Origin: a virus
Virus record (IMG/VR): IMGVR_UViG_3300025417_000005
Coordinates: 1-35,275 of that record
Length of the DNA: 35,275 nucleotides
Direction: 5' to 3' (one strand)
Positions 1 to 35,275 of the stretch are shown here, piece after piece. Position numbers and translations under genes: made by a program. The notes under the pieces are model-generated. The model did not search any database, was not told the origin of the DNA, and was given only the letters and a program-made list of their open reading frames with translations. The first letter of the stretch is position 1, and the number at the start of each line of letters is the position of its first letter.

Positions 1-99
1 TCAAAGCCCGTCGCCAGGCGTTATGTAAATAACCGCGTTTCCAGATGACGTGATTCCTGTGAAATACGCATTTGGCACAAACGATAGAATTTCATCCGT
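1..99. repeat. Left copy of 99-bp terminal direct repeat (circle joint)
   Basis: This stretch is identical to the last 99 bases of the window. It lies inside the coding region of a small beta-rich protein gene and has no features of its own, so it reads as an assembly overlap of a circular or permuted genome and not as a biological terminal repeat. Confidence 0.93.
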
Positions 100-330
100 G
101 TTAGGCAGCAAGGGCAAAGCCAGACCAGTTGTTGTTACAACCGTGGCATTGTTGCTTGCGTCAGACGATGCCGTGCCATAACCCAAAAACACCGTAACCG
201 TACCAGAGTTAATGATACGGTATTGGTTGCCGCCAAGCGTGGAGGAAATGCACTGAACGGGAGTAGGAGCTGCTACGTTGGCCGTAAACGCAACCGTGTT
301 TCCCGTTCGGGTAAAAGCGTTAATGCCCAT
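1..330 (-). CDS. Small beta-rich virion-associated protein (109 aa), paralogue of the 26323-26673 product
   Basis: I do not recognise a named family. The product is rich in Thr, Asn, Val and Gly, lacks a signal peptide or membrane segment, and ends YITPGDGL. The 116-aa product of 26323-26673 ends YVTPGEGL and shares the general pattern of a QY motif near the middle followed by a V-F/W strand and a Leu-Pro turn, so the two look like diverged paralogues or the same small beta fold. The gene lies between two fibre genes in the late block, and its start codon overlaps the stop of 330-1517 in the form TAATG. A fibre-associated or capsid-decorating role is inferred from position only. Confidence 0.75.
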   Translation of the reverse strand: MGINAFTRTGNTVAFTANVAAPTPVQCISSTLGGNQYRIINSGTVTVFLGYGTASSDASNNATVVTTTGLALPLLPNTDEILSFVPNAYFTGITSSGNAVIYITPGDGL

Positions 331-1517
331 TAGCTATTCTCCACAGGCAAATCGCCTAATTTTAATTCTGGTTTTAAAGGTTCAATAATTATTTTTCCGT
401 TTGAATCTGTCCAATCGGTATTGATAATATGAGGATCTTGACGTTCAGCAATCACCATCCAACTAATAGTGGCGGTTGATGATGGATTTTGACAAGTTAT
501 TGTTAATTTATTTCCCAAAACAGATCCTTTTACGGCATCCCAATCTGTTTCATTAGTAGTAAAACATTGAGCTTCACGACAAAGAACCACAAAAGTACCT
601 TCTGTCATTCCTGCCGACTGATCTATATCAACGGTTGCTGTTCCGTTAACAAGCGTAATTGTTCCTCTATAAATTAAATCAATTCTTGGGCCTTCAATAA
701 ATGAATGCACTAATTGATGGGTTGAATTTAAAGAAGGAAGGGGATGTTCAATTCTAAAAGAACCAGAACCTTTTGAAATACTACCAGCAAAAACGGCTGA
801 GGTTGTATTGAAATTCATAAAACTTAAATTTGTTTGGGCACTTCCACTAGAAGTCAAACCACGAAATGTTAACCCCTGCGTGCTGCCATTGTTACCGCTA
901 GTATCTGAAAGGTTTATAAACATGGTTGTAGAGCTGGGTTGTTGCCAGCTAATTTCTTGACCATAATAATTAAAGTTTCGAGTATCAGATGCTCCAATAC
1001 CAATTAAAAAATGCCCAGAATTAGTTAATCTCATGCTTTCAGAAGAACTTCCACCAAACGCTAAATAAGGAGAATCTCCAGCTTCTATATAAGCATTTTG
1101 AGAAGAAGCGCTGTTATTTGTAAATTGTACTCTTGATTTAGTTGCTGTTGAATTTGATCTTATTCTTTGAGCAAATCCATTTGTGGTATCAGAAGAAACA
1201 ATATCTAAAATATATCCCGCAGAAGTTGTTCCTATCCCAACATTGCCTGACGTGTTAATTGTCATGGCTGTTGTTGTGCCATTTGTTTGAAATGTCAAAG
1301 AAGATGCGCTGTTGTGGGTTGGAGCGGTTAATGTAGTAATAGTTGCGTTACCACTAGCAATAGAAACATTGGCAAGCGTCAAATTATTGACAGTGGTAAT
1401 TGTGTTGCCAAGCTGAACCGCCGTGTTGCCAATTGTAATGGCGGTGGCAAAATTATTGTCTAATTGAGACAACGGAATGCTTGATGTGGCATTACCAAAA
1501 GTGTACGGGACGGCCAT
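330..1517 (-). CDS. Tail fibre protein
   Basis: The 395-aa product has a low-complexity Asn/Thr/Ser-rich N-terminal half with SGNVGIGT-type segments, typical of trimeric phage fibre shafts. From about residue 250 a globular C-terminal region begins (GSGSFRIEHPLP, then HSFIEGPR). I associate this region with fibre tips of environmental phages, where it would contact the host surface. The start overlaps the stop of the 741-aa tail gene (TAATG), and the small gene at 1-330 follows with the same overlap. Fibre identity is well supported by composition and place; the receptor and exact attachment to the tail cannot be seen. Confidence 0.8.
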   Translation of the reverse strand: MAVPYTFGNATSSIPLSQLDNNFATAITIGNTAVQLGNTITTVNNLTLANVSIASGNATITTLTAPTHNSASSLTFQTNGTTTAMTINTSGNVGIGTTSAGYILDIVSSDTTNGFAQRIRSNSTATKSRVQFTNNSASSQNAYIEAGDSPYLAFGGSSSESMRLTNSGHFLIGIGASDTRNFNYYGQEISWQQPSSTTMFINLSDTSGNNGSTQGLTFRGLTSSGSAQTNLSFMNFNTTSAVFAGSISKGSGSFRIEHPLPSLNSTHQLVHSFIEGPRIDLIYRGTITLVNGTATVDIDQSAGMTEGTFVVLCREAQCFTTNETDWDAVKGSVLGNKLTITCQNPSSTATISWMVIAERQDPHIINTDWTDSNGKIIIEPLKPELKLGDLPVENS

Positions 1518-3742
1518 TAGAACCTCGCTCTGAGTTCGTATTCCATTTCAAACGTATTATAGGTGAACGCTGCGCTATTGGAAGTCAGCGTTAACCCCAG
1601 ATATTTACCATATTGTTGTGCGTCAGACTTGTACAACTGATAGCCAGAACCACCATACCAGCCAATCGCGGTGCTAGAGTTGTTCTTCCAACCAATTGTA
1701 GTGCCAGAATTATTGTACCAAGTTACCACATTTGTCAGAGAATATGTAGGGCTTACGTTGGACTGGCTGTCCACGGTCACATTCAAAACCAAACCGTTGG
1801 TCAAGGTGGCTTCAATGCCCATTTTCAGGGCTTGTTTGTCCCTGATAACATCTGTTAACGGCCACAAAGCTGTTTGCACGTTAGAGTTAATAGCAGCAGT
1901 TGAACTGCTGTATAATTTGACCAGATTGGTGCCGCCGGTGCCGTACATGCTGATACCGTTCACCAAAGGTGCGGATGTGATGTGCGTCAACGTGCCTTGG
2001 CTTGTCAAAAACCACTTCTTATCAAAGAAAACAGCCTGCAAAGGCCGCGCACCTTGCACCGGATCATTATAAGTAAAATTGAATGCAGCGCACAAAATGT
2101 TGTTTAACAACACCTGACCGCCAGAAACGGGCTGTGTAAAGTCAATTAACGGGAAAATACCGTCAAGAGGGTCTGATAATTTGGTCGTGGTAGCACCGAC
2201 AAGGGCGTACACACCATAGTCGTTCATGAACAATAATGACCGGAAATACGGGAAAATTGCTTCAATGCGACGTGATCCAACAGATGCCGACACGTTGGTG
2301 TTGGTAAAAGTAGTCAGACCAGTCGTTCCAACGCGCACGTCCGAGAACACGTTAATCGAGTCGTCACCGAACACATACAAGAAGTTGTTAGCCGAAATCA
2401 GTGCCGTAATCTTGCTGTGCAGCGTGTCGTCTTGCAGATTCAAGTTACCGGCAGAGACCGTTACAAAGTCATTGTAGGAACCAGCCGCCGAGTAAAATAC
2501 GGTACGCCCCTGTGCAATCCACACACGGCCTTGAAACGAGGCAATGTCCACGCTGTTGTCAGATGTGACAACGCCTGTAGCTGCCGCGTTGTTACCAGAT
2601 CCACCAGAAAAGGTAATTGTAGGAGCTGATGTGTAACCTGCTCCTGGATTAGTCACAACAATCTGCGTCACAACGCCGCCGTTAACGATGGCATTTGCCG
2701 TTGCATTTGTACCACCGCCAGGAGCTGCTGTAATGTTAACTGTTGGAGCCGACGTATAACCCGTACCACCGTTGCTTATAACGATTCCTATTGCGCCCGT
2801 GTTAAACGTCAAGAAACCTGCAACCGCCGTAGCATTATTGCCGCCACCACCGCTAATTGTAACGGTTGGTGTAGCCGTGTAGCCACTGCCAGGGTTGGTA
2901 ATCGTAATGGCAGACACCAAACCAGATCCAAGCACAGCCGTTGCAGCAGCATTTGAGCCACCACCGCCCGTAATTGTAATGCTCGGCGCAGATGTATATC
3001 CAGATCCGGGGTTCGTTATCGTAATTGCAACGACGTTACCGCCAGAAATGGTCGGTGAACCCTGTGCTTGTACACCAAATTGGCTTGCAGGAGGCGCAAT
3101 TGTAACCGTTGGAAGGGACGTATAACCCGATCCAATGTTGGTTACTTGAGCACTAATAATGGTGCCAGATGCGTTAGAAATAGAGGCCACAGCCGTTGCT
3201 TGCACACCATTTGTCTGATTCGGTGCGCTAATTGTGACAGTCGGCACTGTCGTATAGCCAGATCCGGCATTTGTAATGCCAATCGTGCTAATACAACCAA
3301 CGGTAATTAAATCCGTTCCATTCCAAGTAGAATAACCTTTGGACGGATCGCTTATGATGATTCGGTCGTTCTTCCACTGCCTGACGCGCACGCCAGATCC
3401 AGAAAATGTGCCGGCAGCAGCCAAATTTCCTTTAGTGCCGGACGTAATGTTGTAATACTGGGCAGAACCGTCCGAATCAAACGCAAAGATGTAATCTGTG
3501 TTGTTAATGTTCCAACTGGTCAGCGTCGAAACCGCGCTGTTCCACGCCACGTTAGTACCACTAATAGTGACGTTGGCTACTTGAGGCACAACCTTTAGAT
3601 TTCCAAAGCCAATTGGCTGGACGTTTTCAATCCAGCTAAACTCCTCATCGGCGATAGCAGTGCGGTTGGCTTTCGTGTTAAGTGCCTTGAAAGCCTTAAC
3701 CACCTGATATTGTTTGCGTTGCTCAGGTGATTTTTCTGCCAT
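1517..3742 (-). CDS. Large tail protein with six GSGYT-type repeats (nozzle or hub candidate)
   Basis: The 741-aa protein starts with a conserved-looking head (residues 1-60). From about 151 to 395 come six repeats of roughly 40 residues built on I-x-V-T-N-x-G-S-G-Y-T-x-x-P-T-V-T-I. The rest resembles a beta-propeller, with blade-like strands such as GRVWIAQGRTVFY and NNFLYVFGDDSINVF. In podoviruses the gene after the adaptor usually encodes the tail nozzle or DNA-stabilising hub (T7 gp12, P22 gp10 type), and that role is inferred from order and shape. Two more copies of the repeat sit in the adaptor encoded just upstream. The start overlaps the adaptor stop (TAATG). Confidence 0.72.
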   Translation of the reverse strand: MAEKSPEQRKQYQVVKAFKALNTKANRTAIADEEFSWIENVQPIGFGNLKVVPQVANVTISGTNVAWNSAVSTLTSWNINNTDYIFAFDSDGSAQYYNITSGTKGNLAAAGTFSGSGVRVRQWKNDRIIISDPSKGYSTWNGTDLITVGCISTIGITNAGSGYTTVPTVTISAPNQTNGVQATAVASISNASGTIISAQVTNIGSGYTSLPTVTIAPPASQFGVQAQGSPTISGGNVVAITITNPGSGYTSAPSITITGGGGSNAAATAVLGSGLVSAITITNPGSGYTATPTVTISGGGGNNATAVAGFLTFNTGAIGIVISNGGTGYTSAPTVNITAAPGGGTNATANAIVNGGVVTQIVVTNPGAGYTSAPTITFSGGSGNNAAATGVVTSDNSVDIASFQGRVWIAQGRTVFYSAAGSYNDFVTVSAGNLNLQDDTLHSKITALISANNFLYVFGDDSINVFSDVRVGTTGLTTFTNTNVSASVGSRRIEAIFPYFRSLLFMNDYGVYALVGATTTKLSDPLDGIFPLIDFTQPVSGGQVLLNNILCAAFNFTYNDPVQGARPLQAVFFDKKWFLTSQGTLTHITSAPLVNGISMYGTGGTNLVKLYSSSTAAINSNVQTALWPLTDVIRDKQALKMGIEATLTNGLVLNVTVDSQSNVSPTYSLTNVVTWYNNSGTTIGWKNNSSTAIGWYGGSGYQLYKSDAQQYGKYLGLTLTSNSAAFTYNTFEMEYELRARF
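2558..3292 (-). repeat. Six tandem GSGYT-type coding repeats in the tail protein
   Basis: Six units of about 39-46 codons encode the core N-P-G-S-G-Y-T-S-A-P-T-V-T-I followed by a Gly/Asn/Ala-rich linker. Units 3 and 4 are the most alike in protein; units 1, 2 and 5 are more diverged, so the array is old or under selection and not a recent slippage product. The pattern suggests short beta-hairpin modules, perhaps surface-binding. Confidence 0.85.
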
Positions 3743-4659
3743 TAGTATGGCCTCGAATAAGGATCAGGCATACGTCTGGTAAACGTAGTGGACTCAAGAT
3801 TGAGCATCTTGGCCTGATACTGGTTCTTGAACAGTTCGGCTTCGCCGTAAGATTGTTCTTTAAACTTGGCAACGTGAGCCGCGTAATACGGCACAGGATC
3901 TTGCCACGGAGCCGGAATGTTTTGTTCTACATCCGACAAGTTGACCAAGTTTGTTGGTTCAACAATTGTGTCAATTTCCATTGAATAATTTTGATCTGGC
4001 ACAGGCGACAAATAAAATGATTGTGCGCCATACATGCTGTAAGCTATTGGACGGCCTACATAATTCTGCCAGAACCGTAATTCTGCGTTAAACTGCGTCC
4101 AAGGCAGATAGCGTAATGGTATACGCGTGTTGCCCCAATACAGATTGATATTGATAATATCCATCGTCAGGTTGCCTTGTGGCATACCCGCCAAGAAAGC
4201 CTGAGCAGCACCACCAGATCCGTTACCGTCTGAACTGGTAATCGTCACAGTCGGCGCGGTCGTATAACCTAAGCCTGGGTTCACAAGATTGATGCCGGAA
4301 ATAGCACCCGCCGTGTTAGAACCATACGTTCCAGTTTGGCTAATCGTGGCAGTCGCAGTTGCGTTATTGCCCGTCGGAGAAGCCGTCAAACTAATGTTGG
4401 GAGCAGCCGTGTAACCGGAGCCGGCGTTAGTGACCAGAATGCCGGACACATAACCTGCCGTGTTGTCAAACGTGTACAACTCTTGGTTCTGCACAGCAAC
4501 AGTGTTTTGAATAATACGGTTAACGCCCGTATCGCGGATCAAGCGATTGCGAGCGTTATTAATGTCATCCGTGAGTTCGGAATCGGACCAGAAATTCGCG
4601 TTAGCGTCGTGCAGAAGCCTGCGCGTCAATGTGATGTAAGTTTGCAGAGTTGTAGCCAT
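3742..4659 (-). CDS. Head-tail adaptor protein carrying two inserted GSGYT repeats
   Basis: The 305-aa product begins with a helical segment (TLTRRLLHDANANFWSD, then DDINNARNRLIRDTG) typical of podovirus adaptors of the P22 gp4 / T7 gp11 kind, which join the portal to the tail. The C-terminal part (PLRYLPWTQFN; FYLSPVPDQNYSMEIDT) continues the adaptor fold. Between them, residues about 70-157 hold two repeats of the same module found six times in the next protein. The insertion interrupts the adaptor domain, so the module probably projects from the tail surface. The family is assigned with moderate to good confidence from motif and order. Confidence 0.78.
   Translation of the reverse strand: MATTLQTYITLTRRLLHDANANFWSDSELTDDINNARNRLIRDTGVNRIIQNTVAVQNQELYTFDNTAGYVSGILVTNAGSGYTAAPNISLTASPTGNNATATATISQTGTYGSNTAGAISGINLVNPGLGYTTAPTVTITSSDGNGSGGAAQAFLAGMPQGNLTMDIININLYWGNTRIPLRYLPWTQFNAELRFWQNYVGRPIAYSMYGAQSFYLSPVPDQNYSMEIDTIVEPTNLVNLSDVEQNIPAPWQDPVPYYAAHVAKFKEQSYGEAELFKNQYQAKMLNLESTTFTRRMPDPYSRPY
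4189..4452 (-). repeat. Two GSGYT-type coding repeats inside the adaptor gene
   Basis: Codons 70-157 encode ILVTNAGSGYTAAP and INLVNPGLGYTTAP, each followed by a Gly/Ala/Thr-rich linker. These match the six-unit array of the adjacent tail gene, so the module has been copied between neighbouring genes or acquired twice. Confidence 0.8.
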
Positions 4660-4676
4660 AATACACCGACATCACT

Positions 4677-4994
4677 TTAGTCCTTTCCCCTTCCCCGCCG
4701 CGACGCAGGGAAGGGTACTCGTTCTACCACTGGGGACGTATTGTGGTAGGTCTGAGGCTGGGTATCAGAGATTACGAACTTATCGAGACGCTCCAGAGCT
4801 TTAGGAACGTCAGTCGCAAACTTTGTCCAGCCAAGCCTAACCAGGACGGGCATCTTGTCTTCGACGCCATATCCAAAGATAATTCGGGCAACATCCTCAG
4901 GCACCTCTAAAGTTTTACCGGGAGGAAAGGAGTAAGCCTTCCCGTCCCAGTTACTAACAAAAAAGTCTTCGCCTGTGTTTGTTACCCAGACCAT
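4677..4994 (-). CDS. Conserved small head/neck protein of unknown function (105 aa)
   Basis: I cannot name this protein. It has a compact folded core (NWDGKAYSFPPGKTLEVP, then IIFGYGVEDK and LVRLGWTKFA) and a basic, Pro/Arg-rich C-terminal tail ending SRRGRGKD. There is no signal peptide or membrane segment. Its place between the small capsid-region genes and the adaptor suggests a head-completion or capsid-surface role. The start overlaps the previous stop as TAATG, and the adaptor follows after a short gap. Confidence 0.72.
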   Translation of the reverse strand: MVWVTNTGEDFFVSNWDGKAYSFPPGKTLEVPEDVARIIFGYGVEDKMPVLVRLGWTKFATDVPKALERLDKFVISDTQPQTYHNTSPVVERVPFPASRRGRGKD

Positions 4995-5437
4995 TAGAAT
5001 ACTACAACATCGCCGTAGACAGAGATAAACACTGCTGCGTTTGCTACGCTGGTGTTGACGTTAACGAACAAGGCATTAGCCGTGTACGAAGTCGTCGCTG
5101 CGTTAGCGGCCAAGGTCAAATCCTGATACGTCAAGTTTGAAGTGACGTTCGTGATTGTCTGGGCGTTAGCAACAAGGTTACCGCCGTCGTTGGTTGTACC
5201 AATCGAAATGTTAGCCGTTGCAGCGTTAGGAGCTGCACCACCTGCAATGTTCGAACAGTTAGCAACCGTAATACGACGAATGACGTATTGCGTGGTGCCG
5301 CCCGTCCCACCCTTGAGGATGGGAAGAGCGACCACAGCATTACCTGTAGCAGTCAATGAAATCGGACCTGCGTTGGTAATCCGGAAATTACCAAAGCTGT
5401 CTTGTGTATTTTGACCTACTGAATCAGGATTAGCCAT
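4994..5437 (-). CDS. Small beta-rich head-region protein (147 aa)
   Basis: The product is Asn/Thr/Ala/Val-rich and predicted all-beta, with alternating hydrophobic strands through the C-terminal half (LTYQDLTLAAN; VFISVYGDVVVF). No enzyme motif, signal or membrane segment is visible. Lying second after the major capsid gene, it may be a capsid decoration protein or a fibre-like head appendage, but that is inference from position. An AAAGGGG element about ten bases upstream serves as ribosome binding site. Confidence 0.7.
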   Translation of the reverse strand: MANPDSVGQNTQDSFGNFRITNAGPISLTATGNAVVALPILKGGTGGTTQYVIRRITVANCSNIAGGAAPNAATANISIGTTNDGGNLVANAQTITNVTSNLTYQDLTLAANAATTSYTANALFVNVNTSVANAAVFISVYGDVVVF

Positions 5438-5451
5438 TGGTTAGTACCCCT

Positions 5452-5823
5452 TTAGGAAGCGTTATACTGACCAGTAGCGTTCTGACCACCATCAACCGTG
5501 TACAACGTGACCGTCTGCGAACCAGTGGTTGCGTTTGCACGGACGTTCCAACCGTCCGAGAAAAGCGTGCCACCAACGTTTGCAGCGATAAGCGTCGTCC
5601 AAGCGTTTACGTTTGACGCACCGGTGTTGATCTCAATCGTGACGTTACCCGTCGGAGGAAGGAGATAAAGACCAGCTGGCACAAACTGAGCAGAGGAAAC
5701 GCCGGCGTTCATAGCCGTTGCGTTACCAATACCTACGTTTGAAACCGCAACCGTTTGGAAATAAGCAGCAGCCTGGTTTGTTAGTACGTTACTAACAAGG
5801 ATTTTCTGAAGACCTAAAGACAT
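5452..5823 (-). CDS. Small beta-rich protein directly after the capsid gene (123 aa)
   Basis: This 123-aa protein is rich in Asn, Ala, Thr and Val, with strand-like segments (AAYFQTVAVSNVGIGN; TGNVTIEINTG; SQTVTLYTVDGG) and no recognisable catalytic motif. It sits immediately behind the major capsid gene with a strong AAGGAG site, so high expression is likely. A head decoration protein is the best guess; I do not recognise the family. Confidence 0.7.
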   Translation of the reverse strand: MSLGLQKILVSNVLTNQAAAYFQTVAVSNVGIGNATAMNAGVSSAQFVPAGLYLLPPTGNVTIEINTGASNVNAWTTLIAANVGGTLFSDGWNVRANATTGSQTVTLYTVDGGQNATGQYNAS

Positions 5824-5834
5824 TTGCTATCTCC

Positions 5835-6851
5835 TTACAGCGTGAGCGAGTTGTAGCCCGTCACCTTGGTCATTGCCTTAGGCTTGGTGTTCACCAACTC
5901 AGCGATGGTGAGAACCGCACCGACATAACCAATCTGCCAGTTAGGAAGGGTAGACTCGAAGCCCGTGAACACGAACTGGCCCTGCTCATGGATGTAGAGC
6001 GAGAGGTAGTTGGTGTTGAGGAGATAGAGCGTGCCTTCTGGGCAGTAAGGATCTGGGTAAATAGGAACGCCAGCAACCATGAGAGCGCGGAACGCAGCCT
6101 GTGGGCCGTTTGCATCGCCGTCGAAGCCGGAGCCTGGGGTGATGACATATTGTTCCTGACCAACATAGTCCTGAGCAAGAAGCGTCCAGGTACCAAAGCC
6201 ACAGACGCCGAAGGTTGGTACTTCCGCACCCTTCTTCACTGTGCCAGAGATATACTGAAGAACGTTCTGACGGGTTGGGTTAACCGAACCGGCTGCATAA
6301 ACCTTCGACTGCCACCATGAGTAGGTCGAGCGGTTGATGTTGCCGTAGGTACCAGCACCAGAGGTCGTGCCATCGTCAACAGCCGCTGGGAGACCAATGA
6401 ACTGCTGAGTGTTCGACGTGTTGTTGTAAAGCGAATAGGACATAGCGTCCATCATCACGTTAGTCGCGTCGTTCATACGCGCTTCGATCAATGGAATGAT
6501 CGCATGATCTTGCTGTACAACGCCTTCCATTCCGAGGAACGGAACTGGCGTAATCATGAGCTTCAGATCGAACTCAGCGTTAAACGCACCCTGCTGAACG
6601 GCAGGCTGGTTGAACGAGCCGGAATAATCCGACCACTGAGCGTTCACGAACTGAGCGCCTTGAACGGGAACTGTAACGGACGATACACCGCCCGTGGCAG
6701 TCTGAGAATTGGCAATCAGCGCAGCCATAAGCGGGGTGCTATTGTAGAGTTGCACCACCAACTTCGGAATAAACGCACGCCGTGTGACGTACGTTAATTC
6801 GTTGTACTGCGAAGTGCCGGTTGCGGGTACTATACCACCACCAATAGCCAT
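5835..6851 (-). CDS. Major capsid protein
   Basis: The 338-aa product has the size and features of an HK97-fold major capsid protein. The N-terminal region (YVTRRAFIPKLVVQLYNSTPLMAAL) leads into a long helix region (RMNDATNVMMDAMSYSLYNNTS). A C-terminal A-domain-like part follows (FRALMVAGVPIYPDPYCPEGTLYLLNTNYLSLYIHE) with the typical buried strand and late Gly/Pro turns. It is preceded by a scaffold-like gene and followed by small beta-rich proteins, the usual capsid order. The AGGAAG site upstream is good. It builds the icosahedral shell around the scaffold; no fused scaffold or protease domain is present. Confidence 0.88.
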   Translation of the reverse strand: MAIGGGIVPATGTSQYNELTYVTRRAFIPKLVVQLYNSTPLMAALIANSQTATGGVSSVTVPVQGAQFVNAQWSDYSGSFNQPAVQQGAFNAEFDLKLMITPVPFLGMEGVVQQDHAIIPLIEARMNDATNVMMDAMSYSLYNNTSNTQQFIGLPAAVDDGTTSGAGTYGNINRSTYSWWQSKVYAAGSVNPTRQNVLQYISGTVKKGAEVPTFGVCGFGTWTLLAQDYVGQEQYVITPGSGFDGDANGPQAAFRALMVAGVPIYPDPYCPEGTLYLLNTNYLSLYIHEQGQFVFTGFESTLPNWQIGYVGAVLTIAELVNTKPKAMTKVTGYNSLTL

Positions 6852-6883
6852 CGCTTACTTCCTTTGCTTTGTTAAGTCCCCAA

Positions 6884-7429
6884 TCAAAAACCAATCGGGC
6901 GAGGATTCTTCCTCAGTTCCGTCAAGGCTTTTGCCGCTTCGTCACGAGCCGCTACCACGGGGTTTACTCTGAATTTTGCCAGCGTGTCGCGTGCTGACTC
7001 GTTCATGAACGATCTATTAAACACTTGCGGCGACGTAGGTGTCGCAGAAGTCTTCATATACTCGTAGTAATCCGCAGCCGTGTCGTGATTTGTAATGCCC
7101 TTTTCGAGCATAACCTTTTCAATCTCTGCAACGTCCTCTTCAGACTTTGCTTTGCCCTTTTTAACCAAGGACTGACGCCGTTTTTCTAGCTCTTCAAGGG
7201 CTTCTTTTTCCCTCAATTTGCCTTCTAAAACCTGATTTCGGGCTTCATATTCAGCAAAACGAGCGTCTACTTGGTCTTTAATGTCGATTGCGTCGATTGT
7301 TAAGTTTGGCTTAACTTTCTTCGTCAAACGCAGAAAAGAGTCGCGTGTATCAGGGTTTTCGGCCAATTGACGGGCCAAAAGCGCTAATTCATCGCGGGCA
7401 TCGGGTGTGAGATCTTCTAATGAAGGCAT
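6884..7429 (-). CDS. Capsid scaffold-like protein
   Basis: The 181-aa protein is highly charged and helical. A coiled-coil stretch runs through the middle (YEARNQVLEGKLREKEALEELEK), followed by KKGKAKSEEDVAEIEKVM and a basic C-terminus (EAAKALTELRKNPRPIGF). This profile, and a position just before the major capsid gene, are typical of phage scaffolds whose short C-terminal segment binds capsid subunits during procapsid assembly and which then leave. No sequence-level family match can be claimed. A strong AGGGGA site precedes the start. Confidence 0.72.
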   Translation of the reverse strand: MPSLEDLTPDARDELALLARQLAENPDTRDSFLRLTKKVKPNLTIDAIDIKDQVDARFAEYEARNQVLEGKLREKEALEELEKRRQSLVKKGKAKSEEDVAEIEKVMLEKGITNHDTAADYYEYMKTSATPTSPQVFNRSFMNESARDTLAKFRVNPVVAARDEAAKALTELRKNPRPIGF

Positions 7430-7450
7430 TGTTGTCCCCTATCCTTCGGT

Positions 7451-7636
7451 TTAGATAACTTTTTTGCCGTCGCCTGGTGGCTTGATAGCCATCTGGTTCT
7501 TGTTGCCAATCTTGGATGCGCCATCAAGGCCACCAAGGTGGGCGTAACGTGGCGTGTTAACGACTTGACCGTTAACCTGCTTGTCGGTTGTTGCATTGCG
7601 GGGTGCCGATGCGCCCCGTGGCTTAAAGAGTTCCAT
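7451..7636 (-). CDS. Small hypothetical head-region protein (61 aa)
   Basis: The start chosen is the ATG at 7636 because AAGGA lies a few bases upstream and the gene begins ten bases after the stop of its neighbour; a longer reading from 7714 would overlap that neighbour. The product (starting MELFKPRGASAPRN) is basic, Gly/Asn/Pro-rich, probably disordered, and has no recognisable domain. It lies between the scaffold gene and a Pro/Gly-rich protein, suggesting a minor head or assembly role. Confidence 0.6.
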   Translation of the reverse strand: MELFKPRGASAPRNATTDKQVNGQVVNTPRYAHLGGLDGASKIGNKNQMAIKPPGDGKKVI

Positions 7637-7646
7637 GTTTGTTTCC

Positions 7647-8132
7647 TTACATTGGAGGCATTGCAGGAGGGGCACCAGCCGGAGCGCCGCCGCCCGCAGG
7701 CATTGGAGGAGCACCAGGAGGGTTCATCAAGCCGAGATTTGGAGGAGCGCCAGCAATCATGCGAGAACCGGGCGTACCGCCACCGGCTTGAGGAAGGTTT
7801 TGAAGAAGCTGAAGAATCTCAGCGTTCTGTAACTCACCGGCCTTTTGCTTCTTAGGGCCGAGAACGGTGGTTAATGCCGAGATAGCATTGATGAGTTTTT
7901 GCCCTTCTGGGCTTTCGGAACCGATGGCTGGGAGCGCCTGCTCAATCAAGTCCATCGCCATTGAGACGTTGACGAGAGCGGCTTCTTTAACACCAGCTTT
8001 AGGTTCAGGAGTAGACATGGGGGTAGGCATGGGAGGCGGGGATGCAGGAGGAGCGTCACCAACGGAAACGCCACCGGGAGTTGCTCCACCGGTGCCTTGC
8101 ATAAGTGCCATGATGTCTGCGTTATCTGCCAT
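7647..8132 (-). CDS. Pro/Gly/Met-rich hypothetical head protein (161 aa)
   Basis: Both ends are low-complexity: residues about 14-45 are Pro/Gly-rich and residues about 115-161 consist largely of Pro, Gly, Ala and Met. A single helical core (about 46-110, with NVSMAMDLIEQALPAIG and NAEILQLLQNLPQ) lies between them. This layout is common in internal or assembly-chaperone proteins encoded between portal and capsid genes, but I cannot assign a family. An AAGGAT site precedes the ATG. Confidence 0.68.
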   Translation of the reverse strand: MADNADIMALMQGTGGATPGGVSVGDAPPASPPPMPTPMSTPEPKAGVKEAALVNVSMAMDLIEQALPAIGSESPEGQKLINAISALTTVLGPKKQKAGELQNAEILQLLQNLPQAGGGTPGSRMIAGAPPNLGLMNPPGAPPMPAGGGAPAGAPPAMPPM

Positions 8133-8168
8133 GTTACATCCTTAGAATAATCGACGGGGTATTTTCGG

Positions 8169-8216
8169 CTTCCCCCCCGTCAGGGAAGTCGCCTAAGAAA
8201 CGGGTCTATCCCGTTT
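8169..8216 (-). other. Two small stem-loops downstream of the micro-gene cluster
   Basis: Two inverted repeats lie in the 90-base gap between the 10-residue micro-gene and the next gene. The first has arms of 6 bp (CTTCCC / GGGAAG, 8169-8188). The second has arms of 7 bp around a 5-base loop (AAACGGG / CCCGTTT, 8198-8216). Neither is followed by a T-run on the minus strand, so they are more likely mRNA-stabilising or processing structures than terminators. Confidence 0.4.
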
Positions 8217-8221
8217 GTTAG

Positions 8222-8254
8222 TTAGCGACGTGCCTTACGAGCCTTGCGACGCAT
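8222..8254 (-). CDS. Micro-gene for a 10-residue basic peptide
   Basis: The reading frame encodes MRRKARKARR and a stop. It is preceded by AGGAG six bases before the ATG, the best spacing for translation. Eight of ten residues are Arg or Lys apart from Met and Ala, so it should bind nucleic acid or neutralise charge if made. It is the last of three such tiny basic frames in a row between portal and capsid genes. Chance is possible for so short a frame, but three consecutive basic frames, each with its own binding site, argue otherwise. Confidence 0.55.
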   Translation of the reverse strand: MRRKARKARR

Positions 8255-8300
8255 GATGCGCTCCTATATTTGAGTGAGGGGGAATTGTGAAAAGCGTTAA

Positions 8301-8336
8301 TCAACGCTTTGCCTTACGACCTTTACGACGAGCCAT
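8301..8336 (-). CDS. Micro-gene for an 11-residue basic peptide
   Basis: The frame encodes MARRKGRKAKR and a stop. The ribosome binding site is a perfect AGGAGG six bases upstream of the ATG, stronger than that of several virion genes in the same block. Seven of eleven residues are Arg or Lys. It resembles the 10-residue product downstream (both have R-R-K-x-R-K-A), suggesting duplication. Function is unknown; DNA or RNA charge neutralisation in the head is a speculative role. Confidence 0.6.
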   Translation of the reverse strand: MARRKGRKAKR

Positions 8337-8372
8337 GCTTGGCCTCCTATTGTACGAGTGAACGTCCCCAAC

Positions 8373-8420
8373 TTACTTGCGCTTGCCCCGACGGGAGCGC
8401 TTAACTGATTTATACGCCAT
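8373..8420 (-). CDS. Micro-gene for a 15-residue basic peptide
   Basis: The frame encodes MAYKSVKRSRRGKRK and a stop. An AGAGG element lies about seven bases upstream, and the start codon falls two bases after the stop of the 54-residue gene at 8423-8587, indicating coupled translation. Eight of fifteen residues are Lys or Arg, clustered at the C-terminus. It is first of the three basic micro-genes. Confidence 0.55.
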   Translation of the reverse strand: MAYKSVKRSRRGKRK

Positions 8421-8422
8421 AA

Positions 8423-8587
8423 TTAGCCTCTTGTATATGACCTACTAGATGTTGTGCGTGGAGCAGCAGACCGCATACCACTAATTCTGTAATCTATTGT
8501 AACGGGTTTTGGATCTCTAGACAAGGAGCCTACGGAAGCCCTCGGCTGATCGCCCCGTACTGGGTTAATTTGCTGACCTTTTGCCAT
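8423..8587 (-). CDS. Small hypothetical protein after the portal gene (54 aa)
   Basis: The frame starts MAKGQQINPVRGDQPR and ends with a Ser/Arg/Thr-rich tail (TTSSRSYTRG). It is basic and probably unstructured. The ATG lies just past the portal stop codon (8589-8591), with an AGG element in the last portal codons as ribosome binding site. It is a real candidate because it fills the gap exactly and couples to the next frame, but no family is recognised. Confidence 0.55.
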   Translation of the reverse strand: MAKGQQINPVRGDQPRASVGSLSRDPKPVTIDYRISGMRSAAPRTTSSRSYTRG

Positions 8588-8588
8588 A

Positions 8589-10205
8589 TTAACCTGCCTT
8601 TTTAGGTGCTGGTGCGCCGCCGCCCTGAGACTGAGCTGCCGCTGCTTTGGCCTCTAAACCCTTGAGGCGCTCCTTGAGAAGCTGCTTCATTGGTGGGTCA
8701 AGCAAGTCAATCAGGCTTTCTTTATCAATCGCACCGGCTTTGAACAGGTTGAAAGCCAACGAGCGCAGATCTTCCATGAAGATAGGGCTGTTCGAGTGCG
8801 CGTCTACCTTGACTACATAGTCCTTGGTAAACTGGGCAGGGATAAACTTGCCGCCTTCCGTGTCCTTGAGCGTGGACGGATCGTAAGCCTGCATCAGCTT
8901 GAGATACAGGGTTGCCATCTTTTCCAAAGCATCTTCCACAACCAAAGCACGTTTCTTGGCACGCGAAGATCCGAGACGAGCAAGCTGAGACGCATGGCCT
9001 GCCGAGCGCACGCCCTGTTCGCCACGACCTGACAGAACGGACGATATACCGGACGTTTCTTCAAACATCGAATCAATTTCTTTAAGCTGTGCATAAAGAT
9101 CTTGCGGAATGTTGGGTGCCAGACGTTCTGCTTTTGCGTTCGGCATATCGGACGACAGCAAGCCACCTGCACGGTTCAGCGCAAAGTTCTTTTCGTCCAA
9201 GATGCCGGTAAAGCCGGTCAGGGCCGTCGGTGGGTTAACTTGCTTGGACAACAGATCCAAGATTTCCGTCATGCGCCGGTTACGCATCTGCTGAAGGTAA
9301 ATCAGCTTGGAAACCTCGGATTGCCCCCAGTAGTAATCATATTGTGGGTTAGGCGTGATCTGCACAAATGGCAGCTCGCCTTTTAAAAACAACTGCTCGC
9401 CAGGCCGATCATAAATGATGACATCCGGCGAAGCCTTTGTAACTACTTGATAATCTTGCGTGTCGTCGTTCCAGACGTACAACTCGGTCATCTCAATCGT
9501 ATCTTCTGCGATACGAGCCTTCATCCGGTTGTAGCCGTACAAATCTAAATTGACCGTACCATACAGGGTAGGATTGGTCTGAGACATGACAATTCGGTCG
9601 ATGCCTTCAGGAATATGGGTTGGCTCATAGTTAGCCGTGGTGACACGGGACAAGATAGAGTCGCGTTTAGGATGGTTATACAGACGCGCCCACAAATCTT
9701 GTTTTGTCATGTAATATGTCATGGTGAGGGCTTGTTGACGGTCTGTATAAGGCACGTCCTCGCGCAGCACACCGATTGAACCGGGGTCAACAAGGTACGG
9801 ATGAATCGAGTTGTTGAACGGCATCAGCTTGATGAACGTCGTATTAAATACCAACGCCCATGTCAAAGCCGTGGCAAATACTTGGTCGGCGTTCGAGTTG
9901 TTCCACTCGTCATGCAGAGCTTGCGTCAGCGACGGAAGGTAACGGTGTTGAAGGGTGTCAACGCCTGCGCCAAGCGAAATGTTAAAGCGCGTGGTTTCAG
10001 CTGAATAAAGAAACGAGGTTAGCTGGTCAATGTGCGAACCAATCTTGTTGAACGGTGCCGGCGACTCTTCTGGACCAGCGCCAAACAAAAAGTAAGAGCG
10101 CAAGGACGAGTAATCGCCCTGACGCTCTGGCTTGGAGACATCGCACTTGTTAATCAGGTCGTTATAGAAGTACTCGCGTTCGTCTTCTTTATTAGGAATC
10201 CGCAT
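8589..10205 (-). CDS. Portal protein
   Basis: The 538-aa product has the length and layout of a podovirus-type portal, the dodecameric ring through which DNA is packaged and ejected. Recognisable portal features are an N-terminal helical wing segment (IGSHIDQLTSFLYS), a central beta region (RPGEQLFLKGELPFVQITPNPQ) and a long stem-helix region (VSKLIYLQQMRNRRMTEILDL). These are followed by SGISSVLSGRGEQGVRSAGHASQLARLGSSRA, and a helical C-terminus ends in an Ala/Gln/Gly/Pro tail. It is flanked by the terminase region upstream and by head genes downstream. The start overlaps the previous gene by 14 bases. Confidence 0.85.
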   Translation of the reverse strand: MRIPNKEDEREYFYNDLINKCDVSKPERQGDYSSLRSYFLFGAGPEESPAPFNKIGSHIDQLTSFLYSAETTRFNISLGAGVDTLQHRYLPSLTQALHDEWNNSNADQVFATALTWALVFNTTFIKLMPFNNSIHPYLVDPGSIGVLREDVPYTDRQQALTMTYYMTKQDLWARLYNHPKRDSILSRVTTANYEPTHIPEGIDRIVMSQTNPTLYGTVNLDLYGYNRMKARIAEDTIEMTELYVWNDDTQDYQVVTKASPDVIIYDRPGEQLFLKGELPFVQITPNPQYDYYWGQSEVSKLIYLQQMRNRRMTEILDLLSKQVNPPTALTGFTGILDEKNFALNRAGGLLSSDMPNAKAERLAPNIPQDLYAQLKEIDSMFEETSGISSVLSGRGEQGVRSAGHASQLARLGSSRAKKRALVVEDALEKMATLYLKLMQAYDPSTLKDTEGGKFIPAQFTKDYVVKVDAHSNSPIFMEDLRSLAFNLFKAGAIDKESLIDLLDPPMKQLLKERLKGLEAKAAAAQSQGGGAPAPKKAG

Positions 10206-10653
10206 TGATCTTTAATCCCTGATGGTCGGCCTGATAGCTTGCAGCGCGAGGACCAGTCAGATTGCCAAGGTTCTTGGGATCAAAGCCAGCCGGTTCGCCA
10301 TTGCCGGATTGTACAGCTTTCCCAGCCAAAGCGCTAGACATGTTAAACCGGCCACCGCCGCCCCACATGACCTGCTCGACCGCCTCGTGGCCTTTGTTCT
10401 TTTCCACAGGCTTGTTGTTGCGGGTGTGATAACCCTTCTGCGCCTCGCCTTCACGGGTCGATTGGATATTGGTCATGCCAAAATCTTTGGCTAAACCCTT
10501 CAAAGTGGCGTCTGCGTGCTTGGTGCGGCCCGATTTAATAGAAAACGGCTTCAAAAACACTTGCACCACATTTTTGCATCCGTGGGGGCATTCTGCCTCC
10601 CAAGCGTCAAAATATCCGTGTTTTTTGCAGTTATATGACCGTAAAATGCCCAT
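10192..10653 (-). CDS. Zinc-ribbon-like hypothetical protein (153 aa)
   Basis: The N-terminus has Cys9, His12, Cys22 and Cys26 in the context YNCKKHGYFDAWEAECPHGC, which looks like a small zinc-binding knuckle. The rest is polar, with a Gly-rich patch (MWGGGGRFNMSS) and no other motif. The gene lies between the HTH protein and the portal gene in the packaging region, so a DNA-packaging or portal-assembly accessory role is possible but unproven. It starts one base after the preceding stop and overlaps the portal gene. Confidence 0.68.
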   Translation of the reverse strand: MGILRSYNCKKHGYFDAWEAECPHGCKNVVQVFLKPFSIKSGRTKHADATLKGLAKDFGMTNIQSTREGEAQKGYHTRNNKPVEKNKGHEAVEQVMWGGGGRFNMSSALAGKAVQSGNGEPAGFDPKNLGNLTGPRAASYQADHQGLKINADS

Positions 10654-10654
10654 T

Positions 10655-11044
10655 TTAGTCCTCTAATTGCTCTAGAAGGGTAGGATGTGAATAGTCGTTT
10701 TTGTTAACAATACCCGGCTTTACGCGGATTCTGCCGCCCTCAAACACCAGTTTATTGCCGCGAGCGGCCCTCGGCTTAGGCACATTGTTGTACTGAATGA
10801 ACCTTGTATTGTCCTTATTCCGCATAACCGTGACTTCACCGCGCTCGATCTGGCCCAACGCCTTACTCAACCTAACCTGCAAGATTACAGATAGAGGGTA
10901 AGTCTTGTAAATGAAGGTGTCGCGCAGGGTGGTTTCGCTCATACCGACCAGTTCGGACAGCATTCTCCATGACCACGGGCTGTCACCGTCGGCTTGAAAG
11001 CGTTCCATGCGACGGAACAGTTCTGCGTTAGTAAGAACGCTCAT
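10655..11044 (-). CDS. HTH DNA-binding protein, candidate small terminase subunit
   Basis: The protein has an N-terminal helix-turn-helix (SWRMLSELVGMSETTLRDTFIYKTY, about residues 25-50) followed by a helical segment (LQVRLSKALGQIERGEV) and a basic tail. The size and the overlap with the large terminase gene fit a small terminase, which recognises DNA for packaging. Other possibilities are a late regulator or packaging accessory. I prefer the ATG at 11044 (129 aa) with AGGA ten bases upstream; a TTG at 11053 is the alternative start. Confidence 0.6.
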   Translation of the reverse strand: MSVLTNAELFRRMERFQADGDSPWSWRMLSELVGMSETTLRDTFIYKTYPLSVILQVRLSKALGQIERGEVTVMRNKDNTRFIQYNNVPKPRAARGNKLVFEGGRIRVKPGIVNKNDYSHPTLLEQLED

Positions 11045-12815
11045 CGGGCCCAAATCCTATACGTTTTAGATAGTCAGACACATTTTTGCCAACCGCTAAC
11101 TCTTCCGGCGTTTTGTCCTGTGTCTTTTGAGACACGTCACGGGTAATGCGTCGGGCAATCAGTTGTGGTTGTACTTGCTCGGCAAAAGCCATCGTAGCCA
11201 TAGCGGTGGCAAGCACACGGTCGTCTTTGGATCTGCCGGGGGCGGAAATGGTTGCGCCATCCCGACGGATTGTCTTCATTTCTTCCAATAGATCTTCTGA
11301 ACGCACCTTTAGCATGTCGCGTTCAAAGTAATCCTTAAAGTACGTCATCATACGTTCTTTGGTGGCTTGCGTGGTAATGACGCCTATGGAGTTACTTAGA
11401 CCACCAAGCGTATCGTTCTTTCGCCATATGTAGTTTTGCATGGATGACAGCACATTCATCAGTGCTTCACCTTGCTTGCGGGTTTCAGGCACGGATGCGA
11501 TGGCAACGGCTTGGCGTTTAAGGTTGCGTAGTTCTTGGACTACAGGTTGGCCTGGCCCGTTGAGTTCGAGGTTGAGGGTGGAGTTTTTGTAGGCTCCCGC
11601 CAGATGCGCGATGACCCAAGCAAATTGGTAGGTGTTGAGATCTGAAGTTGCAAACTCGGCAACCTGATCCATACCATCGGCATAGCAACGATAGATCTGT
11701 ATACAAAAACGGTCAGCCCAATCTGAGCTACCATAAGCAGGATCAGCACCGATAACATAATACGCTGTGTCAATTGGTTCCTCCCAGATCTTGAGGGTTG
11801 ATAGTTTAGGGTTAGACTTCATCACTTGCGTGTCTTGGAAGTTATGGCCCATGACATACCGATAACCGTCAAACGGGCTTTTACGCGACTCCTTCATGGC
11901 ATCCGTGCATTTGCTGTTTGAAAAGAACGAGCTGCCGGTCATCACGAACGCATAGTCTTCCGTGGGCGGAAACTCTTGGTACATGAGGGCATCGTCTTTA
12001 ATGCCTTCGGCCAGTTTCCAACGCCACCATGCAATCTGCCGAGAGTTGATCTCGACGTTGTAGAGCTTCTTGATGTCGCGCACCCATTCTTTTTCTTCGG
12101 GTGTGACCTTGCCGTCCCAGTAAACCTTGTAGATTGGGTTGTCGGCCTCTACTGAGTAGAACTCGTTTCTCCACCAGCCACAGAAGATAGCGCGCTGAGT
12201 ACGCGCTCTCTTAGCGGTGACATACATGTCGTGGAACATGTTAAATCCTCGGGCAGTCGATTCAAACATGTAGAGCCGTAAAGGATTTGTCTCCGCAAGG
12301 GAGGCAAGCAATGAGGCCAGACCTTCTTCGTCGCCCCATGAAGAAGTTTCTGTGCCATGCAAGTATGTAATAGCCTTCCCACGTCCCAAGCTCCCCTTAG
12401 CTCTCAGACCGGCCACTTGGTAAAACAAACGGCTGCGGTTTTTTAGTGACAATTGGTTTCTGTTATGTGCCAGCAAGGGAATCTTATATTCCTTGGGCAA
12501 GCCGTCCATGTACATGGCAAGCGTAGACCTGAACATGTCACGGTTTTCTTCCGTGTCTGTGGTTAAGGTGCCCTGTAGGCCTGGGTTAATAAAATGCCAA
12601 TATAGATCAAGGGCCAGACTAATAGTGGTAATGCCCAGCTGGCGACCCTTGAGAATAACGTAAAAATGGCAGTCATCTTCCAATCCTTTTGCAATCTCTT
12701 CCATGACATAAGTTTGCGTGCCCAGAAGTTTATCCATCTTCTGAAGGCCCAGCTCTTTAGTTTCAATTTTGAGCTGCCGGCAAAACGCGTAGAACTGTTG
12801 CAGGTTAAACTTCAT
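11028..12815 (-). CDS. terL: Terminase large subunit
   Basis: The 595-aa product is the DNA-packaging motor with an N-terminal ATPase and C-terminal nuclease. The ATPase Walker A lies at about 57-64 (GRQLGITT), and a Walker B-like strand at about 148-160 (AITYLHGTETSSW). The RNase H-like nuclease shows a first acidic motif at about 356-365 (GADPAYGSSD), a second acid near 417 (LNLELNGPG) and a third at 531-532 (DDRVLATAMA). Full length is typical. The start overlaps the stop of the radical SAM gene as ATGA, tying that enzyme to the packaging operon. Confidence 0.93.
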   Translation of the reverse strand: MKFNLQQFYAFCRQLKIETKELGLQKMDKLLGTQTYVMEEIAKGLEDDCHFYVILKGRQLGITTISLALDLYWHFINPGLQGTLTTDTEENRDMFRSTLAMYMDGLPKEYKIPLLAHNRNQLSLKNRSRLFYQVAGLRAKGSLGRGKAITYLHGTETSSWGDEEGLASLLASLAETNPLRLYMFESTARGFNMFHDMYVTAKRARTQRAIFCGWWRNEFYSVEADNPIYKVYWDGKVTPEEKEWVRDIKKLYNVEINSRQIAWWRWKLAEGIKDDALMYQEFPPTEDYAFVMTGSSFFSNSKCTDAMKESRKSPFDGYRYVMGHNFQDTQVMKSNPKLSTLKIWEEPIDTAYYVIGADPAYGSSDWADRFCIQIYRCYADGMDQVAEFATSDLNTYQFAWVIAHLAGAYKNSTLNLELNGPGQPVVQELRNLKRQAVAIASVPETRKQGEALMNVLSSMQNYIWRKNDTLGGLSNSIGVITTQATKERMMTYFKDYFERDMLKVRSEDLLEEMKTIRRDGATISAPGRSKDDRVLATAMATMAFAEQVQPQLIARRITRDVSQKTQDKTPEELAVGKNVSDYLKRIGFGPDERSY

Positions 12816-13705
12816 GACGCCAACGTATTGTATTTAGTGACACGCGACGTGTGGGTTTTTCCCAAATTGGGATTGATATACAGCACCGTGCGCTCAGGCA
12901 CCTTGGTGGCAATGTCGGCATTTGTACGGGTGTAGCTATCCGTTTCCTCTACATCCTTTACCGTCTTTTGCTTGGCAGCAACACCGCAGCCGGGGCAGAA
13001 CTTTTTAATCTGTTCGCCAAACTCCGTGATGTGCTTTTGCCACCAACCTTCAGTCACGGGCATTCCGTGGTCTTGATTCCGCGCAAGATCAAACGATGCA
13101 GCCACTTCGCAGAAGTAAGCGCGTAGCTCTCCGTTATTTTGGACTATGGCGGCGGACCATTCTCGGTTGATGTCACACTTGGTAATCATCTCCCACATTT
13201 CGTCTTCAGGGAACAAATCCTGAATGGCCGTCATAATTGGCGCGTGATCCGACTGTCCTTTGTAGAACCAAGACAAAGCACCGGCGGCTTTCACCTTGTT
13301 GTGCAATGTCTCAAGATGTGGCTCGGCGCGTTCATTGCCATGTGAGTTCATGTTAAACGTGCCAAAGGTTTCCTCGCACAGCTTGCCGTGCTTGAAAAAG
13401 TTATTTGTCCACAGGCCGCGCTGCATCTTGTTGGGGATCTCTTCCACAAAGATCTCGCACAGCTCTTTAAACTTGGGGTGCATACAAGGATTGCCACCAA
13501 TCATGGCAATGATGCCGCGATAACCCTTCATGCTCTTCAAAGCGAGCCGGAAGTTTTCAGGCGTCATGTCCCAGAACTCGTCCTGATTAACCAGCAACCG
13601 AGTGCAATTAGAGCAAGCAAGGTCGCACTTGTTGGTCACGTCAATGCAAATGATGTGCATGTTACGCGGTCCGCGCATTAGCGGAATGGCACCTTCAGCG
13701 TTCAT
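12812..13705 (-). CDS. Radical SAM enzyme with C-terminal cysteine cluster
   Basis: The 297-aa protein has the canonical CxxxCxxC motif that binds the catalytic 4Fe-4S cluster (Cys27, Cys31, Cys34 in CDLACSNC) and a GGNP motif at 70-73 in place of the usual SAM-binding GGEP. Extra cysteines at 177, 199, 237 and 240 (the last two in FCPGCG) resemble the auxiliary-cluster (SPASM/twitch) region of enzymes that modify peptides or proteins. The substrate cannot be told from sequence. It is translationally coupled to the large terminase gene and lies two genes after a glycosyltransferase, so a role in modifying a virion or host component is plausible but inferred. Confidence 0.85.
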   Translation of the reverse strand: MNAEGAIPLMRGPRNMHIICIDVTNKCDLACSNCTRLLVNQDEFWDMTPENFRLALKSMKGYRGIIAMIGGNPCMHPKFKELCEIFVEEIPNKMQRGLWTNNFFKHGKLCEETFGTFNMNSHGNERAEPHLETLHNKVKAAGALSWFYKGQSDHAPIMTAIQDLFPEDEMWEMITKCDINREWSAAIVQNNGELRAYFCEVAASFDLARNQDHGMPVTEGWWQKHITEFGEQIKKFCPGCGVAAKQKTVKDVEETDSYTRTNADIATKVPERTVLYINPNLGKTHTSRVTKYNTLAS

Positions 13706-13892
13706 TTATTTTCACCAATGTTGGAAGTTCTTTTGCAGCACGTTCTTTGATTTCATTTGTAGTGTCGCGCAAACCATCCCAATCAAGATCGCCTTCGCGC
13801 AATTCTCTAAACGCAGCCTCAGCAACATCTTTCGCCATGTTGCGCGGATTGTGCTGATAATTTTTGAGGTATGTTTTAAGAAGCTGTTTCAT
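13695..13892 (-). CDS. Small helical hypothetical protein between glycosyltransferase and radical SAM genes (65 aa)
   Basis: The start at 13892 is chosen because it forms the TAATG overlap with the glycosyltransferase stop used at many junctions in this block. The product (MKQLLKTYLKNYQHNPRN onward) is helical and highly charged, with RELREGDLDWDGLRD in the centre; no domain is recognised. It overlaps the radical SAM gene by 11 bases, so the three genes form a coupled set and this may be a small partner of one of the enzymes. Confidence 0.6.
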   Translation of the reverse strand: MKQLLKTYLKNYQHNPRNMAKDVAEAAFRELREGDLDWDGLRDTTNEIKERAAKELPTLVKINER

Positions 13893-14611
13893 TAGTTTCT
13901 CTCCCAAGGCAGTTTGCCCGCAAATTGAGCACGCACCTTAACATTGTTTTCAAAAAAGAAAGCACGCAGATCATTCTTCATGCTGAGACGGTAATTAACC
14001 GAATACTCACCATTGCACACGCCCGCGAGCTTATTCTGGTCCAAACAATTGTACACATGCCGGTCGCCCACCATCAGCGTACCCGTGGTGTTGTACCACA
14101 GCGGCGCAATCTGAACGGCCAGCTGCCGGCGCATCAAATAGCAATTTAGGTCAATGAACTTGGTATACGGTCCCAGACTCTCGCAATCGTCATTGTCAAA
14201 GAACGAACCGTCAACATTAACCAGTTTTCTCAGCGAGTAGGCATATTCAGGTCTGGTCAGAGTAGACAGATCCTCCAACCGGTCCACCAAGCTTTCAATG
14301 TGGTTGGGCTCAAACCAGTTGTCGTCATCCAGCCAGGCAATGCAATCCTCCTGCACCAGATAGGCAGACGCAGCCACAATGCCACCGTTCATCATGCCGT
14401 TGCCACCCGTTTTAACCGGCAAACGACAGAACTTAACATTGGGCCCAAACTTGATGTCAGCCGGCAGATCTTCTGCATCCGAGAACACATAGTGTACACA
14501 CGGATAGCTCTGCCGAGCCACACTGTCCAAGGTCTGCTGTAACGTGTCCCTGCCCGTCGTAGCCGTCACCACGGCCACCGTTGGACCTCTTACCTTGCCA
14601 CCCATTGCCAT
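13892..14611 (-). CDS. Glycosyltransferase family 2 protein
   Basis: The 239-aa product is a GT-A fold nucleotide-sugar transferase. The N-terminal VAVVTATTGRDTLQQTLDSV is the usual first strand and helix, with QSYPCVHYVFSDA following. The acidic metal-binding motif is WLDDDNWFEP at about 94-102. There is no membrane segment, so it acts in the cytoplasm. It heads the protein-coding part of the packaging block, after the tRNA genes. It may glycosylate a virion protein or modify host surface or phage DNA; the sequence does not say which. A good AAGGGA site precedes the ATG at 14611. Confidence 0.85.
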   Translation of the reverse strand: MAMGGKVRGPTVAVVTATTGRDTLQQTLDSVARQSYPCVHYVFSDAEDLPADIKFGPNVKFCRLPVKTGGNGMMNGGIVAASAYLVQEDCIAWLDDDNWFEPNHIESLVDRLEDLSTLTRPEYAYSLRKLVNVDGSFFDNDDCESLGPYTKFIDLNCYLMRRQLAVQIAPLWYNTTGTLMVGDRHVYNCLDQNKLAGVCNGEYSVNYRLSMKNDLRAFFFENNVKVRAQFAGKLPWERN

Positions 14612-14631
14612 CTCAGCGTCCCTTCTGTTGA

Positions 14632-14708
14632 TGGTGCTCTCATCACGATTTGAACGTGAAACCTTCGCTTTCGTAGAGCGACGCTCTATCCAGTTGAGCT
14701 ATGAGAGC
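14632..14708 (-). tRNA. tRNA-Arg (anticodon ACG)
   Basis: The minus strand folds into a complete cloverleaf: acceptor GCTCTCA / TGAGAGC (7 bp), D arm GCTC / GAGC, anticodon arm TCGCT-CTACGAA-AGCGA, T arm TCACG-TTCAAAT-CGTGA, five-base variable region, discriminator A and an encoded CCA. The anticodon ACG reads CGU and, once A34 becomes inosine, also CGC and CGA. All consensus positions are intact, so it should be functional. Confidence 0.93.
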
Positions 14709-14718
14709 CAACTTCATC

Positions 14719-14799
14719 TGGCATAGGCTCTAGGAATCGAACCTAGTTCTCAAGGTTTTGGAGACCTGCGGATTACCGGCTTCCCCAACCCACTCCAGA
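14719..14799 (-). tRNA. tRNA-Trp-like gene (anticodon CCA), degenerate 5' half
   Basis: The 3' half is good: T arm CTAGG-TTCGATT-CCTAG, acceptor strand AGCCTAT, discriminator G as in bacterial tRNA-Trp, and encoded CCA. The anticodon loop CTCCAAA gives anticodon CCA. The 5' half does not match: no strand complementary to AGCCTAT is present, the D stem has a mismatch, the D loop is long and the first anticodon-stem pair is broken. The 5' end given is an estimate. It could be a decayed tRNA, a recombinant of two genes, or one needing unusual processing. Confidence 0.55.
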
Positions 14800-14805
14800 C
14801 AATCT

Positions 14806-14880
14806 TGGTTGCGGAGGCGGGAGTCGCACCCGCAATCTCCAGCTTATGAGGCTGGCGAGTTACTGTTTCTCTACCCCGCT
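14806..14880 (-). tRNA. tRNA-Met (anticodon CAT), initiator-like acceptor end
   Basis: Anticodon arm CCAGC-CTCATAA-GCTGG is perfect, T stem is GCGGG / CCCGC, and the acceptor pairs GCGGGG with CTCCGC (one G-T). Position 1 (A) faces A72 unpaired, a mismatch at the place that marks bacterial initiator tRNAs, and the 3' end CCGCAACCA matches initiators. However, the three G-C pairs next to the initiator anticodon loop are absent, the D loop lacks the GG pair and the T loop is TGCGACT. CCA is encoded. It may be an altered initiator or a decaying copy. Confidence 0.78.
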
Positions 14881-14900
14881 TGTCTGATGTAATCTCTGAT

Positions 14901-15242
14901 CTACTGATTGTCAAACCTTAACTTGTTGTGAGCCTCAATATGGTGAGGTCTGCACAGCCAAATTACTTCCAAGGGTTTGTTGTAATCGGTGTGGTGACCC
15001 TCAACCTTTTCAGTTGTGCCACAAACGGCACAGCAACCACGCACCAGCTTTCCGGTCTTCAAAGCGTACCGATAGTTGTCACGGGCCCTAGATCGGTCTC
15101 TGTTAACATTTATCCACCGTTTCTTGGCTTCCGTGTTGTAGCCAGGGTGTTCAGCACGCCAAGCCTTCTCATACGCCGCTTTGCATGGCGCACAGTAGCT
15201 GGGCTTCTCAATAGGGGTTTTGCACTTCTTACAGTATTTCAT
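14901..15242 (-). CDS. HNH endonuclease
   Basis: The start at 15242 gives 113 residues beginning MKYCKKCKTP; longer readings add a hydrophobic N-terminus from non-coding sequence. Two zinc knuckles (Cys4/Cys7 with Cys17/Cys20, and Cys71/Cys74 with Cys97/His100) frame the HNH motif, with His83/His84 in EGHHTDYNKPLEVIWLC and a final His101 region (PHHIEAHNKL). Placed next to tRNA genes and outside the virion set, it looks like a free-standing homing-type nuclease; a packaging nickase role is the alternative. The ribosome binding site is poor. Confidence 0.82.
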   Translation of the reverse strand: MKYCKKCKTPIEKPSYCAPCKAAYEKAWRAEHPGYNTEAKKRWINVNRDRSRARDNYRYALKTGKLVRGCCAVCGTTEKVEGHHTDYNKPLEVIWLCRPHHIEAHNKLRFDNQ

Positions 15243-15362
15243 GGAAGCAATAATATTACTGGAAGCAAAAAAGTCCAGAAAAAAAATTTGGGGAAGGAGC
15301 AATGTGGGGTGCACGCTCCAGCCACCCCCGTGGACCATTGATTGGTCAAGTCATCCGGCCTT

Positions 15363-15508
15363 TGTCGGTATTCTAACACTGTCAATAACCTGACACTAGT
15401 CAATATTCTGACTATGTAAGATAGAAAGCGTGTTGATAATTTGACACTGTCGGCCCTTTGACAGATTAGACTAAAGTATTAGCCATTGCCCCTGTCAAAA
15501 TAATGACA
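15363..15508. promoter_or_regulatory. Array of six TGTCA-N6-TGACA operator-like palindromes
   Basis: Six 16-base sites share this interrupted palindrome: 15363-15378 (TGTCG/TAACA), 15380-15395 (exact), 15398-15413 (AGTCA/TGACT), 15431-15446 (TGTTG/TGACA), 15448-15463 (TGTCG/TGACA) and 15493-15508 (exact). Neighbouring sites are 17-18 bases apart in two groups. The regular spacing and the variable core fit binding of a dimeric regulator to successive sites. The phage's ribbon-helix-helix protein, its GcrA-like protein or a host factor are candidates. Iterons of an origin are the alternative. Confidence 0.68.
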
Positions 15509-15563
15509 GCGCGCGGAAGGTGACTGACTTCCATCCATCCATTGAAAAAGGGAAAGGATTAAA

Positions 15564-15660
15564 TAGGTATCTAATTATAATATAGATACACCTAATTATT
15601 ATATTTGCATCATAACAGCATAGTATATAGTATCTACACTATAGCTAGTAGATAGCTATA
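15564..15660 (+). promoter_or_regulatory. AT-rich early leader with dyads and candidate -10 boxes
   Basis: A perfect TATAAT (15576-15581) lies in the loop of an imperfect dyad TAGGTATCTA / TAGATACACCTA, but no -35 box stands at normal distance, which would fit an activated promoter. A second weak candidate is TTGCAT (15605-15610) with TAGTAT 17 bases later; its start point would fall on the exact dyad TATAGCTA-N5-TAGCTATA, suitable for a repressor. Promoter identity is tentative. Confidence 0.35.
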
Positions 15661-15701
15661 TAGAAAGATAGCAAGAAGCAAGCCAATTTAGGAGTTGAAA
15701 G

Positions 15702-15992
15702 ATGAACAAGTATAACGTCGAGATTACAGATACATTTGCAGGCGAGGCAAATTATTGCTGGGTAAAGCGTGAGACGCTGACTATGCCAGACCTGACTCAC
15801 TATGGCTATGACGGTTCATCCAATTACGTCAAAGCGAATAAAGCCTATCGTCGTCAATTGATCCGCAAAGCAAAGGCCATTGCAGGCTGGACAGGTTTAC
15901 GTTGCAAGGTCGAGGATTATGGCGACCGTATTCGCATCGAGCCTAGCTTTTGCAATGTAATGTTTATTGATTATTCCTACAGTGACGATTGA
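15702..15992 (+). CDS. First early gene, conserved hypothetical (96 aa)
   Basis: The product starts MNKYNVEITDTFAGEANYCW, has a helical basic middle (YRRQLIRKAKAIAGWTG) and a beta-rich end (CKVEDYGDRIRIEPSF). It has no signal, membrane segment or known catalytic motif, and is of the small-protein type common in phage and plasmid early regions. AGGAG lies at ideal distance upstream. Its stop codon is only five bases before the hammerhead ribozyme, so self-cleavage would free its mRNA from the downstream genes. Function unknown. Confidence 0.78.
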   Translation: MNKYNVEITDTFAGEANYCWVKRETLTMPDLTHYGYDGSSNYVKANKAYRRQLIRKAKAIAGWTGLRCKVEDYGDRIRIEPSFCNVMFIDYSYSDD

Positions 15993-15997
15993 TAACA

Positions 15998-16049
15998 GAT
16001 CGAAACGGCTTTCGAGCCGTCTAGCGGTCATGCCGCTACTGATGAGATC
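15998..16049 (+). ncRNA. Type II hammerhead ribozyme
   Basis: All conserved core elements are present in the right order for the permutation open at stem II. They are stem II strand GATC (15998-16001), GAAA (16002-16005) and stem III CGGCT-TTCG-AGCCG (16006-16019) extended by the A15.1-U16.1 pair. Then come cleavage-site C17 (16021, as GTC), stem I TAGCGG-TCATG-CCGCTA (16022-16038), CTGATGA (16039-16045) and closing strand GATC (16046-16049). Cleavage is expected between 16021 and 16022. Stem II is only four pairs, so activity may be modest or need flanking contacts. It separates the first early gene from the second. Confidence 0.88.
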
Positions 16050-16069
16050 AAAAACAATAGGAGTGAAAG

Positions 16070-16270
16070 ATGAAACCGCAATTTACGTTCTACTTTGTCG
16101 ATGAGCCACAATTCGCCAGCCGTGAAGCTCGGCATGTGACTGCCAATCAGCTTTGGTGCTATCGCAAGCACCCTGAGCGGTATGAATTAAAGCGCTTAGG
16201 CCTGCATCGTTATCAAATCCGCATTAATCCTTGGATTAAAAACTCACCTGCTGCAATCATCGAGCTTTGA
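16070..16270 (+). CDS. Early hypothetical protein (66 aa)
   Basis: The product (MKPQFTFYFVDEPQFASREA onward) is basic with aromatic residues and a beta-rich end (RYQIRINPWI). No domain is recognised. It has an AGGAG site, and its 5' leader would begin with the 5'-hydroxyl end produced by the hammerhead ribozyme 49 bases upstream. Early position suggests a host-takeover or regulatory role, but nothing in the sequence shows it. Confidence 0.68.
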   Translation: MKPQFTFYFVDEPQFASREARHVTANQLWCYRKHPERYELKRLGLHRYQIRINPWIKNSPAAIIEL

Positions 16271-16280
16271 GGAGATCATC

Positions 16281-16421
16281 ATGTGGAAGATCAAACGCTT
16301 TACGTCATTTTGTGATCAGCTCGATTGGATCAATCGCAATGATCGACGCTATCAAATCGTCGAGCTATTCGTAAACAATGGCTATGCCGTCGAATACAAG
16401 CCATTGCGTCAAGTTTACTAA
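16281..16421 (+). CDS. Small early hypothetical protein (46 aa)
   Basis: The frame begins ATG at 16281, ten bases after the previous stop, with GAGGAG eight bases before. It encodes MWKIKRFTSFCDQLDWINRN and ends with EYKPLRQVY. The composition resembles short single-domain phage proteins with an amphipathic helix followed by a beta strand (RYQIVELFVNNGYAVEYK). I do not recognise the family; spacing and a strong binding site support it as a real gene. Confidence 0.62.
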   Translation: MWKIKRFTSFCDQLDWINRNDRRYQIVELFVNNGYAVEYKPLRQVY

Positions 16422-16425
16422 TCGC

Positions 16426-16461
16426 TTGACAATCTACAGTGCAGTGTGTTACAGCACTGCA
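16426..16461 (+). promoter_or_regulatory. Candidate internal early promoter with overlapping palindrome
   Basis: TTGACA (16426-16431) is followed after 17 bases by TTACAG (16449-16454), a weak -10. The spacer and -10 overlap the palindrome TGCAGTG-N8-CACTGCA (16440-16461), a typical place for a repressor operator. It would drive the gene at 16505 independently of the ribozyme-split transcript. The -10 is poor, so this is tentative. Confidence 0.38.
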
Positions 16462-16486
16462 TCATAGATTGCCATGTAGAGCAATC
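16430..16486 (+). promoter_or_regulatory. Mutually exclusive stem-loops upstream of 16505
   Basis: If transcribed, CAATCTA (16430-16436) pairs with TAGATTG (16465-16471), enclosing the stem TGCAGTG / CACTGCA. The same GATTG bases also pair in GATTGC (16467-16472) with GCAATC (16481-16486). The two folds cannot coexist, as in attenuators and riboswitch-like leaders. The second hairpin ends close to the ribosome binding site of the next gene. Confidence 0.45.
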
Positions 16487-16504
16487 TTAAACAGGAGAGA
16501 AAAA

Positions 16505-16825
16505 ATGTCTTATAATGGATGGACTAATTACGCTACTTGGCGCGTTAACCTCGAAGTCTTCGACGGCATGGACGTCGAGGAGATGGGCTGGCACAAACTC
16601 GATGTATATGACCTTGCAATGATGATGAAAGAATATGCCGAGGAGATTGTTTGCCCTTTCAAAAAAGGCGAGAACACGCTTGCTGAAAGTTACGCTCTTG
16701 CGTTCTTGTCGGAAGTAAATTGGCAAGAGATTGCAAAGCATTATGTCCAAGAGTTCCTAAGCGATGAGGACAAAGGCGTTCTAGAACAGGCCGCTTGGTA
16801 CGATACCAGCGCAGAGCTTGCTTAA
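16505..16825 (+). CDS. Early conserved hypothetical protein of the NGWTNYATW type (106 aa)
   Basis: The start at 16505 is chosen for its AGGAGAG site and because the protein then begins MSYNGWTNYATWRVNLEVFD, a beginning I know from many small phage and mobile-element proteins of unknown function. The middle is helical and acidic (LAMMMKEYAEEIVCP) and the end is acidic (LSDEDKGVLEQAAWYDTSAE). It is soluble with no catalytic motif. It is preceded by the candidate promoter and alternative hairpins, so its expression may be regulated separately. Confidence 0.75.
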   Translation: MSYNGWTNYATWRVNLEVFDGMDVEEMGWHKLDVYDLAMMMKEYAEEIVCPFKKGENTLAESYALAFLSEVNWQEIAKHYVQEFLSDEDKGVLEQAAWYDTSAELA

Positions 16826-16835
16826 CCAATCATTA

Positions 16836-16860
16836 AGGGGCAGGCGCTATGCTTGCCCCT
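16836..16860 (+). other. Stem-loop before the next small early gene
   Basis: AGGGGCA (16836-16842) and TGCCCCT (16854-16860) form a 7-bp stem with an 11-base loop. No T-run follows, so it is not a terminator. It lies upstream of the ATG at 16885 and encloses a possible alternative start at 16849, which it would hide. Confidence 0.4.
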
Positions 16861-16884
16861 ACCATCACAAAAGGAACCGCGACA

Positions 16885-17070
16885 ATGACAATCGAAGCAG
16901 GATATATCGCTTATAACGGTCACGTTTTTACGAAAGCAGAGGCAGAGGCTTATATGCAGGCTTGCCGAGACGCTGAACGCAATCCTTCTGAGTTCAATTT
17001 AGACCAGAGGCACCGCGTGTTCGTGTCTATTATTACACGCGGTCAGTTTTACAACGAAAAACAATATTAA
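16885..17070 (+). CDS. Small early hypothetical protein (61 aa)
   Basis: I prefer the ATG at 16885, preceded by AAAAGGAA; an ATG at 16849 in the same frame would add 12 residues and lies in a hairpin. The product (MTIEAGYIAYNGHVFTKAEA onward) has a short beta start and a helix (EAEAYMQACRDAERNP). No family is recognised. It belongs to the run of small early genes ending at the terminators near 17.6 kb. Confidence 0.62.
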   Translation: MTIEAGYIAYNGHVFTKAEAEAYMQACRDAERNPSEFNLDQRHRVFVSIITRGQFYNEKQY

Positions 17071-17081
17071 GGGGAATCAAT

Positions 17082-17258
17082 ATGTTAGAAGATGTCATAG
17101 GAGCGTTATACGAGGCCATGATATTGTCCCTTGTGCCAGGAATAGCCCTGGCAATCACCCTTTGGAGCTTTAGACATGACCGAGAAAACCTACACGATTT
17201 GGGCACAGGACACCTACGTTATCGAAATCGAAGCCGAAAGCCTTTCGGAAGCCTTTGA
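17082..17258 (+). CDS. Possible small membrane protein (58 aa)
   Basis: An AAGGGGA site precedes the ATG at 17082. The first 30 residues form one likely membrane helix (MILSLVPGIALAITLW), followed by a basic tail (RYRNRSRKPFGSL). The last 83 bases overlap the next gene in another frame, an unusually long overlap, so the functional part may be the N-terminus only. Its place among host-takeover candidates and its membrane helix make it an interesting but unproven gene. Confidence 0.45.
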   Translation: MLEDVIGALYEAMILSLVPGIALAITLWSFRHDRENLHDLGTGHLRYRNRSRKPFGSL

Positions 17259-17361
17259 ATTTGCACAATATGAAACCGAAGATGACGATTGGACCTACGT
17301 CTCTACATCCGTCGAAGCTGAGGAAGTAGAGGACGAAGAAGAAGAAGAGGAAGAGTTCTAA
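17176..17361 (+). CDS. Acidic early protein with poly-Glu tail (61 aa)
   Basis: The product (MTEKTYTIWAQDTYVIEIEA onward) has a small beta-alpha start (ESLSEAFEFAQYET) and ends in a nearly pure run of Glu and Asp (about the last 16 residues). Very acidic small phage proteins often mimic DNA or bind host nucleic-acid enzymes, but that is only a possibility here. GGAG lies upstream, and the stop overlaps the next start as TAATG. Confidence 0.65.
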   Translation: MTEKTYTIWAQDTYVIEIEAESLSEAFEFAQYETEDDDWTYVSTSVEAEEVEDEEEEEEEF

Positions 17362-17558
17362 TGATTACCGAGGAACAAATTAAAGCATTGAAAAAGCTAG
17401 TAGAATTGACACCCGACAAGCCAAGGGACAGCTCTTGCGAGATTGTGAACCCTGCTCTGTTCGAGTTCTATTGTGACACCTTGTTCCTCGATCCCGAATA
17501 TTGCTACGTCACGGAAGCGGACGCAGTACAAGCCCTTGACCAGTTGTTAGAGTTCTGA
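17361..17558 (+). CDS. Small acidic early hypothetical protein (65 aa)
   Basis: The start overlaps the previous stop (TAATG), indicating coupled translation. The product (MITEEQIKALKKLVELTPDK onward) is acidic and mostly helical, with FEFYCDTLFLDPEYCYV in the centre. No domain is recognised. It is the last gene of the first early unit, since two terminators follow. Confidence 0.68.
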   Translation: MITEEQIKALKKLVELTPDKPRDSSCEIVNPALFEFYCDTLFLDPEYCYVTEADAVQALDQLLEF

Positions 17559-17575
17559 CACCTTGGTCATGTTTC

Positions 17576-17603
17576 CCCGCCTTCCTGTGATTTGGCGGGT
17601 TTT
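17576..17603 (+). terminator. Intrinsic terminator of the first early unit
   Basis: CCCGCC and GGCGGG form a 6-bp GC stem around a 12-base loop, followed at once by TTTT. It stands 18 bases past the last stop of the rightward unit. Confidence 0.75.
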
Positions 17604-17619
17604 CCTCCTAATGTGACTT

Positions 17620-17657
17620 GGCTCCCCGATTGCTCAGGCCGTCAGGGAGCCCTTTTT
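17620..17657 (+). terminator. Second intrinsic terminator of the first early unit
   Basis: GGCTCCC and GGGAGCC form a 7-bp stem around an 18-base loop, followed by CTTTTT. It backs up the terminator just before it and protects the convergent leftward replication gene from antisense transcription. Confidence 0.78.
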
Positions 17658-17712
17658 ATAGGTGGGATAGTCTGTCGGACTAAAAAATCATTCTCAGACG
17701 CTGGCGGTGCCT

Positions 17713-18468
17713 CTAAATCGGTTTTTGGGCCCTTGCAAAGCCCATGAAGGCCTTGCCGATGTCAGGTCCGTCAAAATCAATCTGTTTCTCACGAGCCCAT
17801 ACCCTGAATTTATCCGCTATAAAATCGGGATCGTGGCCTGTTCTCAGATCCCTGACCTTTTGAGCCCATCCGCTGTAGCGGATCGTGCCGTGTTCGGGAA
17901 ACTTCTCCGATATTGCTTCGACACTGGGCTTGGCGTTGGGGCGGATGTTCTCTGCCGCTCGTCTCACCCAATTACGCCATGTCGCAGACCAATCGAGCTT
18001 CAAGCCCTTCTGATTAGGCTGGCTGATCCAGTAGTCCCTGAACTTTTCCACCTCACCCACCACGCCGAGCCTAGCAGCGAACTCCTGATCGTCGGAGCTG
18101 GGTTGCCACGTTTCAGACAAACGAGAGCCGCGAGCCCTAAGAGGTGAGGGTGTTGAGGTAGGGGTTAAGGAAAGGGGGGTATTATCTGGTACTATATAGG
18201 CGGGGGGAAAACCATCAGGGGAAGGAGAAGAGGGAGAGGAGATGTCGCACGTTGTCGCGTCATGTCGCACGTTGTCGCTCGATGTCGCAGCGACATTTGA
18301 CGACATTAGGCGACGTTCACGCTCTACACGTTTCTGTGCAGCTCGTTTGGCGCGCTTCTCTTTTTGAATTTCCAGTTGTGCCTTTTCGTGGGCTTCAACC
18401 ACGTTGGCAAGTTGTTCGGCGGTACAGCCAGACGCAAGCATAGCTTTAATTGTCACGGTCAATGACAT
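17713..18468 (-). CDS. DnaT-like replication protein candidate
   Basis: The 251-aa protein has a helical, basic N-terminal part (AQLEIQKEKRAKRAAQKRVE), a disordered Ser/Pro/Thr linker (about 75-112), and a C-terminal region with FRDYWISQPNQKGLKLDW and TWRNWVRRAAEN. The latter is the signature of DnaT-type domains in phage replication-initiation and helicase-loading proteins, where it binds single-stranded DNA or primosome parts. With no polymerase or helicase encoded, this would bring host replication enzymes to the phage origin. The gene lies alone in a leftward island behind a structured leader. Confidence 0.65.
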   Translation of the reverse strand: MSLTVTIKAMLASGCTAEQLANVVEAHEKAQLEIQKEKRAKRAAQKRVERERRLMSSNVAATSSDNVRHDATTCDISSPSSPSPDGFPPAYIVPDNTPLSLTPTSTPSPLRARGSRLSETWQPSSDDQEFAARLGVVGEVEKFRDYWISQPNQKGLKLDWSATWRNWVRRAAENIRPNAKPSVEAISEKFPEHGTIRYSGWAQKVRDLRTGHDPDFIADKFRVWAREKQIDFDGPDIGKAFMGFARAQKPI

Positions 18469-18598
18469 CGTGTGTTCCTTCTCGATTGCCCAAGAGGTGA
18501 CACGATGGTATAACCACCTTGTACTTCTCGGGACGGTGCTGGCGTCCCCATATCAGGCCGATAGAGTTGACGCTCTGTCGGCCTTCTCTTTTGTAGCA
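18469..18598 (-). promoter_or_regulatory. Structured leader of the replication gene, with weak promoter
   Basis: On the minus strand this leader can form three stem-loops: AGGCCGACAGAG with CTCTATCGGCCT (12 pairs, one G-T), GGGACG with CGTCCC, and a small one around GGTTATACC. A weak promoter candidate, TTGTAA (18613-18618) and TACAAA (18590-18595) with 17-base spacing, lies just above. Such a long folded leader suggests post-transcriptional control, possibly by the S4 protein encoded directly upstream. Confidence 0.38.
18555..18590 (+). terminator. Rightward intrinsic terminator opposite the replication gene leader
   Basis: On the plus strand the 12-bp stem AGGCCGATAGAG / CTCTGTCGGCCT with a 6-base loop is followed by TCTCTTTT, a fair terminator. 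There is no rightward gene just before it, so it may stop read-through across the leftward island, or the hairpin may serve only the minus-strand leader. Confidence 0.5.
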
Positions 18599-18760
18599 TT
18601 AATTCCAATGTTTTACAAAATCTTCTTTGTAAATTGGACGGTCAACATCCGTGACCTTCACGTCATTGATCCGAATCGCGCCTGATTGGATGTGACGCCG
18701 AGCCTCTGATCGACTCCGCGCCCATCCAACCATAATCAGGAGCTCAACGAGCGTCAGCAT
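18599..18760 (-). CDS. Stand-alone S4 RNA-binding domain protein (53 aa)
   Basis: The 53-residue product contains an S4 motif: VELLIMVGWARSRSEARR (helices one and two, with the conserved SRSEARR), then IQSGAIRINDVKVTD, the loop and strand found in ribosomal protein S4, tyrosyl-tRNA synthetase C-termini and pseudouridine synthases. I choose the ATG at 18760, which overlaps the repressor gene by 17 bases, because the first S4 helix needs these residues; an internal ATG at 18733 would cut it. It should bind structured RNA. Targets could be the phage tRNAs, the leader just downstream, or host rRNA. Confidence 0.72.
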   Translation of the reverse strand: MLTLVELLIMVGWARSRSEARRHIQSGAIRINDVKVTDVDRPIYKEDFVKHWN

Positions 18761-18959
18761 TAGCCAATCGCTCGGCAGCTTGGCCCTCGGCCTGTGCGAA
18801 CAACGGATCTTCCATGAGCTTGTAATAGTGTAAGCCGGCAGCTAACAAGTTTCGGATGCTGTCGCTCTCAGTATTGATGCGAGAACGCCAACGCCAATCT
18901 GACACCTCTGCCCACATTTCTTCGGAAAAAGATAAGGTTTTTCTGATCTCTAGACTCAT
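18744..18959 (-). CDS. Ribbon-helix-helix (Arc/MetJ-type) transcriptional repressor
   Basis: The start at 18959 is supported by GGAGG seven bases upstream. The 71-aa product begins MSLEIRKTLSFSEEMW, the DNA-contacting strand, followed by two helices (MWAEVSDWRWRSR and TESDSIRNLLAAGLHYYK) as in Arc, MetJ and antitoxins. It acts as a dimer on short inverted repeats. It is divergent from the recombination genes, whose promoter lies 60 bases away, so it probably represses that promoter or its own. No toxin gene is adjacent, making an antitoxin role unlikely. Confidence 0.78.
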   Translation of the reverse strand: MSLEIRKTLSFSEEMWAEVSDWRWRSRINTESDSIRNLLAAGLHYYKLMEDPLFAQAEGQAAERLANADAR

Positions 18960-19019
18960 GTTACGCCTCCATTGATGAGTGCTTCTTAATAGCAAATCCG
19001 ATGAAGTGATGCAACCCTG

Positions 19020-19049
19020 TTGACACGCTTACTATCATATGTCTATATA
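19020..19049 (+). promoter_or_regulatory. Promoter of the recombination gene set
   Basis: A perfect -35 TTGACA (19020-19025) and a -10-like TATATA (19044-19049), 18 bases apart, stand 18 bases before the first ATG at 19067. The divergent repressor gene suggests regulation here. The region just before the -35 includes TGCAACCCTGTTGACA, which resembles half of the TGTCA-N6-TGACA operator. Confidence 0.58.
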
Positions 19050-19066
19050 GCTGCGGAGGTAGCGAC

Positions 19067-19315
19067 ATGACTGACATCAACTTGAGTATCAAAAAGATTG
19101 AATATCTAGAAGATGCGATTGCACAGATGCAGCAGCGCCTCTTCCGAATTGACATCCAATATGGCGAACGCGACTTAATCGCCATTATCACGGATCTCAT
19201 AACCACGTTAGATCACGCGAAAAATGATCTGAAGTGGGTGCGTAAAGAAATGGTCGAGCAGACCTTAACCACTGGGGACTATTCACATGACACACGACTC
19301 GGACTTTACACCTGA
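19067..19315 (+). CDS. Helical hypothetical protein leading the recombination operon (82 aa)
   Basis: The product (MTDINLSIKKIEYLEDAIAQ onward) is almost entirely helical and charged, with LDHAKNDLKWVRKEMVEQ forming a likely coiled coil. No known family. It has a GGAGG site, and its end overlaps the exonuclease gene by 29 bases, so it is translated together with it and could be a small exonuclease partner. Confidence 0.7.
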   Translation: MTDINLSIKKIEYLEDAIAQMQQRLFRIDIQYGERDLIAIITDLITTLDHAKNDLKWVRKEMVEQTLTTGDYSHDTRLGLYT

Positions 19316-20189
19316 GAAGAGACGCTCAGCATGGTGGTCCGGTGACAGCCGCAGAGCCGTCACTGGGCATCTAATTGATGTGATCTTAGAGAAGCGCGGC
19401 GAGAAAGAAATCGCTGATCTCTCCGAGGTAGAAGTGGTGCAGATGGGGCACGTTATGCAGCCCTACATCGGCAAGATCTTTGAGGATACGACAGGCATTG
19501 GCGTTAGAGATTTCGACTTACCTGGCATCCATCCGTCTGAGCAGTGGCTTCGGGCGCATACCGATTTCGTCACTGCCGATGGCGGACTCCTTGAAGTCAA
19601 GAACTACAACGCTTCGACTATCAACAAGTACTCTGAGCCTGACACTGAACTCAGACTACCTCCTGCTGACTTTATACAATGCGTACACGAGGCAACGGTC
19701 TTTGGAGTACCTCATGTCCATTTTGCCGTACTGTTCGGTGGTCAACGGTTTCGCCATTGGCGGGTCGATGTCGACGATGCAATGAAAACCGACTTCATAC
19801 AGCAAGCCGCTAAGTGGTGGGCGCTGTGTCAGGTCGGAGATCTGCCAACACCGGAAACGGTCGAGCAAGCTAAACTGGTCTACTCACGCTCTACCGACGA
19901 GCAGATCATAGCTAACGCAGCCGTCGAGCAGGTTGTGCAGCAGCTCAAGGCCATCAAGGACAACATAAAGGTTTTGGAAGAGCAGGAAGAACGCGCTCAG
20001 TTGATGCTGCAAAACTATATGCAGAGCAAGGGCGAGATTATTGCACCGTCTGGCGAGGTTCTTGTGAGCTGGAAGCAATCCAAATCTACCAAGAGCTTTG
20101 ACAGTAAAGCATTTCAGTTTGAAAACCCTGCCCTATACGAACAATACAAGATTGAAAAACCAGGCTCACGGAGGTTCTTAGTAAAATGA
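19287..20189 (+). CDS. YqaJ-type viral exonuclease (PD-(D/E)XK)
   Basis: The 300-aa product has the fold signature of phage recombination exonucleases: WWSGDSRRAVTGH at the N-terminus, catalytic Asp93 in HTDFV, the E-x-K pair Glu103/Lys105 in LLEVKNYN, and the later helix PADFIQCVHEATVFG with Gln131. After about residue 205 a coiled-coil tail follows (KAIKDNIKVLEEQEERAQL). It would trim DNA ends to leave 3' single strands for the RecT-like annealing protein encoded two genes on, as in lambda Exo-Beta pairs. The stop overlaps the next start as ATGA. Confidence 0.83.
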   Translation: MTHDSDFTPEKRRSAWWSGDSRRAVTGHLIDVILEKRGEKEIADLSEVEVVQMGHVMQPYIGKIFEDTTGIGVRDFDLPGIHPSEQWLRAHTDFVTADGGLLEVKNYNASTINKYSEPDTELRLPPADFIQCVHEATVFGVPHVHFAVLFGGQRFRHWRVDVDDAMKTDFIQQAAKWWALCQVGDLPTPETVEQAKLVYSRSTDEQIIANAAVEQVVQQLKAIKDNIKVLEEQEERAQLMLQNYMQSKGEIIAPSGEVLVSWKQSKSTKSFDSKAFQFENPALYEQYKIEKPGSRRFLVK

Positions 20190-20446
20190 CACAGATGACA
20201 ACAGTGCCGTTGGAAACGGCTGATTTCTTGCTCGGTCGCTTGATCGCAACAATTAAAGCAAACGACGAGTTAAACAAGCAAGTCATTGACTACAAAGAAA
20301 GAAACGAAAGACAGTTTAATTACATTCAAAAGCAGAACGAAGAGATTGCTCTGTTGAGCAAAAGATTGCACGAAGCCACTCAACCGAAAAAGCGCCGTGG
20401 TCGTCCTAAAGGATCTAAAAGCAAAGCAAAGGTTGTAAGCAAATGA
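20186..20446 (+). CDS. Coiled-coil protein with AT-hook-like tail (86 aa)
   Basis: The N-terminal two thirds form a long coiled coil (LNKQVIDYKERNERQFNYIQ, then KQNEEIALLSKRLHEAT). The end has KKRRGRPKGSKSK, with the GRP core of AT-hook motifs that bind the minor groove of AT-rich DNA. It is coupled to the exonuclease (ATGA) and to the annealing protein (overlap of four bases), so it may link recombination enzymes to AT-rich phage DNA. No family name can be given. Confidence 0.72.
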   Translation: MTQMTTVPLETADFLLGRLIATIKANDELNKQVIDYKERNERQFNYIQKQNEEIALLSKRLHEATQPKKRRGRPKGSKSKAKVVSK

Positions 20447-21198
20447 ACAACATTGTTCCGTTTCAAGAACAACAGCACATGGCTGAGAGCATTGTGAAGT
20501 CTAAGTTCTATGGCTTTACAGACATTAATCAGGTCATGGCCGTGATGATTGTAGCGCAGGCTGAAAACAAACACCCTGGCACTGTCGTGCAAGAGTACGA
20601 CATCATTCAGGGTCGGCCAGCTCTCAAGTCTCAGGCCATCCTTGCACGCTTTCAGCAAGCTGGGGGCAAGGTAGAGTACATCACATACACCGATGAGAAG
20701 GTGGAAATGACGTTCTCTCACCCTGCCGGTGGTTCTCTTACACTTGCTTGGACGATGAAACAAGCCGCCTCTATTGGCTTGGCAAGCAAGGACAATTGGA
20801 AAAAGTACCCTCGCGCTATGTTGAAGGCGCGGGTGGTTTCTGAGGGTGTTCGCGCTGTTTATCCGGCGTGCATCCTCGGTCACTATGCTGTTGAAGAAGT
20901 TATGGATTTTGACAGCAAGCCTATCAAACACACGCAGGTTGAGATTGTGCAAGATCTGACAGATCCAGACGATGACGTGCGTGAGGCTTGGGTTGTGTTT
21001 GTGCCAGACGGTACAGGCGGTCGCAAGTTCTATAAAGACTTTGCAACACCGGAAGAGTTTGGGGATGAGATCAAGTCTTTGATTGCTCGCATCAACCAAT
21101 CTAAGAAATCGGACGCTGAAAAGGCTGAGAAGGTTTCTGAGTTACTACTCGTGAATGAAGATTTGCTAGCAAAGGTAAGTGAAAATGGCGACGTTTAA
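20443..21198 (+). CDS. RecT-like single-strand annealing protein
   Basis: The 251-aa protein shows the core pattern of the RecT/Redbeta superfamily. An N-terminal helix region ends in MAVMIVAQAENKHPG, then comes the central strand-rich part (YDIIQGRPALKSQAILARFQ). The conserved block WKKYPRAMLKARVVSEGVRAVYP and GHYAVEEV follows. The C-terminus is charged and acidic. It anneals complementary single strands made by the YqaJ-type exonuclease and supports replication of terminally redundant or permuted DNA. Position in the operon agrees. Confidence 0.8.
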   Translation: MNNIVPFQEQQHMAESIVKSKFYGFTDINQVMAVMIVAQAENKHPGTVVQEYDIIQGRPALKSQAILARFQQAGGKVEYITYTDEKVEMTFSHPAGGSLTLAWTMKQAASIGLASKDNWKKYPRAMLKARVVSEGVRAVYPACILGHYAVEEVMDFDSKPIKHTQVEIVQDLTDPDDDVREAWVVFVPDGTGGRKFYKDFATPEEFGDEIKSLIARINQSKKSDAEKAEKVSELLLVNEDLLAKVSENGDV

Positions 21199-21442
21199 AA
21201 ATGGCCCAGGTCAGGGCGTGTTCTACATCAACGACAAGAAAACCACTGAGAAGCAACCAGACTACCGCGGTGAGCTTGTCTTGGATCAGGCTTACGGTGC
21301 AGGTTCTACAATCAACATCGCAGGTTGGAAGAAGACGACGCCTAAGAATCACTTGATCTCGATCCGTATTGATCAGAAACAGGACGGCAGCAAGCAATGG
21401 CCTAAGCCTGTTGGTGGCGATGAGAATGACGTTCCTTTTTGA
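21185..21442 (+). CDS. SSB-like single-stranded DNA-binding protein (85 aa)
   Basis: I use the ATG at 21185 (AAAGG nine bases before). The product starts MATFKNGPGQGVFYINDKK, has an OB-like strand pattern (YRGELVLDQAYG; TINIAGWKKTTPKNHLISI) and ends DENDVPF, the acidic amphipathic tip that bacterial SSBs use to recruit partners. This combination is frequent in small phage SSB substitutes. It follows the annealing protein with a short overlap. Function is inferred from tail and context. Confidence 0.65.
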   Translation: MATFKNGPGQGVFYINDKKTTEKQPDYRGELVLDQAYGAGSTINIAGWKKTTPKNHLISIRIDQKQDGSKQWPKPVGGDENDVPF

Positions 21443-21481
21443 TGTCCCATTCTGAAAAATCTTTGGGGCGGGGAGAGAAAA

Positions 21482-21853
21482 ATGGGAAAGATGCAACGAA
21501 CTAAAGGTGCAGCCTTCGAGCGCGACATCGTTCTCGATCTCCGTTCCAGAGGTTATGCGGGTGCAAAACGTAACCTAGAACAGACACGCAGTGGCGGGGG
21601 AGACATTGATCTCCCCGGCTACATGGTGGAATGCAAGCGATACGCGAACATCGCTGTCTACGCATGGTTGGAGCAGTGTGTGGCTGCTGCAAAAGAAGAA
21701 CAAATACCCGTCGTTGTTGCGCGAGGTGACAACAAAAAAGCAATTGCTATCCTGTATTGGGATGATTTCATGGGGATGATGGACAATGCGGAAATTCAAA
21801 CGAAGCCTTACAATCCTATGGTGGCGCCTAACTCGTCCAAAGGTTCGATCTGA
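21482..21853 (+). CDS. Holliday junction resolvase-like nuclease (PD-(D/E)XK)
   Basis: The 123-aa protein has the four catalytic positions of Hjc-type nucleases: Glu13 in KGAAFERDI, Asp41 in GGGDIDLPG, Glu50 and Lys52 in MVECKRYA. The basic, Gly-rich loop RNLEQTRSGGG before Asp41 is typical. It would cut branched recombination intermediates before packaging. A GGGGAG site precedes the ATG at good distance. Confidence 0.83.
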   Translation: MGKMQRTKGAAFERDIVLDLRSRGYAGAKRNLEQTRSGGGDIDLPGYMVECKRYANIAVYAWLEQCVAAAKEEQIPVVVARGDNKKAIAILYWDDFMGMMDNAEIQTKPYNPMVAPNSSKGSI

Positions 21854-21980
21854 GGTGCTAGAGCTGCAACGCGAGTTGTTAGAGGCTCGGCGCAAGCACA
21901 AGAAAACCAGTCATATACACGCCAAGATCCGGTACATTACTCACCTGCAACTTGAGCAACACAAGCAGAGGTTTCAGTGA
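21786..21980 (+). CDS. Small basic helical protein (64 aa)
   Basis: The product (MRKFKRSLTILWWRLTRPKV onward) is strongly basic and helical (LELQRELLEARRKHKKTSHI). The ATG at 21786 lies inside the resolvase gene, overlapping it by 68 bases; a GTG at 21855 would give a 41-residue version that overlaps nothing. The stop overlaps the next start as TGATG, supporting the frame as real. Family unknown. Confidence 0.52.
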   Translation: MRKFKRSLTILWWRLTRPKVRSEVLELQRELLEARRKHKKTSHIHAKIRYITHLQLEQHKQRFQ

Positions 21981-22141
21981 TGGATATTGTTGAACGTTTA
22001 GGATCATTGCGCTTAAGCAATGAAGATTATGAAGTTGTTGTTGATGCAATAGATGAGATTGAAAGGCTGCGGGAAGTATTAAAATCGATATCAGAAGTTG
22101 CAAAAATCGTTGCCAGTGTCGCACTCAAGGAGAGTGAGTGA
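21980..22141 (+). CDS. Small acidic helical protein (53 aa)
   Basis: The frame starts at an ATG overlapping the previous stop and ends overlapping the next ATG, both as TGATG, so it is part of a tightly coupled chain. It encodes MDIVERLGSLRLSNEDYEVV and a helix (IDEIERLREVLKSISEVAK) with heptad-like leucines. Probably a small dimeric protein; no family recognised. Confidence 0.6.
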   Translation: MDIVERLGSLRLSNEDYEVVVDAIDEIERLREVLKSISEVAKIVASVALKESE

Positions 22142-22335
22142 TGCCAGGATATGAATCAAAAAAGCTCGTCACAAAACGGCACGCAGACGACGAGACGTTG
22201 CGATACCTTGTCCTACTTAGGAAAGAGAACGAGCGTCTCCTAGACTTTATTGATAAGGCTCTGCAAGCCGAGTATTTGGTCGATGCCAAGGACATCCTTC
22301 GCAAAGCCATGTGGAGCCTGGGGAATGAGCATTAA
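22141..22335 (+). CDS. Small helical protein preceding the GcrA-like gene (64 aa)
   Basis: The ATG at 22141 overlaps the previous stop; a GTG three bases earlier is possible. The product has a basic start (GYESKKLVTKRHADDETLRY) and a leucine-rich helix (LVLLRKENERLLDFIDKALQ) suggesting a coiled-coil dimer. It overlaps the GcrA-like gene by 11 bases and could be its partner, but that is conjecture. Confidence 0.6.
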   Translation: MPGYESKKLVTKRHADDETLRYLVLLRKENERLLDFIDKALQAEYLVDAKDILRKAMWSLGNEH

Positions 22336-22768
22336 GTCAGTTCTCTGGAAGCCGCATGAGAAAGCCAAGGCAATCCAGATGGCTCATGCCGGCAAATCAA
22401 TGAGAGACATTGCGGCAGCAGTCGGTCGTTCCCGCAATTCAGTGATCGGTTTTCTTCATCGATCTAACGTAATTTTAAATAAAATACCGAAACCTGTGGA
22501 TAACTCACCCCGTAAGCCTAAACCACGGCGTGTGAGAACGGTCTACAAGCCCCCCGTTACCTATCTTGCGCCAGAACCCTTTGAAGAATCACGCGTTTTA
22601 TTCTTCGATACTAAAAGATTCGAGTGCAAATGGATTTTCGACAAGCCCTTAAACGTCTGGCAAACCACTGCTTGCGGCCAGCCTGTACACAAGGGTAGTT
22701 ACTGCGAGCATCATTACAACATCGTGTACCAAAGAGAGGGACAAACCAATGTCAGACAAGCAAGTTAA
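22325..22768 (+). CDS. GcrA-like transcriptional regulator
   Basis: The 147-aa product has the two parts of GcrA, the alphaproteobacterial cell-cycle regulator that works with sigma-70 at methylated GANTC promoters. One is an N-terminal HTH (about 13-46, KAKAIQMAHAGKSMRDIAAA then GRSRNSVIGFLHR). The other is a C-terminal Cys/His module (CKW at 101-103, CGQP at 117-120, CEHHYNIVYQ at 127-136). A Pro/Lys-rich linker joins them. The start at 22325 overlaps the previous gene. It may redirect host polymerase to phage promoters or disturb the host cell cycle. The N-terminal start differs from typical GcrA, so DNA specificity may differ. Confidence 0.78.
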   Translation: MSIKSVLWKPHEKAKAIQMAHAGKSMRDIAAAVGRSRNSVIGFLHRSNVILNKIPKPVDNSPRKPKPRRVRTVYKPPVTYLAPEPFEESRVLFFDTKRFECKWIFDKPLNVWQTTACGQPVHKGSYCEHHYNIVYQREGQTNVRQAS

Positions 22769-23498
22769 GGTATTTGTAGCTACGCCTATGTACGGTGGCA
22801 TGACCACAGGCTTCTTTTGCCAGAGCATCATGATGCTACAAATGGCGATGCAGCAGAAGGGCTATGCAATGGCCGCGAGCTTCATGTTCAACGAAAGTCT
22901 AATTACCCGCGCTCGCAACAGCTTGGCACACGCCTTCCTCAAGACAGACTGCACGCACCTGCTGTTCATTGACGCTGACATTAAGTTCAACGCACACGAA
23001 GTCTTGCACATGTTCGAGCATGATCTGGACATCATCTGCGGCATCTATCCAAAGAAGGAAATTAACTGGGCCGAGGTGCAAGCTGCTGTAAAGCGCGATG
23101 TTCCTGTGGATAACTTGAAACACCACACAGGCTCGTGGGTTGTTAACCTGGTGGATTATGCCGGCACCGTCAGCGTACCACAGGATCAGCCTCTAGAAGT
23201 CTGGGCAGGCGGCACAGGCATGATGCTCATCAAGCGTGAAGTGTTAGAGAAGCTCGGTGATGTCGTGCCGTTCTACGTTAATGACGTGGTGGATCTCAGC
23301 AACAACAACAAGCCACGCGAGCAGATCAAAGAGTTCTTTGCAACGAGCATTGAACCAGAGACAGGTCGCCTGCTCTCAGAAGATTATCACTTCTGCTACA
23401 TCTGGCGTAAGCTCGGTGGCAAGATCTACGCAGCACCTTGGATGAAGTTAGGCCATCTCGGCAGCTACATCTTCGAAGGTGAGCTTATCCAGTCTTAA
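22749..23498 (+). CDS. GT-A fold glycosyltransferase
   Basis: The 249-aa protein begins VKVFVATPMYGGMTT and has the DxD metal site in LLFIDADIKF (Asp75, Asp77), then DIICGIYPKKEI and the acceptor-side block EVWAGGTGMMLIKREVLE. It resembles small phage and capsule-type GT-A enzymes. No membrane segment. It is the last rightward gene and its stop overlaps that of the convergent phosphoesterase at TTAA. With the family-2 enzyme at 13892-14611, the phage carries two sugar transferases; a target (phage DNA, virion protein or host envelope) is not shown by sequence. Confidence 0.8.
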   Translation: MSDKQVKVFVATPMYGGMTTGFFCQSIMMLQMAMQQKGYAMAASFMFNESLITRARNSLAHAFLKTDCTHLLFIDADIKFNAHEVLHMFEHDLDIICGIYPKKEINWAEVQAAVKRDVPVDNLKHHTGSWVVNLVDYAGTVSVPQDQPLEVWAGGTGMMLIKREVLEKLGDVVPFYVNDVVDLSNNNKPREQIKEFFATSIEPETGRLLSEDYHFCYIWRKLGGKIYAAPWMKLGHLGSYIFEGELIQS

Positions 23499-24427
23499 AA
23501 GATACGTTTGCCACGGAACACAGGGTGGCCCTTAACCATCTCGCACGTCTCAGGGGGCAGAAGGTCGCCGTCCTCATCAAAGGTCAGCACCACAAAGCCT
23601 TCCTGAGCGCGATTGGGCGCACCTTCCGTGTACTCAAACTGTTTAGCCATCGGATCACCCAACATACCCGCTTCTACACCCCAATGCGTGCCGAGACGGT
23701 TACGGATTGCAGTGACTTGCAACTGGTGGGTATGATTAGACACAACACTGACGCCGCTATTTAAGGCGTTGTTGTAACCAGCGTGAATGCCTGCGCGGAA
23801 CCGATGCCGGATTTCGCATTTGTTAATCACTACGGAGTAACAGAAATGCCAAAGTGGGAAACGATCACTCAATCGTCCAGAATAGTCATCCAGCTCAGGC
23901 GCGTTGTTTGCCAAGTAATTGTCTACGCGCTGATCGTGATTGCCCAACGTCCAGATTTTTTGTTGGGCACGAGGCAATTGTCCAATCAATTCTTGAGCAG
24001 CCTCGATTTCAGCACTGACCTTGGGCGCAGCAACACCAAGCAAAGATCCGTGCCGAGAAACTCGCGCACCATCCAAGATGTCCCCGTTCAGCACTATGCA
24101 GTTCGGCTTGATATTTTTGGCAACGGCAACGAAAGCCTGCCACATGAGCGGAGTCTGACCAGGCCAGATATGCAAGTCACCACCAACAAGTACTGTTGAA
24201 TTGGTTAAATCAATGCTGTGAACAGATGGTACCGTCCACATGACTGAGTTGTCTTGCGCGAAAATATCCTCTTCAGGAAACCTTCTCTTAAACATTTGGA
24301 GTTGCGCTTTAAGAGTATTAGAAGATATTTTTAATGCTCTTGCGGTTGCTTCTGCATTGCAATTAAACCGCTGATATTGCTTAACGCGTTCTCTGAGGAT
24401 TTCTTCTGAGACTGCTGGCATAGGCAT
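23495..24427 (-). CDS. Metallophosphoesterase with N-terminal HTH
   Basis: The 310-aa protein has all calcineurin-like phosphoesterase motifs: Asp84/His86 in GGDLHIWPG, Asp116 in LNGDILDG, GNHD at 162-165, His215 in AGIHAGYNN, and His232/His234 in SNHTHQ, binding two metals. Residues 8-50 form a separate helix-turn-helix (NAEATARALKISSNTLKAQL), so it may act on DNA ends or be targeted to DNA. It is the last gene of the late block, after the lysis genes. Substrate unknown. Confidence 0.83.
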   Translation of the reverse strand: MPMPAVSEEILRERVKQYQRFNCNAEATARALKISSNTLKAQLQMFKRRFPEEDIFAQDNSVMWTVPSVHSIDLTNSTVLVGGDLHIWPGQTPLMWQAFVAVAKNIKPNCIVLNGDILDGARVSRHGSLLGVAAPKVSAEIEAAQELIGQLPRAQQKIWTLGNHDQRVDNYLANNAPELDDYSGRLSDRFPLWHFCYSVVINKCEIRHRFRAGIHAGYNNALNSGVSVVSNHTHQLQVTAIRNRLGTHWGVEAGMLGDPMAKQFEYTEGAPNRAQEGFVVLTFDEDGDLLPPETCEMVKGHPVFRGKRIF

Positions 24428-24455
24428 GGTGGGTGTCCCCTATTGACGACAGAAT

Positions 24456-24968
24456 CTATTCTGCCATCCTTAGTGCGTTTTGTTGCACGCGTGTGACACG
24501 GGCTGACCAACCATCCCCAAAGTTAGGCCAAGTACGGAGATTTTGTAAAAAATGTATACGTTCTTCGCAAACCTGCTCAATAAGCTCTGGCAGATCACGG
24601 CTCGTTATTGCAGCGAGACTCTGCTGCCCAAGTATCCCGTCGATCACGACGTCGAGAGCACGTTGGACAAACTTGATCGACTGTGACACGCCGCTGTTTA
24701 CAGCAGCATCGAACACACAAAGATCAAGACCAGCAGGCAATCGCTCGCATTGAGCGGCCACCCAATAATTCTTTTTGTAAAGGGGTGCGACATCGAGCGC
24801 ACCCAGAGCACGCATAGTCTGTTCGTCAACTTCATGGCCTACCCAACTTTCCCAAGTTGTTTTTGTGACACCGTGGTTTGTCATACCACCCGGATCGTGT
24901 GGATTATCGACGTACCCGCCTTCTTCCTTTAGTACAAGAGCAAGACATTGTTCAAAGTTCCCATTCAT
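24456..24968 (-). CDS. Endolysin, GH108 family N-acetylmuramidase
   Basis: The 170-aa product shows the GH108 signature: LVLKEEGGYVDNPHDPGG with the catalytic Glu16 in EGGY, then MTNHGVTKTTWE, followed by the C-terminal peptidoglycan-binding part (FDAAVNSGVSQSIKFVQRAL and DGILGQQSLAAI). It cuts peptidoglycan glycan strands to release phage. No signal peptide or anchor is present, so the holin encoded just before must let it pass; the start overlaps the holin stop as ATGA. Confidence 0.92.
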   Translation of the reverse strand: MNGNFEQCLALVLKEEGGYVDNPHDPGGMTNHGVTKTTWESWVGHEVDEQTMRALGALDVAPLYKKNYWVAAQCERLPAGLDLCVFDAAVNSGVSQSIKFVQRALDVVIDGILGQQSLAAITSRDLPELIEQVCEERIHFLQNLRTWPNFGDGWSARVTRVQQNALRMAE

Positions 24969-25465
24969 TTAGGCGGTTCCTCATGTTTGTGAGCCGCACC
25001 AAAATAGTAAGACAATACCAAAGTTAAGGCAGCATCAAGTGTTCCGAGAACACGCGCCACCAATTCTCTCATTTCTGAAACTATAGTGCTGTTAAGCAAA
25101 TGCCACTGGATGAATACCCAAGCGCAAATGACAACAACAGCCAATATGCGAGGTGTCCAATCGTGCGTAGCAATTGCCATTTGGCGAGCGGAATTACGGT
25201 CATCCGCTGCAATCTTTTCTAAATCAATATCCAGCGACTTCATTTGAGTTTTGAAGTCAGCGTCAATTTTCTTGAGTGCAGACAATTGATCGGGGGTTGG
25301 ATTGGCAAGAACAGCCTGAATGTCCTCATCAGTGGCATCTTGATGTCCAAATAGAGCTGTTGAAATAGCTTTGACAGCCATTCCGGCAACCGGACCACCT
25401 AATGCCGTAGCCAATGTAGGTGCAACTGAACCGATCAATGGACCAAAGATTTTGAGAAGATCCAT
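24965..25465 (-). CDS. Holin, GTA three-transmembrane type
   Basis: The 166-aa protein has an N-terminal hydrophobic region (about 5-38), a helical charged middle (DQLSALKKIDADFKTQM; EKIAADDRNSARQMA), and two clear membrane helices at 107-124 (LAVVVICAWVFIQWHLL) and 138-156. This is the layout of the holin family first described in gene transfer agents of Alphaproteobacteria. It would open the inner membrane for the endolysin. It is coupled to genes on both sides. Confidence 0.83.
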   Translation of the reverse strand: MDLLKIFGPLIGSVAPTLATALGGPVAGMAVKAISTALFGHQDATDEDIQAVLANPTPDQLSALKKIDADFKTQMKSLDIDLEKIAADDRNSARQMAIATHDWTPRILAVVVICAWVFIQWHLLNSTIVSEMRELVARVLGTLDAALTLVLSYYFGAAHKHEEPPK

Positions 25466-25941
25466 TACTTGAGTCCCCCTGAAGTAACAAAGATGGCTAC
25501 TACTAATATACCAGCAAAGAGAATTACGCCACCCAAAAGACTCAAAGCGAGCATCGCATCCTTCTTCGCCTCTTCCTTCAGCTCGTGCTCAATGTGCGCC
25601 TGACGAGCCGCTTCCTTACGCATTTCAGTTGTTTCCTTCAGGATGGATTCCCAAGCCTTAGGTCCGTACTGAGCAACGAACATGTTCTTAACGTCGAGCT
25701 GCATCTGCTTAGCTTTAGCCTTAACAGCATACAATTTGACAGCCTCGGCTTCATACTCGGCCTGAGACTGAAACATCTTTTTCTTGCGAGGAGCGGATGT
25801 TACTTGAACGATCTGAGCGATCTTGGCAAAGAGATTGCCGACCTTCTCAGCCGTATCCATAACGTCTTGGCCGGCGTCTACCGCCGACTTAATGCCGTTA
25901 TAGAGCGCTGTTGCACCAGCAATAAGGGTAAATGGGTCCAC
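25465..25941 (-). CDS. Membrane-anchored lysis-cassette protein of unknown function (158 aa)
   Basis: The N-terminal part includes GATALYNGIKSAVDAGQDV and a helical, Lys/Glu-rich middle (residues 55-132, long coiled-coil potential). The C-terminus is one strong membrane helix (LLGGVILFAGILVVAIF). This single-anchor coiled-coil form next to holin and endolysin genes suggests a spanin-like or accessory lysis role, but it is not a recognised spanin and lacks a lipobox. TAATG overlap with the holin gene. Confidence 0.7.
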   Translation of the reverse strand: MDPFTLIAGATALYNGIKSAVDAGQDVMDTAEKVGNLFAKIAQIVQVTSAPRKKKMFQSQAEYEAEAVKLYAVKAKAKQMQLDVKNMFVAQYGPKAWESILKETTEMRKEAARQAHIEHELKEEAKKDAMLALSLLGGVILFAGILVVAIFVTSGGLK

Positions 25942-25949
25942 AGCTCATC

Positions 25950-26177
25950 CTATCTGCATCCCCACCGACGACGAGCTGCTTTACCGCGCTCACCTTTCCA
26001 TGATCTAGACCTTGCACAGAACGACTTATGCCGCGGGTTCTTCGGGTCTTTCGTAGGAGCCTTCAGCTTGCTGCCGGTAGCCCTGTTATACTTTGCGCGA
26101 CCTTTCGCCGTCAGACCGCCACCCTTGCGTACAGATTGCTTTTCACCACGCCCGACAGAAAGAGATGGACCAGACAT
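25950..26177 (-). CDS. Basic conserved phage protein (75 aa)
   Basis: The product contains KGGGLTAKGRAKYNRATGSK and KSFCARSRSWKGERGKAARR, motifs I know from a small basic protein family recurring in many environmental phages, probably nucleic-acid binding. It has no zinc motif beyond two cysteines. It forms a coupled set with the next 48-residue gene (TAATG). Its abundance of Arg/Lys/Gly recalls the micro-genes at 8.2-8.4 kb, but sequences differ. Confidence 0.75.
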   Translation of the reverse strand: MSGPSLSVGRGEKQSVRKGGGLTAKGRAKYNRATGSKLKAPTKDPKNPRHKSFCARSRSWKGERGKAARRRWGCR

Positions 26178-26323
26178 TAGCGCCTCGCTGTTCTCTTAGA
26201 CTTACGGAATGCTGCTGCCGTTGGTGCACCTTTAGAACCAGGCTTACGCATACGCTCGCCAGATCCCTTACGGATGCGTTCCCGCTTGGCATGGATGTTC
26301 GCGTATAAACCTTGGCTCGCCAT
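26177..26323 (-). CDS. Conserved basic small phage protein (48 aa)
   Basis: This frame exactly fills the space between two genes with TAATG overlaps at both ends. It encodes MASQGLYANIHAKRERIRKG, then SGERMRKPGSKGAPTAAAF and a basic end. The LYANIHAKRERI and GAPTAAAF segments match a small family I recall from many marine phages. Very basic and without membrane segment; possibly a nucleic-acid-binding virion component. Function unknown. Confidence 0.8.
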   Translation of the reverse strand: MASQGLYANIHAKRERIRKGSGERMRKPGSKGAPTAAAFRKSKRTARR

Positions 26324-26673
26324 TACAGTCCCTCACCCGGCGTTACATACACGCTTGCGTTGGCAGAATCACCAATCACACGCGCATAGACATTGGACGA
26401 TTGGCTGACCTGCGGCCCCGTAATTACTTTGTAAGAATACGGAGGCAGCGCAAGAACATAAGACGGACCGTTGTCGGGAAGCGTCACATTGAAAGAATTG
26501 CTGGAGCTGATCCAGACGTAAACAGCGTTATTTACATCCGCGTTAGAAAGGAAATATTGTTGGCAAGGGCTGTCAGCCGTAATGGTAAACACGTTTGACT
26601 GAGTGTTTGCCGCACCAGTAACGGCAACCTTAGTCGTTTTTCCCATAGGCTGAAAAGGGATATTGTTAGCCAT
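26323..26673 (-). CDS. Beta-rich small protein (116 aa), paralogue of the 1-330 product
   Basis: The protein is Ser/Asn/Val-rich with strand-like segments (SNVFTITADSPCQQYFLSN; NAVYVWISSSNSFNVTL) and ends SVYVTPGEGL. It shares the closing motif and overall pattern with the 109-aa product between the fibre genes, which ends YITPGDGL. The copies lie about 9 kb apart along the circle, in the same direction. A virion-surface or fibre-associated role is possible. TAATG overlaps on both sides. Confidence 0.72.
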   Translation of the reverse strand: MANNIPFQPMGKTTKVAVTGAANTQSNVFTITADSPCQQYFLSNADVNNAVYVWISSSNSFNVTLPDNGPSYVLALPPYSYKVITGPQVSQSSNVYARVIGDSANASVYVTPGEGL

Positions 26674-26906
26674 TAGACAACGCCCTTATCTGGCTTGCTC
26701 GTCGGGCTGTTCTTGTAGTCTTTAGGATCTGGACCAAAGTTCCAGACCGACTGAAAACCACCGGAAGGAGCACGACCTGGGGTGAACGTGCCACCGCCAA
26801 ATCCAAAGCCATCCTTAGGCTTCTGAGGGCGAACAGGCATGGCGGCACGACCGCTTGCCGGATCAAACATATTATAGCTCGTGTTCTTGCCCGACTGGTC
26901 TTTCAT
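26673..26906 (-). CDS. Gly/Pro-rich hypothetical protein (77 aa)
   Basis: The product (MKDQSGKNTSYNMFDPASGR onward) is rich in Gly, Pro, Phe and Lys, likely disordered, with a GFGFGGGTF patch. No domain is recognised. It overlaps the preceding membrane-protein gene by 35 bases and couples to the next by TAATG. An AAAGGG site lies upstream. Confidence 0.62.
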   Translation of the reverse strand: MKDQSGKNTSYNMFDPASGRAAMPVRPQKPKDGFGFGGGTFTPGRAPSGGFQSVWNFGPDPKDYKNSPTSKPDKGVV

Positions 26907-27108
26907 GGGTCTTAACCCTTTCTTTCAAGAGGCTTGGAATGAATACCAATATACCAAATCCTGCGGCAATCTCCAATCTCTCTGGCGTGGGTAAATACAT
27001 TGCCCAAGCCGCCAAGCCAAAAGTCATTAAAATTGCCAGTAGAGTTAGTAGTCGATCTGTTAAAACCGTTAAACCCATGCGGATCACGGCCAAAAATGTA
27101 GCGTCCAT
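26872..27108 (-). CDS. Small membrane protein with two transmembrane helices (78 aa)
   Basis: MDATFLAVIRMGLTVLTDRL is followed by a first helix (LLTLLAILMTFGLAAWAMYL) and a second (IAAGFGILVFIPSLL) with a charged C-tail (KERVKTHERP). Similar small two-helix proteins occur near lysis or ejection genes in other podoviruses; a second holin or antiholin is possible. A competing reading in another frame of this stretch (26912-27175) is rejected because it lacks such features. The GGGGGA site upstream is good. Confidence 0.7.
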   Translation of the reverse strand: MDATFLAVIRMGLTVLTDRLLTLLAILMTFGLAAWAMYLPTPERLEIAAGFGILVFIPSLLKERVKTHERPVGQEHEL

Positions 27109-27128
27109 TGCGTCCCCCGACGTTGCGC

Positions 27129-27329
27129 TTAAATGTCATCTGAGGTAGCGAACCCGCTCCCCCATTCCTCGTCACTTTGCCGCTGCTTCAATTTTTCAAG
27201 ATTGATCGCACGGTCAATTACCTTGAGTTTCTGCTCCAAGTCAATCTCGCCGGCTTGCATTGACTGCTTGAGCAGGTCTGAAATCGCTTTTTCAAGATCT
27301 GGATTGATGCCGTTGTTCTTCTTGCTCAT
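27129..27329 (-). CDS. Small conserved hypothetical protein (66 aa)
   Basis: The product is helical and charged: LEKAISDLLKQSMQ and KLKVIDRAINLEKLKQRQ, ending DEEWGSGFATSDDI. The IDRAINLEKLK helix with the EWGSGF end is a pattern I recall from podovirus genomes at this position, after ejection proteins. It may be an assembly factor; no activity is known to me. Start overlaps the large ejection-protein stop (TAATG). Confidence 0.72.
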   Translation of the reverse strand: MSKKNNGINPDLEKAISDLLKQSMQAGEIDLEQKLKVIDRAINLEKLKQRQSDEEWGSGFATSDDI

Positions 27330-29572
27330 TATTTTCCACCAAACATAGCCGGTGCCATCCCGCCAATTACACTACCAAATGTAGCGCCCACTGGAACTGA
27401 AACAGCCTGAATAAGTTGTCTTCCAAGCCACCCCATTTTTTGACTTTCGGGTTGACGTATTGCGTTAAGTTGCTTTTCGAGGGAGTCCAACTGAACTTCG
27501 GTTGCCAATCCAGTAGATAATAACGGTTCTCTAACATCTCTTAAAGCATCAATGGCTGCAAAACTTTTGCCTCCACGTTCAGCGATATCAGCAAGATGTT
27601 GAGACAAAGCTCTTCCAAGAAGTTCTTTTCCCTGAGGAGAACCTTGCAAAACAGATGCAACTTCTTGCCATAAAACCTTGCTTTTGCTGCTTAATAAATC
27701 CGAAATTCTTTGTTCAGGAAAACGGTCCCCAAGGATTAATTGAATACGAGCTTTACCTTCTTCGCTGATTTTTTTGGATTCTGCAATTCCACGCGCTTGT
27801 TCTTCCAAAGCTAACTTTTCTTTAGCTTGACCAGTAGATTTAATTCCCGTTGAACGAGTTTCAGCACCCTCTAGTTGTTGAGCATAAGCCTCTGCTTTTG
27901 CCTTAACATTTTTCATTTCTGGCGCACGCAAGAACTCATTGCGATCAATCCAACTACGAACCTGTTGCGCTGATTTGCCCTTGAGATTGGACGCAACATA
28001 ATCCGCAGCGGTTTTTTCAACCATTGCTGGATCTTTGGTTAATGCAGCTAAACGAGCTGGACCTTCTTTATTTCCAAAAAACATGCTTGGAATTTTGTTG
28101 GCATCCTGACTAAACATTTCAGGAGACAATTTTTCAGTTTTTAAAACTTTAAATCCCGGTCCACCTTTAAAGCGTTCTATCAAACCAGACGATAACTCGT
28201 ATCCAGCTTGAAGCTCGTCTTGAACCTCACCGACATATTTACTTTGAATATCGCTTAATTTGCCATACCATTTTTTTGCAATGCCCTGACCAAGCGCCTC
28301 AAATCCTTCTTTTGCTTCACCAAATGCAACGTCACCTAGTTTGCGACGCAACGTGTCTATGGCGTTAAAAGATGGTTGAAAAACTCGATAAGCTGCAGGC
28401 TCTCCCGTTTTGGGATTGACGCCCATACGGATAGGTACTCCGGCAGCTCTAAGGCTATCGACGGTCGCAATATCAACTTCTTTTAAAACAGGCGACAAAG
28501 CATTTTTAATTTTTTGATAAGACGACAAGACACCGCTTTCAGTTTCTGTTGCCGTTTTAACTTCAGGCGCAATTTTCCCAACCAAAAGCAAATCATTTAA
28601 TTCTTTTATGGCCTGTTTGTATTCAGGCAAAGTGTTGAGCAAATCACCCTCTGCTTCTTTGGCAGAAACAATGGCGTCTCGCTCCGCTTTTTTTGCTTGA
28701 TATTCAGCGTTGCGAGCCAACTCTTCTTCACTAAATTGTTTCAATACTGATTGCCGGTGAACCTTACCAATATCAGTCATATCTGCGTCAGCATTGCCAA
28801 CTGAGTGCACATTTGATTGTGCTTTTGTAACCACACGGTCAGCCAAAGTGGGCATGGTTCCGGCTTGAGTTAATTTATTCAATGCTTCTTGTTCAGCTTT
28901 TTGTTGCCGAGCTAAAGCCGCAGCGTCTGCTTGAGCACCAATCTGTGTCGCGCCTTTTTCAATCTCTTGATACAACGGACCTGCCGCTGGCGCACCAGCA
29001 CGCATTTTTTCAGCTTCGCTTGCAATAAAATTGCGCTCTGCTTCAGTCAATTGTTCCGTACTTTTACCAGCTGCGCGTGCAACGGCATCCCAAATAACGC
29101 CAACTTTTCCACCAGTTACTGCAGAACCCAGTGCTTTAATAACATTTTTTGTTGCGCTTAAAACTGCAGGAGAAAGCATTTCCGTTGTTGTGCCAACAGC
29201 CTGAGCAACACTCGGACGAACACCTTGTTTTTCAAGATATTCTTTTGCCGTTTCTCCACCAACAGCCGACACACCACCTGCTACAGCACCGCCGACACGT
29301 TCTGCCGTAGTCATAAACGGGGCAGCATATTCCATGCCCTTACCTACAGCACGAACTGGGCTATAAGGCACCATTTGAAGGGCTTTTCCTAAACCCATCG
29401 TAATTTCTGGCGTAGCAAATCCAGCCACAACTCCACCGAGTCCAGAACCAGTTATTTTATTTATGTCAAACGGCTGAGAGCCTTGTGAAAGAAGATCTGT
29501 TCCTTGACTTAAATCAGCCAAAAGATCTTTTCCTTTAGGAGTTTCAGTAGCGAGAAGATCTTTGCCAGCCAT
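27329..29572 (-). CDS. Large internal virion / ejection protein candidate (747 aa)
   Basis: The protein starts with short repeats (KDLLATETPKGKDLLADLSQ), passes into a Gly/Ala-rich hydrophobic region (about 45-165, with GAVAGGVSAVGGE), and continues as a long, charged helical body (QKAEQEALNKL; EFLRAPEMKNVKAKAEAYAQ). The size, order and amphipathic Gly-rich start fit the ejection proteins of short-tailed phages, which leave the head to form a channel through the envelope. No lytic transglycosylase motif was seen. Its start overlaps the preceding stop (TAATG). Confidence 0.65.
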   Translation of the reverse strand: MAGKDLLATETPKGKDLLADLSQGTDLLSQGSQPFDINKITGSGLGGVVAGFATPEITMGLGKALQMVPYSPVRAVGKGMEYAAPFMTTAERVGGAVAGGVSAVGGETAKEYLEKQGVRPSVAQAVGTTTEMLSPAVLSATKNVIKALGSAVTGGKVGVIWDAVARAAGKSTEQLTEAERNFIASEAEKMRAGAPAAGPLYQEIEKGATQIGAQADAAALARQQKAEQEALNKLTQAGTMPTLADRVVTKAQSNVHSVGNADADMTDIGKVHRQSVLKQFSEEELARNAEYQAKKAERDAIVSAKEAEGDLLNTLPEYKQAIKELNDLLLVGKIAPEVKTATETESGVLSSYQKIKNALSPVLKEVDIATVDSLRAAGVPIRMGVNPKTGEPAAYRVFQPSFNAIDTLRRKLGDVAFGEAKEGFEALGQGIAKKWYGKLSDIQSKYVGEVQDELQAGYELSSGLIERFKGGPGFKVLKTEKLSPEMFSQDANKIPSMFFGNKEGPARLAALTKDPAMVEKTAADYVASNLKGKSAQQVRSWIDRNEFLRAPEMKNVKAKAEAYAQQLEGAETRSTGIKSTGQAKEKLALEEQARGIAESKKISEEGKARIQLILGDRFPEQRISDLLSSKSKVLWQEVASVLQGSPQGKELLGRALSQHLADIAERGGKSFAAIDALRDVREPLLSTGLATEVQLDSLEKQLNAIRQPESQKMGWLGRQLIQAVSVPVGATFGSVIGGMAPAMFGGK

Positions 29573-31035
29573 TACTCGCCCTCAATTGTGAAACCAGCAG
29601 CTTTCAATTTTTTAATAGTTTCATTTCTATTTAGATTTTGACCTGCCATTGTTGCTAAAATATCTTCTTCGGTAGCTATTTTTTTAGATGTGGGTTTTGC
29701 AGAAGATCTAGGTGAGGCAATTACAACATCGGCAACATCAAATGGCACCGATTGATTAATTACATCTGTATATTTTTTGATGAAATTAGTGTCTTCAGGT
29801 GTAACCCCAGGATAAGTTTCATATGCTTCAGAAAGAATATTGAGTTCTTGTTTGGCCCTTGCCAAGAATAACGCTTTTGCGGATGGGCTATCACCCTCTC
29901 TTGCAACTTGCGTTTTATATGCATCAACAGCCCTTGCAGAACCAGAGTTGGCGTAACCACCGCCAAGAGCACGAGACAAGTTGTTTTCAAAACCTGAAAT
30001 AAGTATTTGAAATTGACGTTGATCTTCTGGCGTAATTTCTCTTGCAAAAACATTACGCAATGAATCAACTAAACCAGAGCCACCTTGACCGGTTAGGCCC
30101 GAAAAGGCACCCAAAACAGTATCTTTGGGCATCAATGTTACGTTTTTCAAATCTTGAGCTGTTTGAGCAAATGCTTCTCTAACATTAAATGCAAAGCGTT
30201 GATTTTGAGCGCTTGCTCGCCCTGTGGGAGCTTTTTGAAAATCAGAAACACCTTCTTGATCTCTCTTAGCAAGAGCCTCTTCAACGCTCAATGGACCAGT
30301 TTTTTTCTGACCATTTTCGGTCCAAGTATATTCTTGCAAATTTTTTGAAGTTGGTTTTGCAGTGTACATTTTGGCAACAGCGCCCTCGATGGCCGTTGTT
30401 ACCTTTTCATTCATGGCATTGAAACGCTTTAACGGATCAATGATTCCGTTCTTTTTAACGTCTGCTAACAACAATTGAGCATCTAATTTAGCCAAATCAA
30501 CCTGCAATCCAGACTGAGCAGCTGAAGCGTTAATCTTGGCACGTTGTAAAGCACGTTCAAAGGCACCTTTGATCTGCTCTTGATGCAGTTTCCAGTTTTG
30601 CATCTGCTGTTCAAAGTTCTTTTGTTCAAGCGCAATCCGGTCTTGGTTGCCTTGCTTGTGACCTTCAAGCACACCAGACATGGCTTTCAAGGCACCAACG
30701 CCGCTTAATTGACCTGCACCACCCATCATCATGCCGGCAATAGGTAACAGCATGGCGAGATTCTTCATACCATCAGCCGTCTCAGCCGAGTATTGAATGG
30801 TTGGAGGCGGTGCCATCAACTCTTTTTCATACTTATCATAGACAGCAAGCTGCCCACCAGCAGAACCGCGAGCAGACTTTGCTTTTAATTCAGCAGCCTT
30901 TACGCCAAGCTCACCTTTTGTCTTAGCAAATTCTTCTTCAGCCGCTTGCATTTTTTGATAAGCAGGTTCAGCCGTTTCCTGAGATTTCTTCAGAATTGCA
31001 GTAAACCCGTCGGAGAGAGCGTCAAGTTCGGCCAT
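29572..31035 (-). CDS. Internal virion protein candidate (487 aa)
   Basis: The product is helical and charged, with long coiled-coil stretches (ALEQKNFEQQMQNWKLHQEQ; EEEFAKTKGELGVKAAELKA) and a short hydrophobic Met/Gly-rich segment near 95-112 (LAMLLPIAGMMMGGAG). The C-terminal 35 residues look like a small helical domain (EEDILATMAGQNLNRNE). Its place between other ejection-type genes suggests it is packed in the head. Unnamed. Confidence 0.62.
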   Translation of the reverse strand: MAELDALSDGFTAILKKSQETAEPAYQKMQAAEEEFAKTKGELGVKAAELKAKSARGSAGGQLAVYDKYEKELMAPPPTIQYSAETADGMKNLAMLLPIAGMMMGGAGQLSGVGALKAMSGVLEGHKQGNQDRIALEQKNFEQQMQNWKLHQEQIKGAFERALQRAKINASAAQSGLQVDLAKLDAQLLLADVKKNGIIDPLKRFNAMNEKVTTAIEGAVAKMYTAKPTSKNLQEYTWTENGQKKTGPLSVEEALAKRDQEGVSDFQKAPTGRASAQNQRFAFNVREAFAQTAQDLKNVTLMPKDTVLGAFSGLTGQGGSGLVDSLRNVFAREITPEDQRQFQILISGFENNLSRALGGGYANSGSARAVDAYKTQVAREGDSPSAKALFLARAKQELNILSEAYETYPGVTPEDTNFIKKYTDVINQSVPFDVADVVIASPRSSAKPTSKKIATEEDILATMAGQNLNRNETIKKLKAAGFTIEGE

Positions 31036-32063
31036 TATGCTACTCCTGGGTTAGTTGCGCTTTGCGGTGTAGAAGCACCCATGCCAGCAAGTTGTTTATA
31101 AAGATTTGCAGCAGCATCGTTAGCTTGCTGTGTATATTGCAATGTCGTCGTTAAGCCGGCAACACTGCCTTGTAATTCTTGTTGAATAGCAGAAGTCATC
31201 ATTGGATCTGCGGCACCCAGCACGGCCAAGGCATTTGTAATGTCGCTTGCCAGAGCTTGCTCATAAAATCTTTGCTCGGCAGCAGCGGTCTGAATAGCAC
31301 CAACACCACCTGTTTTCTCAGCAGCTTGAGCCAACTGTGCGCGTTGAGCTTGAAGTGCTTGCTGTTGAGCAGCCGACAAAATGCCCTGTTGAGCCTGAGT
31401 AAATTGAGTTGTGCCAGCCGTATAAAGAGGCTGCGCTAAAGCACGCGTGTCAGCGGCAGATTTGGCATACATATCTTTGATTTGTTGACCAACTTCTTGA
31501 GCCTGTTGCACGGCTTTTTGCTGTGCAGCATAACCTAAAAGGCCACCTAGAGCCGACGTTAAACCCTTCAAACCACCAAAGTTTTTAAGAAGATCCGACA
31601 AGCCGCCGGTTGCAGTTGCTTGGCCCGTTGTGTCATACAATTCGCTTGTTGGTTCAGCGCCTTTAGGCCCAGCAAATTGACCAACAACGCCTGGCAATGG
31701 TTGTCCAGCTTGTTGAAACAGAGCTTGCAAAGACTGAGATGGTGCTGCGCGGGTTGGAGCTTGAACGGGCGCTCCTGTGCCTGGAATAGAAAAACCACCA
31801 CCGGGCGATCCAGCAAAAGCAATTGCCGGAACAGCAGTTTGAGCTGGAAAATCTGCTTGAGTAGGCGAAAAAGAAGAGAAGTCAAAAGTGGGCGCGTAAC
31901 CCTGTTCAGTAGCAGCAAAAGATTGCGCTGGAGCAACAGGTGTTGTTTGAGCAATGTCAAATTGTGGCTGTGGGCCAATGTTGTAACCGCCTACTTGACC
32001 GCCAAAATCACCAGCGGTGCCAGTTAAGCTAGGGTCAAACGGTATATAAAAAGCATCACTCAT
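31035..32063 (-). CDS. Gln/Ala-rich internal virion protein candidate (342 aa)
   Basis: The first 140 residues are Pro/Gln/Phe/Gly-rich and disordered. From about 150 the protein becomes helical with a Gly/Leu-rich hydrophobic stretch (LKGLTSALGGLLGYAA) and then Gln/Ala-rich coiled coil (AAQQQALQAQRAQLAQAAEK). Disordered start plus amphipathic helices is usual for proteins that unfold during DNA ejection. Family unknown; role inferred from context. Confidence 0.62.
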   Translation of the reverse strand: MSDAFYIPFDPSLTGTAGDFGGQVGGYNIGPQPQFDIAQTTPVAPAQSFAATEQGYAPTFDFSSFSPTQADFPAQTAVPAIAFAGSPGGGFSIPGTGAPVQAPTRAAPSQSLQALFQQAGQPLPGVVGQFAGPKGAEPTSELYDTTGQATATGGLSDLLKNFGGLKGLTSALGGLLGYAAQQKAVQQAQEVGQQIKDMYAKSAADTRALAQPLYTAGTTQFTQAQQGILSAAQQQALQAQRAQLAQAAEKTGGVGAIQTAAAEQRFYEQALASDITNALAVLGAADPMMTSAIQQELQGSVAGLTTTLQYTQQANDAAANLYKQLAGMGASTPQSATNPGVA

Positions 32064-32843
32064 TTACGCCTCCGCTGCCCCAACATTTCTGAGCGAGCCT
32101 ACGTTCCAAACATTTGATTTCTTGCCTTCAGAGTCAGAAGAACCAAAGACAGATCCGCTAGGAGTATAGCCTAAACTCGGTGCAATTGACAGAGATTGCC
32201 CCAAGGTCGGGCTAGGCAATGGTCCCTGCAAGCTCAACCCCGGCTGTATGGGCGGCGTATAAGTAGGCGTAGAAGATCCACCAGAAACAGATGGCAACGC
32301 ATAACTTGCCAATTGGCTTGCGGCAGTGCCAATCGTTTTTGATTCGCTTGCCGGAATCCCTGCTTCTTTTGCAAATCCAGAAGCCAGACCGCTGATTCCG
32401 CCGAGTTCCACGCCTCTTAAACCTGCTTGCAAAGCCGTGCTTAAAGGCGCACCACCCGCTAAAGCACCGGCAAAAGATCCTGCTCCCTGTGCCGCAGCTC
32501 CCGTAGCACCAGATCCTAGAGCCGCCGATCCGCCGACGTTTGGCTGTACAGGGCCGTAAACATTTGCAGAAGGCTCTGCAAGAGCACTGCTTACTTGCGC
32601 TCCAACACCTGCGCCAACACCGCCGCCAACACCGCCCGTTAAGGCACCTTTGGCAATGTCACCACCAGAAACAGCAGCGTTAACAGCACCTTCACCAGCA
32701 CCAATAATAGCACCCGTTTCAATCGCACCGAGCGTGCCTTCAGCCAAAATACCCGCGGCTGCAAGGCTGCTTCCGACAAAGCTGCTAATTGCGCCGCCGA
32801 AAACCGTCTCTGCAAGGGGTAAAACTATGGCTGCTGCTGGCAT
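32064..32843 (-). CDS. Gly/Ala-rich hydrophobic virion protein (259 aa)
   Basis: Residues 1-150 are dominated by Gly and Ala with glycine-zipper-like spacing (GGVGGGVGAGVGAQV), giving the look of a membrane-inserting helix bundle. The end is Ser/Pro-rich (TPTYTPPIQPGLSLQGPL). This composition is typical of small ejection proteins that help form the trans-envelope channel. No catalytic motif. It adjoins the other ejection-type genes without a gap. Confidence 0.6.
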   Translation of the reverse strand: MPAAAIVLPLAETVFGGAISSFVGSSLAAAGILAEGTLGAIETGAIIGAGEGAVNAAVSGGDIAKGALTGGVGGGVGAGVGAQVSSALAEPSANVYGPVQPNVGGSAALGSGATGAAAQGAGSFAGALAGGAPLSTALQAGLRGVELGGISGLASGFAKEAGIPASESKTIGTAASQLASYALPSVSGGSSTPTYTPPIQPGLSLQGPLPSPTLGQSLSIAPSLGYTPSGSVFGSSDSEGKKSNVWNVGSLRNVGAAEA

Positions 32844-33325
32844 TATAAATCCACCATGAATTGATATACCGGCTTTTTCTGGCCTGAGATGGTCTGATGA
32901 CCTTGGCTGATCTTAACCGGCAAACCTGTTTCCTGAGCCATTTTAACAAACGCAGGGCTTTCGGCATAGGTCACAGCCTGTTTGTAACCCATCTGTTTGA
33001 GGCTGTTCACGCCTGCTTTGAACCGTTTCACAAGCGTCTGAGGATCTTCCACCGTGAAGGTATGGAACTCGACCGTGCCGGCCTGTTTAGGCATTATACT
33101 AAAGACGGTATCGCCAATGCGAAGCAGCTTTATGGAGCCTTTTTGAACCAGAGCAGCCAAAGCGTTCACGATCTGATCCGCATTTCCACCCGTTTCTTTT
33201 TCGGCAGACTTGCGAATGATGTCAGGAGTAGGCGTCACCTTTTTAGCCGCAGGTTTACGAGGCCCACGGATGCTGCCCATGTCTTCCATCTTGGTCTTGA
33301 GCACTGGTTCTGCCGGAGTAACCAT
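32843..33325 (-). CDS. Hypothetical protein of the internal-virion region (160 aa)
   Basis: After a basic disordered start (RGPRKPAAKKVTPTPD) comes a folded part: IVNALAALVQKGSIKLLRIG, VFSIMPKQAGTVEFHTF and KQMGYKQAVTYAESPAFVKM. The alternation of strands and helices faintly recalls GNAT-like folds found in some internal virion proteins, but the acetyl-CoA loop is not visible. Function unknown. Confidence 0.62.
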   Translation of the reverse strand: MVTPAEPVLKTKMEDMGSIRGPRKPAAKKVTPTPDIIRKSAEKETGGNADQIVNALAALVQKGSIKLLRIGDTVFSIMPKQAGTVEFHTFTVEDPQTLVKRFKAGVNSLKQMGYKQAVTYAESPAFVKMAQETGLPVKISQGHQTISGQKKPVYQFMVDL

Positions 33326-33666
33326 CAGTTCAATCCTAACGCTGCTGCTATCTGTTCATGGATAGTCAAATGCTGTCCTAACCAATCATAGAAGTCGTCT
33401 TGTTTTCCAAAGTCAGCATCTAACATATTGAAAGGATTAGATAATCCTAGTTGAGCTGCAAAAAACTGATGTTCAACTTGATGCGCTTGCAACCAGTCGT
33501 CCAGATTGTCTGGATCTGCTTCATACAACGGATAGGCTGGAACCGCGATGCCTTGGTCAAAAAACGTGTCGCGGAACAATTGATGTTGCAACGAGTTCTC
33601 AAAGAGGAAACGCTGTAGCCCTTCCTTGTCACCAAACTCAACGATGGATAACGTGTCGAAATCCAA
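33325..33666 (-). CDS. Conserved helical phage protein, TTG start (113 aa)
   Basis: I prefer the TTG at 33666, two bases after the previous stop, because the residues from LDFDTLSIVEFGDKEGLQRF onward look like the start of a small family I recall from phages. An ATG at 33732 would add 22 residues that overlap the previous gene. The protein has two repeats of a helix with His and Trp: WLQAHQVEHQFFA and DWLGQHLTIHEQIAAALGL. Possibly a virion or assembly factor. Confidence 0.6.
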   Translation of the reverse strand: MDFDTLSIVEFGDKEGLQRFLFENSLQHQLFRDTFFDQGIAVPAYPLYEADPDNLDDWLQAHQVEHQFFAAQLGLSNPFNMLDADFGKQDDFYDWLGQHLTIHEQIAAALGLN

Positions 33667-33667
33667 T

Positions 33668-33898
33668 TTATTTGTCCGCTTTGTTGTCCAGTTTATCAAA
33701 AATGCGTTGTACGATCTGTTTAATCTCATCAAGTGCTACATGGAAGTCGCCTTTGCTGACGTATTCCGTGTGTAACTCTTTTTCTATCTCTTTCATGTCC
33801 ATCTGAAGCTCTTGAATGGCTTCCCAAATAACTTTCAGAACCCATCCAACAATGGCTCCGACGATACCGATCAAGAGGTTGATGAGGTTCTGATCCAT
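33668..33898 (-). CDS. Small membrane protein with coiled-coil tail (76 aa)
   Basis: An N-terminal membrane helix (INLLIGIVGAIVGWVLKVI) is followed by a charged helical segment (IQELQMDMKEIEKELHTEYV; DEIKQIVQRIFDKLDNK). Proteins of this form, one short anchor and a coiled coil, are common in phages and often suggested as lysis accessories. Here it lies between a fibre gene and ejection-type genes, away from the lysis cassette, so its role is open. Confidence 0.7.
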   Translation of the reverse strand: MDQNLINLLIGIVGAIVGWVLKVIWEAIQELQMDMKEIEKELHTEYVSKGDFHVALDEIKQIVQRIFDKLDNKADK

Positions 33899-33899
33899 A

Positions 33900-35168
33900 T
33901 TATACCGCGTAGTAAGGGATTTTGACGTTAGTGCCGTTAAGATTGATTGTCAGATAACCTGCCGGAACTAAAGGCAGTGAAGGCGTTGCAAATGTGGCCG
34001 TGGAAGATGTGCCAGCAGCCAAGTTCGCAATTGTTACAGTATTGTTAGCATTGATCGTCAAAGCATCCGATGTGCTTGTTGATCCATTTGCTAAGAAATG
34101 AACGGCATTTGCGCCATTGGTGCCAATTGTTAAATCAGAATTAGCTCCAGATTGGATAAATGTAGCATTCGGCAAGGAAAAGCTGTTGTTGGGGAAACCC
34201 GCAGCTACATAGCTATAATTGGAACTGTTTATTCCAAAATCAGCGTAAATTGTGCCAAGATCATTATAAAGAGAATAAGCACCATAAGCAGTGTTAGAAG
34301 TTAATTTGTTTTGCACTGCGACATAAGAATAAGTTGTTGCATTGCCAACAAAACTTGCAATCAAGCCCGTGTCATTTGTGATGTTAGCAGCGCCACCAAC
34401 GGATAATGTGCCGATGTTAGATGAAGCGCCGCTGTAAGTAATATTTGCAGAAGTTAGATTTGCTGTACCGCCAGTGATAGCTACCGCATTGGCGTTCTGC
34501 GTAGCCATCGTACCAAGGCCAGTCACGTTACTGGAAGGAACAGATGTCAAGCTAACCGTGACGTTACCAGTTAATGCACCACCACCTGACAACAAGCCAG
34601 ATGTGAGCACGTTAACGGTGTTAGGTACAGCGCCGCTTACCGCGCCAACCGAGATCGCAATCGCCGTATTGGACGCTGCTGTGATCTGACCCTGAGCATT
34701 GACCGTGATGGCCGATACAGTGTTTGCATTTCCGTAGCTCCCTGCTGTGACCGTGGTGTTAGCCAAATTAGCCGTTACGTTGGCTGAACCGTTGAATGAC
34801 GTACCTGTCAATCCGGTGCCGAGCGTTAAAGTACCTGTTGTGTTAGCTGTTACCGTGCCAGAGCCACCGAGGCTGATGGCTGTACCGTTAATCGTAACAC
34901 TGCTGTTCGTCAGGCCCGTGTTCGGGATCGTTGCGTTGATTTGCGACGGCGCGATGGAGATTGTCGAGTTACTCGCTGATGTAATACGCCCCTGCGCGTC
35001 AACCGTGAAACTTCCGACGGTGCTTGCATTGCCATAAGATCCCGCTGTTACTGCCGTGTTTGCTAAAGCGATGGTACCGTTGCCCGTGATTGGGCCTCCG
35101 GTTAAGCCGGTGCCTGTGTTAATTGTTGTTACGGTACCATTTGTACCGCCACCAGCTACTTTTAACAT
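33900..35168 (-). CDS. Tail fibre protein with repeated AGSYGNA modules
   Basis: The 422-aa product is Thr/Asn/Gly/Val-rich throughout, without cysteine, and holds repeats such as NTAVTAGSYGNASTVGSFTV with DAQGRITSASN and a second copy TTVTAGSYGNANTVSAITV with NAQGQITAASN. These modules are typical of long beta-helical fibre shafts. The C-terminal 150 residues are less repetitive (TYSYVAVQNKLTSNTAYGAY) and may form the tip. It starts eight bases after the small gene at the circle joint, with GAGGTGAT as binding site. Confidence 0.82.
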   Translation of the reverse strand: MLKVAGGGTNGTVTTINTGTGLTGGPITGNGTIALANTAVTAGSYGNASTVGSFTVDAQGRITSASNSTISIAPSQINATIPNTGLTNSSVTINGTAISLGGSGTVTANTTGTLTLGTGLTGTSFNGSANVTANLANTTVTAGSYGNANTVSAITVNAQGQITAASNTAIAISVGAVSGAVPNTVNVLTSGLLSGGGALTGNVTVSLTSVPSSNVTGLGTMATQNANAVAITGGTANLTSANITYSGASSNIGTLSVGGAANITNDTGLIASFVGNATTYSYVAVQNKLTSNTAYGAYSLYNDLGTIYADFGINSSNYSYVAAGFPNNSFSLPNATFIQSGANSDLTIGTNGANAVHFLANGSTSTSDALTINANNTVTIANLAAGTSSTATFATPSLPLVPAGYLTINLNGTNVKIPYYAV

Positions 35169-35176
35169 TTATCACC

Positions 35177-35275
35177 TCAAAGCCCGTCGCCAGGCGTTAT
35201 GTAAATAACCGCGTTTCCAGATGACGTGATTCCTGTGAAATACGCATTTGGCACAAACGATAGAATTTCATCCGT
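35177..35275. repeat. Right copy of the 99-bp terminal direct repeat
   Basis: It is identical to positions 1-99, and ends at the window end. It contains the 3' part of the small beta-rich protein gene that is complete at 1-330, so this copy is not a separate gene. Confidence 0.93.

Follow-up and report, generated by a model that had tools for sequence, protein, structure and literature searches.

Type II hammerhead ribozymes have been known in bacteria and prophages since 2011, where they cluster around phage genes and have been proposed to process mRNA (PMC3088659). Cleavage of phage-type hammerhead arrays was seen in vitro and, for Agrobacterium, also in E. coli (PMC3088659). The field still regards the role of hammerheads in phage genomes as an open question (PMC6155905). 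We analysed one such element in a viral record of 35,275 bases, the whole of which is referred to as the window. It resembles the type II hammerheads of bacteria, archaea and prophages (Perreault et al. 2011, PMC3088659; RF02276) in its core, its permutation and its intergenic site in a phage, a kind of site at which these elements often stand several in a row.

A complete type II hammerhead between two small genes

The original prediction holds: 15998-16049 is a complete type II hammerhead, and its core is intact. When it was read base by base, all parts named in the original prediction were found in place:

15998..16049, + strand: type II hammerhead ribozyme (whole), supported by model R1 built without the window, a sub-cut-off match to RF02276 and the descriptor script
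15998..16001, + strand: 3' strand of stem II (GATC), from the sequence, with its partner at 16046-16049
16002..16004, + strand: core G12 A13 A14 (GAA), from the sequence
16005..16020, + strand: stem III hairpin, A15.1-U16.1 plus 5 pairs and loop UUCG, from the sequence; pairing probability 0.99
16021..16022, + strand: predicted cleavage site, C17 / 1.1, GUC triplet, from the position within the hammerhead
16022..16038, + strand: stem I hairpin, 6 bp with loop UCAUG (UNANG type), from the sequence and the loop consensus of the sub-architecture
16039..16045, + strand: core CUGAUGA (C3-A9), from the sequence; U7 is C in the related phage fragment L274
16046..16049, + strand: 5' strand of stem II (GATC), from the sequence

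The 52 nt are parsed as GATC - GAA - ACGGCT UUCG AGCCGU - C / UAGCGG UCAUG CCGCUA - CUGAUGA - GATC. In the DNA, stem III reads CGGCT-TTCG-AGCCG (16006-16019) with the extra pair A16005-T16020, C17 is 16021, and stem I reads TAGCGG-TCATG-CCGCTA (16022-16038). Three helices surround the core, with 6 bp plus a U-G in stem I, 4 bp in stem II and 6 bp in stem III, and the required core (C3 U4 G5 A6 N7 G8 A9, G12 A13 A14, A15.1-U16.1 and H17) is complete, in order and standard throughout. The order of the elements is that of the type II permutation, in which loops close stems I and III and stem II is open. The cut had been placed between 16021 and 16022, and this agrees with the predicted site as far as the letters can tell.

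The hammerhead starts 5 nt downstream of a stop codon (TGA, 15990-15992) and ends 20 nt short of a start codon (ATG at 16070) that is provided with a ribosome-binding site. Together with the intact core and the order of the parts, these gaps bear out the type II identity and intercistronic position claimed in the original prediction. Both the descriptor script and model R1 identify it as the sole hammerhead in the 35,275-base record. The genes around it are as follows:

15702..15992, + strand: upstream gene (gene 1), 96 aa, phrog_22729; PHROG match E 1.3e-31, with relatives in many phages
16070..16270, + strand: downstream gene (gene 2), 66 aa; a homologue in L011 has no hammerhead before it
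16281..16421, + strand: small ORF g2b, 46 aa, from translation
16505..16825, + strand: gene g3, 106 aa, with a weak DUF7249 match (Pfam PF23907, E 2.4e-4, below cut-off)

No match was found for gene 2 in PHROG or Pfam, or for g2b in Pfam. Further downstream on the same strand lie genes for a RecE-like exonuclease and a RecT-like annealing protein (19287-20189 and 20443-21198). Together with the gene layout, they agree with the early operon to which the hammerhead had been assigned; a promoter scan did no better than shuffles. A terminator scan returned nothing, and no T run follows the hammerhead. On the minus strand, three consecutive tRNA genes occupy 14635-14880; another phage fragment (L278) likewise has three.

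Model R1 is a covariance model built from 25 other phage hammerheads, with the window and two same-slot relatives (L003 and L014) excluded. It scores the hammerhead at 66 bits (E 1.2e-19), the single match within the window. Over 289 Alphaproteobacteria genomes, the class of the Bradyrhizobium seed, the maximum besides the seed was 41.5 bits, and just two genomes besides the seed reached E 1e-4 or better. A strict descriptor, which asked for a full core, a stem I hairpin of 17-18 nt, 6 pairs each in stems I and III and 4 in stem II, had 0 matches in 240 Mb of dinucleotide-shuffled phage DNA. The Rfam/Infernal check proposed with the original prediction came out only in part: RF02276 (Hammerhead_II) does match at the correct site, but with 26.2 bits (E 5.7e-4, on a search of a 79-nt stretch) the gathering cut-off of 37 bits is not reached, and when longer stretches were scanned, with default or laxer settings, the model returned no hammerhead match in the window. 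The same-slot hammerheads of L014 (39.7 bits) and L003 (37.1 bits) pass this cut-off.

Among the matches listed, which comprise 151 distinct type II hammerheads, 40 have a 17-nt stem I hairpin; exactly four stem II pairs occur in 38 of these 40, and in 4 loop I forms a pseudoknot with the tail, proportions that describe this sample and are not population estimates, the scan pattern having restricted stem lengths. With a stem I hairpin of at least 21 nt, the matches listed mostly have two or three stem II pairs and usually a pseudoknot of four or more pairs. The 17-nt group shares a loop U-N-A-N-G/A and an A preceding stem II, and the window agrees at every such position. The window was searched for the pseudoknot of the Perreault consensus, in which loop I forms at least four pairs with the tail behind stem II, and none was found. 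The window hammerhead belongs to a pseudoknot-free subset of phage type II hammerheads, defined here by a 17-nt stem I hairpin, a UNANG loop, a 4-bp stem II and an A before stem II, part of which is overlooked by Rfam's type II model. The original prediction had read the four-pair stem II as a hint of partner contacts or a co-factor. Given the 38 of 40 above, that reading falls away: four pairs are normal because this sub-architecture combines a 6-bp stem I, a UNANG loop and a 4-bp stem II, mostly with no pseudoknot.

Linkers that outlast their genes

The phage fragment L274 matches the window at 94-95% identity in three stretches (17.08-17.71, 18.53-20.19 and 22.12-24.43 kb) and at 87% in a fourth (20.19-21.98 kb). 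Three linkers of the window (15993-16069, 16422-16504 and 16826-16860) correspond, at 86-100% identity, to 320-393, 583-667 and 923-957 on the reverse strand of L274:

15995..16057, + strand: linker block with the hammerhead, kept in L274 between different genes with 2 changes, both at tolerant hammerhead positions
16427..16486, + strand: second conserved linker RNA, TGACAAT - hairpin - GATTGCCA - CAATC, from sequence comparison; 86% identical in L274, between other genes
16826..16860, + strand: third linker, with a hairpin; 35/35 nt identical in L274, between other genes

Of the two hammerhead changes, one is a C to A in loop I, where L274 reads UAAUG for UCAUG, and the other replaces U7 by C. 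The genes that flank the linkers and those that lie between them show no recognisable relation between L274 and the window (best blastp E 0.043). This phage group thus appears to keep its stop-to-start linkers, the hammerhead among them, while swapping the genes between, and the near-identical pair amounts to a natural experiment with one ribozyme linker and entirely different genes. Since the same linker stands between different genes, the ribozyme would serve the joint and not a particular gene, which suggests that the hammerhead linker is a standard joint that cuts long phage messages into single-gene pieces.

With the gene 1 protein (phrog_22729), and not with the motif, 80 phage loci were fetched. 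In L003 (62 bits) and in L014 (70 bits) the position directly behind the gene 1 stop is taken by a hammerhead; its stems, and the genes that follow it, are different. In L062 (1191-1252), a variant directly after the gene 1 homologue has an extra U between A9 and stem II (CUGAUGA-U-GGC). The same insertion is seen at L076 6839-6910, and a low-scoring match at L074 7088-7159 is possibly another extra-U variant. A Bradyrhizobium retamae prophage (L009/L212) has one hammerhead further downstream, at L212 3921-3975. In the TerL relatives MW202753 and MW202825 no hammerhead was found. L001 and L012, with a TerL 90-91% identical to that of the window, retain gene 1 but no hammerhead, which makes the hammerhead an accessory element that the phage can do without. 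The original prediction had named loss of the core beside conserved flanking genes as grounds for its own rejection, and the comparisons run both ways: L274 keeps the ribozyme beside other flanking genes, whereas L001 and L012 keep gene 1 and lack the ribozyme.

Two fixed associations were considered and ruled out. A tie of the ribozyme to the downstream gene fails on gene 2 of L011, which has no hammerhead, and on the hammerheads of L003 and L014, which follow gene 1 before different genes; a fixed tie to gene 1 fails on L274, L001 and L012.

A set of 120 phage loci was gathered with one seed pattern and searched with a relaxed scan that allows one core change. The scan yielded 118 intact hammerheads, 52 of which remain once one per locus is set aside, versus 4 with a changed core; one of the four is a second reading of an intact copy, and the other three are all U4C, a change reported to be tolerated in vivo (PMC3088659). 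Conservation this near to perfect points to selection on the core in phage copies, because a role as DNA only or as a plain hairpin would make core changes common. The first base of most phage hammerheads falls between -2 and +5 nt relative to a stop codon; a stop lies at most 30 nt upstream in 75% of them versus 10% of random positions, and a start with a ribosome site at most 60 nt downstream in 83% versus 23%. In L128, L177 and L205, consecutive genes are parted by one hammerhead per gap across most of the array. These three, like L113, L135 and L166, are phage operons that carry between 4 and 9 type II hammerheads, with one in the majority of their gene gaps. Covariation in our set A2 is partly circular because the script picked paired stems, and weight is placed instead on the copies in L003, L014 and L274, which were found through protein or whole-genome similarity. 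The earlier proposal that the hammerhead splits a polycistronic transcript gains support from the shared slot in L003 and L014, the conserved core and the gene-gap arrays, all of which are comparative evidence.

The second linker (16427-16486 in the window) is one of about 29 similar elements in phage contigs. Its own TGA ends the upstream open frame in 22 of 34 pattern matches, and a start codon mostly follows 14-34 nt downstream, often at a distance of about 20 nt. The outer and inner stems have changed on both sides, the conserved boxes being imposed by the search pattern. In L016 it occupies the gene 1 stop, that is, the slot of the window's hammerhead. Copies were recorded at L001 3500-3556 and 4021-4081, L011 5202-5260 and L012 5922-5981, and further ones at L016 4364-4427 and L239 5196-5254 and 5509-5567. 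No Rfam family fits the element; a weak match to freshwater-2 (RF02980), absent from two other copies, was taken as chance. Its GATTGCC is able to base-pair with the flank on either side, 5' or 3', so that the element is possibly a switch. Tentatively, and with somewhat less than even confidence, we picture the early operon as exchangeable genes joined by a few standard stop-to-start RNA linkers, the hammerhead being one and the second linker an undescribed RNA in a like slot that may be another processing element or a switch set by the terminating ribosome.

Proposed function and competing explanations

We consider it probable, judging from sequence and comparison, that the 52 nt form a working type II hammerhead, which sits in the gap between two small genes, cuts their polycistronic mRNA and belongs to a retained set of linkers. 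Hammerhead chemistry leaves a 2',3'-cyclic phosphate on the upstream product and a 5'-OH on the downstream product. Once transcribed, the ribozyme would fold through its own stems and cut between 16021 and 16022, so that the upstream mRNA would end in the stem III hairpin with a 2',3'-cyclic phosphate and the downstream mRNA would start with the stem I hairpin and a 5'-hydroxyl. Both products would be hairpin-capped because stem II is the open stem, and neither end should be readily attacked by exonucleases or by 5'-end-dependent RNase E. The upstream and downstream parts may differ in stability, as the original prediction proposed. By its topology, only the type II permutation would yield an upstream product that ends in a closed hairpin (stem III) and a downstream product that begins with one (stem I), which would suit a device that cuts and caps both. 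Because the ribozyme starts only 5 nt after the stop codon, inside the footprint of a terminating ribosome, that ribosome would cover stem II, and cleavage would probably be delayed until a gap between ribosomes.

In nearest-neighbour folding, stems I and III are very stable, with pairing probability near 1. When the upstream flank is included, a competing outer helix that involves the stop-codon region is slightly favoured (-20.0 versus -18.5 kcal/mol) and the pairing probability of stem II is about 0.2; without this flank the hammerhead structure wins. In this fold model, ribosomes would time cleavage more strongly in the window than they do in L003 or L014, owing to the competing helix. The same helix counts against a functional ribozyme, as do the hammerhead-free L001 and L012 and the promoter scan that did no better than shuffles. 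In addition, when Perreault et al. assayed 18 hammerheads that match the consensus, no cleavage was seen for 4 of them (PMC3088659).

It is unlikely, in our estimate, that the linker is instead retained as DNA, a short homology for recombination or cassette swap aided by RecE/RecT-like proteins, with the ribozyme a passenger or one gap filler among others. Three different linkers are 86-100% kept between the window and L274 with unrelated genes intervening, and the RecE-like and RecT-like proteins encoded by this phage could act on such short homologies. However, mere homology would not preserve a catalytic core amid diverging stems in unrelated phages (52 intact versus 3 core-changed), nor would it put both L274 changes at tolerant positions. 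The DNA role and the ribozyme role are compatible. We hold it quite improbable that the element does not cut and acts as a pair of stable hairpins behind the stop codon, shielding the upstream mRNA or making transcription pause; the high stability of stems I and III would suit such a role, but the missing T run and the empty terminator scan do not, and the conserved unpaired core, H17 and the order of the parts would be left without explanation. A degenerate or chance hammerhead-like sequence with no activity would fit the RF02276 score under the curated cut-off and the lack of a hammerhead in L001 and L012, but it is barely credible, since the 0 matches in shuffled DNA, the 66 bits from an independent model and the 289-genome background maximum exclude a chance origin and the L274 copy is altered at tolerant positions only.

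Relation to described hammerheads

The window's hammerhead departs from most published type II hammerheads (PMC3088659) in its 4-bp stem II, its 17-nt stem I hairpin with UNANG loop, the lack of a loop I-tail pseudoknot and a score of 26.2 bits, under the 37-bit cut-off. The triple hammerhead around ardA in Agrobacterium tumefaciens (PMC3088659, Figs S2, S3) likewise flanks phage genes, and that one cleaves in vitro and in E. coli; there, several ribozymes surround one gene, whereas the window has a single ribozyme in a 35-kb record. The HHphage of haloviruses HF1 and HF2 (PMC3088659) also lies in the early region of a tailed virus. It stands 13 nt before a start codon, with a transcript end mapped at the cut, and its core is a variant tied to high salt, whereas the core in the window is standard. 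Types I and III with classical loop-loop contacts (sTRSV, Schistosoma) have another permutation; the conserved U of loop I and the A beside stem II in the window would be compatible with the conserved reverse Hoogsteen contact of those types (PMC6155905).

In the open-licence literature we did not find the stop-codon spacing statistic, the subset with UNANG loop and 4-bp stem II, or the retention of a linker with both neighbours exchanged, although they may have been described before in other papers. Phages with one hammerhead per gene gap make the reading of the hammerhead as a joint directly testable by end mapping. The window hammerhead is a new case of an RNA type known in phages since 2011, with interesting linker behaviour.
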